Shown in pieces: positions 1 to 64,000 of a stretch of DNA of 64,000 nt. Position 1 is the first letter of the stretch. Each line of letters begins with the position of its first letter. Below the pieces are notes generated by a model. The model saw only the letters and a list, made by a program, of their open reading frames with translations. It did not search any database and was not told where the DNA came from. The translations under genes and the position numbers were made by a program. Source of the DNA: Prochlorococcus sp. AG-363-M21 (GTDB lineage Bacteria; Cyanobacteriota; Cyanobacteriia; PCC-6307; Cyanobiaceae); NCBI GenBank assembly GCA_003278305.1, contig QCFU01000002.1, positions 62,001 to 126,000 of the forward strand, read 5' to 3'.

Positions 1-1109
1 TGATTCTTACATCTACCTGTAATGATCACTTCAGTCTCTGCAGGTTTTCTAAGTAACGTCTCTACAATAGGTTCTTCTGGAATTAGCTCTAAATCAACTG
101 TTGGATTTAATTCATCGAGGATCACAGTTTTATAAAGACCACTAGATATCGCCGCTCGAGCAATTTCCCAAGCTCGCTCAGCTTCTACATAATCAATCGG
201 TTGCTGCTGACCTCGCCAAACAATTGCATCTCTTCCAGATCGAAGATGGTCAACTAAATGAGGATAACTTTCGCGAAGAGCATCAATTGCAGCATCTTCT
301 GTATAACCACTACCTCCTTTAAGCCATTGCAATATCAAAACTCGATGACTCTTGTCTTGACTAATCCCCCGACCTATCGCCTGTAGTGCTTTGCCCAGTG
401 CACTGGTAGACTTCCCTTTCCCTTCACCTGTATAAATTTCAATTCCACCTGAAAAATTTGATGATGATAACGAAGAATTTTTATCTATAGATCGATGGGC
501 CCTCATTTCAGAATGTAATTCAGCAATTCGGATTAATTCCAAAGGGGCTGCACGTCCCGTAACAATAACCTCCATACCCTCTGGTCTGGAACGAAGCGTA
601 TTTACAACATCGTCCAGTTTCAATAAACCTAAATCTAAGACAGGATTTAATTCATCTAAAACAACTACCGAATAAAGAGCGCTAGCAATAGCCCCCTTCG
701 CAATATCCCATCCCCTCTTAGCTTCACTTGCATCAAATTGAGTAGAGTCTTCTGCGGTAAAAAAATCTGCCCTCCCAGTTCTGACTTGATCAATTAAATG
801 AGGAAAACCCTGCTGCAAAGCATCTATTGCTGCATCTTCATCATACGATCTACCTGGTCCTTTTAAAAACCGAAGAAGCAGAACTCTTGTTCTCTTCTTT
901 TCACAGATTCCTAAACCAATAGTTCTTAGAACCACGCCTAAAGCAGCCTGGCTTTTCCCTTTACCTTCCCCATCGTATATATGTAATTGGCCATACCTTC
1001 GTTCTTGACTATCAGCAGCAGTAACAATGCCAATAGACCTTTTGCGAGATGAGCCTCTTAAATGAGTCTTATCTTTTAAATGCGCATCTTTTGACTTCTC
1101 TGACTCCAT
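1..1109 (-). CDS. cobO: Tandem-domain corrinoid adenosyltransferase (CobO/BtuR type), C-terminus cut by the window edge
   Basis: Read directly from the minus strand: ATG at 1109, open to base 1, 369 visible codons. CobO-family enzymes transfer the adenosyl group of ATP to cobalt in the corrinoid (B12) pathway. The family P-loop GEGKGKS occurs twice, at residues 47-53 and 228-234. Each copy is followed by the same block order: a VL(L/I)..LKG strand, EDAAIDAL, an HL(I/V)D segment, a LDELNP Walker B-like strand and VTGR/ITGR. So two homologous units of about 181 residues lie in one chain, whereas the common enzyme (about 200 aa) has one. The second unit is nearly complete at the edge. It is divergent from larE with 76 bp between. 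Family assignment is sure. Whether both units are catalytic is not known. Confidence 0.88.
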   Translation of the reverse strand, partial: MESEKSKDAHLKDKTHLRGSSRKRSIGIVTAADSQERRYGQLHIYDGEGKGKSQAALGVVLRTIGLGICEKKRTRVLLLRFLKGPGRSYDEDAAIDALQQGFPHLIDQVRTGRADFFTAEDSTQFDASEAKRGWDIAKGAIASALYSVVVLDELNPVLDLGLLKLDDVVNTLRSRPEGMEVIVTGRAAPLELIRIAELHSEMRAHRSIDKNSSLSSSNFSGGIEIYTGEGKGKSTSALGKALQAIGRGISQDKSHRVLILQWLKGGSGYTEDAAIDALRESYPHLVDHLRSGRDAIVWRGQQQPIDYVEAERAWEIARAAISSGLYKTVILDELNPTVDLELIPEEPIVETLLRKPAETEVIITGRCKN

Positions 1110-1185
1110 AGAAGAACGTAACTACATAAAAAGCTTACCTAGATCCAACTAAGAAGATAATCTTCTATAGAGATTAAGTCAGGCA

Positions 1186-2046
1186 ATGATTTTTAGACTC
1201 CAAGATCACCTTAATGCATCACAACTAAAGGTTCTAGAACATTTAAGAGATTCAATTAAAAAAATTGGTAGAGTCTGTGTAGCATATTCTGGTGGTGTTG
1301 ATAGTTCATTAATAGCCGCCATTGCACAAGAGCAATTAGGACAAAATGCTATTGCTATAACTGGAGTATCCCCTTCTTTAGCACCTTATTTACTCGAAGA
1401 AGCCCGGAATCAAGCGAAATGGATAGGAATTATTCATCAGGAATGCATGACTGATGAGCTAAGCAACCCGGAATACAATTTGAACCCGACCAATAGGTGC
1501 TTTGCTTGCAAGAGTGAATTACATAAAAATATAAGCATAATTGCAACCAAATTTCAATCAGCGCAAATTATTGATGGAGTCAATATGGATGACATGGAGG
1601 ATTACAGGCCAGGGATAGAAGCTGCTCGTCAAGCAGGTGTACGATCTCCACTTGCAGAATTAGAAATAAATAAAGAAACAATACGAACAATTTCAAAGGC
1701 CCTTGGTCTCCCTTGGTGGGACAAACCTTCTCAGCCTTGCCTTGCCTCTAGATTTCCTTACGGAGAATCTATAACCTCAGAACGACTAAAAAAAGTAGCC
1801 AAAGCGGAACTATGGTTAATAGATCATGGATTCCCCTCTGTGAGAGTTAGGATTCATGGTCTTGCCGCAAGAATCGAATTGCCTGCAAATCAAATTGATG
1901 AGTTTATCTATGGCATAAATAAAAAAGAACTAGTCACTTATTTTCTATCAATTGGCTTTAGCTCCGTAAGTGTAGACCTTGAGGGCCTAATAAGTGGAAA
2001 GCTTAATCGCATGATGAAACATGATTTGCAAAACGCGAATGACTAA
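1186..2046 (+). CDS. larE: ATP-dependent sacrificial sulfur transferase LarE
   Basis: 286 aa, ATG start. LarE is a PP-loop ATPase that adenylates the carboxylate of a pyridinium precursor and donates sulfur, in the known family from its own cysteine, while making the nickel-pincer cofactor of lactate racemase. The PP-loop SGGVDSS is at residues 35-41. Residues 184-189 read PCLASR, where C185 matches the sulfur-donating cysteine of the single-use LarE type. A further C-x2-C lies at 105-108. No larA, larB or larC is present in this window, so the substrate here is inferred only from the family. Some PP-loop relatives act on other substrates, so the racemase link is tentative. Confidence 0.85.
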   Translation: MIFRLQDHLNASQLKVLEHLRDSIKKIGRVCVAYSGGVDSSLIAAIAQEQLGQNAIAITGVSPSLAPYLLEEARNQAKWIGIIHQECMTDELSNPEYNLNPTNRCFACKSELHKNISIIATKFQSAQIIDGVNMDDMEDYRPGIEAARQAGVRSPLAELEINKETIRTISKALGLPWWDKPSQPCLASRFPYGESITSERLKKVAKAELWLIDHGFPSVRVRIHGLAARIELPANQIDEFIYGINKKELVTYFLSIGFSSVSVDLEGLISGKLNRMMKHDLQNAND

Positions 2047-2067
2047 TCAAATAACATATTATTCTAA

Positions 2068-2535
2068 TTAACCTGCTTGACGGAAGTCATGACTTAATTG
2101 AATTGATGTTTGCCGTTGCAGATTTTTCAAAGAATAGCGTTCTGACTCAAATTCCTTATACAAAAAATCACACGCCTGAATGGGCATGGTGTGATCTCCG
2201 CAAGTGAAAACATCAACAGCTGCATATTTGCTTTCTGGCCAAGTATGAATAGACAAGTGAGACTCGGCTAACAATGCGAGAGCAGTTACTCCCTGAGGTT
2301 TGAATTTATGTGTTGCTAAATTTAAGAGCTTTGCACCTGAAACTTTTACTGCAGTCGTAATCGTAGTTCTCACAAAAGCTTCATCATTTAACTTGAATTG
2401 ATTACAATCGTGCAATTCAAGTATGCAATGCTTACCTAGTAAATGCTGAGAGTTCTCACTCTTGACTTCACAAGACAAATCATCTGAATTCAGCCATCCC
2501 GGATTAGGATGCAACACCGAGAAATCTTGTTTCAT
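2068..2535 (-). CDS. speD: S-adenosylmethionine decarboxylase proenzyme (SpeD)
   Basis: 155 aa, ATG start. The enzyme decarboxylates S-adenosylmethionine to the aminopropyl donor for spermidine synthesis. The proenzyme cuts itself to create a pyruvoyl group. The cleavage signature [11 protein letters not shown] is at 91-101, so E91-S92 is the expected processing site, and FTCGDH places the catalytic cysteine at C112. The chain is somewhat longer than the 120-130 aa of many bacterial SpeD proteins because of an N-terminal extension of about 40 residues without a recognisable motif. It converges on larE with 21 bp between stops. recF lies upstream on the same strand, 53 bp away. Confidence 0.92.
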
Positions 2536-2588
2536 TAATTTAGTTCTTTAAAATTCTATCTAGATTAACCGACCAGCAGCTCAACATA

Positions 2589-3686
2589 CTACTTATCCAA
2601 TATCAGAAGCTGAGACTCACTATTCCAATCATCCTCAAAAGCACTTAAATGAGTGGCGCTAATTAAACACTGGTGTTTTTGGCCTACTGCCTCTAAAAGC
2701 ATTAATTGTCTGTGAGGATCTAATTCTGCAAGGACATCATCTAAAATTAATATTGGTGGTTCTCCATATAATTCTTCTATTAATTCTAACTCAGCTAATT
2801 TCACAGCCAAAACAATCGTTCTTTGTTGGCCTGCAGAGCCATATTTCCTAGCTGAAACACCATTTAGCAAAAACTCAACATCATCTCTATGGGGCCCAAT
2901 CTTGCAAATGCCAAATTGCTTTTCATTGCCTCTTTGTTGTAGCAGTTGTTGCTCTATAGATTCTGACCAAAATAATTCATCTTTATTACTATCTTCCAAA
3001 AAACTACCAGGTGAATAAACAAGCTTTAGATCTTCTTTGCCATTGCTAAGTTTCTTCTGCCATGCCAATGCAAGTGGTTGCAAGCGTTGAAGAAGTCTTT
3101 GTCTGCGACGATGAATCCTTGTACTGATTAAAGCCATTTGAGTATCAAAGCTATCTAATAAACTGTCTTGATCTTTTCCCGTAGCATTTTCTTGGTATTT
3201 CCAAATATGATTTCGCTGGCGTAATAATCTAGAAAAGCGACTAATAAGATCTGAGTAAACGGGCTCGAGCTGAAGAACAGCTTTATCAATCCAGTTACGT
3301 CGAAGAGCTGGTTGTCCTCTAACTAATTCAAGATCCAATGAGCTAAAACTCACACATCTTAATGGCCCCAATAAATCTAATTGCCTAGATAAAGGTTTTC
3401 CATTTCGATAAGCTTTTCTACCGCCTCGCCTTTTTAATTCAAGCTGAAGCGTTTCATCCGTATTCACAAGTGCCTTCAAAACTGCTTTATTTTCATTCCA
3501 ATAAATTAAATCTTGATCTGAACTTGTTCGATGTGAGCGAAGGGTCCCTAACAAGCTAACTGCCTCTAATAGATTAGATTTCCCTATGCCATTTGCACCA
3601 ATGACCAACAGACGTTTTTGCTTCAACTCAAGCTGAAGCCGCCTGTAATTCCTGAAACAGTTGAGTTCTAGTTGATGAAGCCTAAT
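2589..3686 (-). CDS. recF: DNA replication/repair protein RecF, probable ATT start
   Basis: RecF is an SMC-like ATPase that loads RecA at gaps. The first ATG/GTG/TTG in frame is TTG at 3626, which would give 345 aa and lose the conserved N-terminal strand. The frame stays open upstream to a TAA at 3729-3731. Starting at the ATT codon at 3684-3686 gives 365 aa beginning (M)[13 protein letters not shown]. This places FRN at 11-13 and the Walker A GANGIGK at 30-36, the same numbering as I recall for E. coli RecF (FRN 11-13, K36). The C-terminal half has the ABC signature GSAGQQR and Walker [13 protein letters not shown]. Identity is certain. The ATT start is my inference; the alternative is TTG 3626. 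Confidence 0.88.
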
Positions 3687-3765
3687 CTTCTTTTGGCAAG
3701 CTTTAGCTAAGCTAAGTCTATTAGCAATTTAAAATTAGTCTCATGTAACTGAACTATGCGAATTT

Positions 3766-3839
3766 GGGCATGTAGCTCAGCTGGATAGAGCATCAGATTC
3801 CGGTTCTGAGGGTCGGGGGTTCGAGTCCCTCCATGCTCG
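3766..3839 (+). tRNA. tRNA-Arg (anticodon CCG)
   Basis: A 74-nt cloverleaf can be folded by hand. The acceptor stem GGGCATG (3766-3772) pairs with CATGCTC (3832-3838) with one G-U, and the discriminator is G3839. The D-arm contains AGCTCAGCTGGATAGAGC. The anticodon stem TCAGA/TCTGA encloses loop TTCCGGT, with CCG at 3800-3802. The T-arm is GGGGGTTCGAGTCCCTC. CCA is not encoded. It reads CGG codons and lies divergently upstream of recF. Confidence 0.96.
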
Positions 3840-3855
3840 TTTAAATTAAAGGTTT

Positions 3856-4305
3856 TTAAAGCCTGTATGCCATAACACGAATACCATTTGGATCCATCAA
3901 GAAACCATTACGCTTCAATATTTCACTTGCCATAGGAGGTGCTGCTAGTGAAATACTGCATCCTGGAAGTTCTTTCTGAATAATTTTTAATGCAGAATTA
4001 ACAAGAATAGAAAGCAATTGCATTTGATCTGGACCTGGCTCAGCCGCAAGATCCCATAAATTAGCATTCAACCCTTTATCACTTGTAATGCGCACAAAAC
4101 CACATAACTTACCTGTTGCTTGTTCCACAATACTTATGTTGCAATAACTATTTTGTAATGCTTTTACAAGTTTCCGAGATGGATGTTTTTCGCCAGAGAA
4201 CCTTGAGAGCAAACTATTCAATGCTTGAGGAGATGGAGGCTCTTGAATCTCCAACAAAAGGCCTAAAGGGAGTTTAGAAAATTTTGAATATTGAAAAGAA
4301 AGCAA
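3856..4305 (-). CDS. Small GNAT-fold protein downstream of ppc
   Basis: 149 aa. The TTG start at 4305 lies 3 nt after the ppc stop, and the ppc TGA is itself an in-frame stop for this frame, so no longer start is possible. Translation is probably coupled to ppc. The layout looks like a shortened acetyltransferase (GNAT) fold: a strand with GKLCGFVRI near the middle, a helix (QLLSILVNSALKII), and a C-terminal SEILKRNGFLMD segment like the usual GNAT C-terminal helix-strand. A clear acetyl-CoA loop (Q/RxxGxG/A) is not visible, so enzyme activity is doubtful. I do not know its substrate. Confidence 0.7.
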   Translation of the reverse strand: MLSFQYSKFSKLPLGLLLEIQEPPSPQALNSLLSRFSGEKHPSRKLVKALQNSYCNISIVEQATGKLCGFVRITSDKGLNANLWDLAAEPGPDQMQLLSILVNSALKIIQKELPGCSISLAAPPMASEILKRNGFLMDPNGIRVMAYRL

Positions 4306-4308
4306 GTG

Positions 4309-7300
4309 TCAGCCTGTATTTCTCATACCTGCAGCAATACCATTAATAGTTAATAAAGCTCCTCGTAACAACTCACTACGACTATATGTACGCCCTTGAT
4401 GTTCTTGCGTAGTTAGTATCTCATTCATAGGGGGTTGCCGTTTTTGGTCACGTAATCGACAAAGCAAAGCTACTTGCAAAAAACCAAGTGGGACAATAGT
4501 CCGATTCCTAAGATCAACTGACAATTGCAATGCAGGATCTGCACTTAAGAGTCTTGGCTTTCCCGTTATTTTTAAAATCAATGATTTGGTAAGACTATAT
4601 TCTTTAGAAATTATCTGAAAAATTTTCTTAAAAGCATCAATATTTTCTGTACTTCCAAGACTCGTCATGTAATGATGGGCAACTTCAAGATCGACTTTCG
4701 ACAACGTCATCTCTACTTTAGAAATCAACATTCGAAAAAAGGGCCAACGTTGATGCAATCTCCTTAATAACTCCAGCTGATCTGAATCATTCTGTAATTC
4801 ATCTGCCAAGGCAGTACCTACTCCGAACCAACTAGGTAAAAGAAACCTACTTTGTGTCCAACCAAAAACCCATGGAATAGCTCTTAAGCTAGACAGATCT
4901 TTAGTACCAGTTTTTCTACGAGCTGGACGACTAGATATTTGTAATTTACTAATCTCTTCTATTGGAGTCACCTCTTGAAAAAAGGCAACCAAATCTGGAT
5001 TGTCATGTACCAAAGCTCGATAATGTTGTCTAGATTTTGCAGCCAATCTAGTCATCAGGCTATTCCAAGTCGGCGTTGCATCTAATTGATTCGTAACCAA
5101 ACTATTCTGTAAAACAGCAGTTGTTACTGTCTCTAAATTATAAAGAGCTAACTCAGGCAAACTATATTTAGATGCAAGTACTTCTCCTTGCTCAGTGATT
5201 TTTATTCGGCCCTTAAGTGTTCCACTTGGTTGAGCAAGAATCGCCTGATATGCCGGGCCTCCACCTCTTCCAACTGAACCACCACGACCATGAAACAAAC
5301 GCAAAGCTACACCATGCGTATTAGCAAGGTTCTGAAGCGCAATTTGAGCTTGATGTATCTCCCAATTACTTGATAAAAAACCAGAGTCCTTATTACTATC
5401 AGAATAACCAAGCATCAATTCCTGTAAAGGCTGTGATTTTTCACCTGCACGTGGTAATAAGTTTATATAAATTTCTGACGTAAAAAGCTCTTCCATGACT
5501 GCAGGAGCTCTTTGCAAATCTTCAACTGTCTCAAATAAAGGGACTACAAGTAAATCGGAAGCACCTGTAGATATATCTACCAATCCTATTTCTTTTGCCA
5601 AAAGCACAACTTCTAAAAGATCAGAAACTGTATGACTCATGGAAATGACATAAGACCTACAAATACGACTGCCAAACTCAGCTTGTAAACGATGAAGCAT
5701 TTTAAAAACTGATATTGTTTCTTCGGTACTTTTTGACCACTCAACTGCAGTGGGAATTAATGGGCGACGAGTTTGCAACTCATCAATTAACCACTTAACT
5801 TTTGCAACTTCATCCATTTCCCCATAAGGAGTAGATAAATCAAGGTATTTTGTTAATTCATCTAAGGCATCACTATGACGAGTGCTTTCTTGCCTAATAT
5901 CCAAACTAGCCAATGAGAAGCCAAAAATATGCACCTGAGTTATCAATGTGTCTAATGGCTCACAACTAAGATCAGTTGCAACCAGACTATTCTTGATCAA
6001 CTCTAAATCACTCAGAAATTCAGCTATGGAGCAATAATGCAAATTCTGATTAATCGATTGATTAGATTCGTCGATAGATTTGTCTTTCTCAAGCAAAGTT
6101 TGCCAACCTTGTGCAGATAGTTCTTGGTTACGTTGATGTGTCAACTGTAATCTTTGCAAGATATAGCTAAGTTTTAATCGATAAGGCTCTAACCTATATC
6201 TTGCAGCTCGTTCCTCATATACTTTAGGAAATCTAATTCTATCCATTTCTAACGACTCTAATAAAGGAGCACCAACTTGACTCCATTGCATTGAAATGCT
6301 CAACTGATCTCTTAACTCTTGAACAGAAGAAATATATCGCTCAAGCATTAGCTGACGTTGATAACATGCTGTTCTCCAAGTGATTTCTGGCGTAACAGAA
6401 GGATTGCCATCACGATCCGATCCAACCCAAGACCCAAACGTGCAAAAGGCTTCTTGTGGCATTTCTACATTTGGGTAACTTTCTGCCAAGGCTAAGTTAA
6501 TACGTCTACGTAACTGAGGCATTGCGTCAAAGAGCACCTGCTGAAAGTAGTGCAAAGCATAATCCACTTCATCTAATACAGTTGGCTTAAATTGATGCAA
6601 TTCATCTGTTCTCCACCAAAGTCTTATCTCTTCTTCTAGATGTAATCTAAGGTTATCTTGTTCGGTCAATGAAAAAGGAGAATCAGATTGGAGTTGCTTT
6701 AAAAGACTCGCTACTCTACGTTGTTTATGTCGAACAGTATGTCTAACTATTTCCGTAGGGTGAGCTGTAAAAACAAGCCGAATATCCATCTCTCGCAATA
6801 GCTCCTCAAGTTGCCCAGGAGGCACGTTTAACCCTCGCAAACGTTCAAAAAGTTGCCTAAAAGTTGCTGGAGATGTCTGACTAGCAAGAGGAGGGGCAAA
6901 AGGATCTAATACATTTTTTAAATCATCTCCTTGAAAACTGGTAATGCTTTCTAAATAAGTATCTTCTTCAATTCTTTGCTCAAGAATATTAACCAACTGA
7001 AAATACAAAGAAAATGCCCTTGCTGCAGCAATGGCTTCAGATAAGTCCATATCTCTAATCAAAAGCACAATCTCATTTACTGGATTAGATTTCTCGTCAT
7101 CGATTAAGGCACTGGGATCACATAACTGTTTCAAACGAAGTACTCTTTCTACATGCTCTAATGGACATTCACTGCGTAATACTGTTTTCCATAAATCTTC
7201 CACAAGCTCCAATCTACTTTGCAATAATTTTCCTGAGTTTTTATCTGAGAGCACACAGTTGACTTGTCCAGAGTCATGCGAAGAAAGATTTTCACCTTGA

Positions 7301-7311
7301 TGTTTCGACAT
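4309..7311 (-). CDS. ppc: Phosphoenolpyruvate carboxylase
   Basis: 1000 aa, ATG start. It carboxylates PEP with bicarbonate to oxaloacetate, the anaplerotic route feeding the TCA branches and aspartate family. The catalytic histidine signature TAHPTE has H184. Other family blocks are [12 protein letters not shown], the [12 protein letters not shown] block, the glycine-rich [13 protein letters not shown] loop, and a C-terminus ending RNTG as is usual for the family. The length is typical of cyanobacterial enzymes. The start is 2 nt after the gshA stop, so it belongs to a trpE-gshA-ppc-GNAT run. The mobile glycine loop is intact, so nothing suggests loss of activity. Confidence 0.97.
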
Positions 7312-7313
7312 TT

Positions 7314-8453
7314 TTATTTCAAAGTTGACGATGTCTTACTAAAAATAATTTCTTCATCTTCCATATCACTAATAGTCTGGTTCAAGACATCTTGTAGAGA
7401 TTTTCCTTCAGAACAAGATTTAAGCCATTGCATTGATTGATTACCTCTTTCTAAAACTTTATGAATTGGAGACAATAAATTAATCATATTCATATCATTA
7501 GCCAATGGAGCAACATCTTCAAGCAATTGTGCTATCCAATCTCTACAAGTAATTTTACTGCCATCTATCCAGTGAGAAAGATGAGCATCAAGACTCTTTC
7601 TTGCTGCAAGGTCCTCATTCTCATCACTTAATTGCGATAATTCCTTAACAGACAAGGCACTAACTTCAAGAGGGTCTAACAAACTGGGGTTATTGATAAG
7701 GCTAATTACTCTTAATTCCAACAAAGCTGTAACTGCCAATAACAAATCACAATTAGTAATTAAGTCACAAATACGTAATTCTAATCTATTTAATTCATAA
7801 GGACGTTTAGGTCCATTAGGTCTAACAGAAGTCCATAAATGCCTCTCATTATGCATATTACCTTGATCAAGTTGTTCTTCAATCCACTGAATATAATGTA
7901 CATGATTTAGAAAAATTGGAACTTCTCGAGGAGTTCGGGGAAATTGAATCCATCTTTGTGAATGTACCCCTGTTATAGAACCATCTAAGAAAGGTGAGCT
8001 AGCACTTAAGGCAAGGAATAATGCTGCTTCGCAGCGTATCAGTCTTAAAGCAGCAAAAAGCTCAGGCAATTCTTTAATACCTAAATTGATATGAACACTA
8101 GTGGTAACAACTTTCGTTCCATAATTTAATTCAATGAATTGATGATAATCACTGGTTAAGTCAGACCTTTCAAATTTAGAGCTATCGCCTAAGCTAAGCG
8201 TACTCCCAGGAAGTATTGTTAAATTACGGTTGGTCAACCAAGAGCGTAACTTTCGTCTAGGTATTAATAGAGAATCTTTTAAGGTTAAATAATCAAAATA
8301 GGGAGAAGTTATATATTCCAAGTTCCTTTTATCAGGCTCTTTCACAAAATCAGAAAACACCTTCGTGACATGATCTGAAATCCCATAATGTTCACAAGTT
8401 AAATAACCTGTAAACAATTCAACTTCGAATCCCTTAAGAAGTAAACATTTCAT
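7314..8453 (-). CDS. gshA: Glutamate-cysteine ligase, cyanobacterial/plant-like type
   Basis: 379 aa. First enzyme of glutathione synthesis, joining glutamate and cysteine with ATP. It starts with the [10 protein letters not shown] segment characteristic of the cyanobacterial GshA group and has the substrate-site-like run [15 protein letters not shown] near residue 110. The ATG at 8453 overlaps the trpE stop as ATGA (4 bp), and ppc begins 2 nt after its own stop, so all are probably translated from one message. The function is assigned by overall recognition of the family rather than by one diagnostic residue. Confidence 0.85.
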
Positions 8454-9970
8454 AATTTACACGGTTTCAAGCATGCCAACGCTGTAAACATTCCCTTGGC
8501 TTTATTAATAGTTTCTTGATATTCATTTTCAGGAATTGAATCAGCAACAATGCCTGCACCTGATTGAACTTGAACATTCCATAAACTATCTCCAATAGGG
8601 AAAGCAAGCATTGTTCTAATTGTAATTGCTGTATTTAAAGCACCATTCAAATCAACTGATCCATATACACCAGAATAAGGTCCTCTAGCCTGAGGTTCTA
8701 ATTCATTAATCAGCTGCATTGCTCTGATTTTTGGCGCTCCAGAAACAGTTCCTGCTGGGAAAGATGCTTTCAATAAATCCCAGACATCCATATCTATTGT
8801 CAACACTCCTTCGACTTGACTAACTATATGCATCACGTGGGAATATTTCTCAATCACCATTAGTTCCTTAACTGAAACACTGCCAGGCACACAAACACGT
8901 CCTAAATCATTACGGCCTAAATCAACAAGCATGACGTGCTCAGCTCTTTCCTTAGGATCAGAAAGTAAATCTTTTGAATTGATTGCATCTTCCTTTTCAG
9001 TATTTCCTCGTGGCCTTGTTCCTGCTATAGGACGCAAGCTTGCAATAATTCCTTCTTTTGCAGGTTTAGCCTGAACCATAACCTCAGGGCTAGAACCAAT
9101 TAACTGCCAATCACCAAAATCAAAAAATGCCATGAAAGGCGAAGGGTTAACCATTCTCAAACTGCGATAAATTTGAAATGGGTTGTTCTGAATAGTTGCA
9201 TTAAATTGTTGACTTAAAACAAGCTGAAAAATATCTCCTTGGCCGATATATTCCTTCGCTAACTTCACTGCATATTCAAAATCATTCTTTGACCAATTAC
9301 TTTCTATGCTTTGGTTAATTATTCCATGAGAATCCCAAGGAAGAGGTTGTAGAGAGGGCAATGGTAATGCCATGCTTTTTTCAAGTTCTTGAATTTTATT
9401 GATTGCCTTGTTATATGCATCATCTGGACTGCAATCTTCACTTAAGTCTGCATACGCTACTGCTGTAATAAGTCTTTTAAGCTGATCAAAAATTAAAACT
9501 CTATCCATAAACATCCATATACCATCTGGCGGATCATTCTCACCTCTTAGAAAAACAGGTACTTTTGGCTCAATCCATTGGATTAATTCGTAACCCCACA
9601 TTCCAAATAACTGGCCCAAAGCAGGCAAATCATTAACCACTTCTGATTTATATGGTTTCATCCAATCCTTAAGCGTTGTAAGTGGATTTCCCTGTTTCTC
9701 TTCTGTATGACCATCTCGCCATCTACGAATTAAGGAATCACCCTTTGCCGAAGCAACCCACAAAGGATCTGAAGCTACAACACTCCATCTTCCTATGGTT
9801 TCTCCTCCTTCCACAGACTCAAGCAAAACACCTGGAGGGTTCCCATGTCCTACTTTGAGCCATGTAGACAGGGGAGTTTCCAGATCAGCAGGCCAACTTT
9901 TAGTTAATGGAATAAAAGTTAATCCTCTTGATACTGAATCTAAATATGAATCACGATCTGAAATATGCAT
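8450..9970 (-). CDS. trpE: Anthranilate synthase component I
   Basis: 506 aa, ATG start. Converts chorismate to anthranilate with ammonia supplied by a TrpG subunit; first committed step to tryptophan. Chorismate-binding blocks seen are LRPIAGTRPRG, DPKERAEHVMLVDLGRND and FPAGTVSGAPKIRAM. The N-terminal LLES motif at 49-52 is the known tryptophan feedback site, so end-product inhibition is expected. No trpG lies in the window. First gene of the run with gshA (ATGA overlap), ppc and the GNAT protein. psaD lies downstream of its promoter region on the same strand, 61 bp upstream. Confidence 0.95.
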   Translation of the reverse strand: MHISDRDSYLDSVSRGLTFIPLTKSWPADLETPLSTWLKVGHGNPPGVLLESVEGGETIGRWSVVASDPLWVASAKGDSLIRRWRDGHTEEKQGNPLTTLKDWMKPYKSEVVNDLPALGQLFGMWGYELIQWIEPKVPVFLRGENDPPDGIWMFMDRVLIFDQLKRLITAVAYADLSEDCSPDDAYNKAINKIQELEKSMALPLPSLQPLPWDSHGIINQSIESNWSKNDFEYAVKLAKEYIGQGDIFQLVLSQQFNATIQNNPFQIYRSLRMVNPSPFMAFFDFGDWQLIGSSPEVMVQAKPAKEGIIASLRPIAGTRPRGNTEKEDAINSKDLLSDPKERAEHVMLVDLGRNDLGRVCVPGSVSVKELMVIEKYSHVMHIVSQVEGVLTIDMDVWDLLKASFPAGTVSGAPKIRAMQLINELEPQARGPYSGVYGSVDLNGALNTAITIRTMLAFPIGDSLWNVQVQSGAGIVADSIPENEYQETINKAKGMFTALACLKPCKL

Positions 9971-10031
9971 GCATATTAATCTCAGCTAGAGAGCTGCATA
10001 AGAAATCTAAGCAAAAAACCTGCTCAGCTAC

Positions 10032-10457
10032 TTATGAATCGTAAGTATTCTTATCAGTAAATTTTATACTTGCTGGGTTTGGATTTTGTCCTATCCTCCT
10101 TGCATTGTGATTAATAATGCTTCTTCCCTCATTAACTTTTTCAGGGAAAACACCATCTTTTGGATGAAGAAACTCTGTATCCCCTCCTGGGAAAATTCTA
10201 TAAATTTTATAATCTTCAATCCTGGGCTTAAAAGTTCTCAATTGAGTACCTAAAGCCAAGCATTGCTCTTTACGAGCAAAATACATAAGGTTTTCACCTT
10301 CGTTCATCATTGCCGCTCCTCCAGTTGGCAATTCAAATGCTTGAGACTTTTTGCTAGTCCAAGTAATTGCATATTTTTCTTCCGTTTCAGCAGAATTAAG
10401 TAAACCACCAGTACTACCGATGCTTTGAGGAAGACTGCCTTTCAAAACTTCTGTCAT
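10032..10457 (-). CDS. psaD: Photosystem I subunit II (PsaD)
   Basis: 141 aa, ATG start. Stromal PSI subunit that docks ferredoxin and steadies PsaC. Recognised by the core [20 protein letters not shown] and by the basic loop ending near [16 protein letters not shown], both standard for PsaD. No signal peptide or membrane segment, as expected for an extrinsic cytoplasmic-side subunit. The C-terminus is normal length. The psaC gene for its partner lies about 34 kb away in this window. The 110 bp upstream should hold its promoter; no definite element could be called. Confidence 0.97.
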
Positions 10458-10567
10458 TGCTAATCTCGCAATTAGGCATTCGTTTACAAGTTGAAAGTAG
10501 CACTAACCTTTGTACCTTTTGCTACTTGTAATAAAGAACCTTCACACGAGTCAACATTTAGAAACTT

Positions 10568-11938
10568 CTAATCCTTCATTTCTGAAATAGGAAAAAAAAT
10601 AGTTATTGCGCTATCCCTTTGTCTAGTCAAGCGTCCACCAAGGCTTGCTAATAATCGTTGAGTTGCTGCTTGAGTTAACTGAAGACTGCCTGTACTTGGA
10701 TTCCAGCTTAAAACAGTTCCTAAATCAGAGTTTTGATCAAGATCAAAATTGCCTTCACGTCTTGTTTTCATTTCTTGAGCTATTAATTGCAGTTTTAATC
10801 TTTGTCCTGCAGGACGAAGTTTCAAAATAACTGTCTCTCCAGGCTGTAAAGCCCTGGTATTACGAGCTATCAATCCTCCAAGCATTAATTCAAGTCGTTC
10901 TGGGTTGCTTAATACATGAGGTAGTTCAGGCGAGATATCTAATTGCAGGCTTAAGTCTCTTCTCTTGAGCTGTTGGGACCAAGCCGGATAAAGCATATTA
11001 AGCATTGCTCCAAGATCAGTGCTAGCAAGATGAGATTTTTTTGATTCATTTCTTTCTAATTCCACAGCATTAAAAATCAATCCAAATCTATCGATTTGTT
11101 CAGTGCATTCTGTATCTATTTCGTTTAATCGAGCGATTACAACTTCTGATAGATCATTTCTTCTTAGTAAAGATCTAATCAATGTCCTAATGGTTGCCAA
11201 AGGAGTTCTAACTTCGTGTGTTAATGCTTCTAAAAGAGAAATATCAGCATTTGATTCTGTTGAAGATTTTTCTACACCCTTTTTATCAGGAATTGTTTGA
11301 ATAGTTAAACTAGGCGCTATTCCTGCAAGTTTAGATGACAAAAGTGGCCAAAAGATTTTCTCCAACCCTGCGTTACTATTCAATTGGCCTAGATCTGCAA
11401 GTAATTCTCTAATTTTTTTCGCCTGAATAGGGTCCTCACTATCTAATCTTAGATCTAACATCTTTAATAAATCAGTTAATGTTTCTGGGTCACTTCGCAT
11501 AATTAAATTACGTTTCCCTTTCTCTCCTTGCAAAGCAAGAGCCAATTGAACTTCTGGTGAAATTATAATTAATAAAGGATCATGACCATCATCTATTTGC
11601 AAGGGAAGTCTATTAAAACCACCTTGACCAATTTTGTTAATTGATTGAGATCTCGTAGGAAGTAGAAATCCTGTATTTGGAGAAATCAAAGACTCCAGTT
11701 GATCTGGAGCCCAAATCCATCCATTCAATTGATCTAATAATTTTGGTTCATATAAAGCAGGCAATGGTGCAGCAAGCCATAATCCTCTAGTAAGATCATA
11801 CTTTGGAAGAATTTCTTCTTGAAGAGTATCTAACGCAGCCCACCACAATCTTCTCACTATTTGTTCATCAACTGTTCCAATAGGAACTCCTTCCGCAATG
11901 CGCTGCTGCATAGAATTAATTGTGACTTTATTTTTCAC
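10568..11938 (-). CDS. Two-component sensor histidine kinase with an atypical ATPase region
   Basis: 456 aa. The GTG at 11938 overlaps the rodA stop as GTGA, and a TTG lies two codons' length upstream at 11941. There is no obvious transmembrane segment. The N-terminal 230 residues resemble a soluble sensor region of unknown ligand. The HisKA helix has the phospho-acceptor motif LTHEVRTPL. The following ATPase domain is divergent: the N box appears as LMLGGLIARNTRAL, and I cannot find the DxGxG (G1) box or a clean GxGLGL (G2) loop, only STGSLQLTQAATQRLL. No cognate regulator is adjacent. It could still bind ATP in a non-standard way. The signal is unknown. Confidence 0.8.
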   Translation of the reverse strand: MKNKVTINSMQQRIAEGVPIGTVDEQIVRRLWWAALDTLQEEILPKYDLTRGLWLAAPLPALYEPKLLDQLNGWIWAPDQLESLISPNTGFLLPTRSQSINKIGQGGFNRLPLQIDDGHDPLLIIISPEVQLALALQGEKGKRNLIMRSDPETLTDLLKMLDLRLDSEDPIQAKKIRELLADLGQLNSNAGLEKIFWPLLSSKLAGIAPSLTIQTIPDKKGVEKSSTESNADISLLEALTHEVRTPLATIRTLIRSLLRRNDLSEVVIARLNEIDTECTEQIDRFGLIFNAVELERNESKKSHLASTDLGAMLNMLYPAWSQQLKRRDLSLQLDISPELPHVLSNPERLELMLGGLIARNTRALQPGETVILKLRPAGQRLKLQLIAQEMKTRREGNFDLDQNSDLGTVLSWNPSTGSLQLTQAATQRLLASLGGRLTRQRDSAITIFFPISEMKD

Positions 11939-13215
11939 CAATTTTTATTCAATGTCCTTGCTCTGCGAGCAACAGATAAACAACAACCTAAAGCAAGAAA
12001 ATTTACTAATAGAGCTGTTCTCCCATAACTCATAAATGGCAGAGGAATGCCTGTAATCGGACCTAAACCAATAGTCATAAAAATATTAACTATAACTTGG
12101 AACATAAACATTGTACCTATCCCAATAACAACTAAAGATTCAAAATCACTATTTGCATCACGGGCAATTTTCAGTAATCGAAGTATTAAAAGTACAAATG
12201 CGAGAATTACCAAGAATGATCCCAAAAATCCTGTCTCCTCTCCCAATGCACTAAAAATAAAATCTGTATGTTGCTCTGGGATAAAGCGCAATTTAGTTAA
12301 TTCACCTTGAAAAAAACCACTCCCAAAGAGTCCTCCCGATCCAATACCTATAGTGCTTTGAATTAAATGATAGCCTCCACCGAGTGGATCTTTTGCAGGA
12401 TCAAGAAAAAGAATCAATCTTTCTCTTTGATAATCTTTTAAACCATTTGTCCAAAGCCAAGGCGAAAAAAAGGCTATTAACGAGTGACAAGTTATTGTCA
12501 AAGAAACAAAAATCTTTTTATAAGGCAGCGATCGATAAGCAAGTATCCCTAAGAATGGAATCCAAAAATAAAGCGTCCACGGTAAAATCCCCGATAAAAC
12601 AGCTGTTATGAAACTAGAAATAATTAACAAGCCCCATTCAGCAGGCATTCCAGACCAATAAAGCATTATCAACAAAACAGCTCCAAAAACAAGTGAAGTT
12701 CCAAGATCAGGCTGGATAAAAACTAATAACCAGGGTATTAAAATAACAAATAAAGGCTTCCAAAGAGCAAAAGGGCTTTGAAATTTTTGTCTTTCCAAAA
12801 GGGATGCAAGAACAATAATTACAGTAATTTTTGCAATCTCTGAGGGTTGAATATTTAATCCAGCAATACTTAACCAACGTTGAGATCCTAATGCTGACGT
12901 ACCCAAAAACCTAACTGCAATTAAACTAACAATTGAAGTGAAATAGAGAGGTAATACAAATAATCTTATTCGGTCCAAAGGTAATTGAGCTAACGCAAAC
13001 GCAATAATTATCCCTATGCCCCCAGTTATCCAATGTTGGTACCAAATAGCATAATCAGCCTGCCGTTGAGTGCTAGCAATCAACAAACCGGAAAAAAAGA
13101 CTAATATTATTGGAATAAACCAAAGGACTAATTCAAAATCCTTAAGATTCTTTGGTAAATTGAGTACTTTCTTTAACCTTTTTTTATTTCGATTTGTTTT
13201 GACTAAAAATGTCAT
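11935..13215 (-). CDS. rodA: Rod-shape SEDS glycosyltransferase RodA
   Basis: 426 aa, ATG start sharing one base with the mrp stop (TAATG). SEDS proteins polymerise glycan strands from lipid II during elongation, working with a class B PBP and the MreBCD scaffold. About ten hydrophobic segments are visible. The SEDS signature blocks are RWLSIAGLNIQPSEIAKI, FIQPDLGTSLVF, and a C-terminal GIPLPFMSYGRTAL. RodA rather than FtsW is chosen because of the IQPDLGTS and GIPLPF forms. mreB/C/D lie about 44 kb away in this window. Confidence 0.92.
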   Translation of the reverse strand: MTFLVKTNRNKKRLKKVLNLPKNLKDFELVLWFIPIILVFFSGLLIASTQRQADYAIWYQHWITGGIGIIIAFALAQLPLDRIRLFVLPLYFTSIVSLIAVRFLGTSALGSQRWLSIAGLNIQPSEIAKITVIIVLASLLERQKFQSPFALWKPLFVILIPWLLVFIQPDLGTSLVFGAVLLIMLYWSGMPAEWGLLIISSFITAVLSGILPWTLYFWIPFLGILAYRSLPYKKIFVSLTITCHSLIAFFSPWLWTNGLKDYQRERLILFLDPAKDPLGGGYHLIQSTIGIGSGGLFGSGFFQGELTKLRFIPEQHTDFIFSALGEETGFLGSFLVILAFVLLILRLLKIARDANSDFESLVVIGIGTMFMFQVIVNIFMTIGLGPITGIPLPFMSYGRTALLVNFLALGCCLSVARRARTLNKNW

Positions 13216-14294
13216 TAATTCGTGGTTATTGATTTATTGCCCAGAATTAAATCTACAAGGTGATTAAATGCATGAGCAGTAAGACCCTCTGGATATTGAT
13301 CAACAACTGGTCTACCTTCATTTGCTCCTTCCACAACATTTAATTCCATAGGAAGTTCTGCTAAAAGAGGAACTGAATATTCATTAGCCAATTGCTTTCC
13401 TCCTCCTTCACCAAATAATTTATATTTGCGATTAGGCATGTCAGGCGGAATAAAAGAGCTCATATTTTCAATCACACCTAAAATAGGAATATCCATCTGC
13501 TTAAACATTGCAAGTCCTCTACGAGAATCTTGAAGTGAAACTTTTTGTGGAGTAGTGACTATCAAAGCACCTTTCATAGGAACTGCTTGAGCAAGAGAAA
13601 GCTGAGCGTCTCCTGTCCCAGGTGGCATATCAACTATTAAAAAATCTCTTTCACCCCATACAGTTTGATAAAGAAATTGCCTAATAATTCCATTCAACAT
13701 AGGTCCTCGCCAAATAACAGGTTGATCTTGGTCAATTAGAAACCCCATGGATACCAAAGCAACTCTATAACTTTCAATTGGCCTAATCTTTTGATCTGAA
13801 CCACTGCCAGACACTTCTGGCAATTTATCAGTAACACCAAGCATTATCGGTGTATTAGGTCCATAAATATCAGCATCGAGCAAGCCAACTTTGAAACCTT
13901 TTTGAGCAAGTGTGCATGCAAGGTTGACTGCCACAGTACTTTTCCCAACTCCCCCCTTCCCACTAGAAACCGCAATGATATTTTTAACCCCTTCAATTTC
14001 CTGCAAAGGTTTCAATTCGCCATGCCCTGCTTGACCAATAGTTTTATTTTCAGAAACATTGCCTAATTCTATTTGTACTTGATTTATATCATCGAATTTC
14101 TCTAGCAAGATTCTAATTTCATTAGCTAATCTATCCCGTTGATTTTGAGCAAAATTAGGAAGATTTAAACGAACAATCACTTTAGGTGGATTAAGCTGGA
14201 TCTTCCCTAGCCAACCCAACTCCAACAAAGACTTTCCACTTCCAGAATCTTTCACAGAAGAAAGAGCTTGGTTGATTAACTCTATTGTGATCAT
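13215..14294 (-). CDS. mrp: Mrp/ApbC-type P-loop ATPase without the CxxC motif
   Basis: 359 aa, ATG start. The N-terminal 80 residues resemble the MIP18 (DUF59) domain. The deviant Walker A SSGKGGVGKST spans 110-120, followed by DADIYGPNTP and VDMPPGTGDAQLSL. This family is thought to carry or load Fe-S clusters. In many members the segment after GVIENMS holds C-x-x-C; here it reads SFIPPDMPNRKYKLFG with no cysteine, and the rest of the chain has almost none. From memory, cyanobacterial relatives also have PPDMP. It heads a coupled run with rodA and the histidine kinase. Family sure; Fe-S carrier role uncertain. Confidence 0.92.
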   Translation of the reverse strand: MITIELINQALSSVKDSGSGKSLLELGWLGKIQLNPPKVIVRLNLPNFAQNQRDRLANEIRILLEKFDDINQVQIELGNVSENKTIGQAGHGELKPLQEIEGVKNIIAVSSGKGGVGKSTVAVNLACTLAQKGFKVGLLDADIYGPNTPIMLGVTDKLPEVSGSGSDQKIRPIESYRVALVSMGFLIDQDQPVIWRGPMLNGIIRQFLYQTVWGERDFLIVDMPPGTGDAQLSLAQAVPMKGALIVTTPQKVSLQDSRRGLAMFKQMDIPILGVIENMSSFIPPDMPNRKYKLFGEGGGKQLANEYSVPLLAELPMELNVVEGANEGRPVVDQYPEGLTAHAFNHLVDLILGNKSITTN

Positions 14295-14376
14295 GATTTG
14301 TGCAAGCTCATCAGATTAATTCTAAAAGAAGGGTGAGTTTGTCCTACGCTCAAGATGAAATTACAAAGATACAACT

Positions 14377-15417
14377 GTGTCATCAATTAACGTTGGCAAG
14401 CCACCTGAACATTCGAGAGAAAGAGCAAAGGCACTTGTACTCTCTCTCCAAGATGAAATATGCAATGGACTTGAAACTATTGATGGTAATAGCACTTTTC
14501 AAGAAGAAAGTTGGGAGAGGCCTGAAGGTGGTGGTGGAAGATCAAGGGTCATGCGAGATGGAAGAATATTTGAACAAGGAGGAGTCAATTTTTCTGAAGT
14601 ATATGGTCAAGAGCTTCCACAATCAATAATTAGCCAAAGACCAGAAGCCAAAGGGCATCCTTGGTTTGCTACAGGAACCTCAATGGTTCTCCATCCTAAG
14701 AATCCCTATATACCTACTGTTCACCTCAATTACCGTTATTTTGAAGCAGGTCCAGTTTGGTGGTTTGGCGGCGGTGCTGACCTGACACCCTATTACCCAT
14801 ATCTATCTGACACTCTTCATTTTCATAGAACACATCAAAAAGCATGTGACTCTATTAATCCGATACTTCATAAGATTTTCAAGCCATGGTGTGATGAATA
14901 TTTTTTCCTCAAACACAGGAATGAAACCAGGGGTGTAGGAGGGATTTTCTTTGATTACCAAGATGGTTCAGGAAAGCTATATAAAGGACAAAACAAGGAT
15001 GGTCAAGCAGCAAATATTGCAAAGAAAATTGGCAATTTATCACTTGGATGGGAAGATCTTTTTTCCTTAGCCAAGGCTTGTGGCAAAGCTTTTTTGCCGT
15101 CATACATACCTATTATTGAAAAAAGAGAAAATCATACTTTTGGTGAGAAAGAAAGACAATTTCAGCTTTATAGACGTGGAAGATATGTAGAATTCAATCT
15201 TGTATGGGATAGAGGAACAATATTTGGTTTACAAACCAACGGAAGAACAGAATCTATTTTAATGTCATTACCACCATTGGCCAGATGGGAATATGGATTT
15301 AAAACAACACCAGGCACAAGAGAAGAACTTTTAACCACTGTATTTACCAAACCCCAGGATTGGTTTAATGATGAAAGTTTGGAAAAAATATGTCGAAATT
15401 ATCAAGCTTTTGATTAA
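14377..15417 (+). CDS. hemF: Oxygen-dependent coproporphyrinogen III oxidase
   Basis: 346 aa from a GTG at 14377. Decarboxylates two propionates of coproporphyrinogen III to vinyls using O2, on the route to heme, chlorophyll and bilins. Family blocks: [33 protein letters not shown], and [16 protein letters not shown] followed by [17 protein letters not shown]. The GTG start is chosen because alignment of the family begins within a few residues of it and no ATG is near. The last 53 bp overlap the convergent gene 15365-16186, and the C-terminus extends about 14 residues beyond the PQDW block. Confidence 0.96.
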
Positions 15418-16186
15418 AAGGTTGGGTTTGATTAATACCTTGAACAAGACAATTTACAATTCTATTTGCAATCAAATCAATAGTATTTTCTCTCGTATTT
15501 AGATCTCTTAAGTGTTTTTCAAGGTCTCCTTCAAGTTTTCCTATCTCTAAAACTCTAATTTGTCTGCGAGGTGCACCTAATCCGCCTCGAAAAAAAATAG
15601 GATATTTACCAAACACCCTGCCCAATGATTCGTCAACATAATTTATATTCTTAGAAATAGGAGGGATTAATCCAGACCCAAATCCATACTCTCCATAAGA
15701 ATCAAAATGAATCTCAATTGGATAGCCTCCTTGTTTTGCATGCTTAGCACCTATAGACCAATTCGTTCTCAAGTCATTCTCATTAATTATTGTTCTTACC
15801 TCTGGATCATAAAAATCAATATTTAATCCTTTTCTTTTTCCAACTTTAACTATTCGTTTTGATATTAGAAGATTCCAAAACAATTCATCACTCATATCTA
15901 CTTTCATAGGCTTTTTACCTTGTAAAGCCACTGCTTCGCCGGGCGTGCCTGATCCATCTATCAATTGAGAATCTGCATGTCCTGCTAAAATTAAAATAGA
16001 CAAATTCTTAGACACAGGCTGATTGCCTGTCCATTGAGTATCTTTATTAACTTTTGGGCCTAAATTAATATCTTTATTTGACTGCTGGGTAGATGAAAAT
16101 AGAGGATGACCAAAAAATATAATAAGAGCTAATACTCTCAGGAAAGAATTAGAAAATATTAAAAACCTTGTAAAGTCTAATTTCAC
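15365..16186 (-). CDS. Exported amidase_3-like (N-acetylmuramoyl-L-alanine amidase fold) protein
   Basis: 273 aa from a GTG. A hydrophobic stretch at about 8-32 looks like a signal peptide or N-terminal anchor. The rest fits the zinc amidase_3 pattern: LILAGHAD (H70), an acidic residue near E101, then an [19 protein letters not shown] segment like the usual R..(A/N) helix, IEIHFDS (H160), GFGSGL, and a late [12 protein letters not shown] resembling the catalytic glutamate strand. Family members cut the amide bond between muramic acid and the stem peptide. The order and spacing are convincing, though the helix residues are divergent, so another substrate is possible. It overlaps hemF tail to tail. 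Confidence 0.68.
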
Positions 16187-16201
16187 AAAAATTGATTAAT
16201 A

Positions 16202-16756
16202 TTAAATTGGAGATGATAGTAAAGCCCCATCACTTTTTAAGCCCAATTTCTTTGAAAGCTCTAACTCCATAGCTATTAATTCATCTCTATGGGCTCTTAT
16301 ACGATAGGTGCTATATGAGCCATCTGAAACTTTTAATAACTTGAGCTCTACACATTCTTCCCTAAATGCTCTTTGGCGATAAAAAAGACCCGCAAAAGGG
16401 GCAATCAAAGCAAAGCACAAAGGCCACCAACCTAAGCCAGGGAAAACCAGACTAAGGACTAAGCCTAAGCATGCTCCTCCTAAACCACATAGTAAAGAAA
16501 GAAAGATTGCCAACAATCTGCTATATGAAACCTCTCCATTAAATCTAAGAATTCTCTCATCAGGATCTCCTCCAGAAGACTTCCACCCTCTTTCTTCAAG
16601 CCAAGTACTAATTCCAGCCAAAACTTCCACTGGTGGTAATGATGAAACGATATCAACAACAGTCGTTCTATCTTTACTTGCTGCACGAAGAAAGAATCCC
16701 AGGCCAATTGCCAGCAAGATTGTCAAAACAAAAGTTGAAATGTATGAAGCTTCCAT
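16202..16756 (-). CDS. Two-helix membrane protein resembling CCB1 (cytochrome b6 heme c-i assembly)
   Basis: 184 aa, ATG start. One hydrophobic helix at about 6-25, and a pair at about 80-125 flanking the PGLGWWPL turn. The middle soluble part holds LEERGWKSSGGDPDERILRFNGEV, and the C-terminal part is polar with HRDELIAMELELSKKLGL. The arrangement FFLRAASKDRTTVV directly after helix 1, then a short domain and a glycine-rich helix pair, recalls the CCB1/DUF3529 family, which helps attach heme c-i to cytochrome b6. This is recognition from memory without a search, so it is tentative. It lies 15 bp upstream of the amidase-like gene. Confidence 0.5.
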   Translation of the reverse strand: MEASYISTFVLTILLAIGLGFFLRAASKDRTTVVDIVSSLPPVEVLAGISTWLEERGWKSSGGDPDERILRFNGEVSYSRLLAIFLSLLCGLGGACLGLVLSLVFPGLGWWPLCFALIAPFAGLFYRQRAFREECVELKLLKVSDGSYSTYRIRAHRDELIAMELELSKKLGLKSDGALLSSPI

Positions 16757-16966
16757 GCCAAAATATTAAATCAAATATTGGAAAATATACAGATAAAAAC
16801 GAGAAATCACAATATATGAGGTAAAGATAACTCTTACGAATGATACTTTCAGAAACTATTTAGTCTATTATAAAAAACTTTCTAAAATATATATATGAAA
16901 TATACCATAAACTAAGAAAATTTGATAACTTACAAATTAATCTTTATTCTTTACTTTAATTTGATT

Positions 16967-17611
16967 ATGGCTCTTTCTGATTCCACTCCACGGAGTCTAA
17001 GCATCTATGATAGAGATCTTGGAAAAGATATATTTGAAAAATTTAAATCGAAAAGTTTACTGGCAATAGATACAGAGGCAATGGGACTTATTCATGGCAG
17101 AGATAGATTATGCTTAGTTCAAATTTGTGATAACGAAGATAATGTTGCATGCATCAGAATTCAAAAAGGTCAACAATCTGCACCTAACTTAAAAGGTTTG
17201 ATGGAGAATAAAGATATCGAGAAAATATTTCATTTTGCACGTTTTGACATAGCTGCACTTTCAAGCAATCTAAATATTGAGGTAAATCCTATTTTTTGTA
17301 CAAAAGTTGCTAGCAAAATAGGGAGAACATATAGTCCAAGGCATGGTCTTAAAGAAGTAGTTCATGAACTAGTCAATGTTGAACTCGACAAGCAAGCACA
17401 AAGCAGTGATTGGGGGAATGTTGATAAATTATCAGACAAGCAACTGGCTTATGCCGCCAATGATGTCCGGTATTTAATCAAAGCAAGAGAAAAGCTTCGC
17501 AATATGCTTATAAGAGAAGATAGATGGGAACTTGCCCAAAGATGCTTCGAATGTATTCCTGTTATGTCTAAATTAGACATTTTTCGTTTTGGAAATATTT
17601 TTGAACATTAA
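16967..17611 (+). CDS. RNase D-like 3'-5' exonuclease (DEDDy)
   Basis: 214 aa from ATG 16967. A TTG at 16922 in the same frame would add 15 hydrophobic residues not typical of the family, so the ATG is preferred. The four acidic residues and tyrosine of the DEDDy exonuclease domain are visible: AIDTEAMG (Exo I), FHFARFDIAAL (Exo II) and YAANDVRYL (Exo III). The HRDC domains of full-length RNase D are absent; the protein is only the exonuclease fold. Family members trim tRNA or other structured RNA 3' ends. The upstream 210 bp are very AT-rich and hold no other gene. Confidence 0.88.
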   Translation: MALSDSTPRSLSIYDRDLGKDIFEKFKSKSLLAIDTEAMGLIHGRDRLCLVQICDNEDNVACIRIQKGQQSAPNLKGLMENKDIEKIFHFARFDIAALSSNLNIEVNPIFCTKVASKIGRTYSPRHGLKEVVHELVNVELDKQAQSSDWGNVDKLSDKQLAYAANDVRYLIKAREKLRNMLIREDRWELAQRCFECIPVMSKLDIFRFGNIFEH

Positions 17612-17877
17612 TCTTCTAATAAGAAATTTTCTTCTTCAGCTAATGCCTTAAGTAGAGAATCAAGTTGATTGCCAATAACAAGTTGATCTTTTGATTGCAA
17701 TTTCATTGCTTCTTTCAATAAAATCTCTGCCATATGTTTTTTTGAGGCAATATCTGTCTCGCCTTTTTTTGCTGCTGCAATGTCAATTCTCTTACTAGCA
17801 GCAGCAATGCTGATGCTTAGACAAGAAGCCAATTGAGCACATGTTCTTAAATACTCATGTTCTTTTATACCTGCCAT
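17608..17877 (-). CDS. Conserved-looking small alpha-helical protein, unknown
   Basis: 89 aa, ATG start, no recognised domain. It is helical and alanine-rich (CLSISIAAASKRIDIAAAKK), then SKKHMAEILLKEAM and an acidic tail EEENFLLED. No signal peptide or membrane segment. Its stop overlaps the RNase D-like gene by 4 bp tail to tail, and it starts 12 bp after the stop of the LpxB-related gene, so it may be cotranscribed with it. Codon use looks like the neighbours. I consider it real but cannot assign a function. Confidence 0.7.
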   Translation of the reverse strand: MAGIKEHEYLRTCAQLASCLSISIAAASKRIDIAAAKKGETDIASKKHMAEILLKEAMKLQSKDQLVIGNQLDSLLKALAEEENFLLED

Positions 17878-17889
17878 ATTTCAAAGAAA

Positions 17890-19101
17890 TCAAACATCTA
17901 ATAAAGATTTTAAAACACTTGAAGCCAATAATTTACTTGCACCTTGAGGGCCCATGCGACGAAAACCAATATGAGATAAATTATTTCGCAATTGGGTGTT
18001 TTTAAGAAGCAATTCTAGCCTTAAAGCTAATTGCTTAGAACTTTTACATGGGATTACAGCGCCTCCTAGCAATCGACTCTGCCTGATTGCAAATGAATAC
18101 TGAAATTGAGGTCCTTTACCTGGCAAAGAAAGAGAAGGGACACCAGACCCTACAAGTTGTTCGGTAGCAGTGCCTGCATTTGCAATACCAACTTCTGCAA
18201 TAGAAGCCCATGAATAGAATCTACCTACTCCGACAAACACCTTAAATCTCTCTCTTTCATAATAAGCATCTGATTCAATGACATTATTTGATGATTTAGA
18301 AAAGCCTAGTTTGTTAAGAAGCGAATCAACATCTAACAGAATTGGTTCTGAACCAAGAGCAATTAATAAAACAATATCTTTATCAGTTCTAATTTGTATA
18401 ACTGACTCCATTAATCGTCTTAAATTATCCAATGCCTCTGGATTTCTACTCCCACAAAGTAATAATAATCTTCTAGCTTGTTTAAATTCATAAGGAAAAG
18501 ATATTGCTTTAAACCCATCCATCATTGGATTGCCAAGGCATATAGCTTTTACTCCTTTACGAATCAATCCTCTCGCTGTTAATTGATCTCTAATTCCAAC
18601 CATCTTACAACGTCCAGATTTCATGAGGATCCATTCCCAAGGATCCCATTCAGTACCTTTCAAGTAATGATAGTAATCACTAATTTTGGTTCCAAATGAA
18701 CTTTTCCATGTGTAATCACTTTTAGGAGTTCCAATAAATCCAAAACAAGCTTTACTCGTCCAGGCAAAAAATAAAGGCAGTAAATCTCCTACCGCTAAAA
18801 TTACTCTTCCATTGCTACCTGCCCATTTCACATAAAGCCACTGTTTCCATGTCATAAGAAAAAGTCCTGCGAATATATCCGCAAATAATGCTCGAAGACT
18901 TTGATTACTAAATCCTCCACTAGGCAAGCGCAAAGATGGGCCTATTTTAATTAGCCAATTGTTATGAATTGCTTCTTCAAAAACTTTTCCTTGACCTACC
19001 AAAGGGAGTATTTCTATTTTTAAATCAGGCTTTTGCTCGTGTAGAGCCTCTAAAATCCGCAAAGCAATCAAATCCTCTCCATGTCCATTAGAAATGACCA
19101 A
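17890..19101 (-). CDS. LpxB-related lipid-A-disaccharide synthase-like protein, start uncertain
   Basis: Core begins VISNGHGEDLIALRIL, diagnostic for the cyanobacterial lipid-A-disaccharide synthase-related family (GT-B fold, acceptor or sugar unknown). Later blocks LGNPMMDGF, LLLCGSRNPEAL and IAEVGIANAGTATEQLVGSG fit a GT-B C-terminal domain. The start is unclear. The frame is open to an ATG at 19308, but that extension runs antisense through tRNA-Cys, giving a nonsense-like peptide. Between the tRNA and the core, the only usual start is TTG 19101 (403 aa), which clips the first beta strand. An ATA at 19125 would fit better. I list TTG. Confident in the gene, not in the first residue. Confidence 0.82.
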   Translation of the reverse strand: MVISNGHGEDLIALRILEALHEQKPDLKIEILPLVGQGKVFEEAIHNNWLIKIGPSLRLPSGGFSNQSLRALFADIFAGLFLMTWKQWLYVKWAGSNGRVILAVGDLLPLFFAWTSKACFGFIGTPKSDYTWKSSFGTKISDYYHYLKGTEWDPWEWILMKSGRCKMVGIRDQLTARGLIRKGVKAICLGNPMMDGFKAISFPYEFKQARRLLLLCGSRNPEALDNLRRLMESVIQIRTDKDIVLLIALGSEPILLDVDSLLNKLGFSKSSNNVIESDAYYERERFKVFVGVGRFYSWASIAEVGIANAGTATEQLVGSGVPSLSLPGKGPQFQYSFAIRQSRLLGGAVIPCKSSKQLALRLELLLKNTQLRNNLSHIGFRRMGPQGASKLLASSVLKSLLDV

Positions 19102-19179
19102 AAGAGATTTATTCTGATTTTTTATGCTATCTACAGTAGTAAAGTCTTTGTGCCAACCAAAGGCATTAACGACTTGAGT

Positions 19180-19250
19180 GGCGGCATGGCCAAGTGGTAA
19201 GGCAGAGGATTGCAAATCCTTTATCCCCAGTTCGAATCTGGGTGCCGCCT
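19180..19250 (+). tRNA. tRNA-Cys (anticodon GCA)
   Basis: A 71-nt cloverleaf. Acceptor stem GGCGGCA (19180-19186) pairs with TGCCGCC (19243-19249) and U73 is the discriminator, as expected for cysteine tRNA. The anticodon stem GAGGA/TCCTT (with G-U) encloses loop TTGCAAA, with GCA at 19212-19214. T-arm CCCAGTTCGAATCTGGG. CCA is not encoded. It is divergent from the LpxB-related gene. Confidence 0.97.
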
Positions 19251-19411
19251 TTATTAGTTTCCTCAGAATTCCATTGAGGAAATCGCGTATCGAATCTCGC
19301 TTTCTCATTGTTCTTGCATGGGCATATCAAATGAGTGGAAGGTGTATCAAACTAATTCCCATGCAAACAGTCATCATCTTAAAGAAATCAAATTCTTAGT
19401 TAGATCCTAAG
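19251..19411. other. Gene-free stretch between tRNA-Cys and the Yfr1-like RNA
   Basis: 161 bp with no credible ORF. It holds a weak hairpin CCTCA/TGAGG at 19261-19279, just after tRNA-Cys, without a following T-run, so it is not a standard terminator. It also contains the larger inverted repeat listed separately and a 7-bp repeat TTCTTAG/CTAAGAA near 19392-19412, next to the end of the Yfr1-like RNA. Confidence 0.6.
19314..19366. repeat. 9-bp perfect inverted repeat with a 35-nt spacer
   Basis: TTGCATGGG at 19314-19322 is mirrored by CCCATGCAA at 19358-19366. The spacer holds two similar heptamers (TATCAAA at about 19325 and 19346). Either strand could form a hairpin RNA, or the arms could be a protein site. 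There is no T-run after either arm, so it is not a simple terminator. No ORF covers it. Confidence 0.6.
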
Positions 19412-19467
19412 AAAAAAGGCGCCCTCAAGGAGTAGCGCCCATATGGACAAGTGTGTGAGGAGTGTCC
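19412..19467 (-). ncRNA. yfr1: Yfr1-like regulatory RNA
   Basis: On the minus strand, positions 19463-19453 read ACTCCTCACAC, the hallmark motif of Yfr1, the cyanobacterial small RNA that base-pairs with porin mRNAs in Prochlorococcus. Downstream is a GGCGC/GCGCC hairpin followed by six T (19417-19412), a standard Rho-independent end. A TATAGT -10 box ends 6 nt before G19467. The predicted RNA is 56 nt, the size expected for Yfr1. The motif here sits inside a GGACA/TGTCC stem near the 5' end, instead of unpaired between two hairpins as in the usual model, and the terminator loop carries a second ACTCCT (19433-19428). Confidence 0.85.
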
Positions 19468-19473
19468 TTTATC

Positions 19474-19502
19474 ACTATACCAATCCCAATGAGTTTTCTA
19501 AA
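19474..19502 (-). promoter_or_regulatory. Probable sigma-70 promoter of the Yfr1-like RNA
   Basis: On the minus strand, -10 TATAGT at 19479-19474 and a -35-like TTTAGA at 19502-19497 (four of six consensus bases) are separated by 17 nt. The predicted start is G19467. The precise match of spacing to the RNA 5' end supports it. Confidence 0.6.
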
Positions 19503-19762
19503 CTTTTCTTCAGTTAAAATCTATTAACTTCGAGTTTGATTATATAAATTGTGCGTCATAAACATCTTTGGTAAAGAAAAGGCAAAAGCAATACAAAATA
19601 AAATCCAAAGAAAAAACTCAAAAATAATGGCTTTTAATATTGTAGAAAATGAATATCACACTTGATTCCTAACTAGTGGCAAGCCAAATCTTCAAATTTA
19701 TTAAGAGGTTAAGCCATAGGCGAAATAGTCTTATAAAGTCAGCTGTCAGTTAAGAAAAACTT

Positions 19763-19891
19763 ATGGAGCCTAAAATCCAACCACAGAATAATCTGTACGG
19801 CCTATTCGCTGTTGTCCAAATCGCCGCAGTAATTATTGCCTCTCTTGGAGCGCTTCTGGGTTATGAAAAAGTTTTCTTCCCATTTTCTTGA
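19763..19891 (+). CDS. 42-residue single-span membrane protein, unknown
   Basis: ATG at 19763, TGA at 19889-19891. The N-terminal 11 residues are polar (MEPKIQPQNN), then a hydrophobic helix rich in A, V, I and L (LFAVVQIAAVIIASLGALLG), then YEKVFFPFS. The layout resembles the tiny one-helix subunits of photosynthetic complexes, but the sequence matches none I can name (not PsbI, J, K, L, M, N, T, X, PetG, L, M, N, or PsaI, J, M). A TATAAA at 19732-19737 is a possible -10 box. Coding nature is judged only from the composition and the long clean helix. Confidence 0.55.
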   Translation: MEPKIQPQNNLYGLFAVVQIAAVIIASLGALLGYEKVFFPFS

Positions 19892-20011
19892 TTTATAGCA
19901 TTTAATTCAAAATTAATTTGAATTTTCAATAAAAGATTTTATTAATTTGGAATTTGTCCAAATAAAAATAAGTCTGATAGTTATTGATAAGTATAAGGTC
20001 AATTAATTGCT

Positions 20012-20176
20012 TTAATAATCATTGTCAGAAACACATATTCCTAAACATCTAATACCATTAGTTTTAGATCTTTTACAATGATTACATAAAATTTTATTTG
20101 ATTCCATTTTGAGCTGAATACTATCCGTCAATATATTGAGATCTTCATTACAATCTTGCTTAGCTGTTGTGCGCAT
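20012..20176 (-). CDS. 54-residue cysteine-motif protein, unknown
   Basis: ATG at 20176, TAA at 20012-20014. The C-terminal half has KILCNHCKRSKTNGIRCLGI and then CVSDNDY, that is C31-x2-C34-x9-C44-x3-C48, a plausible four-cysteine zinc or Fe-S knuckle. The N-terminal half is polar with one more cysteine at C9. It ends a same-strand pair with 20183-20797, with only 6 bp between that gene's stop and this start, which suggests cotranscription. An internal ATG (residue 24) would keep the motif. No family recognised. Confidence 0.55.
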   Translation of the reverse strand: MRTTAKQDCNEDLNILTDSIQLKMESNKILCNHCKRSKTNGIRCLGICVSDNDY

Positions 20177-20182
20177 AGGAGT

Positions 20183-20797
20183 TTAATCATCTTCAGTACT
20201 GATCGTTACTGGTATTGAACTTTGAGAAGGTAAATCAACGATTTTCACCTGAGAAGAACTAGAAGCAGGAACTTTCTCAAGAACTTCTAACTCTTCTTCT
20301 TTAGAACAAGCCTCTAAAGCTTCTCTGAGCAAAGAATCAAAAGTTGCACCTGGTAACCTATGTCTAGCAATTTCTAAAAATGTTCTAGGTAAAGATTCAG
20401 AAGCAGCATCTTTTAGTGCAGGGTTATTTTTACGATGTTTCTGCTCATCTTCGATAGCTCGAATAAACCTAAGAGTAACCTCGTGCTTTGTAGAAGCTTT
20501 GATTAAAGTGTCAGTATCTTTAGAAGGATTTTCAGGATCATTTTCTAAATCAGTAATGCGCCGTTGAAGACTCTCAAGGACTTCTTCAGCTTCTTTAAAA
20601 ATATGAGATAACTGTCCATCAGAAAGATTAGGCAAATCAGCAACATAGACTTTCCCATGGTCCCTGAGAGTCAAAAAAGTTGGCCTAGGACCTTGCCTAT
20701 TATCGACATTTGGGAAATTACCCAATGGTCTTCTTGGGGGTGTTGGGCCAGCTGAACTACGTCTACGCGTTAAACGCTGGGAATTTTCAAAGGGCAT
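20183..20797 (-). CDS. Conserved-looking hypothetical protein, basic N-terminus and coiled region
   Basis: 204 aa from ATG 20797. An upstream ATG at 20851 would add 18 residues (222 aa), less likely because the basic, proline-rich head that begins MPFENSQRLTRRR looks like the natural start. Then a TFLTLRDHGKVYVADLPNLSDGQL segment, a helical heptad-like part (HIFKEAEEVLESLQRRITDL), and an acidic C-terminal tail with SSSSQ. No signal peptide or membrane span. Unknown function; probably a marine picocyanobacterial family. Confidence 0.65.
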   Translation of the reverse strand: MPFENSQRLTRRRSSAGPTPPRRPLGNFPNVDNRQGPRPTFLTLRDHGKVYVADLPNLSDGQLSHIFKEAEEVLESLQRRITDLENDPENPSKDTDTLIKASTKHEVTLRFIRAIEDEQKHRKNNPALKDAASESLPRTFLEIARHRLPGATFDSLLREALEACSKEEELEVLEKVPASSSSQVKIVDLPSQSSIPVTISTEDD

Positions 20798-20955
20798 TGA
20801 ACTAATTAAAGATCTAGCGACGCAGCTTCCGAAAAAATATTCGGCTTGCATTCCTTAGATTTTAGTATTGAAAATCAACTTATTGATTAGTAAAAGTAAT
20901 TGTCTTTTAACTCCGACGCAAAAAACAAAGATGTTGCTTTTTGTAAATAGGACAT

Positions 20956-21993
20956 TTAAGTTGTCAAACCAATAACTTTTGGATCATTAGAAATCTCTGA
21001 TTCACAAACACTACCAATTGGAAAAGCATCAAAACCTTGAGCTAAAGAGATTTCTAGGGCTGGTTCAAGGTCATTAGAGTCAACAATTATGCAAAAACCT
21101 ATTCCTAGATTAAAAGTGTTCCATAGATCATTATCTGGAATACTGCCCTGATCTTTTAACCATGCAAAAATTTCAGGTATTTCCCATTGGCTTTTGTCTA
21201 CTAAAGCATTTAGTCCTTTAGGCAAACATCTAGGAAGATTTTCAGGCAAGCCACCTCCAGTAATATGCGCCATGCCTCTAATTGATACTTTCCCCTCCAA
21301 CAAAGAGTGAACTAAAGGAAAATAAAGTTTTGTTGGCTTCAATAAACTTTCAATAAGAGGGGATTTCCGTGAACCGAATATTGTACTTTTATTGACATTT
21401 CGAGTTTGGAGAACTTTTCTTACCAGGCTAAAGCCATTGCTATGTAAGCCATTGCTAGAAACTCCAATAATCTGATCACCTGGTTGAATTGTACTTCCAT
21501 TAATAATCTGTTTTTCATCAACAACTCCTACACAAAACCCTGCCATATCATATTGACCATGTGAATAAAAGCCTGGCATCTCAGCAGTCTCACCGCCTAA
21601 CAAAGAACAACCACATTCTTTACAGCCTTCAGAAATACCTTTTATAACTTCTGTTAATTCCGTGGGTCCTAGTTTGGCAGTAGCAATGTAATCAAGAAAA
21701 AACAGTGGTTCAGCACCACTAGTAATTACATCATTAACGCACATAGCAACTAAATCTATACCTACACCAAAATGAGCACCATAAGACTGAGCCAACTCAA
21801 GCTTAGTACCTACACCATCTGAACCTGCAACCAAAACAGGATTTTGAATTCCTTGAGGTAAACGCATAAAGCCCCCAAAACCACCTATCCCTCCAATAAC
21901 CTCTTTCCTGAATGTAGATTCAACGCTTGACTTTATTTGATCAACAAAGTCTCTGCCTGCTTGAACATCAACACCAGCTGTTTTGTAATCCAT
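20956..21993 (-). CDS. purM: Phosphoribosylformylglycinamidine cyclo-ligase (AIR synthetase)
   Basis: 345 aa, ATG start. ATP-dependent ring closure in purine synthesis. Signature features: [12 protein letters not shown] near residue 38, then [48 protein letters not shown] and [13 protein letters not shown], in family order. Length is typical. Single gene; 132 bp separate it from the divergent panC-cmk and 158 bp from the upstream hypothetical's coding start. No anomaly. Confidence 0.97.
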
Positions 21994-22126
21994 AATTTTA
22001 ACTAAATCATCCTTTCAAATATGTTTGATCTTAGTGTTTAACTAATTTTTCAGTCAGTATGCAATAAATACTATTTAAGAGTCAAACCAAAAAACAATTA
22101 TCACAAATCATTGATTTTCCATCCTA

Positions 22127-23665
22127 GTGACCTTTTCCATTATTAAAACTAAAGCCCAACTAGATAGTTGGTTAAAAAAGCAAAAAAATCCAATATATTT
22201 TGTACCTACAATGGGAGGACTGCACTTAGGCCATGCAGAGTTGATAAAAGCTGCCAAAAAGCATGGCTCTAAAAACTCGTGCATTTTAGTAAGCATTTTT
22301 GTCAACCCACTCCAATTTGGAGCAAACGAAGATTTTGAACAATATCCGCGCAACTTAAATCTTGATTCAGAAATCGCAAAGGGAGCAGGCGCAAATGCTA
22401 TATGGGCTCCCTCAGAGAAAGATATTTTCCAAGGTGACAAGAATTCCCTTTTTCAAATCAATGTACCCCCTAAACTTCAAAAACATCTTTGTGGTTCAAA
22501 AAGGAAAGGGCATTTTGATGGTGTTTGTACAATCATGGTTAAACTGCTTAGCCTAGTCAAACCAAAAGTTCTTATTCTTGGGGAAAAAGATTGGCAACAA
22601 TTTATTATTTTGCGACAGCTTGTGAATGCTTTAGGCCTCCAAATAGAAGTTAAGGGAATAGCAACTGTTAGGGATTCAAATAATCTGGCCTTAAGCTCTA
22701 GAAATCAATACCTTAATTCAGATGAATACAATCAAGCCCTGGCCTTACCAAGAAGCCTCCAAGAAGCACGCAAAAGTTTTAAGCGTAAAGGTTCTATTAA
22801 TATTCAAAAACTAAGAAGCGATTTCGAAAAAAATAATTTAAAAGTGGACTATATACAAATTGTAGACAGGACAACTTTAACTCCCCTTGATCAACCTAAA
22901 TCGCCTTGTTTACTTGCTGCAGCTATCTACTGCGGCAGGACACGATTAATAGACCACACTTTTTTAATGACTCGTTCTCCAATAATTGCAATTGATGGGC
23001 CTGCTGGAGCTGGCAAAAGCACCATTGCCCAACTTTTTGCAAAAAAAATGGGGTTAATTTATCTAGATACAGGTGCTATGTATCGAGCCTTAACATGGCA
23101 CATTATAGAAAATCAAATTAATCCTAATGATGAAAAAAATCTTCTGAAAGTATTAGAGGATTTTAAAGTTGATTTCAAAAGCTCTGAAAGTAGTGGTCCA
23201 CAAGTTTTTGTTAATCAAAAAAATGTTACTCACTTTATTCGCTCTCCTCAAGTGACTGAATTTGTGTCTAAGATTTCTGCTAAATTTCCTGTAAGGGAAA
23301 AACTAACTAATCAACAAAAAGAATTTGGTCAACAAGGAGGAATCGTAGCTGAAGGAAGAGACATTGGAACAGCAGTTTTTCCTGATGCTGAATTAAAGAT
23401 ATTTCTTACAGCATCTACAAGTGAAAGGGCTAAAAGAAGAGCACTAGATCTTAAGCAAAAAGGTTTTGAAGTTCCAAGCTTAATGGTATTAGAACAACAA
23501 ATTAAAGAAAGAGATCAGGCAGATATGGAAAGGGATATCTCTCCATTAGTTAAAGCAGCTGATGCTAAAGAATTGATAACTGACGGAATGAAAATAGAAG
23601 TAGTTTTGGACGAGTTAACGAAACTATTTAGAGAAGAAGTACCTGAGGAAATGTGGAAAGTCTAG
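22127..23665 (+). CDS. panC/cmk: Bifunctional pantoate-beta-alanine ligase / cytidylate kinase
   Basis: 512 aa from a GTG. Residues 1-280 are pantothenate synthetase (PTMGGLHLGH at 27-36; LALSSRNQYL near 187-196), joining pantoate and beta-alanine for CoA. Residues 281-512 are CMP/dCMP kinase (P-loop GPAGAGKST at 291-299; LDTGAMYRALTW; VAEGRDIGT; RRALDLKQKG lid). The fusion is the known cyanobacterial arrangement. Residue 281 is a methionine where an independent Cmk would begin. The stop overlaps the phosphatase gene by 4 bp, tail to tail. Confidence 0.96.
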   Translation: MTFSIIKTKAQLDSWLKKQKNPIYFVPTMGGLHLGHAELIKAAKKHGSKNSCILVSIFVNPLQFGANEDFEQYPRNLNLDSEIAKGAGANAIWAPSEKDIFQGDKNSLFQINVPPKLQKHLCGSKRKGHFDGVCTIMVKLLSLVKPKVLILGEKDWQQFIILRQLVNALGLQIEVKGIATVRDSNNLALSSRNQYLNSDEYNQALALPRSLQEARKSFKRKGSINIQKLRSDFEKNNLKVDYIQIVDRTTLTPLDQPKSPCLLAAAIYCGRTRLIDHTFLMTRSPIIAIDGPAGAGKSTIAQLFAKKMGLIYLDTGAMYRALTWHIIENQINPNDEKNLLKVLEDFKVDFKSSESSGPQVFVNQKNVTHFIRSPQVTEFVSKISAKFPVREKLTNQQKEFGQQGGIVAEGRDIGTAVFPDAELKIFLTASTSERAKRRALDLKQKGFEVPSLMVLEQQIKERDQADMERDISPLVKAADAKELITDGMKIEVVLDELTKLFREEVPEEMWKV

Positions 23666-24138
23666 GACTTATCTATTTCTATTAATAAACCATCAATTGC
23701 ATCCTCTAATAAATCTAAAACCTGATCAAAACCACTGTCGCCACCATAGTAAGGGTCAGGAACTTCTATAAGTTGTGTATTTCTTGCATAACTCAATAAA
23801 GGCTTGATTTTTGATTTTGGAGATGTATCTAGTTCTTTTAACAAAGCATTTACATCAGCCAAATTTGAATCATCCATAGTAAGAATTAGATCAAAGTAAG
23901 TAAAGTCTGATAAAGCAATTTGCCTAGCTTTACTTTCTATTTCAATGCCTCGCTGCTTTGCTGCCATTCGCATTCGTGAATCTGCCAATCTTCCAATATG
24001 CCAACCTCCAGTACCTGCAGAATCAACCTCATATTGATTTTCTAATTTTTTTTGCTTTAAACGATTCAGCAGCACAGCTTCTGCAGCTGGAGAACGACAA
24101 ATATTGCCCAAACAAACAAATAAAATCTTTTTAATCAT
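23662..24138 (-). CDS. Low-molecular-weight protein-tyrosine phosphatase
   Basis: 158 aa, ATG start. The P-loop CLGNICRS has the nucleophile C9 and R15 (C-x5-R-S), and the late VPDPYYGG supplies the general-acid aspartate. The length is usual for the family. Dephosphorylates tyrosine or small phosphoesters; targets in cyanobacteria are poorly known. Overlaps panC-cmk by 4 bp tail to tail. pebB follows 33 bp upstream on the same strand but is probably a separate unit. Confidence 0.92.
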   Translation of the reverse strand: MIKKILFVCLGNICRSPAAEAVLLNRLKQKKLENQYEVDSAGTGGWHIGRLADSRMRMAAKQRGIEIESKARQIALSDFTYFDLILTMDDSNLADVNALLKELDTSPKSKIKPLLSYARNTQLIEVPDPYYGGDSGFDQVLDLLEDAIDGLLIEIDKS

Positions 24139-24171
24139 GAGCTAAGAAGCGAATATTTTTCTTATTAGGTC

Positions 24172-24948
24172 TTATTCTAAATCAAAAAGGACATTATTTA
24201 TATATTTCTCGGTCCAATCATGACCATAAAATCTTCCTAACATTCCTCTAGCTGGATCTTTGTTAGCTCTATAATTCATATACAATTTTTGACCTGATAA
24301 TATTTCCAAAGAACGCTCTTTAGATACTCTAGAAGCTTGATTAATTAATCTTATATATAAAGAAATGTAATCTCTAAATGCTTGCATTAAAACATTTTTT
24401 ATCAAAACTTCTCCTTCTTTCCCTAAAGGAACTCTACTCCATAAAAAGCCTGGAGAGAAAAAAGGCTTTGCTTCTAGCGGAATGGAACCTCCTGAAGGAA
24501 GTAATGATTGCCATTTGTGATGAATAGGTATTAATTCTTCCCAAACCTTGGCTGTATGAGAAATGTCATTTTTCAAAGCAGGTTGTAAATCTAAGGCCAA
24601 AAGATGTCCTGAAGGGAGAGTAACAAAATCAGCGCCAAAAAATGGAAGGTCATAACAATTTAAAGGAACAATTACAAAATTTAGTACAGAAGCACTTTTC
24701 CCAGCATCAACACAGACAGCTCTGGCTTTTCGAATTTTTTCAGTTTGACAAGCCCAGGTAACTGTCTTGACTTTATGCAAATTTGCTTTTGAACCAAACA
24801 AGGCTTCTTTTTGAATAAAATCATTTGGAATTGAGCATGATTTGAGTCGAAATTCTGATAAAGAATTAATTATAATGTCCATAAATTGATTCCAAGGCCA
24901 TTCAGGCATTCCTATTGAATCAAGACTTTGTGTTCTAATATGATGCAT
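24172..24948 (-). CDS. pebB: Phycoerythrobilin:ferredoxin oxidoreductase PebB
   Basis: 258 aa, ATG start. Reduces 15,16-dihydrobiliverdin to phycoerythrobilin with ferredoxin. The ferredoxin-dependent bilin reductase fold is recognised by FFGADFVTLPSGHLLALDLQPALK and the later SPGFLWSRVPLG and YMNYRANKDPARGMLGRFYG. The order with pebA and ho1 supports PebB rather than PcyA. No phycobiliprotein gene is in the window. In Prochlorococcus such genes accompany a reduced phycoerythrin. Confidence 0.92.
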   Translation of the reverse strand: MHHIRTQSLDSIGMPEWPWNQFMDIIINSLSEFRLKSCSIPNDFIQKEALFGSKANLHKVKTVTWACQTEKIRKARAVCVDAGKSASVLNFVIVPLNCYDLPFFGADFVTLPSGHLLALDLQPALKNDISHTAKVWEELIPIHHKWQSLLPSGGSIPLEAKPFFSPGFLWSRVPLGKEGEVLIKNVLMQAFRDYISLYIRLINQASRVSKERSLEILSGQKLYMNYRANKDPARGMLGRFYGHDWTEKYINNVLFDLE

Positions 24949-24973
24949 AATTGTTATAAATTAAGCCTGACCT

Positions 24974-25678
24974 CTAACTTATTCTCAAAGGGAAAAGAAA
25001 CTCATTAAGAAATCGATTAGACCATTCTTTTCCAAAATAACTTTTAAATAAACCATGAGCAGGGTCTCTTTCAGAGTTATAAACATCATAGCTACAATGG
25101 CATCTTCGTACTTCATCAAGGGTTAGAATATTATCTAAATCAAATGATTCCTTATGTAAGTCAAAATATAAATCTGTAAACTTAGAAAAGATTGAAGGTA
25201 ATAGATTATCTGCATGATTCTTATCTCCTCGACAAAAGATTACACAAGGGGAAAAAAATTGACCTGAATCATATGCTCTCATATTATTTTCATTTGAAAA
25301 TTCTGGACAAGACCTCTTTAAATTTTTTAGACTTTCAAAATATTGATTAAAATAAATATCATTTTGAATTAAAGGTTGAAAATCTAATATTGCTACTAGC
25401 TGTTTCTTAACACCAAACCACAATAGATCTACACCAAAAATTGGCATATCATTTTTAAATTCAGGATAGCCTACGGAATTGAGAACTTGCAGCTTATTGC
25501 CAGCATCCATTCGCGTTACTCTCCATCTTCTAAAACCAGGAATATCCCATAACCAGCTTTGTATTCGAGAATTATTCTTTTTAGAATAATGTTCCTTAAT
25601 GTCCTGAGGCAATTGAAGTTCTATCCCTCCATGTGAAATAATCTTTTTATTTAAATTATCTAATAAAAGATCGAACAT
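24974..25678 (-). CDS. pebA: 15,16-dihydrobiliverdin:ferredoxin oxidoreductase PebA
   Basis: 234 aa, ATG start. First reduction of biliverdin toward phycoerythrobilin. Family blocks: MDAGNKLQVLNSVGYPEF, IFGVDLLWFGVKKQLVAILDFQPL, FFSPCVIFCRG and YNSERDPAHGLFKSYFG. Paralogue of pebB, which follows 25 bp downstream; the two enzymes are known to pass the intermediate on. Local composition is strongly AT-rich (one 60-base row at 25321 has about 9 G+C). Heme oxygenase lies 64 bp upstream. Confidence 0.92.
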   Translation of the reverse strand: MFDLLLDNLNKKIISHGGIELQLPQDIKEHYSKKNNSRIQSWLWDIPGFRRWRVTRMDAGNKLQVLNSVGYPEFKNDMPIFGVDLLWFGVKKQLVAILDFQPLIQNDIYFNQYFESLKNLKRSCPEFSNENNMRAYDSGQFFSPCVIFCRGDKNHADNLLPSIFSKFTDLYFDLHKESFDLDNILTLDEVRRCHCSYDVYNSERDPAHGLFKSYFGKEWSNRFLNEFLFPLRIS

Positions 25679-25742
25679 CGCCCAAGTCGCTTAAAAGCAT
25701 TGAGTAGAAATGTCTACTAAAATAATATAGGTTTTTAGTAGT

Positions 25743-26459
25743 CTAAACACTTTCTGTACTACCCTTACGAGATTTTCTTGTTAAAAAACCAAATAAAACT
25801 TTTCCAATGGCAGCAATAAGATTGCCTTCTAGCTCTTTAAACATGTCCATATTAAACTTAAAAGCCAAATTGGCCTCGTCTACAATTAGATCAACCATTT
25901 TTTGATTAATTTTTAATGAATCAAGTCTTTTCCTATATTCAATTTTAAATTGTTTCTCATCATCTATAAGATTAAACTCATAAAAATTTAAACCATTACT
26001 GCCAGATAAGTTCAGTGCCTTTTGAGCAATATTCTTTAAAATTTGCCCCCCTGAAAGATCGCCTATATATCTTGTGTAATGATGACCCACTAATAATTCT
26101 GGTGAATCTTTTGCAACACTTCTAATTCGAGCAGAATATGCCTTAGCCGAAGGAGTCGCATTATTCAAAGAGTTCTGCCAATCAGCCCCACAATAAAACT
26201 CTAAATCCTTTTTCAAGGCTTGGACCCTATTAAGCTCTGGGAAAAAAATTGATTGAACAACAGGATCACCAGCCTTGGAAAGCGTTTCAATCTCATCTTC
26301 CATTGCTGAATAAACTAGATATAAGTCAATCAAAAGATTCTTATAAGTAGATTTATCGACAACTCCTTTTAGGAAGCAACTAACAAAGCCTGTGTTCTCA
26401 GCCATCGTGTGAGATTTTTTCGTACCTTCTTTGAGTTGCTTTGCTAGAGCTAATGACAT
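25743..26459 (-). CDS. ho1: Heme oxygenase (biliverdin-producing)
   Basis: 238 aa, ATG start. Opens heme to biliverdin IX-alpha, CO and iron, with ferredoxin as electron donor. The proximal histidine is H17 in EGTKKSHTMAEN. The distal helix carries YTRYIGDLSGGQILKNIA with the conserved glycines. The C-terminal end is basic (LTRKSRKGSTESV). First gene of ho1-pebA-pebB, which converts heme to phycoerythrobilin in three steps. No promoter element could be assigned. Confidence 0.95.
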   Translation of the reverse strand: MSLALAKQLKEGTKKSHTMAENTGFVSCFLKGVVDKSTYKNLLIDLYLVYSAMEDEIETLSKAGDPVVQSIFFPELNRVQALKKDLEFYCGADWQNSLNNATPSAKAYSARIRSVAKDSPELLVGHHYTRYIGDLSGGQILKNIAQKALNLSGSNGLNFYEFNLIDDEKQFKIEYRKRLDSLKINQKMVDLIVDEANLAFKFNMDMFKELEGNLIAAIGKVLFGFLTRKSRKGSTESV

Positions 26460-26550
26460 TGATTAAGCCTGTAAAAAATCAAAAGAAAACTAATATTGAT
26501 ACTCTAATAAGATTTAGGCAAAATTTTCAAAATTGCTTTGATTCATATTA

Positions 26551-26967
26551 TCAAGGGAAAAGGTCAAATAAATCTCTACAAATTGCCTTTAATTTATTCA
26601 TAGCAGATGGTTGTGGCAAATGAGTACCAGTTGCCTCCCAAGTACCTATCGTGGCAAGGCGCCACCTTTCACCATCAAATGTCATGCCTCTCATAACTAT
26701 TCCAATAAGCCTAGGTAATGAAGATTTATCATTTTGATCAACTTTTAATTGAATTAATAAGCTTCTGCATTCAAGCCTTGGGGACCATCCAGGGAAATGA
26801 AAGGCCAAATCCAATGTTTCATCTTCACGCCAATATCTTGTTTCAGGGTCATCTCGCCAAGGACTCAAATTTATTGATGCGCCTGGGAAATAATTCCTAA
26901 CTACCCTCCCTGTAGAAGCAAGGATATGAGCAAAAGCAAGGGACTGGGCTTGATCAGCTGCATTCAC
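26551..26967 (-). CDS. Conserved-looking cyanobacterial hypothetical protein
   Basis: 138 aa from a GTG at 26967. Soluble, tryptophan-rich (SPWRDDPETRYWREDETLDL, FHFPGWSPRL, GERWRLATIGTWEATG), alpha/beta in character. No domain recognised. It sits between ho1 and the divergent icd, with 91 bp between its stop and the ho1 start. Position could suggest a tie to bilin synthesis, but that is only proximity. Confidence 0.68.
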   Translation of the reverse strand: MNAADQAQSLAFAHILASTGRVVRNYFPGASINLSPWRDDPETRYWREDETLDLAFHFPGWSPRLECRSLLIQLKVDQNDKSSLPRLIGIVMRGMTFDGERWRLATIGTWEATGTHLPQPSAMNKLKAICRDLFDLFP

Positions 26968-27129
26968 TACAAAAACTCCTTAATTGAGCGAGATCTAAAA
27001 TGATATTGAATTAAGTATGGAGAAGGTTCCTTAATCAGCCAAATATTTTCTTTAAACTGTAAATTTAAGAATAGTTTGTCCAAAAAGTCATAGTCTCAAG
27101 TCATAGAACTCAATACTAATTAAAAATTA

Positions 27130-28554
27130 ATGGCTGAATTCAAAAAAATCATTCCCCCCACTAAAGGATCCCCAATAAAATTTCGTGATGGCCTACCTGA
27201 GGTTCCAAATAATCCAATTATTCCATTTATAAGAGGTGATGGAACAGGTGTAGATATATGGCCAGCAACACAAAAGGTTATTGATACAGCGATAGAAAAG
27301 GCCTATGGATTAAATCGAAAGATTGAATGGTTTAAAATTTATGCTGGTGATGAAGCTTGTGATTTATATGGAACATTCGAATACTTACCTGATGACACAA
27401 TTAAAGCGATTAAAAAATACGGTATAGCAATTAAAGGGCCATTAACTACACCTGTAGGAGGTGGCATTAGATCTTTAAATGTAGCCCTAAGACAAATCTT
27501 TGATTTATATAGTTGTATAAGACCTTGTCGTTACTATGCCGGCACTCCAAGTCCACATAAACATCCTGAAAATTTAGACGTCATTGTATATAGAGAAAAT
27601 ACAGAAGATATTTATATGGGAATTGAATGGGATTCCAATGATCCAATTGGGATCAATCTTCGCAAATATTTAAATAATGAAGTGCTTCCTTCAAGCGAAG
27701 GGATTAAAAATAAACAAATTCCTGATGGCTCAGGTATAGGCATTAAACCTGTCAGCAAAAAAGGTAGTCAAAGACATATAAGAAAAGCAATACAACATGC
27801 ATTAAAACTGAAAGGCAAAAAAAGACATGTCACTTTGGTGCATAAAGGAAATATCATGAAATTCACTGAAGGAGCTTTTCGAGATTGGGGATACGAACTT
27901 GCTACTCATGAGTTTAGGGATTCATGTATTACTGAACGAGAAAGCTGGATTCTCTCAAACCTCGAAGTAAACCCAAATCTAACAATCGAAAAAAATGCAG
28001 AAATGATTGAACCAGGCTTTAACTCATTAAATATGGAGAAAAAGGATGAAATATGTAATGAAGTCAAAATGGTTTTGGGAAATTTGTATTCATCGCATGG
28101 CAATGGAAAGTGGAAAACAATGGTTTTAATAGATGACCGTATAGCAGACAGTATTTTTCAACAAATCCAAACTCGTCCAGAAGAATATTCGATCCTTGCG
28201 ACACTAAACCTTAATGGGGATTACATTTCTGATGCCGCTGCTGCAATAGTTGGAGGCCTAGGAATGGCTCCTGGGGCAAATATTGGTGATCAAGCAGCAA
28301 TCTTTGAAGCAACGCATGGTACTGCGCCTAAACATGCTGGTCTTGATAAAATTAACCCAGGGTCAGTAATACTTAGTGGAGTGATGATGCTCGAATATTT
28401 AGGCTGGCAAGAAGCTGCTGACCTCATCACAAAAGGATTAAGTCAAGCAATATCAAACAAAAAAGTAACTTATGACTTGGCACGCTTAATGGAGCCTCCC
28501 GAGCAGCCACTAAGTTGTAGTGAATTTGCTAATGCAATAATCAAAAGATTCTAA
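27130..28554 (+). CDS. icd: NADP-dependent isocitrate dehydrogenase
   Basis: 474 aa, ATG start. Makes 2-oxoglutarate, the carbon skeleton for nitrogen assimilation in cyanobacteria. Substrate signature PVGGGIRSLNVALRQ has the phosphorylatable-type serine. LVHKGNIMKFTEG and GDYISDAAAAIVGGLGMAPG follow, and the coenzyme loop is EATHGTAPKHAGLDKINPGS. Longer than E. coli Icd by about 55 residues, as in other cyanobacteria. The upstream 160 bp might hold an NtcA site, but I found no convincing GTA-N8-TAC. Confidence 0.96.
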   Translation: MAEFKKIIPPTKGSPIKFRDGLPEVPNNPIIPFIRGDGTGVDIWPATQKVIDTAIEKAYGLNRKIEWFKIYAGDEACDLYGTFEYLPDDTIKAIKKYGIAIKGPLTTPVGGGIRSLNVALRQIFDLYSCIRPCRYYAGTPSPHKHPENLDVIVYRENTEDIYMGIEWDSNDPIGINLRKYLNNEVLPSSEGIKNKQIPDGSGIGIKPVSKKGSQRHIRKAIQHALKLKGKKRHVTLVHKGNIMKFTEGAFRDWGYELATHEFRDSCITERESWILSNLEVNPNLTIEKNAEMIEPGFNSLNMEKKDEICNEVKMVLGNLYSSHGNGKWKTMVLIDDRIADSIFQQIQTRPEEYSILATLNLNGDYISDAAAAIVGGLGMAPGANIGDQAAIFEATHGTAPKHAGLDKINPGSVILSGVMMLEYLGWQEAADLITKGLSQAISNKKVTYDLARLMEPPEQPLSCSEFANAIIKRF

Positions 28555-29923
28555 TTTTATTTTGATAATCAGAATAAGATTGCATGATTTCCCAAGATTT
28601 TAGTAGAGTATCATTATCTCCTAAGTTGCCAGGAAAAGTTAATAAATCACAAGGGAATCCTGTTGAATTTTTTGGTAGAGAAACCAATGATAATCCAGGC
28701 ATAATTTGACCTTTTAAGTTAACAAAATCAGCCTTTAAACCTTTTTTTAATAAAGTATTAGTAGTAATTCCACCTTTACTAATAATATAACTTAATCTAT
28801 CAATAAATTTAGATGAAATAACTGCCATAAATTCTGCTAATGAAATACCAAAACTAATTCTTGAAAGATTAGATTCAAAAAATAGTTCACCCCTGCTTGT
28901 ATAAAAGACTGGTGTCTTCTTCTTATTAAGAATACCTTCGATTTTATCTACTAGAATAGACTCAAAGTCTAAAAGTAGATTTCGGTCTAATGAGCCTTCC
29001 AAAATTTTTAAAAACTTTGCTACAGGCAATTCAATTCCTATACAGTCTTCTGATCTAAGTAAAACAGCTAATTGATTATCAGCCAGAGAAACATGAGAGC
29101 CCACGATAACCATTCCAGACTTATAAGAAAAATCATCAACCTCGCCTTTGAAACATGAAATTTCATTTATATCACTGGTTTGACTTTTAATATTTGTCAA
29201 GCTGTTGATAAAGCTTGCTGCTGATCTAAATAAAAATCTTTTCTTACCATTTAAAGCGTTTAAAGCACTACAAAAGACATCAAGATCTATAGATGTTTTT
29301 GCATCAACAATCACTGTCTGATTAAAAGTCAAGGATGATAAAAATTCAATCAAATTATTCATTTCTATTTTTGATTCTCTTGCTTTATCTAATTTATCTA
29401 TAGATATAGACACTACATTATTAGCTTTAACTAAACCATTGCTTTTTTCTTCAATCCAGCTAGGCAAGAAACTATTAGAATATCCAAATATTTTATCTTT
29501 TGCAAAAATAGTTCTATTAACAGGTATTCCATTTGCAAAATGAGTGCCATTAATAGTAATACGATTTCCCTCAAAAAATGCAGGTATATGAAAAGTGGCA
29601 TCAAATGGACCTAACTCTTCATTTATAGTTTCTGGCTCCAAAAAACCATGCCCCCTAAGAGTCGAATCACCTCTACTCACTATTGAAATATCGCTATCAG
29701 AAAGACCTTTTTCATTAAATACTTCTGAAAGGGATTTACATATTTTTCTAATTCTATCTTTTGCCCGATTTGGAGGTAAGGATCTTGTATTTGCAAGAAT
29801 AAATAATAATGAGGAATGTTCTAAACCTTCAAGTAAAGTTTTTTTGTCCCAAGATAAAAGTAAAGGACAGTCATGAACAGTTTGGGAGCCTGTAGGATCA
29901 TCATCAATAACAATTGTCTTCAT
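28541..29923 (-). CDS. Four-carbon acid sugar kinase (DUF1537) family protein
   Basis: 460 aa from ATG 29923; a GTG at 29935 adds only four residues before the IDDDPTGSQ motif. N-terminal domain: KTIVIDDDPTGSQTVHD matches the DDLTG signature; then IVSRGDSTLRGH. The C-terminal nucleotide-binding part has ISKGGITTNTLLKKG and PGLSLVSLP. Known relatives phosphorylate erythronate, threonate or similar C4 acids, usually beside PdxA2/OtnC enzymes; none is present here. The last 14 bp overlap icd tail to tail. Substrate not predictable. It starts a run of genes that may act on hydroxy acids. Confidence 0.82.
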   Translation of the reverse strand: MKTIVIDDDPTGSQTVHDCPLLLSWDKKTLLEGLEHSSLLFILANTRSLPPNRAKDRIRKICKSLSEVFNEKGLSDSDISIVSRGDSTLRGHGFLEPETINEELGPFDATFHIPAFFEGNRITINGTHFANGIPVNRTIFAKDKIFGYSNSFLPSWIEEKSNGLVKANNVVSISIDKLDKARESKIEMNNLIEFLSSLTFNQTVIVDAKTSIDLDVFCSALNALNGKKRFLFRSAASFINSLTNIKSQTSDINEISCFKGEVDDFSYKSGMVIVGSHVSLADNQLAVLLRSEDCIGIELPVAKFLKILEGSLDRNLLLDFESILVDKIEGILNKKKTPVFYTSRGELFFESNLSRISFGISLAEFMAVISSKFIDRLSYIISKGGITTNTLLKKGLKADFVNLKGQIMPGLSLVSLPKNSTGFPCDLLTFPGNLGDNDTLLKSWEIMQSYSDYQNKIRIF

Positions 29924-29973
29924 TATAGATTGCACTAAAAGTATTAAAAATAAATATAAAAATCAACCTGTGA

Positions 29974-31146
29974 CTAACTCCAACTGTGAGGCAAGGTGAT
30001 GTAAGACTTATCTAATTTTTTAACAGAATCACAGCCCAGCAATTTCATTGTGCGAACAACATCTGTTTTAAGAATATCTATAGCTCGGGCGACTCCAGTA
30101 CCACCTGCTGCTGCTAATCCATATGCATAAGCTCGACCTACCAAAACACCTTTAGCTCCTAAACACAAAGCTTTTACAACATCTCCTCCTCGTCGAATTC
30201 CTCCATCCAAGAGAACATCAATTTCACCATTCGCAGCCTTTACTATTTCAGGCAAAGCTCTAATTGTGGGCGGAACACTATCTAATTGTCTTGCACCATG
30301 ATTTGATACGACGATTGCATCTAGACCAAAATCAATAGCTTTACGAGCATCTTCACCAATATGCACACCCTTAACAATCATCTTTCCACCCCAGGCTTCT
30401 TTAATCCATGTAAGGTCTTCCCAAGTCACAACAGACTCCTCTAAAGCAGGACCAATTTCGGTATATCCCATTGGTCCACTATCTAGTTCTACATTAGGAA
30501 AATCCATCAATCCACCATCTCCTAACCATTGAGTTAACCAACATGGTTTAACGAGTATTTGAGACAGAAAAGGCAGCATTTTTAATGGATTTCTAGAAAG
30601 TAATTCTTTAGTTCCATTACGTAGATCTCGTTCTCTCAAGCCAGATATGGGAGTATCAATAGTCACCACAATTGCAGAAAAACCAGCCTTTTTTGCTCTT
30701 TCTATTGTCTTCAACGCTACATCACGTCCTCCTAATAGATAAAGCTGATACCAAGCAGGAAAATTAGTTGCCTTTTTTACATCTTCTAACTTGCAGCCAG
30801 ACAAAGTTGATAACGTATATCCTGTTCCAGCCAATCCCGCTTCTCTTGCTGCAGCGACCTCACCTTGTGGGTAAAACATCCGACTACTGCCAACAGGAGC
30901 CAAAAGGAAAGGAAGATTAAATGTTTGATCCAGCAATGAAACAGAAAGATCGCAAGATGAAGTCGCTACTGCACATCTAGGCCTAAAATATATCTCATTA
31001 AATGCAGAGCAGTTTTCAGCTAAAGTTTGCTCTCTATCTGCACCACTATCAATATAGTCAAACACCATTTGCGGCAGGCGCTTTTTTGCCAATACACGTA
31101 AATCACTAATATTTACAACGTTGGGAGATGAAACATTAGCTGCCAT
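29974..31146 (-). CDS. FMN-dependent alpha-hydroxy-acid dehydrogenase/oxidase (LldD or glycolate oxidase family)
   Basis: 390 aa, ATG start. A TIM-barrel FMN enzyme: WYQLYLLGGRDV (substrate tyrosine), IVVTIDTPISGLRERDLRNG, the active-site block VVSNHGARQLD, and DGGIRRGGDVVKALCLGAKG with VLVGRAYAYG for FMN phosphate. Possible substrates are L-lactate or glycolate; both occur in the family, and cyanobacterial relatives range between lactate and glycolate oxidase. No transmembrane anchor. Base composition of a sampled row (about 22 G+C of 60) is normal for the window, unlike its neighbours. Confidence 0.88.
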   Translation of the reverse strand: MAANVSSPNVVNISDLRVLAKKRLPQMVFDYIDSGADREQTLAENCSAFNEIYFRPRCAVATSSCDLSVSLLDQTFNLPFLLAPVGSSRMFYPQGEVAAAREAGLAGTGYTLSTLSGCKLEDVKKATNFPAWYQLYLLGGRDVALKTIERAKKAGFSAIVVTIDTPISGLRERDLRNGTKELLSRNPLKMLPFLSQILVKPCWLTQWLGDGGLMDFPNVELDSGPMGYTEIGPALEESVVTWEDLTWIKEAWGGKMIVKGVHIGEDARKAIDFGLDAIVVSNHGARQLDSVPPTIRALPEIVKAANGEIDVLLDGGIRRGGDVVKALCLGAKGVLVGRAYAYGLAAAGGTGVARAIDILKTDVVRTMKLLGCDSVKKLDKSYITLPHSWS

Positions 31147-31271
31147 ATGAAGTGATACTAATTTGTGTTATGAATTTAGTTTAAGATAAAGAGTGAGTGA
31201 ATTTAAAAATTTTTACTCATTGTGCAATTAGTCGCAATAGATCTGACTAGGAATTTTATTTAATATGTATA

Positions 31272-32966
31272 TCATTCATAATTTTTCTTTTTCGAAGTTT
31301 TCCCGATTCCAGCGTTAAAGCTATTTGTGGGATCAAGATTTCGATAAAAACTGCTTAGATTCGTATCAGCTTGATATATATGACCTACATTATGTTCTGC
31401 AGGATACTTGGCATTATTTTTGTCTAAAATCAGAAAAATAGATTCTTTTAGTTTATTAAAATCAACTCCCTCTTTTACAACAAAGTCCCAATGAAAGACC
31501 ATGCATAAGAAATGTCCCATCTGAAAAGATTCTGACATTTGAGAGAGAATATATTCAGGGAGAATATCATGCCATAAAGAACAGTTACGGGGAAGAGCTA
31601 TATCTAATGGTAGAAGTTCTCCAGCTTTATGAGAATTAAGTTTCTTATACCTTGATGGCGCAGAACCAGCAACATATCGGTGCAAGAGAACATCTTTTCC
31701 TTCATCTTCTGTACATTCAAAGAAATCAAAATTTCTATTTAATCTTTCTTCATTTAAAGTTTTACGTATACAGTCAATAGAATCGTCACTCGCTAAGAAA
31801 ATCATATAATGTTCAAATTTATTTCTATATTCACAAACTCTTTTAGGAAGATGATTTGGAAGTATATCGGAAAAAAATTGAAGATGTATATCAGTAATAT
31901 TATTGGGCAAAAACTCCAAGCCACTTAATTTTGTATCCAAGAATTGCTTAAAACGAAAAATTTTCTGTAATGATTTAGTACCAAAATATTTAATAAATAA
32001 AAAATTATCCTTACAGTACTTGGCTGCTCCATCAAAATAACTTTTATGCATATACTCTCCCATATCTGGTAAAACTTTATTTTCAGAAAGAATCTTTACC
32101 CGAAGATCAGTAAAGTCTGTTGGATCTTTAGTACCGACAAAAAATACTTTTTCTTTTTTAGGAAGAGGAAAAGTATCTAATCTTACAGCAAAAACAGCTA
32201 CTTTACCTGCGCAACCACTTGACTCAAATAAACGTCTCTTATCTGCATTAAACCTTGCAGGGATTTGCGAGTTTATATCTCTTACACGATTCTTATAATC
32301 CAAATCAGACGCGAGTTTATTTGTATCTGAAACTTTATTCGGGTCAAAATTTATTGCCTCTAAATTGGTGAGAATCTCGATTGGTGACTCTCCTAGTTCA
32401 ATACCTAAATGATTAACAAGAATTAATTCTCCTTCCTTAGTCAATTGAGCAAATAAAGATAACTCAGTATAAGCTGGTCCTCGGTTTACCAAATTACCTC
32501 CAGAGTTGTTACAAACTCCTCCGATAACAGAAGCTCCTATACATGAAGATCCAATGATAGAATGAGGTCCTCTTCCTATAGGTCGAAGATTGTCTTCTAA
32601 TTGAAATAACGTTGTACCTGGAAAAGCTAAAACTTGCATCCCTTGATTTAATACAATTAATTGATTAATAGAAACTGTATTAATTATAATTATATCTCTA
32701 TCATATTCATTACCGAAAGGAGTTGATCCACCTGTAAGACCTGTATTAGCGGCTTGCATAATTATAATTTTATTAAAATTTATACAAATTCTTAGCACTT
32801 TCCATAATTGCAATAAGTTTTGAGGGAAAACAACCATTGAGGCATTACCACCACCAACACGTATACCCTGTCTATAAAATTGTGTCTTTTTAGGATCAGT
32901 CAAAATATTGACTTTACTAACAATAGTGATGAGTTCTTTCTCTAATTCAACAAGTCGGTAATTTCT
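31272..32966 (-). CDS. dld: Respiratory D-lactate dehydrogenase (Dld type, FAD)
   Basis: 564 aa from ATG 32966; an ATG at 32999 would give 575 aa. It follows the E. coli membrane-associated Dld closely as I remember it: MQAANTGLTGGSTPFGN, the block SIIGSSCIGASVIGGVCN, RGPAYTELSLFAQ, GCAGKVAVFAVRLDTFPLP and a C-terminus PAEHNVGHIYQADTN then NAGIGKTSKKKN. The enzyme oxidises D-lactate to pyruvate and passes electrons to quinone. Very AT-rich: the row at 32641-32700 has 10 G+C of 60. FMN enzyme downstream, epimerase upstream. Transfer is possible but not shown. Confidence 0.92.
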   Translation of the reverse strand, partial: RNYRLVELEKELITIVSKVNILTDPKKTQFYRQGIRVGGGNASMVVFPQNLLQLWKVLRICINFNKIIIMQAANTGLTGGSTPFGNEYDRDIIIINTVSINQLIVLNQGMQVLAFPGTTLFQLEDNLRPIGRGPHSIIGSSCIGASVIGGVCNNSGGNLVNRGPAYTELSLFAQLTKEGELILVNHLGIELGESPIEILTNLEAINFDPNKVSDTNKLASDLDYKNRVRDINSQIPARFNADKRRLFESSGCAGKVAVFAVRLDTFPLPKKEKVFFVGTKDPTDFTDLRVKILSENKVLPDMGEYMHKSYFDGAAKYCKDNFLFIKYFGTKSLQKIFRFKQFLDTKLSGLEFLPNNITDIHLQFFSDILPNHLPKRVCEYRNKFEHYMIFLASDDSIDCIRKTLNEERLNRNFDFFECTEDEGKDVLLHRYVAGSAPSRYKKLNSHKAGELLPLDIALPRNCSLWHDILPEYILSQMSESFQMGHFLCMVFHWDFVVKEGVDFNKLKESIFLILDKNNAKYPAEHNVGHIYQADTNLSSFYRNLDPTNSFNAGIGKTSKKKNYE

Positions 32967-33070
32967 CATAAAATAACGAACCTTCCCTAACAACATCAAG
33001 GTAACGCATCTATATTCGAAAGAAAATAGCCTATATTCTATCTCTTGGATTTTTAATAATTTCTCTAAAT

Positions 33071-33952
33071 TTAATTATACAAGCCTGAAGTCACTTCATT
33101 ATATATAAACTCACATTTAATAGAACGTTCCTCATTTGGCTTAAGATTTACAATGCTATCACCAGTAATCAAAGCATTCCGTGGACTAGTCCATGGCTCT
33201 AAGCAAATCATCTTTCTTGGTGGATTTGTCCAAATAACATTAAAAAGAAAAGGATCTTCTATTCTTAATGTAATAGAGAATTTTTCAAGCTTATCAATAA
33301 AAGTAGTTTTAGATATTGGGCCAATTAAAAAATCTATTCCATTAGATAAATTATTTATTTGTGCAGAAACATCGGCAATTAACATATTATTCTGATCAAT
33401 ACATTTTTTCGGTAAATCTATAATTTCTACATTTTCTAAGTCTGAGACCCGAAAGTAAGGGTGTAATCCAAAGCTAAATGGCATTTCTTTCTCAAGGCTT
33501 TTATTTTTAACTCTAGAAACAATCTCTAATTTGTAATCTTTTATTCTTACATCTATACTTAGAGAAAATTTAAATGGATATAATAAGAATAATTCATTAT
33601 TATCTTCAAGAAATAAATTAATTCCCTGTCCATCATCAAGAGGGTTAATTTGCCAACACGCATCTCTTGCAAACCCATGCTGGTTCATAAAGTATTCACT
33701 ATCATCTAAAAGAAATTTATTATTTGGCAAATTTCCACATATTGGAAATAGAATTGGCATCCCTCCACGAACACTCTTAGATTGATCATTAAAACGACTT
33801 TGGTCCATATAAAAAACTTCTCTACCATTACAGATCCAACTAGTTATTAAGCCACCTCTTTCAGGAACTATTCGCAATTTATCACTTGTTTGAAGATTAC
33901 AAACTTCCCAATGTTTATAAGGAAATTTCTTTATCTCTAGAGTACATGTCAT
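33071..33952 (-). CDS. Aldose 1-epimerase / hexose-6-phosphate mutarotase family protein
   Basis: 293 aa, ATG start. Beta-sandwich family with the visible blocks VRGGMPILFPICGNLP, MNQHGFARDACW, SFGLHPYFRVSD (histidine near 144) and a late MICLEPWTSPRNAL (catalytic glutamate). Interconverts alpha and beta anomers of a sugar or sugar phosphate; the VRGGMPILFP and QHGFAR pattern leans to the YeaD-like branch. Very AT-rich (row 33541 has 10 G+C of 60). It begins 5 bp after the stop of the alpha/beta hydrolase, so it may be cotranscribed with it. Confidence 0.85.
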   Translation of the reverse strand: MTCTLEIKKFPYKHWEVCNLQTSDKLRIVPERGGLITSWICNGREVFYMDQSRFNDQSKSVRGGMPILFPICGNLPNNKFLLDDSEYFMNQHGFARDACWQINPLDDGQGINLFLEDNNELFLLYPFKFSLSIDVRIKDYKLEIVSRVKNKSLEKEMPFSFGLHPYFRVSDLENVEIIDLPKKCIDQNNMLIADVSAQINNLSNGIDFLIGPISKTTFIDKLEKFSITLRIEDPFLFNVIWTNPPRKMICLEPWTSPRNALITGDSIVNLKPNEERSIKCEFIYNEVTSGLYN

Positions 33953-33957
33953 TAAAT

Positions 33958-34908
33958 CTAACTAGTTTGGAGCCAAGTTAGAACTTCTTGATTGACTCGA
34001 TCTGGTATTTCATCATGTGGGCAATGCCCAGCATTTAAAAGCACTTCTTTAACATCCAAAGAAGCTTTTTCTGCAAATACTCTAAATTTCTCCTGTTTAG
34101 CTTTAGCATTTCTCAACCAAGGATCGCTAGAGCCCCAAAGTAATAAAAGAGGGGCTTCTAAATCTTGAAACAATTTATCTATAGGCTTACCCTTTAGTCC
34201 TCTAGCTTGAAAAACTTTTTGAAATACTGCAAAAGCACCTGGATCTAAAGATGGCCTTCGAATGGACTCGATTAAATATTCATCTACATTTGTTGGATCT
34301 ATATACACTTGCTTAAGCGTATTTTTTATGACACTAGGTCTACGTAGATTTTCAAAAATCAACCGTTGAATTAATGGATATAAAAACCATTTAACTAAAA
34401 GATCCCTAGAGATTCCCTTACCAATGATTTTTCTCATTCTTGCCGAAAAATCCTTTGGTTCAACATCAAGTTTCTCATCACTGAAATAACCTGCTGCATT
34501 AAGCAAAACAACCCCTGCAGATTCAGACTGAAGTGCGGCTCCTGCAGCAAGTGCTGCATACCCACCTAATGAATTTCCAATGATGACTGTTTTTTTCCCG
34601 ATACGCTCTTTAACATAAGCAACAATTTGTTCCTTCCATAATTCTCCTCCATAATCTAATTCTGCGGGCTTGGCACTTCTTCCAAATCCAACTAAATCAA
34701 TAGCATGAACCTCATAATTTGAAGAAAGCACAGGAATATTAAACCTCCAATGGTCAGTTGAAGCACCAAAGCCATGGACAAGTAAGACTGCAGGGTTGTT
34801 GTTTGCATTAGAAGCATTCTTAGATTCTTGAGGAATACTTCTTATCGAATAAATCTCATGGCCTAAATAGTCCCATGGAGCATTAGGAGTAGGAGCTAGA
34901 CCAGGCAT
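33958..34908 (-). CDS. Alpha/beta-fold hydrolase
   Basis: 316 aa, ATG start. The usual triad is visible: oxyanion and first strand block VLLVHGFGASTDHWRF, nucleophile GNSLGGYAAL, acid strand LWGSSDPWLRNA and late histidine NAGHCPHDE. No signal peptide. Similar proteins are conserved across cyanobacteria and plastids, with no settled substrate. The cap region (FSARMRKIIGKGISRDLL to IDPTNVDEY) is helical. Precedes the epimerase by 5 bp on the same strand. Confidence 0.88.
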   Translation of the reverse strand: MPGLAPTPNAPWDYLGHEIYSIRSIPQESKNASNANNNPAVLLVHGFGASTDHWRFNIPVLSSNYEVHAIDLVGFGRSAKPAELDYGGELWKEQIVAYVKERIGKKTVIIGNSLGGYAALAAGAALQSESAGVVLLNAAGYFSDEKLDVEPKDFSARMRKIIGKGISRDLLVKWFLYPLIQRLIFENLRRPSVIKNTLKQVYIDPTNVDEYLIESIRRPSLDPGAFAVFQKVFQARGLKGKPIDKLFQDLEAPLLLLWGSSDPWLRNAKAKQEKFRVFAEKASLDVKEVLLNAGHCPHDEIPDRVNQEVLTWLQTS

Positions 34909-35009
34909 TAAGTGATTAACATACAGTGAGAAAGTTTAGAGCTTAAAAAATTTTCTCAGCAATTGAGAACTGACTATTGAGGTTAATTAATTGAATATTC
35001 AAGAAATGT

Positions 35010-36383
35010 TCAAACAAGTCCTACTGGATCAGCAGCTACTTCATCAGGAACTTTATTCCCACCACTCGGTTTCTTATCTTTAAGAACTATTCTTAACAGT
35101 ACTGGTGCTAGAAAAGTTGTACCTATAACCATTAACAAAATTGCCGCTTCAAGTGATGGTGTTAATAAGCCAGCACTTGTTCCTAATCCTAGGAAAATCA
35201 AACCAACTTCACCACGAGGCATCATCCCTAAGCCAACGACCAATCTATTTGTAGGCTTGTCAATGAGAAACGACCATCCAGCCGCAATTTTGCCAACAAT
35301 AGCTACTACTAATAAGAACCCTGCCACTATTAAAGCTGTACGACTCGCAGGATCAAGAGGATTAATGACAGATAAATCCATCCCTGCGCCAACTAAAACA
35401 AAGAAAATAGTTGCAAAAAGTGATACCAAGGGAAGAACAGATTGCTGGATCGCATGATTATTTTTTGAACTGCTAAGAATCAATCCTGCCGCAAAAGCGC
35501 CCAAAGCTGCTTCTAGGCCAATTGCAGTTGCTACAAAACAACTAAGAACAAGAATTACAAAAGAAGCGACCACAACTGCACCTGGGGCCTTTAAACGATC
35601 CAATAGCCAGTCGAAAGCAGGCGCAGCTGTCCTACTTAAAGCTATAGCAGCTATTACAAAGACTGTTGCTGCAACAACAAGTTTGACTATTGGTGCTATT
35701 TCTAATGATCCTCCTGTTGCTAATGCAACCACAACGGCAAGGATTACAATCCCAAGAATGTCATCAAGAACAGCAGCTCCTATAACTATTTGACCTTCTC
35801 GGGTTTTTAAATAACCTAATTCTCCAAATACACTTGCTGTAATTCCAATACTTGTAGCTGTCATTGACGCTCCAGCAAAAATTGATGGAATCAAATCCAC
35901 ATGAAAAAGCAACATCAAACCAAAGGTTCCAAACGCAAAAGGTAAAATCACCCCTGCCATGGCCACCGTGAAAGCTTGTGCACCTACAGCAACTAATTCT
36001 TCCAACTCACTTTCTAAACCAGTCAGAAAAAGTAATGCATATAGACCAAGTGTTGCGACTGCTTGTAAGGAAGGAAATGTCTCAAAATATAAATCAGGAA
36101 CAGCCTCAGGAGGTATTGATGCCAAAGAACTAATTACTTGAATAAAACCTTCATTCAAAGCAACATGAGCATTTGGAGGAAGAAGCAAATGCAATCCAGA
36201 AGCTCCAATTAATACACCTGCGAGCAATTCGCCAACAATGGTGGGCAAGCTTAATCTGACAAGCACTTCTGCCAAAACTCTTGCAGCAACAAATATCAAT
36301 AAAAAACGAATTACACCAATCAAAGTCTCTGCTACTTCAATATCGTGGGTGCTTAGAACAGAAAATACTGTGGAGTCCAGCAT
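35010..36383 (-). CDS. NapA-type Na+/H+ antiporter (CPA2 family)
   Basis: 457 aa from ATG 36383; a TTG two codons earlier gives 459. About 12 hydrophobic segments. The transport-site pair is AAVLDDILGIV, where the adjacent D-D suggests an electrogenic exchanger. Other family blocks: LPTIVGELLAGVLIGASGL near the first helices and PRGEVGLIFLGLG near the end. The C-terminal tail is short, with no TrkA-N domain, so regulatory domains are lacking. It would extrude Na+ or another cation; the exact ion is not shown. Divergent from glgP, 154 bp apart. Confidence 0.9.
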   Translation of the reverse strand: MLDSTVFSVLSTHDIEVAETLIGVIRFLLIFVAARVLAEVLVRLSLPTIVGELLAGVLIGASGLHLLLPPNAHVALNEGFIQVISSLASIPPEAVPDLYFETFPSLQAVATLGLYALLFLTGLESELEELVAVGAQAFTVAMAGVILPFAFGTFGLMLLFHVDLIPSIFAGASMTATSIGITASVFGELGYLKTREGQIVIGAAVLDDILGIVILAVVVALATGGSLEIAPIVKLVVAATVFVIAAIALSRTAAPAFDWLLDRLKAPGAVVVASFVILVLSCFVATAIGLEAALGAFAAGLILSSSKNNHAIQQSVLPLVSLFATIFFVLVGAGMDLSVINPLDPASRTALIVAGFLLVVAIVGKIAAGWSFLIDKPTNRLVVGLGMMPRGEVGLIFLGLGTSAGLLTPSLEAAILLMVIGTTFLAPVLLRIVLKDKKPSGGNKVPDEVAADPVGLV

Positions 36384-36537
36384 AAGCAAATGTCTTTTTA
36401 GACCTTGTTGATCAGGGAACGATAATAATGTTTTTTATGCATTTAGAAAATATTTATAAAATCAAGTGTTGATCTGAAGTCACTAAGCATACGAATCAAG
36501 AAATCTCGCTACTGTCCGACCATACAAGAAGTCATTT

Positions 36538-39066
36538 ATGAGCAGTTCTTCACAGCCAATCAATTTGAAGCTGCCGACTCCAGGCTGCTATGCAGATCCC
36601 ATCAAAGCAGGAAATGATGCAGATGCAGTATTTGATGGAATGACAGAGCATTTGTTTTTCACTCTTGGAAAGCTAGCTACAACAGCAAGTCTCAGAGACC
36701 TATATATGGCACTGAGCTATGCAATTAGAGATAGATTAATGACTCGATACTTGGCCACTCAAGAAGCAATAAGAGCTAATCCGAAAAAAACAGTCGCTTA
36801 TCTTTCCGCTGAATTTTTAATCGGTCCTCAATTAAATAATAATTTACTTAATCTTGGTATTAAAGAAGAGGCCGAAGAAGCTGTAAAAAGATTTGGGATC
36901 GAATCTTTAAATCATATTCTTGAAGTCGAAGAAGAACCAGGCCTAGGCAATGGAGGGCTTGGGCGATTAGCAGCTTGTTATATGGAATCTTTAGCTAGTC
37001 TTCAAATACCCGCTATTGGATATGGAATCAGATATGAATTTGGGATCTTCAACCAACTAATAAGAGATGGATGGCAAGTAGAAGTCACTGATAAATGGCT
37101 TAAAGGAGGCTGGCCCTGGGAATTACCTCAACCTGATGAATCTTGTTTTGTTGGCTTTGGTGGACGGACTGAAAGTTATATAGATGATAAAGGAAATTAT
37201 CGTTCTAGATGGATTCCAGCTGAACATGCAATTGGAGTCCCTCATGATATTCCTATACTTGGTTATCGAGTAAATAATTGTGATCGATTAAGACTTTGGA
37301 GAGCTGATGCCACTGAAAGTTTTGACTTCTATGCATTTAATATTGGTGATTATTATGGAGCAGTTGAAGAAAAAGTTGCTTCAGAAACTATATCTAAAGT
37401 TCTTTACCCAAATGATGGCACTGATGAAGGAAGAAGATTAAGGCTAAAACAACAACATTTCTTTGTAAGTTGTTCCCTACAAGACATGCTAAGAAGCCTT
37501 AGCAAAAGAGGTATTGCAATAGAAGAATTTCCTGATCATTGGACAGTGCAACTGAATGATACCCACCCTGCAATTGCAGTCGCAGAATTAATGAGATTAT
37601 TAATAGATAGCCATCATTTTGAATGGGAGAAAGCATGGGATATAACTAGCAAATCGGTAGCATATACAAATCACACTTTATTACCTGAGGCTCTAGAAAA
37701 ATGGGATCTAGATCTCTTTAAGAGTCTACTTCCCAGACATTTAGAAATAATCTATGAAATCAACAAAAGGTTCTTACAACAAGTCCGTCTAAGATATCCA
37801 GGAAATGATTCTATTCTCAGAAAACTATCAATTATTGATGAAGATGGTTGCAAAGCAATCCGAATGGCTCATTTGGCTACGATTGGAGCTCACCATGTAA
37901 ATGGAGTTGCTGCACTACATTCAGACTTAATTAAAAGACAATTGTTCCCTGAGTTTGCAGAGCTTTGGCCAGAAAAATTCACAAATATAACTAATGGAGT
38001 AACTCCTAGAAGGTGGATGGCTCTTGCAAATCCTCCACTTTCACTGCTTTTAGATAAAGAAGTTGGAGAAAGTTGGATTACAAATATGGAAATTCTTGAA
38101 CAATTAGAAAACAAACAAAATGATACTCACTTCCTAGATGCTTATGGAGAAACAAAGTTACTTGGAAAGCGTAAGCTTGCAGGTTACATTCATAGACAAA
38201 CAGGAGTTTTAGTCGATCCATCTAGTTTATTTGATGTACAAGTTAAGCGAATTCATCAATATAAAAGACAACACTTAAATGCTCTTCAAGTAATCTCTCA
38301 ATATCTACGTATCAAGAATGGAACAGCTAATGATATAGCGCCAAGAACAGTTATTTTTGGAGGCAAGGCTGCTCCAGGATATTTTATGGCTAAGTTAATA
38401 ATTAGATTCATTAATGGTATAGCGGAAGTGGTTAATGCAGATCCTGATATGGATGGTCGCTTAAGAGTCATATTTTTACCTGATTACAATGTGAAGTTAG
38501 GGGAGCAAGTATATTCTGCAACTGATCTTTCTGAACAAATATCTACTGCTGGGAAAGAAGCATCAGGTACTGGAAATATGAAATTTGCTATGAACGGTGC
38601 CTTAACAATTGGCACACTAGATGGTGCAAATATCGAAATCAGAGACAAGGTTGGTTCAGATAATTTTTTCTTATTTGGTAATACTGAAAGTGAAATAATG
38701 AATCTTCGCAAAAATGGTTACAATCCCAAGAAATTTATAGATGAATTACCTGAGTTGTCTGAAGCTCTAAAATTGATTGAAGTAGGTCACTTTAGTAATG
38801 GTGATACAGAATTATTTCGACCATTGCTTAATAGTTTAACGGGGTATGATCCATTTTTTGTTATGGCTGATTTTGCTGATTATTTAAACACTCAAGATAA
38901 AGTAAGTATTGCTTGGAAAGATCGGAAAGAATGGAATAGAATGGCATTGCTAAATACTGCCAGATCAGGTTTCTTTTCATCCGATAGATCTATAAGAGAA
39001 TATTGCTCATCAATATGGAATGTAGACCCGTTAAAAGTAGAAATCACATGCAACGTGAACGCCTAA
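36538..39066 (+). CDS. glgP: Glycogen phosphorylase
   Basis: 842 aa, ATG start. Releases glucose-1-phosphate from glycogen, the night-time carbon store. Family blocks: AYLSAEFLIGPQLNNNL, EEEPGLGNGGLGRLAACYMES, TVQLNDTHPAIAVAELMR, VKRIHQYKRQHLNAL and the PLP region EASGTGNMKFAMNGALTIG. Length and order are normal for GH-GT35. Single gene; two unknown genes face it on the other strand 8 bp downstream. Confidence 0.97.
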   Translation: MSSSSQPINLKLPTPGCYADPIKAGNDADAVFDGMTEHLFFTLGKLATTASLRDLYMALSYAIRDRLMTRYLATQEAIRANPKKTVAYLSAEFLIGPQLNNNLLNLGIKEEAEEAVKRFGIESLNHILEVEEEPGLGNGGLGRLAACYMESLASLQIPAIGYGIRYEFGIFNQLIRDGWQVEVTDKWLKGGWPWELPQPDESCFVGFGGRTESYIDDKGNYRSRWIPAEHAIGVPHDIPILGYRVNNCDRLRLWRADATESFDFYAFNIGDYYGAVEEKVASETISKVLYPNDGTDEGRRLRLKQQHFFVSCSLQDMLRSLSKRGIAIEEFPDHWTVQLNDTHPAIAVAELMRLLIDSHHFEWEKAWDITSKSVAYTNHTLLPEALEKWDLDLFKSLLPRHLEIIYEINKRFLQQVRLRYPGNDSILRKLSIIDEDGCKAIRMAHLATIGAHHVNGVAALHSDLIKRQLFPEFAELWPEKFTNITNGVTPRRWMALANPPLSLLLDKEVGESWITNMEILEQLENKQNDTHFLDAYGETKLLGKRKLAGYIHRQTGVLVDPSSLFDVQVKRIHQYKRQHLNALQVISQYLRIKNGTANDIAPRTVIFGGKAAPGYFMAKLIIRFINGIAEVVNADPDMDGRLRVIFLPDYNVKLGEQVYSATDLSEQISTAGKEASGTGNMKFAMNGALTIGTLDGANIEIRDKVGSDNFFLFGNTESEIMNLRKNGYNPKKFIDELPELSEALKLIEVGHFSNGDTELFRPLLNSLTGYDPFFVMADFADYLNTQDKVSIAWKDRKEWNRMALLNTARSGFFSSDRSIREYCSSIWNVDPLKVEITCNVNA

Positions 39067-39074
39067 AAAAGTAA

Positions 39075-39524
39075 TTAATTCCTATCTGGCAAGTCTGGAG
39101 TCTGATGAAGAAGTCGATTAAGCCTAAGTCTATCCGCATTCAAAGGATCAGGAGCCAATTCTCCAGCCATCTCTTTAAATTTACGCTCTATTTCTTCAGG
39201 AACTCTGACATCAAATATTCTTTCCATCAAAGCTTCAATTGAGTAAAGATGAGCATTAATATTCTCAATATCCGCTATTGCCTGCTGGAGAGTTTCAGCT
39301 TCCTTAACATCGGTGGCTTTTGCCTGAGAGGATTCTTCAGAATCAATTAAAGTATTTTGTTTTTGCAAATCTTCTAAAACCCTACTTACTAGTGTTCTAA
39401 AAGCTTGTAAAGCTGCCCAATTCAACTCTTGTTGGTGACGGAGAGTAGGAAACTCTCTTATAAGCCGATCGTGTTCCTTGTAGAACTTTAGGCAGTCAGG
39501 GCATTGACAAGGCTCTTCAGGCAT
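39075..39524 (-). CDS. Hypothetical protein with an N-terminal cysteine pair
   Basis: 149 aa, ATG start. Begins MPEEPCQCPDC, where C-x-C-x2-C suggests a possible metal knuckle, followed by FYKEHDRLIREFP and then mostly helical, coiled-coil-like sequence (HQQELNWAALQAFRTLVSRV; QQAIADIENINAHLYSIEAL). No membrane span. Unknown; the pattern of a short Cys head with a helical tail is seen in uncharacterised marine cyanobacterial proteins. 68 bp upstream lies another small unknown gene. Confidence 0.65.
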   Translation of the reverse strand: MPEEPCQCPDCLKFYKEHDRLIREFPTLRHQQELNWAALQAFRTLVSRVLEDLQKQNTLIDSEESSQAKATDVKEAETLQQAIADIENINAHLYSIEALMERIFDVRVPEEIERKFKEMAGELAPDPLNADRLRLNRLLHQTPDLPDRN

Positions 39525-39592
39525 GTCATCAGTCCTAATTACGCAACTTCTATCATTGCATCTTTAATGCATAGAAAACACATTAAAAAAAT

Positions 39593-39889
39593 TTAAGCAT
39601 CCTCTATTTCTTCAATACTTTCAGGTATTGGAACCTCAATGCTGCTCACAATTCCAATTACATCTCTTAATCGCATTGAATCCGCAAACCAACCCATAGC
39701 TTGTTCAGTATCTCCTTTGTTTTCAGCTTCACTTGCTTGGTCTTCATGTGCTTCTGCTAAAAGAGCCAGCCAACAAAGACATCTTGCTTGAACTATTGAG
39801 AGGTCCAAATCTGTTGGTTGAGATTTGGCTATTTGCTCACTCTCTTGTTGAACCAAGAGACGAAGACGCAAATCACTGAGCTGTGTCAT
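39593..39889 (-). CDS. Small acidic helical hypothetical protein
   Basis: 98 aa, ATG start. Almost wholly helical and acidic: LRLRLLVQQESEQIAKSQ, IVQARCLCWLALLAEAHED, then an acidic tail ESIEEIEDA. Resembles a short TPR-less helical hairpin. No known domain. Its strand and neighbours suggest a two-gene unit with 39075-39524. Codon use matches the surroundings, so I think it is expressed, but the evidence is modest. Confidence 0.6.
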   Translation of the reverse strand: MTQLSDLRLRLLVQQESEQIAKSQPTDLDLSIVQARCLCWLALLAEAHEDQASEAENKGDTEQAMGWFADSMRLRDVIGIVSSIEVPIPESIEEIEDA

Positions 39890-39985
39890 AAAGACTCATT
39901 TATCAAACACACGCTAGCTAGAGAGTAAGTGTTTTGCATACCCACTACATATAGGAGTTGAGATTATTTGTAACCTGATATTTTA

Positions 39986-40059
<74 letters not shown>

Positions 40060-40097
40060 ACTGGAACGATTGGTCATGCCAAGGCATTATGGAAGTT

Positions 40098-40500
40098 GAA
40101 AGCAGGAGAGGTGATCGCAATCAAAAAATTGTTGCCAAACAGCAATAAAATTTTGATTGAGGAAAGTCCGGGCTCCTTAATGGTCAAGCTTGCTGGGTAA
40201 CGCCCAGTGCGGGCAACCGTGAGGATAGTGCCACAGAAACACACCGCCAATGACTGAGGCAAAGCCCTCTGTACAGGCAAGGGTGCAAAGGTGCGGTAAG
40301 AGCGCACCAGCAGCATCGAGAGGTGCTGGCTAGGTAAACCCCGGCCAGGAGCAAGGTAAAAGAACTTGGTTGGCCATCTTTGCCAAGTTTTTGCTTAAAA
40401 CCCGCTAGAGGCTGTCGGCAACGACAGTCCCAGATAGATGATCACCCACTAACCTAACTAGATAGGTTAATGAACAGAACCCGGCTTACGACCTGCTTTC
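40098..40500 (+). ncRNA. rnpB: RNase P RNA
   Basis: The catalytic RNA of RNase P, type A layout. The terminal helix P1 is seen as GAAAGCAGG (40098-40106) with CCTGCTTTC (40492-40500). Conserved core elements are GAGGAAAGTCCGGGCTCC near 40159-40176 (P4/CR-I), the ACAGAAA segment near 40234, GGTGCGGTAAGAGCGCACC, and AACAGAACCCGGCTTACG near 40473-40490 that pairs back to P4. The length of 403 nt is typical for cyanobacteria. A run of six T follows P1 (40503-40509), a plausible transcript end. Ends are estimates to within a few bases. Confidence 0.93.
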
Positions 40501-40571
40501 ACCTTTTTTATGCAAACATCATTGAACTATGAGGACATTAAACCAACACTAAATTCATAGGAAAGTTTTTA

Positions 40572-41339
40572 ATGTCTGAAAAAAAGTCTCACAATATTTC
40601 CAATGCACGTCTAAAGGCAATATATAAATTATTAAATGATATTGGAATTAGCAAAAAAGAAAAAAATTTAATCAAAGCTAATGAAGCTTTATATATTCCA
40701 ATAATCCATGAGTCCTTAACACATACTTCAGCTAACCTTTCACAAAACCATGAAAAACTAGAATTTTTAGGTGATGCTGTATTACGGCTTGCTGCCTCGG
40801 AGTATATAGAAGAATTTTTTTCAGAGTTAACAGTTGGAGACCGTTCAGCTCTCAGATCCCAAATAGTTAGTGACGAATGGCTTGCAAAGCTTGGTCAAAA
40901 AATTGAGATTAATGAAATAATGCTTATTGGAAGCAAGGCAGAAAAAGATAGAGCTGCTTTAGAAACGATATGCGCAGAAGGCACTGAAGCATTAATAGGG
41001 GCAATTTATAAATGCTTCAAAGATCTAAAAATCATTAAAACTTGGCTTTCTACAGAATGGGATATAACCAGCAAGGATGTTCTGAATGATCCATATAAAC
41101 TTAATTCAAAATCTGCACTTCAAGAATGGAGCCAAGGAAAAAGATTAGATAAACCAGTCTATGAAATACAAGAAGTATCCAAACAGCATGGAGACAAGAA
41201 AAGATTTCTTTGCAAAGTCTTTGTTAATAAAAATATGCTAGGGCAAGCATTTGGGAGTTCTATCAAGAATTCAGAGAAAGAAGCTGCCAGAATTGCACTT
41301 GACACAATCCAAAAAATTAAGCAATTTGAAGATTCTTAA
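40572..41339 (+). CDS. rnc: Ribonuclease III
   Basis: 255 aa, ATG start. Cuts double-stranded RNA such as rRNA precursors. RNase III signature LEFLGDAVLRLAASEYI, with acidic metal ligands again at EGTEALIGAIY. The dsRNA-binding domain is the last 75 residues (SALQEWSQGKRLDKPVYE; KNSEKEAARIAL). It is longer than E. coli Rnc by about 29 residues. The last 23 bp overlap ndhS tail to tail. The 71 bp after rnpB hold no other gene. Confidence 0.95.
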   Translation: MSEKKSHNISNARLKAIYKLLNDIGISKKEKNLIKANEALYIPIIHESLTHTSANLSQNHEKLEFLGDAVLRLAASEYIEEFFSELTVGDRSALRSQIVSDEWLAKLGQKIEINEIMLIGSKAEKDRAALETICAEGTEALIGAIYKCFKDLKIIKTWLSTEWDITSKDVLNDPYKLNSKSALQEWSQGKRLDKPVYEIQEVSKQHGDKKRFLCKVFVNKNMLGQAFGSSIKNSEKEAARIALDTIQKIKQFEDS

Positions 41340-41505
41340 TAGGAATTGTTAATAACTTATCCCAGTTCCCTCCTTCAAATAAAACTGCTGCTTTGTCTTG
41401 ACTGAGTCTTTGAACAAAACCTTTGTACCCGTAATAAATTGAACTAGTATCATTAACAATGACAGATGATCCAGGTAGAATCATTCCTTCTGAATCATTA
41501 GACAT
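41317..41505 (-). CDS. ndhS: NDH-1 subunit S (NdhS), SH3-like ferredoxin-docking protein
   Basis: 62 aa, ATG start. Recognised by YYGYKGFVQRLSQDKAAVLF followed by EGGNWDKLLTIPIKNL, the hallmark of NdhS/Ssl0352 (DUF3252). NdhS sits on the stromal side of the photosynthetic NDH-1 complex and helps bind ferredoxin for cyclic electron flow. It is about the family length. Its stop lies inside rnc, 23 bp tail-to-tail overlap. Divergent from rimM with 47 bp between. Confidence 0.82.
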   Translation of the reverse strand: MSNDSEGMILPGSSVIVNDTSSIYYGYKGFVQRLSQDKAAVLFEGGNWDKLLTIPIKNLQIA

Positions 41506-41552
41506 AATAAAAAATAAAATCTTTTTATAGGTTAATTCTTAATTCATGAACA

Positions 41553-42083
41553 ATGGAAGAAAACATAATTTGGTTAACAGTTGGGAAGCTAGTTTCCCCC
41601 CAGGGAATGAAAGGCGAAATCAGAGTGAATCCAAGCACTGATTTTTCGGAAAGGTTTACAAAGCCTGGATATAGATGGTTACAACAAAAAAATGAGGAGC
41701 CTAAAAAAGTCGAATTAACTTCTGGCAGAAAGCATCCCGGAAGATCAATTTATATAGTTTCGTTTTTTGGAATTAAAACAAGAGAAGAAGCAGAATTACT
41801 AATAGGGCAAACAATATTAGTACCGTCTAATAACAGACCGTCACTTAATGATGGTGAATTCCACTTTCTTGATTTGGTTGGCTTGAAAGTCAAACTTAGT
41901 AAGAATAATCAATTAATAGGCGAAGTAGTCGATTTAACCCATGCTGGAAATGATTTATTAGAAATCAAGCTAATTAAGGGGAAAAAGATACTCATTCCTT
42001 TTGTAAAAGAAATAGTTCCAATCGTAGATATCAAAAAAGGTTATATATTAATTTCTCCACCACCAGGTCTTTTGGAACTTTAA
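41553..42083 (+). CDS. rimM: Ribosome maturation factor RimM
   Basis: 176 aa, ATG start. Binds S19 in the 30S head and helps 16S rRNA processing. The N-terminal barrel starts TVGKLVSPQGMKGEIRVNP; the C-terminal PRC-barrel has the HFLDLVGLKVKLS segment and the ILIPFVKEIVPIVDIKKGY end. Typical length. It lies between ndhS (divergent) and glmS (convergent, 27 bp). Confidence 0.95.
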   Translation: MEENIIWLTVGKLVSPQGMKGEIRVNPSTDFSERFTKPGYRWLQQKNEEPKKVELTSGRKHPGRSIYIVSFFGIKTREEAELLIGQTILVPSNNRPSLNDGEFHFLDLVGLKVKLSKNNQLIGEVVDLTHAGNDLLEIKLIKGKKILIPFVKEIVPIVDIKKGYILISPPPGLLEL

Positions 42084-42110
42084 GAAAGTTAATTGACATT
42101 ATTTTTACTA

Positions 42111-44015
42111 TTATTCAACAGTAACGCTCTTTGCTAAATTCCTCGGTTGATCTACATCAAGTCCACGATGCGCAGCAATATGGTAACTTAATAATTGCAT
42201 TGGAATAACCGTTAATAACGGGCTAATCCATTCACTTACCTTAGGTATTGGCATTAAACTATCAAATATATCTGACTGAGATGCTTGTGGTGATACTCCT
42301 ATAAGTGTTGCATCTCTAGCTTTTGCCTCTTGAGAATTGCTCAATACTTTATCAAAAACAATACCAGGATTTGCAATAGAAATGACTTTAACATGAGGGT
42401 CTAATAATGCAATTGGTCCATGCTTCATTTCACCAGCAGGGTATCCTTCTGCATGGATATAACTTATCTCTTTTAATTTCAATGCTCCTTCAAGAGCAAT
42501 TGGATAATTAATACCTCTAGCTAAATAAATTACATCTTTAGTTTCTGCAAATTGATGAGATAATGATTCCGCAATTTGATCATGTTTTTGAACTACTTCT
42601 CTCAAATAATGAGGAATAGATTCAATCTGATGTGCAAGTTCTCTAATCTCTTTAATCGTTTTACTTTTTCTATGTGAAGCAAAAGCGATCGTTAATCCAT
42701 AAAAAGCAAGCAATTCAGCTAAAAAAGTTTTTGTCGCCGCAACACCAACCTCTATGCCAGCGCCTATATCAAGAATATTATCTACTTTTCGAGATATGGA
42801 ACTATCCGCCCTATTAGTTATTGCTAGCAATCTTGGAGCATAAGCTGGATCTTGATTCTTGTTCCTCCGATTAGATTCCATTGTCAATGCTGCCAAAGTA
42901 TCTGCTGTCTCTCCTGATTGAGTAACACCAATGACAAGAGTATTTGGGGCCAAAGGCGGTGGTGCATATCGAAATTCACTTGCATAAAACACTGAGGTTG
43001 GAATTCCTGCAAATTGCTCTAGCAAATAAGCTCCGACCATTCCTGCATGCCTACTTGAGCCACAAGCAATGATTTGAATCTGCTCAATTGACTGATAAAA
43101 AGAATCATCAAAAGGCAATGCTACTTTTCCCTCTTCACTAAAGCCTTTAGGCAAATGTCTAGCAATCCATAAATCTGCCATTTCAGGTTGCTCATAAATC
43201 TCCTTAAGCATGAAATGTCGAAAATGCTTTTTTTCAACAATGTGCTCAACCCCTGTAAGTAAAGAAGGTGTCCTTTCCTGACGAATCCCTTGAGAGTTAT
43301 AGAGCTCAATACCAAGTGGCGTTAATAAGGCAATTTCGCCATCTTCCATAGGTAAAATTGTTCGCGCAAAACCTGCTAAAGCGGGCGTATCACTAGCACA
43401 GAGAAATTCACCTTCGCCTAAACCAATCACCAATGGTGCTTCTTTACTAGCTACCACAAGTGCATCAGGTGCGTCCTCCCATATAACCGCTAACGCATAT
43501 GAACCCTGTAATAAGGTAGATACTTTTTGAATTGCCTTCAAGAGTGTTAAGCCTTTTGCTTGAGAATTATCTGCCTCTAGACGCTTTAATTCTCTTGCAA
43601 TCAAATGAGGGATAACTTCCGTATCCGTTTCTGAAACAAATTTAACGCCTTCTGACTCAAGTTCTTCTTTGATTAGTCGATAATTTTCAATAATTCCATT
43701 TTGCACAACAGCAATTTTTCCTGAAGTATCACAATGAGGATGTGCATTAATTACTTCAGGCTTTCCATGGGTAGCCCATCTGGTATGTCCAATGCCAATA
43801 TTCCCTGGGGCACCATCTTCATCTATTAATAAAGAAAGATTATTTAATTTACCTTTTGCCTTCTTATAAGAAATGGATCCTTGTTTAACTTTGTCAAAAG
43901 TTTGAATGGTTGCAATTCCAGCAGAATCGTATCCACGATATTCAAGCTTCCTTAAGCCTTTCAAAAGCAAAGGAGCTGCTTCTTGTGACCCTATTACGGC
44001 AACAATTCCACACAT
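42111..44015 (-). CDS. glmS: Glutamine-fructose-6-phosphate aminotransferase (isomerising)
   Basis: 634 aa, ATG start, with the glutamine amidotransferase nucleophile directly after it (MCGIVAVIG, Cys2). First step to UDP-GlcNAc for peptidoglycan and lipopolysaccharide. The N-terminal domain has YRGYDSAGIA and GHTRWATHG; the SIS domains have ACGSSRHAGMVGAYLLE and VTQSGETADTLAAL, and the end is QPRNLAKSVTVE. About 25 residues longer than E. coli GlmS. No ribozyme-type leader is seen upstream (only 88 bp to psaC). Confidence 0.96.
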   Translation of the reverse strand: MCGIVAVIGSQEAAPLLLKGLRKLEYRGYDSAGIATIQTFDKVKQGSISYKKAKGKLNNLSLLIDEDGAPGNIGIGHTRWATHGKPEVINAHPHCDTSGKIAVVQNGIIENYRLIKEELESEGVKFVSETDTEVIPHLIARELKRLEADNSQAKGLTLLKAIQKVSTLLQGSYALAVIWEDAPDALVVASKEAPLVIGLGEGEFLCASDTPALAGFARTILPMEDGEIALLTPLGIELYNSQGIRQERTPSLLTGVEHIVEKKHFRHFMLKEIYEQPEMADLWIARHLPKGFSEEGKVALPFDDSFYQSIEQIQIIACGSSRHAGMVGAYLLEQFAGIPTSVFYASEFRYAPPPLAPNTLVIGVTQSGETADTLAALTMESNRRNKNQDPAYAPRLLAITNRADSSISRKVDNILDIGAGIEVGVAATKTFLAELLAFYGLTIAFASHRKSKTIKEIRELAHQIESIPHYLREVVQKHDQIAESLSHQFAETKDVIYLARGINYPIALEGALKLKEISYIHAEGYPAGEMKHGPIALLDPHVKVISIANPGIVFDKVLSNSQEAKARDATLIGVSPQASQSDIFDSLMPIPKVSEWISPLLTVIPMQLLSYHIAAHRGLDVDQPRNLAKSVTVE

Positions 44016-44103
44016 TTATTACGTTTGAAGATACGAGCACTAAGTATCAAGTGAACTTTACTTAAGAAAACTTTTGTGAAAAAGCTTTGTTTAAGAAATG
44101 CAC

Positions 44104-44355
<252 letters not shown>

Positions 44356-44484
44356 CTATAAAAAAATTGCATTGTTGAAACTCTACTCAATTTGGTCCAA
44401 CATAAAAAGATTAATCCAAGTGGCTTCACTCTTGTTAACTCGACGCCATTTGCATCTAGGATAAAAGTCTAATCTTCATGATGT

Positions 44485-44727
44485 ATGTCCCAGGACGCAA
44501 TTCTCGAAAAAGTTCGTTCTATCGTTTCAGAACAACTTAGTGTTGATTCAAGCGAAGTAAAGCTTGAATCCAATTTTCAAAATGATTTAGGAGCTGACTC
44601 CCTCGACACTGTTGAGTTAGTTATGGCTCTTGAAGAAGCTTTTGACATTGAAATCCCTGACGAAGCCGCCGAAGGTATCGCTACTGTTGGCGATGCTGTT
44701 AAATACATCGACGAAAAGCAAAGTTGA
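44485..44727 (+). CDS. acpP: Acyl carrier protein
   Basis: 80 aa, ATG start. Carries the growing fatty acyl chain on a phosphopantetheine attached at S39 in [18 protein letters not shown]. Acidic, with the four-helix pattern. The fabF start follows within 8 bp of the stop, an operon layout common in bacteria. Nothing unusual. Confidence 0.97.
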
Positions 44728-44730
44728 GGA
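44726..44730 (+). promoter_or_regulatory. Ribosome-binding site of fabF
   Basis: GAGGA overlaps the acpP stop (TGA at 44725-44727) and lies 5 nt before ATG 44736 and 8 nt before ATG 44739. This decides the fabF start against the TTG at 44724. Confidence 0.7.
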
Positions 44731-44735
44731 ATCTC

Positions 44736-45983
44736 ATGATGGAGAATCTCCATCGAGTTGTCATTACTGGTCTCGGCGCTATTACGCCAATTGGCAATAC
44801 CGTCGAAGACTATTTCCATGGCCTGAAAACTGGACGCAATGGGGTTAGTCCAATCACCCTTTTTGATGCTTCTAGTCATGCCTGTCGCTTTGGCGCCGAA
44901 GTCAAGGACTTTGACCCAACAGGTCTTTTAGAGCCGAAAGAATCAAAAAGATGGGATCGATTCTCCAAATTTGGAGTAATTGCTGCCAAAGAAGCAGTAT
45001 CTGATTCAGGTCTCACAATTGATGAACGCAATGCATCTCGAATAGGAGTGATTATTGGCTCTGGTGTAGGGGGTCTACTAACCATGGAAACCCAAGCACA
45101 AATTTTGAGTATTAAGGGACCTTCTCGAGTAAGTCCCTTTACCGTGCCAATGATGATTCCAAATATGGCCACAGGTCTTGCTGCAATTGCAATTGGCGCA
45201 AAAGGGCCTAGCTCCTCTGTATCAACAGCATGCGCAGCTGGATCAAATGCAATTGGCGATTCATTCAGACTGCTACAACTCGGCAAGGCAGATGCAATGA
45301 TTTGCGGAGGAGCTGAAGCAAGTATCACGCCACTTGGTGTTGCAGGTTTCTCAAGTGCAAAAGCTCTATCCTTTAGAAATGATGACCCATCAACAGCTAG
45401 TAGGCCATTTGATGCGGAGAGAGATGGATTTGTTATTGGCGAAGGTTCTGGTGTGTTAATTCTTGAAACACTTGAACATGCACAAAAACGTGATGCATCT
45501 ATCTATGCAGAAATTATTGGTTATGGAACAACATGTGATGCACATCACATCACATCCCCTTCTCCTGGTGGGGCAGGTGGCTCTGAAGCAATGAAACAAG
45601 CAATTCTAGATGCTGAAATCAATGCAGATTGTATTGATTACATCAATGCTCATGGAACTAGCACACCTGCAAATGACAGCAATGAAACCTCAGCAATTAA
45701 AACTGCTTTAGGTACTCGAGCTCAAACAATACCAATTAGCTCAACAAAATCAATGACTGGACACTTGCTAGGCGGTTCTGGTGGCATTGAAGCAGTAGCA
45801 TGTGCTCTTGCAATTAAGCATGGAGTCATCCCACCAACAATTAATTATTTAAATCCTGATCCAATATGTGATTTGGATTATGTACCGAATACCGCTAGAG
45901 AAAACAAATTAGATGTTGTACTTTCTAATTCGTTTGGATTTGGAGGGCATAATGTTTGCCTAGCCTTCCGAAAAATGCTCTAG
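44736..45983 (+). CDS. fabF: Beta-ketoacyl-ACP synthase II
   Basis: 415 aa from ATG 44736 (GAGGA just upstream; 44739 is equally possible). Condenses malonyl-ACP with acyl-ACP, including the step to C18. Cys-His-His triad: [38 protein letters not shown]. Starts with the standard [13 protein letters not shown]. Operon partner acpP. The tktA gene starts about 50 bp after the stop and may share the message. Confidence 0.96.
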
Positions 45984-46033
45984 TCAAATTCAAACACCAA
46001 TTTCATCGACTTTTCAAACCCCTAATCTTCACA

Positions 46034-48043
46034 ATGGTTGTAGTGCCAGCTTCTCTCGAAAAACTTTGTATAAACAGCATAAGAATGCTTGCTGTTGATG
46101 CTGTTAATAAATCCAAAAGCGGACATCCTGGTCTGCCAATGGGGTGTGCCCCTATGGGATATACCCTTTGGGATAAATTCCTAAATCACAATCCCAAAAA
46201 TCCAGAGTGGTTTAATCGTGACAGATTTGTTTTATCTGCTGGTCATGGGTGCATGTTGCTTTATGCCCTATTGCATTTAACTGGCTATGACTCAGTAACA
46301 ATCGATGATATTAAAGAATTTCGACAATGGGGTGCTCGCACTCCTGGTCACCCTGAAACTTTCGAAACACCTGGTGTTGAGGTAACTGCAGGTCCATTAG
46401 GCGCCGGAATATCCAATGCTGTTGGTCTTGCAATTGCAGAGTCTCATCTTGCTGCAAAATTTAATAAGCCTGATATCTCATTAGTTGATCACTATACCTA
46501 TGTGATTATGGGTGATGGATGCAATCAAGAAGGTGTTGCATCAGAAGCTTGCTCGCTGGCCGGACATTTGAAGTTAGGCAAACTAATTGTTTTATATGAT
46601 GATAATCACATAACAATTGATGGAAGAACTGATGTTTCCTTTACAGAGGATGTTTTAAAACGGTATGAGTCATACGGGTGGCACATTCAACATGTAGCTG
46701 ATGGAAATACAGATGTAAATGCCATTTCTAATGCAATTCAACAAGCGAAAGAAGTCACTAATAAACCATCAATTATTAAAATTACAACAACAATTGGGTA
46801 CGGTTCACCAAATAAAAGTGATACCGCTGGCGTACATGGAGCACCTCTGGGAGAAGAAGAAGGAGAATTAACAAGGAAATCACTTAATTGGTCATACACT
46901 CCTTTTGAAATTCCCCAAGAAGCCTACGATCACTACAGAAAAGCAATAGATAACGGCGCAAAACTGGAATCCGAATGGAATGAAAGATTAAAAAACTATC
47001 GAAAAAAATATCCAAATGAAGCTAATGAGTTTGAAAGAATGGTACGAGGAGAGCTGCCAAACAACTGGGACAAGGATCTTCCTAGCTACTCTTCAGATGA
47101 TCAAGGCCTGGCTACAAGAAAACATTCTCAAATATGTTTAGGTTCACTTGGCCCAAATCTACCTGAATTAATTGGAGGGTCAGCTGATCTAACCCATTCT
47201 AATTACACTGATATCAAAGGAGAAACTGGTTCATACCAACCTGACACGCCTGAAAAACGATACCTTCACTTTGGTGTAAGAGAACATGCAATGGCTGCCA
47301 TCATGAATGGCATTGCATATCACAAAAGCGGTCTCATTCCATATGGTGGAACATTCCTTGTTTTTGCAGACTACATGAGAGGGTCCATGAGACTCTCTGC
47401 TTTGAGTGAGCTTGGAGTGATTTATGTTTTAACTCATGACTCTATTGGGGTTGGTGAAGATGGACCAACACACCAGCCAATTGAAACTATTCCATCATTA
47501 CGAGCAATGCCAAATATGTTGGTTTTTCGTCCAGGAGATGGGAATGAGACTAGCGGAAGCTACAAACTAGCAATTCAAAATCGCAACCGTCCTAGTGCTT
47601 TATGTCTTAGCAGACAGGGTATGCCGAATCAAAAAAATTCCTCCATCGAAAAAGTTGCATTGGGTGGATACATTCTTGAAGACTGCGAAGGAACTCCTGA
47701 TCTGATCTTTATTGGAACAGGAAGCGAATTAAACTTGTGTGTTCTGGCCGCAAAAGAATTAACAGCAAAAGGTAAGCAAATCCGAGTAGTTTCTATGCCG
47801 TGTGTAGAACTTTTTGAAGAGCAATCTTCTTCTTATAAGGAAAGTGTATTACCAAGTAATGTACGAAAACGCATTGTGGTTGAAGCTGCTGAGACTTTCG
47901 GTTGGCACAAATATATCGGACTGGATGGAGACAGTATTACTATGAATGGGTTTGGAGCATCTGCCCCTGGGGGTGTATGTATGGATAAATTTGGCTTTAC
48001 AGTAGATAATGTTCTAAGTAAAGCAAGTAAACTCTTAAGCTAA
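46034..48043 (+). CDS. tktA: Transketolase
   Basis: 669 aa from ATG 46034. The frame is open further upstream to a TTG at 45956 inside fabF, but the family begins near this ATG. Thiamine-diphosphate enzyme of the Calvin cycle and oxidative pentose phosphate pathway. Blocks: [42 protein letters not shown], the TPP motif [36 protein letters not shown]. Length normal. ThiC, which supplies its cofactor's pyrimidine, is encoded convergently just downstream. Confidence 0.97.
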
Positions 48044-48065
48044 ATAAGAACTTGTTTTATTAAAC

Positions 48066-49451
<1,386 letters not shown>

Positions 49452-49485
49452 TTATAGGGATGACATCAACAACGATCACTCTCTT

Positions 49486-49573
49486 TCACTTTCCTGCGAC
49501 GTAATTAAACGTATCAGGTTCAGAGGGTGTGATCTCAGCCGAAAAAGCATTTGCCTTAAGGCACCCCTAGTGA
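49486..49573 (-). promoter_or_regulatory. TPP riboswitch (THI element) in the thiC leader
   Basis: Read 5'-3' on the minus strand, it has the P1 arm TCACT with its partner AGTGA, then AGGGGTGCC, GCTGAGATCACACCC, TGAACCTGATAC and a final GCAGGAAAGTGA. This is the standard order of the thiamine-pyrophosphate aptamer. About 55 nt separate it from the ATG, enough for an expression platform. When TPP is high, thiC should be turned down. I could not decide between transcription and translation control. Confidence 0.94.
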
Positions 49574-49631
49574 TATCTCAAGCTAGCTATATTTTCCAAA
49601 AAATACCTTAAGGGTTTCAAACTACAAATAA

Positions 49632-49850
49632 CTAACCTTCTTCTTCATTGGACCTATTTAATTCAAACAACAATTTTTTACGAGCCATATAATGATTGAA
49701 AACACTAGAAATCATTAATCCAGACCCAATAGCAAATGCAGGGATAATTTGCACACGATCATTATCTTTCCTATGTAGCAAACCAAGAATTGAAATAATT
49801 ACTAGAAATGGAGCAGCAAAAGATAACCAAAATTTGCCAAAGTCTTTCAT
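49632..49850 (-). CDS. Small two-span membrane protein
   Basis: 72 aa from ATG 49850, whose ATGA overlaps the stop of the upstream amidohydrolase gene (4 bp), favouring it over an ATG at 49877. Helices at about 6-26 and 37-57, separated by a short charged loop (HRKDNDRVQ), then a charged tail ARKKLLFELNRSNEEEG. Resembles the cyanobacteria-specific DUF3188 group from memory, but this is not secured. Function unknown. Confidence 0.65.
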   Translation of the reverse strand: MKDFGKFWLSFAAPFLVIISILGLLHRKDNDRVQIIPAFAIGSGLMISSVFNHYMARKKLLFELNRSNEEEG

Positions 49851-51031
49851 AATTGTTGTGCGTGATTCTCTAGCCATGCAAGCAAAGTATGGACAATAAC
49901 CTTTATACCAATCTCTATGCTGCCTTCATCAGGACAAAAATGACCATTATGCAAAGGAGCACAGTTATCACAACCTTTAACACCAAGGCGAAACATAGTC
50001 CCTGGAATATTCTCTAATAATTCAGCAAAATCTTCAGCGCCCATAGAGGGCTTTTCCAGTCTTAAAACGTTTGTTTTTCCAAGAACAGCAATTGCCGACT
50101 CTTCTAAGAACTTTGTCAAAATTGGATCATTGTAAATAGGAGGAGCAATAGAGCGATATTTCACTTCTGCTTTCGCGCCGAAGCTTTGAACAATTCCTTG
50201 AACAATTTCTTCAATCCAAGCTGGCAAAATATTCTTTAAACCTGGATCGATATACCTAACTGTTCCTAAAAGTTTTACTCGATCTGCAATTACATTAAAG
50301 GCTTTGCCACCTTGGATTTTGCCAAAACTAATTACTACTGGAGACAATGCATCAAGTTTTCTAGTAATAGCTTCTTGAATTCCGCTAATGATTTTTGCTG
50401 AGATCCAAATAGAATCAACTGTTTCATGTGGTCTGGCACCATGTCCTCCATTACCAACAATATTGATTTCCAGTTCAGCTGCTGCTGCAGTTAAATTACC
50501 ACTGCGAATACCAATTTTCCCTACTGGCAAGTCAGGATATACGTGAACTCCAAAGATTGCAGATAAGTCTATTAATGCGCCATCCTGCTTCATCCATTTG
50601 GCACCAGCAGCAATTTCTTCCGCTGGTTGGAATAATATCCTAATTCCTTTTGATTGATTCTTATAATTAGCTAATAGCTTTGCGACACCTAAGCCGATAC
50701 AACTATGAATATCATGACCGCAAGCATGCATTAAACCCTGTTGCAATGAGGAAAAAGGAAGACCTGTTTTTTCTTCAACAGGTAAAGCATCCATATCCAC
50801 CCTTAATCCAATACAAATAGAATCTGCTTTTCCTAGTTGGGCAACAATACCAGTTCGGCCAACTCCTTCTTTTACGTCCCAACCATATTTTCTTAATTCA
50901 CCTGCTATTAAAGCGGCAGTTTGATACTCTTGACCGCTTAACTCAGGATGCGAATGCAAATGCCTACGGATCTGAATTAATTCCGGTAAAAAGCTCTCAA
51001 GTTCTTTGTCGAAATTTTTCAACAAACTCAT
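49847..51031 (-). CDS. M20D-family amidohydrolase (IAA-amino-acid hydrolase/carboxypeptidase type)
   Basis: 394 aa from ATG 51031, which shares a base with the stop of the TPR gene (TAATG); an upstream TTG/ATG-type start at 51085 is less likely. Metal-binding pattern: LRVDMDALPVEEKTGLPF, HACGHDIHSC, QPAEEIAAGAKWM, and late GAEDFAELLENIPG. Hydrolyses an N-acyl amino acid or aromatic-amide bond and, in the family, uses two metals. Real substrate unknown. Part of ruvB-TPR-M20D-small membrane protein. Confidence 0.88.
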   Translation of the reverse strand: MSLLKNFDKELESFLPELIQIRRHLHSHPELSGQEYQTAALIAGELRKYGWDVKEGVGRTGIVAQLGKADSICIGLRVDMDALPVEEKTGLPFSSLQQGLMHACGHDIHSCIGLGVAKLLANYKNQSKGIRILFQPAEEIAAGAKWMKQDGALIDLSAIFGVHVYPDLPVGKIGIRSGNLTAAAAELEINIVGNGGHGARPHETVDSIWISAKIISGIQEAITRKLDALSPVVISFGKIQGGKAFNVIADRVKLLGTVRYIDPGLKNILPAWIEEIVQGIVQSFGAKAEVKYRSIAPPIYNDPILTKFLEESAIAVLGKTNVLRLEKPSMGAEDFAELLENIPGTMFRLGVKGCDNCAPLHNGHFCPDEGSIEIGIKVIVHTLLAWLENHAQQL

Positions 51032-51687
51032 TATCTTATGGTTTCGAGAAAATGGAATAAGTCTTCTACAGCCGCAGGAGGCCAATGTCGGAAATTCAAT
51101 AACCAGTCTTTGTCTAAATATCTATTATCTAGACCTAATACTGCAGCCCAATTGGTTTGAGCTTCTCCTATAAGCCCTTTTTTCCATAAAAGAGCAGTTA
51201 AACCAGCCCTTGAATCAGCACACATTGGGTATTCCTTGATAAGAGACCTCAATTCAGACTCTGCCTCATTATATTTTCCCAATTGATAACTTGCTAAGGC
51301 CTTACTCGAGAAAGCTAAAAAGAAACCAGGTTGAGTATATGAAGCTTGTTCGTAAAGTTTATAAGCATTTGCCCAATCACCTATTTTAGTTTTCACTGTA
51401 GCTGACTCATAAAGAGTTATAGCATCGAGCAGAGAATTATCATGAGAATTTGTGGGCTTAGACTTATCTAAAATAGAAACATCGAAAGAATCTTGAATAT
51501 TCAAACAATTCAAAAAATAATCATTGTTTTCAGACAAATCCTCCTCTAAATCCAATCTTATAAAAGAATTTTGCAAAGAAAAATTAAACTGCTTAAACCA
51601 GGAAAACTTTTGAATTAACAATAAAGAAAATATTGAAATTATTATGATTACAAAAATAATTATAAAAAACATCTTTAGTCTTGACAT
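51031..51687 (-). CDS. Membrane-anchored TPR-like protein
   Basis: 218 aa, ATG start. One hydrophobic span at about 7-26, then a polar linker, then about three TPR-like helix pairs ([54 protein letters not shown]). Likely a scaffold at the membrane or periplasm side. The start overlaps ruvB by 13 bp and the stop is fused with the amidohydrolase start, so the three are translationally linked. No partner is known. Confidence 0.75.
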
Positions 51688-52742
51688 ATATCTACCTCAT
51701 TCATCAAATGTTTTTTACCTTGCTCAGTCAGAATTCTTCCTCTAGGTGTTCGCTTTATAAAGCCTATTTGCAATAGAAATGGTTCTACAACCGACTCCAA
51801 GGTTGCAGCATCTTCTCCAAGCGCTGAAGCCAGTGTATCTAAACCAACTGGACCACCATTATTTGTATTTAGAAGCATGAAAAGTAACTTTCTATCAAAG
51901 TTATCTAAACCACATGAATCTACTTTATGCAACTGCAAAGAATTAACAACTAGAGAAAGATCAATAACATTCTGATTAGTTTGCACTAAAGCAAAGTCTC
52001 TAATTCTTCGAAGCAAACGATTAGCAATTCTTGGCGTACCTCTACATCGCTTAGCAATTTCAAAACTTGCTTCATTACTTAGGGATAATTCTAAATAATT
52101 TGCGGTTCTATTAATAATCTGATGAAGCTCTTCTAATTTATAAAATTCAAATCTTTGAGTTATCCCAAAACGATCACGTAAAGGCGAACTAATTGATGCT
52201 GGCCTTGTAGTCGCACCAACCAATGTGAAACGAGGTAACTTTATGGCTCTAGTTCTAGCAGTAGTACCTTTCCCCACAGTCAGATCAAGCCGGAAATCTT
52301 CTAATGCAGGATATAAAAGTTCTTCTGCAACCTTAGTTAAACGGTGAATTTCATCAATAAACAAAATTCCCATTGGCTTCAAATTCAAAAGCAATCCGAC
52401 AATGTCTCTAGGCCTTTCCAAAGCAGGTGCACTACTAATACGACAATCCACTCCCATCTCATTGGCTAAGATTAATGCCATTGTTGTTTTCCCTAAGCCT
52501 GGAGGGCCATATAACAAAACATGGTCTAAAGCCTCAGAACGAGAAATAGCAGCTTTAGTTGAAATACTCATAACTTCTTTCAACCCTGACTGACCCATAA
52601 AATCATCGAAAGATTTAGGCCGAACGGAATCTTCTTTAAGAGAATTTGATTCATTAGCAATTTCTGCTGGATTCACGAGCCTTTCTTTCCCCTTAAAGCC
52701 CTTAGAATCAGATTGAGAAAAATTAGAAGACACAATTGCCAT
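51675..52742 (-). CDS. ruvB: Holliday junction branch-migration helicase RuvB
   Basis: 355 aa from ATG 52742; a TTG at 52775 extends it by 11 residues without family support. Walker [10 protein letters not shown], Walker [10 protein letters not shown], sensor block [19 protein letters not shown], and the winged-helix end [15 protein letters not shown]. Divergent from smpB, 50 bp apart. ruvA and ruvC are not in the window. Confidence 0.96.
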
Positions 52743-52792
52743 ATTGGAACGATAAGAGCGTTTGTGTAATCTCAAGCCATTAACTGAAAGAG

Positions 52793-53290
52793 ATGTCTAA
52801 ATCAAAAACTAAAAACACTACAAAATCAAGTAAGAACAATGCTAATAAACTCCTAGCAGACAATCGTTTTGCAAAATATCAATATGAAATTCTAGAAACC
52901 TTAGAAACTGGAATTGAACTACTAGGGACAGAAGTCAAGTCCATACGTGCAGGAAATACTAACTTAAGAGATGGATTCTGCCTTATTCGTAATGGCGAAT
53001 TACATCTTCACAACGTTCATATATCTCGCATCAAAAATGCAGGTCATTTTTTTAATCATGATCCTCTACGAACTAGAAAACTTTTAGCGCATAAAAAAGA
53101 AATTTTTAAACTAGAAGGTCAAGTCAACAAAAAGGGTTTATCACTGATTCCATTAAGCCTTCATCTCAAAGGGTCCTGGGTAAAAGTAAAAATTGGATTA
53201 GGCAAAGGGCGCAAGCTGTATGACAAAAGAGAAAATGAGAAAAGAAAACAAGAAAAAAAAGAGGTCAAATCAGCACTAGAGCGATTTTAA
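52793..53290 (+). CDS. smpB: SsrA-binding protein SmpB
   Basis: 165 aa, ATG start. Delivers tmRNA to stalled ribosomes. Blocks: [42 protein letters not shown]-like [12 protein letters not shown], and the basic C-terminal tail ([19 protein letters not shown]) needed for ribosome decoding-site entry. The N-terminus has an extra lysine- and asparagine-rich stretch. tmRNA itself is not in the window. Confidence 0.96.
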
Positions 53291-53331
53291 AAACCTGACG
53301 AATTAAAATCAAAACGCATGCTTCCTAAATA

Positions 53332-53565
53332 ATGACTAGAGAAAATCAAAGAACGCTCATCAAGTCCCAGAGAGAATCTCTTAAAAAAGAGCTAGAAAAT
53401 ATTTATTTAAATGCCTTTGAAAAAATCGCTGTTCTTAATCTTAATGATGCCGATATCGCAAAGCTTTCTCAACTTTTCCTGCAATCTCAAGAAGGAGCTA
53501 TCAAACCTCTGAATAAGGAAATAGAAAAGCCATTAATAACCAAAGCACCTAAGGAAAACAAATAA
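53332..53565 (+). CDS. Small hypothetical protein downstream of smpB
   Basis: 77 aa, ATG start. Strongly charged and helical: TLIKSQRESLKKELENIYLNAFEKIAVLNLNDADI then LSQLFLQSQEGAI and a lysine-rich end. No domain recognised. It lies 41 bp after smpB on the same strand. Length and composition are compatible with a real gene, but evidence is modest. Confidence 0.5.
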   Translation: MTRENQRTLIKSQRESLKKELENIYLNAFEKIAVLNLNDADIAKLSQLFLQSQEGAIKPLNKEIEKPLITKAPKENK

Positions 53566-53639
53566 GAGAAAAATTCAGGTTAACAATCAAAAATGTCTTG
53601 TCTGTTAACCCAAAAATCTTTTAAAAAAATTAATCCTAA

Positions 53640-53900
53640 TCAACTCCCAGAGTCAGGATTAAGACTTACATTCTCAGGAGGAGGACTAGGATCTGGATCT
53701 GCTATCAACATATGTTGCAAAACAATTTCAGGCCGTTCACTATCCCGCCAACGAATTCTATAAGCAGGCATTTTTGTACCTCGACTTGTCGTCTGTTCGA
53801 CCGGCTCCATAACCCAGCCACGCCTTGATCTGCCCTGTGGATTGCGCTTAACAACAGGATCGGCATGCTTAAAACGAAAACCCACTCGCTCTCCACTCAT
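53640..53900 (-). CDS. Conserved-looking cyanobacterial hypothetical protein
   Basis: 86 aa, ATG start. Basic, with KRNPQGRSRRGWVMEP followed by a short beta-like part (AYRIRWRDSERPEIVLQHML) and an acidic, proline-rich tail. Looks like a small SH3- or KOW-like barrel. No family named. Lies 55 bp after lysS's stop-side neighbour boundary and faces smpB's partner across a 74-bp gap. Confidence 0.6.
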   Translation of the reverse strand: MSGERVGFRFKHADPVVKRNPQGRSRRGWVMEPVEQTTSRGTKMPAYRIRWRDSERPEIVLQHMLIADPDPSPPPENVSLNPDSGS

Positions 53901-53955
53901 CTGAGAATCACATTTATATTCGATCTATTATCCACTGTGATGGTTCATTTTCCGA

Positions 53956-55455
53956 TTACTGAGAACCGGACCCTGGTTTTAATAATGGGAAAGCAATGAC
54001 ATCTCTTATTGAAGAACTATCAGTTAAAAGCATAATCAAACGATCAATACCTATTCCCAGGCCTCCTGTTGGAGGCATTCCTACTTCAAGAGCATTAATG
54101 AAATCTTCATCGATTACATGCGCTTCAAGGTCTCCAGCTTGTCTGCGAAACTGTTGTAAAACAAGACGTTCGCGTTGGTCAATTGGGTCAATAAGTTCAC
54201 TAAAAGCATTTGCCGTCTCTCGACCAGCAATAAAAAGCTCAAACCTTTCAACCATGCCTTCTTGGCTTCTATGCTTTCTAGCTAATGGAGAAATCTCAAT
54301 TGGATAATCAATGACAAAGGTTGGTTGTATTAAATTTGCTTCTACCTTTTGTTCAAAAGCCTCATTTAATAATCGTCCAATTGAATCTGCATTCTCAGGA
54401 ACCAGCAAATTATTTTTTATCATCTCGGCTTTCGCTTCATTTATATCTTGATCAAACTTCCGAAAATCAATACCTGTACTTTTAAAAACCAAATCATGCA
54501 TAGTTTCCTTTTTCCATGGAGGAGTTAAATCAATTTCTTGACCTTGATAATTGATTTTTGTAGATCCACAAATTTTTAAACAGATAGAAGAAATTAATTC
54601 TTCAGTAAGCTCCATCATGTCTGTGTAATCAGCAAAAGCCTTATATATCTCAACAGACGTGAATTCAGGGTTATGTCGAGTACTTATACCTTCATTTCTA
54701 AAAATTCGTCCAAGCTCATATACCTTGTGAAAGCCTCCTACCACTAATCTTTTAAGATGCAATTCAGTCGCGATTCTGAGATACAGAGGTAAATCAAGTG
54801 TGTTGTGATGAGTAATAAACGGTCTTGCCTCAGCACCACCAGCCTCAGATTGTAGAACTGGTGTTTCTATTTCCAGGAAATCTCTTTCGTCTAACCATCT
54901 GCGAATTGCACTGACCATTAACGCTCTACTCCTAAAAGTCTTTCTGCTATTAGGATTAACAATTAAATCTAAGTAACGTTGTCTATACCTTTTCTCTATA
55001 TCAGCAAGGCCATGCCATTTGTCAGGCAATGGCTGCAAAGATTTACTTAACATTTCCCAAGAATGAACCTTAACCGACAGTTCTCCTCTATCTGTTCTTT
55101 TCACAATTCCTCTCACACCCAACCAATCTCCTGAATCCACTAAATCACTAATTTGTTTAAAAGAATCGGAAGAATTAGAAAATTTTTCTAAAGTAGCTTT
55201 TTCAATAAAAAGCTGAATCGAACCAGTTTCATCAGCCAATGTAAAAAAAGCTAATTTCCCCATCACTCGTCTCGAAATAATTCTGCCAGCTATGCAAACT
55301 GCAATATCCTTTTCTTGACCATTGGGCAAATCTTGATGATCGAGCTTTAACTTTGCTGCTGAATGAGTTGGTTCATATCGCAAAGCATAAGGGCCATTGC
55401 CAATAGCTTTTAATGCCTTTGCTTTTTCTAAACGAGTTTCTCTTAAATCAGACAA
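53956..55455 (-). CDS. lysS: Lysyl-tRNA synthetase, class II
   Basis: 499 aa from a TTG. Anticodon-binding OB domain ([33 protein letters not shown]) followed by the class II core: motif 2 [20 protein letters not shown] and motif 3 [19 protein letters not shown] is used because no ATG lies near and family starts match. No internal oddity. It follows rpaB on the same strand after 67 bp. Confidence 0.95.
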
Positions 55456-55522
55456 AATAAATCTATAAAAATCAGATTAAAATTAGGTTAGTTTCAACTT
55501 ACTTGATTAAAAGCATCTTTTT

Positions 55523-56278
55523 TCAAGCAACAACAGTCGGAAATTCTCCAACTCTTTGAGAAGAATAACCAATTCCTCTAACAGTAAGTATGAGTTCGGG
55601 ATTACGAGGGTCAGGCTCAAGTTTGCCTCTTAATCGAGCAACATAAACATCAACAACTCGAAGATCAGCAGCTCTTCTAGGTGGATAGCCCCATAACTGC
55701 TCTAAGATCTCTGCTCTAGGAACCACTTTTCCAGGATCTCGAAAAAGCAATTCAAGTAAACTAAATTCAGTGTAAGTCAATCCAATTCGTTCACCAGCTC
55801 GACTAACCTGGCGCCTATTTGTATCAACAACTAAATCTCCTAATTTCATTACTCCTTGACCAACTGGAATCTCCCTAGGCTCAGCTATGGCCGCTCCAGG
55901 ACCCATTCTTCTCAAAATGGTGGCTATTCTGGCCTCCAATTCCTTTGGACTAAATGGCTTAGATAAATAATCATCTGCTCCAAGATCAAGCCCTGCTACT
56001 CGCTCAGAGATAGCCTCTAATGCGCTTAAGAAGATAATTGGAACTAAAGACTCTCCTCGAATACGCCTACAAACTGCAAACCCATCTAATTTGGGCAGCA
56101 TTACATCAAGTACAACTAAATCTGGAGACTCTTTATGAAAAACATCAAGAGCTTCTTCTCCATCTTTCGCTGAAATGACGTGATATCCAGCAAGTTCAAG
56201 GCGAGTAACCAAAACCTTTAAAACGGCTGGTTCATCGTCAACAACAAGAATTGTTGCTTTTGGAGTATATGCAGCCAT
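55523..56278 (-). CDS. rpaB: OmpR-type response regulator RpaB
   Basis: 251 aa from ATG 56278; a TTG one codon earlier is possible. Receiver with D58 in LVVLDVMLPKLDGF, acidic pair VVDDEP, and conserved lysine in YLSKPFSPKEL. The winged helix has LTYTEFSLLELLFRDPGKVV and an RVVDVYVARLRGKLEPDP recognition part. The receiver-linker-wHTH sequence recalls RpaB/Ycf27, the light-stress and PSI-gene regulator that works with NblS/Hik33. NblS is not in the window. The upstream 286 bp are described separately. Confidence 0.9.
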   Translation of the reverse strand: MAAYTPKATILVVDDEPAVLKVLVTRLELAGYHVISAKDGEEALDVFHKESPDLVVLDVMLPKLDGFAVCRRIRGESLVPIIFLSALEAISERVAGLDLGADDYLSKPFSPKELEARIATILRRMGPGAAIAEPREIPVGQGVMKLGDLVVDTNRRQVSRAGERIGLTYTEFSLLELLFRDPGKVVPRAEILEQLWGYPPRRAADLRVVDVYVARLRGKLEPDPRNPELILTVRGIGYSSQRVGEFPTVVA

Positions 56279-56564
56279 CAAACTAGGTCCACCAGAGTGC
56301 TATTGAACTTGGATGAACCCTATTCATAAATGAAAACATTGCCATTTGACAAGCAACAATAACCTTCCGACCCAAGCCTAAAGCATTATCAAATTAAATA
56401 AATAGATTTTTTTAAAATTCCAATAGTATTCTGCCTAAGTATAAATACTTACTGCGTGTGAAGCCTGAATATTAAAAAACCATCAATAATTAAAACGAGG
56501 AATTATTCAAGTACATTAAAAATCATCTATAAAGTTGGCAAAAACTATTGTTTAATTATAGATA
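56279..56564. other. 286-bp intergenic region between mreD and rpaB
   Basis: AT-rich. No strong ORF. On the minus strand an open but short frame reaches 'MAMFSFMNRVHPSS', without a start context, and I do not call it. The rpaB promoter should lie here. No HLR1-like tandem (TTACA repeats) or terminator hairpin was clear. Confidence 0.5.
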
Positions 56565-57071
56565 TCAGTTTTTTTTTCGAAAAAAAGATAGAAGGGCACA
56601 CGAACAAATCATTGGAGCAAGAATCGCGGTAACAATTGTTTCGGTAATTAAAATTTGAAAAATACTTATATTGAACAAATAAATTCTCTCGTTCTGTAAA
56701 AGCAAAGTCTGTTGTAACCAAATTATGAGGCCATTGAAAAAAGAGCCAATAAAAACAAGCAACCCAAGACTAAAACTATTTTCTATCAATGGTCCTTTAA
56801 AACCTATACGCCCCCACCAATAACCAAGTAAAACAAAAGAAGGTATCTGAGTCACACTTTGAGCTAGAACGCTGTCCAGAAGCAAGCTGCAACATAAACC
56901 ACCAAGCATTCCTAAAATCGGACCTTCTTCAATAGCCCAAGGTAGCAACCAGATAATTCCCCAATTTGGCTGAATCCCATAAATAGAAATCCAATTTGGA
57001 GATATAAAATATAAGAACGGAACAATTCCTCCTAAACCAAGATAAATATATTTTTTTGCCTGTCTTTTCAT
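56565..57071 (-). CDS. mreD: Rod-shape-determining protein MreD
   Basis: 168 aa. ATG 57071 overlaps the mreC stop as ATGA; a TTG at 57077 is two codons earlier. About five hydrophobic segments typical of MreD; the family is defined by layout, with IWLLPWAIEEGPILGMLGGL and LLLDSVLAQSVTQIPSF in the expected region. Scaffold of the elongation complex. Its place after mreB and mreC makes the call firm. Confidence 0.88.
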   Translation of the reverse strand: MKRQAKKYIYLGLGGIVPFLYFISPNWISIYGIQPNWGIIWLLPWAIEEGPILGMLGGLCCSLLLDSVLAQSVTQIPSFVLLGYWWGRIGFKGPLIENSFSLGLLVFIGSFFNGLIIWLQQTLLLQNERIYLFNISIFQILITETIVTAILAPMICSCALLSFFRKKN

Positions 57072-57814
57072 TTCCAACTAACCACTTGCACCCAATCAAT
57101 AGCTTCGGGTGTCGCAAGTAACTGAACAAATGCATAAGGCTCAGGGAGGTTATCTTTATGAACCTTTTGAATTACTCCAACTGTCAAATTTGGAGGCATT
57201 AATGTACTCGCTGGAGAAGTGGTAATGACATCACCCAATTCAACATCTGGACTTTTATCAAAAAACGTAATTTGAGGTCGATTATTACTATTACCTACAA
57301 GTACTCCATGAACTTTTGTACGCTCAACCCATACCCCTATCTTGCTACCTGGTGCTGTTAATAATCTAACCCGAGAAGTGGTCATAGTGGTTCTAGTGAT
57401 TAACCCTAAAAGACCTCCTGGACCTATTACAGCATGACCTACCTTTACACCATGCAAAGAGCCTTTGTTTATATCTAATTGCTGCCAAAAGCCATTTGAA
57501 TTTCGAGAAATTACAACAGCAGAAATACGCTTATTATTATCTATTGATTGTAAAGACAGTAATTCTCTTAAACGCTGATTATCTTTTTCTAGTACATCAA
57601 GTTTGATTTGTTGCTCTAAATTAATACCATTTAAAATCCATTCTTTTTGAGCATGTCCAGGCCAAAATGGCCTGGATAAGAAAGAATAAATATCTATCAA
57701 CAATGCTCCCTTGCTTATTCGAAGAATAATTAAAGAAATTACAACTAAAGTCCAAAACCAAAAACCCTTCTTATACCACCACCGAAAAGTTTCATCTCTT
57801 CGAAGTAGACTCAT
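57068..57814 (-). CDS. mreC: Rod-shape-determining protein MreC
   Basis: 248 aa from ATG 57814, 4 nt after the mreB stop; an upstream start at 57844 would overlap mreB by 26 bp and is less likely. N-terminal helix (FWFWTLVVISLIILRI), coiled-coil DVLEKDNQRLRELLSLQ, then the beta domain with AVVISRNSNGFWQQLDINKGS and GPGGLLGLI. Links MreB inside to the cell-wall enzymes outside. Second of mreB-mreC-mreD. Confidence 0.93.
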   Translation of the reverse strand: MSLLRRDETFRWWYKKGFWFWTLVVISLIILRISKGALLIDIYSFLSRPFWPGHAQKEWILNGINLEQQIKLDVLEKDNQRLRELLSLQSIDNNKRISAVVISRNSNGFWQQLDINKGSLHGVKVGHAVIGPGGLLGLITRTTMTTSRVRLLTAPGSKIGVWVERTKVHGVLVGNSNNRPQITFFDKSPDVELGDVITTSPASTLMPPNLTVGVIQKVHKDNLPEPYAFVQLLATPEAIDWVQVVSWK

Positions 57815-57818
57815 TAAC

Positions 57819-58871
57819 TCAATCTCTAATTGCGTTTCTAGCAAACTCTGGAGTATCTACAACTCGCTTAAGACGCTTAAAGTTATCTAAAACTTGACCG
57901 CAACCATTAACTACGCAAAGCAAAGGTTCTTCTGCTACATGAGCAAATATTCCTGTCTCATGACTGATTAAATCACTAATACCTCTAACGAGAGCACCTC
58001 CACCAGCAAGCATAATTCCTCTATCAACAATATCTGCTGCGAGTTCAGGTGGCGTACGTTCCAAAACTCTTTTTACAGCATCAACTATTTTATTAAGTGG
58101 TTCCGACATGGCCTCACGCAAATCTCCTGCATTCAGACTGATAGAGCGCGGTAAACCTGAAAGCAAGTGCAACCCTCTGACATCCATAGTTTGCAAATCA
58201 AACTCATTATTAGGAAATGCAGATCCAATTCTGATTTTTATTTCTTCAGCTGTACGTTCTCCGACAACCAAGTTATGAACTTTCTTCAAATAAACTGCTA
58301 TTGAGTCATTAATTTCATCTCCTGCTACTCGAACAGATTCGCTTAACACTGTTCCCCCTAGGCTTAAAACTGCAACTTCGGTTGTTCCACCACCAATATC
58401 AACAATCATTGTTCCAATTGGTTCAGTAACTGGAAGATGAGCACCTATCGCTGCTGCTACAGGTTCATCAATTAAATGTACTTCCCTAGCTCCTGCTAAA
58501 CCAGCTTCTCTTACTGCTCTTCTTTCGACACTAGTTACACCGCTGGGAATTCCTACAACTAGTCTTGGTGCAATGATGCCTCTGCCCTCATTACACTTAA
58601 GGATAAAGCTTTTAAGCATTTGCTCAGCAGCATCAAAGTCTGCAATAACCCCATCCCGCAAGGGTCTTACTGCACGGATATTGCCTGGTGTTCTTCCAAG
58701 CATCAGCTTCGCATCATCACCTACCGCTAAAGGCTCACCCTCTTCAAGATCCATTGCAACAACAGAAGGTTCTTCAAGAACAATTCCTTTGCCCTGGACA
58801 TAAATGACGGTATTAGCAGTACCCAAGTCAATGCCAATATCACGAGAAAGTCTTAGACGTCTTAAAAACAC
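57819..58871 (-). CDS. mreB: Actin-like cell-shape protein MreB
   Basis: 350 aa from a GTG. Phosphate-1 DIGIDLGTANTVIYV, phosphate-2 IVDIGGGTTEVAVLS and adenosine LAGGGALVRGI blocks are intact, and the length is standard. Forms the membrane filaments that guide RodA-type synthesis. First gene of mreBCD. Divergent from ssb with 121 bp between. Confidence 0.97.
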   Translation of the reverse strand: MFLRRLRLSRDIGIDLGTANTVIYVQGKGIVLEEPSVVAMDLEEGEPLAVGDDAKLMLGRTPGNIRAVRPLRDGVIADFDAAEQMLKSFILKCNEGRGIIAPRLVVGIPSGVTSVERRAVREAGLAGAREVHLIDEPVAAAIGAHLPVTEPIGTMIVDIGGGTTEVAVLSLGGTVLSESVRVAGDEINDSIAVYLKKVHNLVVGERTAEEIKIRIGSAFPNNEFDLQTMDVRGLHLLSGLPRSISLNAGDLREAMSEPLNKIVDAVKRVLERTPPELAADIVDRGIMLAGGGALVRGISDLISHETGIFAHVAEEPLLCVVNGCGQVLDNFKRLKRVVDTPEFARNAIRD

Positions 58872-58992
58872 AATTTATAAATTAAATGAATTTGAATCAT
58901 AATGTTTTTTGAACATATAAGAAATCTATGGACCACCTTTTTTATAGTCCAATCCAGATTTTTAGATTATTTTAGATTTAAACTAAAAAGTA

Positions 58993-59379
58993 ATGGCCGT
59001 TAACACAATCAGCCTTATTGGCAGAGCTGGCAGAGACCCAGAAGTTCGGTATTTCGAATCAGGCTCAATAGTTGCAAATCTTGCTATAGCAGTCAATCGA
59101 CGCAGCAAACAAGAGGAGCCTGATTGGTTTAATTTAGAAATATGGGGGAAACAAGCCCAAGTAGCAGCTGATTATGTCAAAAAAGGTTCTTTAATTGGCA
59201 TAACTGGTAGTTTCAAGCTAGATCAATGGAAAGACAAAAAAACAGGTGAAGACAGATCAAAACCTGTTGTCAGAGTTGATAGATTAGAACTACTAAGTAG
59301 CAAAAAAGATTTTGATGAAGCAAGCTTTCAAAATCCTTCTGCCCAAGTGAAAACTAATGATGAAGAAATACCTTTTTAA
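58993..59379 (+). CDS. ssb: Single-stranded DNA-binding protein
   Basis: 128 aa, ATG start. OB fold starting NTISLIGRAGRDPEVRYFES, with WFNLEIWGKQAQVAADYVKKG, and the acidic C-terminal tip DEEIPF used for partner docking. The linker is short. Ssb of this size is typical of picocyanobacteria. Faces the DedA gene (9 bp). Confidence 0.95.
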   Translation: MAVNTISLIGRAGRDPEVRYFESGSIVANLAIAVNRRSKQEEPDWFNLEIWGKQAQVAADYVKKGSLIGITGSFKLDQWKDKKTGEDRSKPVVRVDRLELLSSKKDFDEASFQNPSAQVKTNDEEIPF

Positions 59380-59388
59380 ACTAATCCC

Positions 59389-60045
59389 CTAAGAGTTCAT
59401 TGTTTTACGCCAAGTCTTGATAAATAACCAAAAGAATAAAGATATAGCCATCAAGGAGATTAATATTTTGATGAGTTTAGAAAAAGGCTCAAGCCATACT
59501 CCGATTTGACTATAACTTTCACCAAGAATAATGCCTGCAACAGTTAAAATTACTATCCATATCAAACTACCTGCAGCAGTCCAGATAGTAAAAGGTACAA
59601 TAGGCATTAACTCGATTCCAGCAGGAACTGAGATCAAGGTTCTAATACCTGGTATTAATCGGCCCCAAAAAACTAAAGCATTTCCATATTTGTTAAACCA
59701 TGTGCGACTTTTGTATAGCTCATTAGAAGTAAGACCCATCCACTTGCCATATTTCTTCAACCAACTTTCTAATCGATCTTCATTAACCAAACGGCCTATC
59801 CCATACCACGGAAAGGCTCCAAGCAATGTGCCTAAAAGGCCTGCTAGAACAACGGGAGCAAACCCTAATTGCCCTTGTGCCACATAAAACCCGCCTAAGG
59901 GCATGATTAATTCAGAAGGAATAGGAGGAATTATGTTCTCTAAAAACATTGCCAAAAATATTGCGCCATAACCAATCCACTGGTTAGCTTCTACTGAAGT
60001 AGCAATAAAACTGGGAATAGAAGAAATAAAATCAGCAATATTCAT
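59389..60045 (-). CDS. DedA/SNARE-associated family membrane protein
   Basis: 218 aa, ATG start. About five hydrophobic segments. DedA features: ENIIPPIPSELIMPLGGF near the N-terminus, then GTLLGAFPWYGIGRLVNE and FWGRLIPGIRTLISVPAGI. Related proteins move phospholipids or undecaprenyl phosphate across the membrane; the role here is unknown. Compact, normal-length member. ahcY lies 41 bp upstream on the same strand. Confidence 0.88.
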   Translation of the reverse strand: MNIADFISSIPSFIATSVEANQWIGYGAIFLAMFLENIIPPIPSELIMPLGGFYVAQGQLGFAPVVLAGLLGTLLGAFPWYGIGRLVNEDRLESWLKKYGKWMGLTSNELYKSRTWFNKYGNALVFWGRLIPGIRTLISVPAGIELMPIVPFTIWTAAGSLIWIVILTVAGIILGESYSQIGVWLEPFSKLIKILISLMAISLFFWLFIKTWRKTMNS

Positions 60046-60086
60046 AAAACAATGCCTGTAATTTATTATTTAAATGGATAAATAAA

Positions 60087-61517
60087 TTAATAACGATATT
60101 GATCAGATTTGTAAGGGCCATCAATTGGTACATTAATATATTCTGCTTGAATATCAGTTAATTTTGTTAAATTCGCGCCAATTTTATCTAAATGCAATCT
60201 CGCAACCATTTCATCTAAATGTTTAGGCAATACATACACTTTATTTTCATAATTAATTCCTCTTGAAAACAATTCAATTTGTGCAAGAACTTGATTCGTA
60301 AAAGAATTGCTCATAACAAAACTTGGATGACCAGTTGCGCATCCTAAGTTAACCAATCTACCCTCTGCTAAAAGTATAATTTTATTCCCATTAGGTAAAG
60401 TTATATGATCAACTTGAGGCTTAATATTCTCCCATTTATATTTTTTTAATGAGGCTACATCTATTTCATTATCAAAGTGACCTATGTTGGAAACAATTGC
60501 TTCATCTTTCATGCGAATTAAGTGTTCATGACGAATAACTTGAAAATTACCTGTTGCAGTTACAAAAATATCTATTTCCTGTACAACATCATCTAATCGA
60601 ACAACTCTATAGCCCTCCATTGCAGCCTGAAGTGCGCAAATTGGATCGATTTCAGCAACCATTACTGTTGCTCCTAAACCACGTAATGATTGCGCAGAAC
60701 CTTTACCAACATCTCCATAACCTATTACTAAAGCAACTTTTCCAGCAACCATTACATCTGTTGCTCTTTTAATACCATCAACTAAAGATTCTCTACATCC
60801 ATAAAGGTTATCAAACTTGCTCTTTGTAACTGAATCATTCACATTTATTGCTGGGAAAGGAAGCTCACCAGTCTTTTCCATTTGATATAACCTGGCAACA
60901 CCAGTTGTTGTTTCTTCTGTAACACCTTGAATAGATTCTTTGATCCTTGAATAGAAGGACTTATCTTGAGATAATTTCTTCTTAATCGAAGCAAATAAAG
61001 CAACTTCTTCTTCATTAGATGGATTATCTAAGATAGATATATTTTTTTCTGCTTTACTACCAAGAATCACTAAGCCTGTTGCATCACCTCCATCATCCAA
61101 AATCATATTTGGACTAGATGAGTTACTCCATTCAAGAATGCTGTGAGTATAAGACCAGTACTCATCCAATGACTCTCCTTTCTTGGCAAAAACTGGTACG
61201 CCCTCTTTAGCTATGGCAGCTGCAGCATGATCTTGTGTAGAAAAAATATTGCATGATGCCCATCGGACTTCTCCCCCAAGTGCTACTAGTGTCTCTATCA
61301 ATACAGCTGTTTGTATTGTCATATGGAGACTACCTGCAATCCGCGCACCTTTTAAGGGTTTTTCACGTCCATATTTCTCCCTGAGAGCCATTAACCCTGG
61401 CATCTCTTTTTCAGCTATTTCAAGCTCTTTTCTGCCATATTCTGCAAGATTAATATCTTTAATCTCGTAATCATTTTCATTATCTAATTTTGAACTAGAT
61501 ACAGAGGCTGTAATCAT
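60087..61517 (-). CDS. ahcY: S-adenosylhomocysteine hydrolase
   Basis: 476 aa, ATG start. Splits SAH to adenosine and homocysteine, relieving product inhibition of methyltransferases. Block [41 protein letters not shown] loop [15 protein letters not shown], end [16 protein letters not shown]. The end PYKSDQYRY is canonical. The chain has the extra segment of the longer (bacterial/plant) form. SpeD (SAM) is elsewhere in the window. Confidence 0.97.
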
Positions 61518-61556
61518 GGATAAAAATTAAGAGACAGCTAGGATAATCAAAAAGAA

Positions 61557-62024
61557 ATGGAAGAAAGAAATATCCCCAAATCAATTAAATGGCAATCTAA
61601 CGAATCAGGCTGGAAACTTGATGATTTGGAGGCCACCATTAATTTTGGCGTTCAATTAAGCAGTATCTTGCAAAATACAAGTTTAGTATTACTTGAAGGG
61701 CCTTTAGGAGCGGGTAAAACATCCTTGATAAAAGGCATAGGCAAAGGCTTTGAAATCACTGAGCCAATTACAAGTCCAACATTTGCTTTATCCCAACATT
61801 ACCTAAATAGTAAAAGACCTCTTTTTCATTTAGATCTTTATAGATTAGAAGAGCCTGCCTCAGCAAATGAATTCTTCTTATCCGAAGAAGAAGAAGCAAA
61901 TCAAATAAATGCACTCATGGTAATCGAATGGCCCTCAAGATTAACTCTCAATCTGAAAGAAGCATGGAATATCAAGCTTGATTATTATTCCGGAGGGAGA
62001 TTGATTCAAGTTCAATCTCCCTAA
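61557..62024 (+). CDS. tsaE: tRNA t6A-synthesis ATPase TsaE
   Basis: 155 aa, ATG start. Partner of TsaD/TsaB in threonylcarbamoyl-adenosine formation at tRNA A37. P-loop GPLGAGKTSLIKG at 48-60, then SPTFALSQHY and HLDLYRLEEP. Typical length. Its stop overlaps the sugar kinase gene by 4 bp, tail to tail. tsaD and tsaB are not in the window. Confidence 0.93.
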   Translation: MEERNIPKSIKWQSNESGWKLDDLEATINFGVQLSSILQNTSLVLLEGPLGAGKTSLIKGIGKGFEITEPITSPTFALSQHYLNSKRPLFHLDLYRLEEPASANEFFLSEEEEANQINALMVIEWPSRLTLNLKEAWNIKLDYYSGGRLIQVQSP

Positions 62025-63022
62025 ATAGATAACAGAAATTTTTCTACTTCTGCAACTGTTGGTTGAGGCTCTATCGCACCTGCACCTGTACAAGTTAATG
62101 CACCACATGCTGCTCCAAAACGTACTATTTTTTGATAGCTCAAATGATCCTTACTTTCTGTTTTCTTTGAGCACATTTGAAAAACCAATCCCGCTAAAAA
62201 CGAATCTCCTGCTCCTGTTGTATCTATAACTTTAGGAGGGACTAATACTTTAGTTAAACCTTTAAAACCATCTAGATACCATTGAATAGGTTGCGCTCCA
62301 TCCGTAATCACTACATCTGGTTTATGTGAATAAAAATGAGAAATCTCATATGGATCTTCACTATCGAAGAAATATAAGGCCTCCTCTTTAGCAAGTTTAA
62401 TTAAAGAAGCATTCTTTAAGAAAGACCGAATAAAGACGATAATCTCCTTAGAAGGTAGAGAATCTGGAGATAAAGACTCATCCCAAAATATTGGCCTCCA
62501 ATTAAGATCTATAGCAACTTTTATACCTTTATATTTTGCATTTTTAATTAAGCGTAAAATAGTTTCTTTAGAGATTTTTGATGCTAAAAGAAGAGTACCA
62601 AGTAATAACCAACTAGTATCATCTAGCAAGTCAGAACAAATACTTTCTAACTCTTTAAAATGTAAATATTGATCTGAGAAACCCTTGCCTTTATCTCCAA
62701 AAAAACCAGCAAACGACCTTTCGCCTGATAAATCTCTTTTCACAAGGACAATCCTTGTTGGAACTTTATCATTTACTTGCAATCCTGTTATATTAACACC
62801 TCTAGATAAAAATAATTCCTTGAATTTCTTACCTGTTGAATCATTTCCAAGACATCCAATAAATTCAACTTTAAGACCCAATTTTGCTAAACCACAAGCT
62901 AAATTCGCAGGAGCACCTCCCAAGCAATCTTCAAACGATTGGTCAATATCTATAGTTCCGCCAGGCGGTCCAAGCCGATCAACCAAAGCTTCACCAATAC
63001 AAATGACCTTAGCTTTATTCAT
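62021..63022 (-). CDS. PfkB-family carbohydrate kinase (probably fructokinase)
   Basis: 333 aa, ATG start. Ribokinase fold: CIGEALVDRLG, GGAPANLACGLAKLG, GCLGNDSTGKKF, and the catalytic block VIDTTGAGDSFLAGLVFQM. Likely phosphorylates fructose, but members differ in substrate and the sequence does not settle it. Between mutY and tsaE; its stop overlaps tsaE by 4 bp. Normal length. Confidence 0.85.
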   Translation of the reverse strand: MNKAKVICIGEALVDRLGPPGGTIDIDQSFEDCLGGAPANLACGLAKLGLKVEFIGCLGNDSTGKKFKELFLSRGVNITGLQVNDKVPTRIVLVKRDLSGERSFAGFFGDKGKGFSDQYLHFKELESICSDLLDDTSWLLLGTLLLASKISKETILRLIKNAKYKGIKVAIDLNWRPIFWDESLSPDSLPSKEIIVFIRSFLKNASLIKLAKEEALYFFDSEDPYEISHFYSHKPDVVITDGAQPIQWYLDGFKGLTKVLVPPKVIDTTGAGDSFLAGLVFQMCSKKTESKDHLSYQKIVRFGAACGALTCTGAGAIEPQPTVAEVEKFLLSI

Positions 63023-63078
63023 AAAAGAAATGCAATAGTTTATATTTTGTACTTAAATTCAGCAAAAGCCAGCTCAAC

Positions 63079-64000
63079 TTAATTGTCTTTATTCATTAAA
63101 TATTGTTTTAATGCTGATATCATTTTTTTATTAGCAGCTGGAAAAGGATATTTAACAAGATCGTCGACCCTTACCCATTGAATTTGCGAACTAGCTAAAG
63201 GCTTTGGCACTCCAGAAATCAATTCACAAATGTAAACCACGAAATGTAATCTTTTATGAGTATATAAATGATTAAAATCTAGAAGCATTTTCTTAACTTC
63301 AACTGTAATACCCAATTCTTCCTTTATTTCTCTAATAATGGTTATCTGCATTAATTCTCCTTTCTCTTGCTTGCCCCCAGGAAATTCCCACATACCTCCC
63401 ATGCTGCTTTCATTCAACCTTTGAGCTATCAAAACTTCTCCGACTGAATTGAAAATCAAACCTATGCCTATATTAAGTTGTGGTATTTCTTTGCTCATTT
63501 CTTTTAAAGGAAATGCTAAAGGATTGCCATGATTATATGCACAACAAAATTTTCTTATAGGACACTTATCACATAAAGGTAATTTAGGAATACAAATAGT
63601 CGCTCCAAGGTCCATAAGAGCTTGATTAAAACTCCGCGGTGATTTTCCATCCAAAAACAAATTAGTTAAATTCCAAAGCTGGGACTCCTTTTTACTAATA
63701 GGCTGATTTCTACAAATCAAGCGAGAAATAATTCTTTTTACATTGCCATCTAATAATGGAGTTGGTAAATCAAATGCTGAAGAAAGAATGCTTCCTGCAG
63801 TAGTTCTGCCTATGCCTGGCAAATCAATCCAATAATTTATATCCTTTGGCCATTTGGAGAAATCATGGGATTGATGTTCCCCTATATGACTGACAAGTAT
63901 CTTCGAAGCTTTATGAATACGTTCAGCACGAGAATAATAACCAAGACCTTGCCACAAAATTAATACTTCACTCAATTGAGCATTAGCCAAATCTTCAAGT
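63079..64000 (-). CDS. mutY: A/G-specific adenine glycosylase MutY with C-terminal NUDIX domain, N-terminus beyond the window
   Basis: Partial: the minus-strand frame runs out at the right edge; the first visible codons read LEDLANAQLSEVLILWQGLGYY, the middle of the HhH-GPD fold. It removes adenine opposite 8-oxoG. Iron-sulfur cluster C-x6-C-x2-C-x5-C in CIPKLPLCDKCPIRKFCC. The catalytic helix-hairpin (LPGIGRTTAGSI) is present. The C-terminal NUDIX-like box GGKQEKGELMQITIIREIKE has the MutT-type spacing. The TTG at 63990 is not the true start. Confidence 0.92.
   Translation of the reverse strand, partial: LEDLANAQLSEVLILWQGLGYYSRAERIHKASKILVSHIGEHQSHDFSKWPKDINYWIDLPGIGRTTAGSILSSAFDLPTPLLDGNVKRIISRLICRNQPISKKESQLWNLTNLFLDGKSPRSFNQALMDLGATICIPKLPLCDKCPIRKFCCAYNHGNPLAFPLKEMSKEIPQLNIGIGLIFNSVGEVLIAQRLNESSMGGMWEFPGGKQEKGELMQITIIREIKEELGITVEVKKMLLDFNHLYTHKRLHFVVYICELISGVPKPLASSQIQWVRVDDLVKYPFPAANKKMISALKQYLMNKDN

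Follow-up and report, generated by a model that had tools for sequence, protein, structure and literature searches.

The minus strand at positions 19412-19467 of the window (the whole 64,000-nt stretch of contig QCFU01000002.1 of Prochlorococcus sp. AG-363-M21 that was analysed) carries a gene of approximately 56 nt, which we assign, with a probability of about 0.88, to the Yfr10 family of trans-acting small regulatory RNAs, in an uncultured low-light Prochlorococcus lineage. The anatomy, covariation, orthology and synteny of this RNA were established computationally. A preliminary description of the locus had presented it as a Yfr1-like RNA with an unusual fold. It is indeed a gene for a small RNA that contains the Yfr1 motif, but it was filed in the wrong family: according to the literature, the distinguishing feature of Yfr10 is a motif located in a 5′ hairpin loop (PMC6778093, PMC2518516).

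Structure and location of the RNA gene

The 11-nt motif ACTCCTCACAC is located on the minus strand at 19453-19463, within the coordinates previously given, which are correct. It occurs once within the window (0.02 copies expected) and nowhere else in the 1.16 Mb assembly, and all three g1 genomes (65-81% complete) have a single copy of the 11-mer. The predicted target- and Yfr2-binding motif, ACUCCUCACAC, occupies the loop of a hairpin (hairpin 1), and its first A closes the stem formed by the arms GGACA (19463-19467) and UGUCC (TGTCC in the DNA; 19445-19449). Folding and covariation support both arms, as they do the second hairpin (GGGCGCU-A-CUC-CUU-GAG-GGCGCC, with the A bulged; 19418-19440), which is followed by the U run of an intrinsic terminator (TTTTTT in the DNA; 19412-19417). 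Upstream of the gene, the sequence TATAGT (19474-19479) constitutes a putative -10 box, from which the 5′ end of the RNA, 7 nt further on, was placed. A TG one base upstream of this hexamer makes it an extended -10 element (TGGTATAGT), and the orthologues also carry a TTGGTATAGT-like element upstream. The order of these elements on the minus strand is TGGTATAGT-GATAAA-GGACACTCCTCACACACTTGTCC-ATAT-GGGCGCTACTCCTTGAGGGCGCC-TTTTTT.

The predicted fold (-18.4 kcal/mol, z = -3.1) comprises the 5-bp hairpin with the motif in its loop, plus the terminator hairpin. The promoter-like element, the Rho-independent end, the motif within the GGACA/TGTCC stem-loop and a fold distinct from that of Yfr1, all of which the preliminary description had proposed, were thus recovered. 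A structural switch, with base pairing between CCUCA of the motif and UGAGG in the terminator, was rejected: it is on average 7.6 kcal/mol less favourable than the usual structure, with a pair probability of ≤0.016.

As noted previously, the neighbours of the gene are tRNA-Cys(GCA) (19180-19250, plus strand) and a small, conserved 42-aa ORF of no assigned function (19763-19891, plus strand), and not guaB and trxA. In genomes of g1, g39 and g11, the RNA retains tRNA-Cys, a lipid-A-disaccharide synthase-related gene (lpxB-related; TIGR03492), the 42-aa ORF (69-87% identical in relatives) and a 222-aa ORF, so the suggested comparison of synteny shows a location beside tRNA-Cys to be the usual one in this clade. 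The 42-aa sequence (MEPKIQPQNNLYGLFAVVQIAAVIIASLGALLGYEKVFFPFS) contains a hydrophobic stretch recognized by eye, and gave no match in Pfam or NCBIfam. Elsewhere, the window encodes ordinary RNAs, i.e. RNase P RNA class A (40098-40504, plus strand) and a TPP riboswitch (49474-49578, minus strand).

Covariation and distribution in related genomes

Motif sites were gathered from a set of 201 genomes belonging to the same family (the motif is present in 196) and were split into Yfr1-type and loop-type sites. An alignment of 37 distinct loop-type RNAs, all with the two hairpins described above, formed the basis of a covariance model, designated R1. Conservation extends beyond the 11-nt motif: compensatory changes were found in 9 of the 15 base pairs, and 99.3% of the cells are able to pair. 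None of 500 shuffled alignments reached nine covarying pairs, nor did slid controls come near this number. Within hairpin 1, the outer pair is swapped (G-C/C-G) in 18 of the 37 sequences and the fourth pair (C-G/G-C) in 4. The motif itself is invariant across the aligned relatives, which is partly a matter of construction, since these were gathered with the 11-mer.

Model R1 identified the RNA in 58 of the 201 genomes, representing 31 of 59 genera, with up to 7 copies per genome; its score for the window RNA (80.6 bits over 19409-19471) is high by construction, the window sequence itself being part of the model. Some relatives contain 6-7 R1-type copies (genome G021, and loci L031, L032 and L006 of contig C2 of genome G079), several of them clustered within approximately 20 kb. 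In some cases a Yfr2 comes next, a pattern that points to Yfr10-Yfr2 pairs having been duplicated locally.

The apex of the terminator is near-invariant in 61 distinct relatives (bulged purine, CTC, a triloop that is mostly GAT or GTT, and GAG), unlike the freely covarying lower stem; this conservation of the apex exceeds a terminator's need. An ATG downstream of the terminator, present in many relatives, begins no consistent ORF, and the region often corresponds to the spacer preceding Yfr2. Among 22 viral contigs containing GACACTCCTCACACA, inspection by eye revealed none with the Yfr10 hairpin and terminator.

Assignment to the Yfr10 family

According to PMC6778093, the motif of Yfr1 is single-stranded between two stem-loops, whereas that of Yfr10 is located in a loop on top of a stem. 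Folding and covariation place the window RNA in the second category, with a loop on top of its 5′ stem, and the sequence and predicted fold also agree with Yfr10 in being those of a short RNA gene with a Rho-independent terminator. At this locus, no Rfam model scores above its gathering threshold. The Yfr10 model (RF02362) aligns end to end with the window RNA at 17.7 bits, below its gathering cut-off of 43 bits; this nevertheless exceeds the score of the Yfr1 model (RF01116), the check proposed at the outset, which gave 13.5 bits against a cut-off of 38. RF02362 scores above its cut-off in 7 of the 7 tested g17 genomes and at one g4 locus, and below it in the tested genomes of g1, g11, g39, g52, g53, g56 and g29. 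Its match in g17 genome G151, at 346661-346738, coincides with the published coordinates of Yfr10 of MED4, and we infer that G151 is MED4. We therefore read the failed cut-off as the property of a narrow model, which catches mainly high-light Prochlorococcus, and not as a biological criterion. PMC6778093 reports that Yfr10 homologues show poor conservation outside the motif, and it assigns a Yfr10 to SS120.

Two further observations link the models. Locus G005:C1:1390617 of g4 matches both RF02362 (43.9 bits, above the cut-off) and R1 (E 7.9e-4). Moreover, 16 of 60 R1 copies, though not the one in the window, are placed 69-132 nt upstream of Yfr2 on the same strand. This is the classic Yfr10 arrangement (in MED4, Yfr10, Yfr18 and a mutated Yfr12 adjoin Yfr2, Yfr5 and Yfr4, respectively; PMC2518516), and it supports membership in that family. 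Based on this bridging locus, the adjacency to Yfr2 and the pattern of RF02362 matches, we conclude that the window RNA represents the form of Yfr10 found in low-light Prochlorococcus and in other marine relatives.

The window RNA and Yfr10 of MED4 (RF02362; 78 nt; PMC2518516, PMC6778093) both hold the motif in a 5′ hairpin loop, have a terminator hairpin at the 3′ end and are associated with Yfr2, which is adjacent in many relatives and complementary in the own genome. The window RNA differs in its shorter length (~56 nt), its position beside tRNA-Cys rather than Yfr2, and its terminator, with the bulged purine and CUC-NNN-GAG apex. Yfr18 and Yfr12 of MED4 are motif-bearing relatives of Yfr10 (PMC2518516), and the loop-type high-light loci L054-L056 fold alike; the terminator and locus of the window RNA are different from theirs, and the motif of Yfr12 is mutated. 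Yfr103 (PMC5069720), also a multi-copy ncRNA of marine picocyanobacteria, was ruled out by its length of 290-328 nt.

The low RF02362 score, a conserved terminator unlike that of high-light Yfr10 and a tRNA-Cys locus that is not the Yfr10 locus of MED4 all count against the Yfr10 assignment, and they would suit a separate, unnamed family that has converged on the motif and loop arrangement of Yfr1 and Yfr10. The cross-match of R1 to high-light Yfr10-type RNAs (a weak recovery at 28-29 bits, versus 17-18.5 bits for high-light Yfr1) mostly involves hairpin 1 and the motif, and so leaves room for convergence around the latter. Such a family is nonetheless improbable in view of the copies adjacent to Yfr2, the locus fitting both models and the poor conservation of recognized Yfr10 homologues outside the motif, as reported in PMC6778093.

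There is still less to recommend a divergent Yfr1 that has moved and refolded. Yfr1 (RF01116) and the window RNA share the ultraconserved 11-mer, a terminator and a similar length, but Yfr1 has a hairpin ahead of an unpaired motif and is located between guaB and trxA, whereas the window RNA has no stem-loop 5′ of the motif and falls far below the RF01116 cut-off. In addition, a true Yfr1 (at guaB-trxA in G005) coexists with a loop-type RNA in genomes such as G005 and G053, and the guaB-trxA locus of the own genome is assembled yet empty.

An RNA with two seed regions, the second being an ACTCCT repeat in the terminator loop, had also been envisaged, and we consider it just as hard to sustain. 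The hexamer does recur (19428-19433, minus strand), and its bulged A and two loop bases are unpaired; its CUC, however, forms a stem arm and is not in the loop, with an unpaired probability of 0.04-0.06 (paired ~0.95). Opening of this site costs 2.4 kcal/mol, compared with 1.1 for the true site. One of the aligned relatives has the triplet altered on both sides of the stem (CGC/GCG), which marks CUC as stem. The triloop CTT, whose first two bases complete the hexamer, is present in 1 of the 61 distinct sequences, the motif-completing C being G in nearly all relatives, and reversion of this C to the usual G in silico leaves the predicted pairing with Yfr2 unchanged. The terminator ACTCCT is a private substitution, accidental and not a conserved seed, and the claim of two seeds at this locus should be dropped. 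Finally, a chance motif or the terminator of a neighbouring gene, with no small RNA at all, can be dismissed: although a single 11-mer is expected ~0.5 times per 2 Mb (PMC2190773, PMC2518516), the combination of two covarying hairpins, the motif and a terminator recurs in approximately 30 genera, with synteny in three genera and a shared -10-like box.

Loss of Yfr1 and the relationship with Yfr2

RF01116 scored above its cut-off in none of the 3 g1, 3 g39 and 7 g11 genomes (five of them 99-100% complete), and above it in the tested g17, g4, g52 and g56 genomes. The guaB-trxA spacer is assembled and does not contain Yfr1 in the own genome (194 nt), in G002, and in two g39 and three g11 genomes; that of G005 and G018 contains it. 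The seven Yfr1-less rows of a guaB tree cluster with a support of 88/88 (below the starred level), a grouping compatible with one loss of Yfr1. This loss has been described for SS120 and MIT9211 (PMC2190773), and it has been suggested in PMC6778093 that Yfr10 may substitute for Yfr1 in SS120. Loss of Yfr1 with retention of Yfr10 is extended here beyond these two strains to an uncultured genus and a clade of three genera. With Yfr1 gone from this clade, no RNA other than that of the window was found to bear the motif in the genome as assembled.

Inspection of the guaB-trxA spacers (L151-L159) also revealed a conserved stretch before trxA, beginning with AAAGTT and including ATGGCAAGAATCATTTT and GGCAAAATAAAT, in low-light genomes with or without Yfr1. 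It is probably the promoter or leader of trxA.

The own genome encodes Yfr2 (RF01701 Cyano-1, 52.4 bits), whose 5′ region reads TGTGAGGAGT, a perfect 10-nt complement of ACTCCTCACA in the motif. Relative to the separate folds, the predicted co-fold of the two RNAs has a pairing gain of -10.2 kcal/mol, which falls to -0.7 kcal/mol when UCCU is changed to UGGU, a change (M2) reported in PMC6778093 to abolish binding of ppa. The same source describes, for MED4, binding of Yfr10 to Yfr2 and to target mRNAs, and a rise of its level in darkness. By analogy with these MED4 experiments, the window RNA may be transcribed, may bind and regulate mRNAs, and may be engaged in mutual titration with Yfr2. 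The loop of the 5′ hairpin would present ACUCCUCACAC and base-pair with mRNAs, its CUCCU core suiting Shine-Dalgarno-like GAGGA sites; the antagonist Yfr2 (5′-UGUGAGGAGU) would pair with the same loop and titrate the RNA, and the 3′ hairpin would act as the transcription terminator. Within the window, the target site GTGAGGAG was found only as the complement of the motif itself. It is possible, though we hold this with considerable doubt, that in the Yfr1-less clade of three genera the Yfr10 of the tRNA-Cys locus took over the entire motif-dependent regulon, comprising the targets of both Yfr1 and Yfr10, with Yfr2 as its antagonist.

The Yfr10 family is known, and a motif held in a hairpin loop is normal for it; what is new is a low-light member in an uncultured Prochlorococcus. 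The Rfam model of Yfr10 misses low-light Prochlorococcus and related marine forms, which the alignment of 37 sequences defines. The RNA of the window is of mild importance because its lineage has lost Yfr1, leaving it as the sole carrier of the motif found, and the conjecture, already published, that Yfr10 substitutes for the lost Yfr1 is now easier to test.
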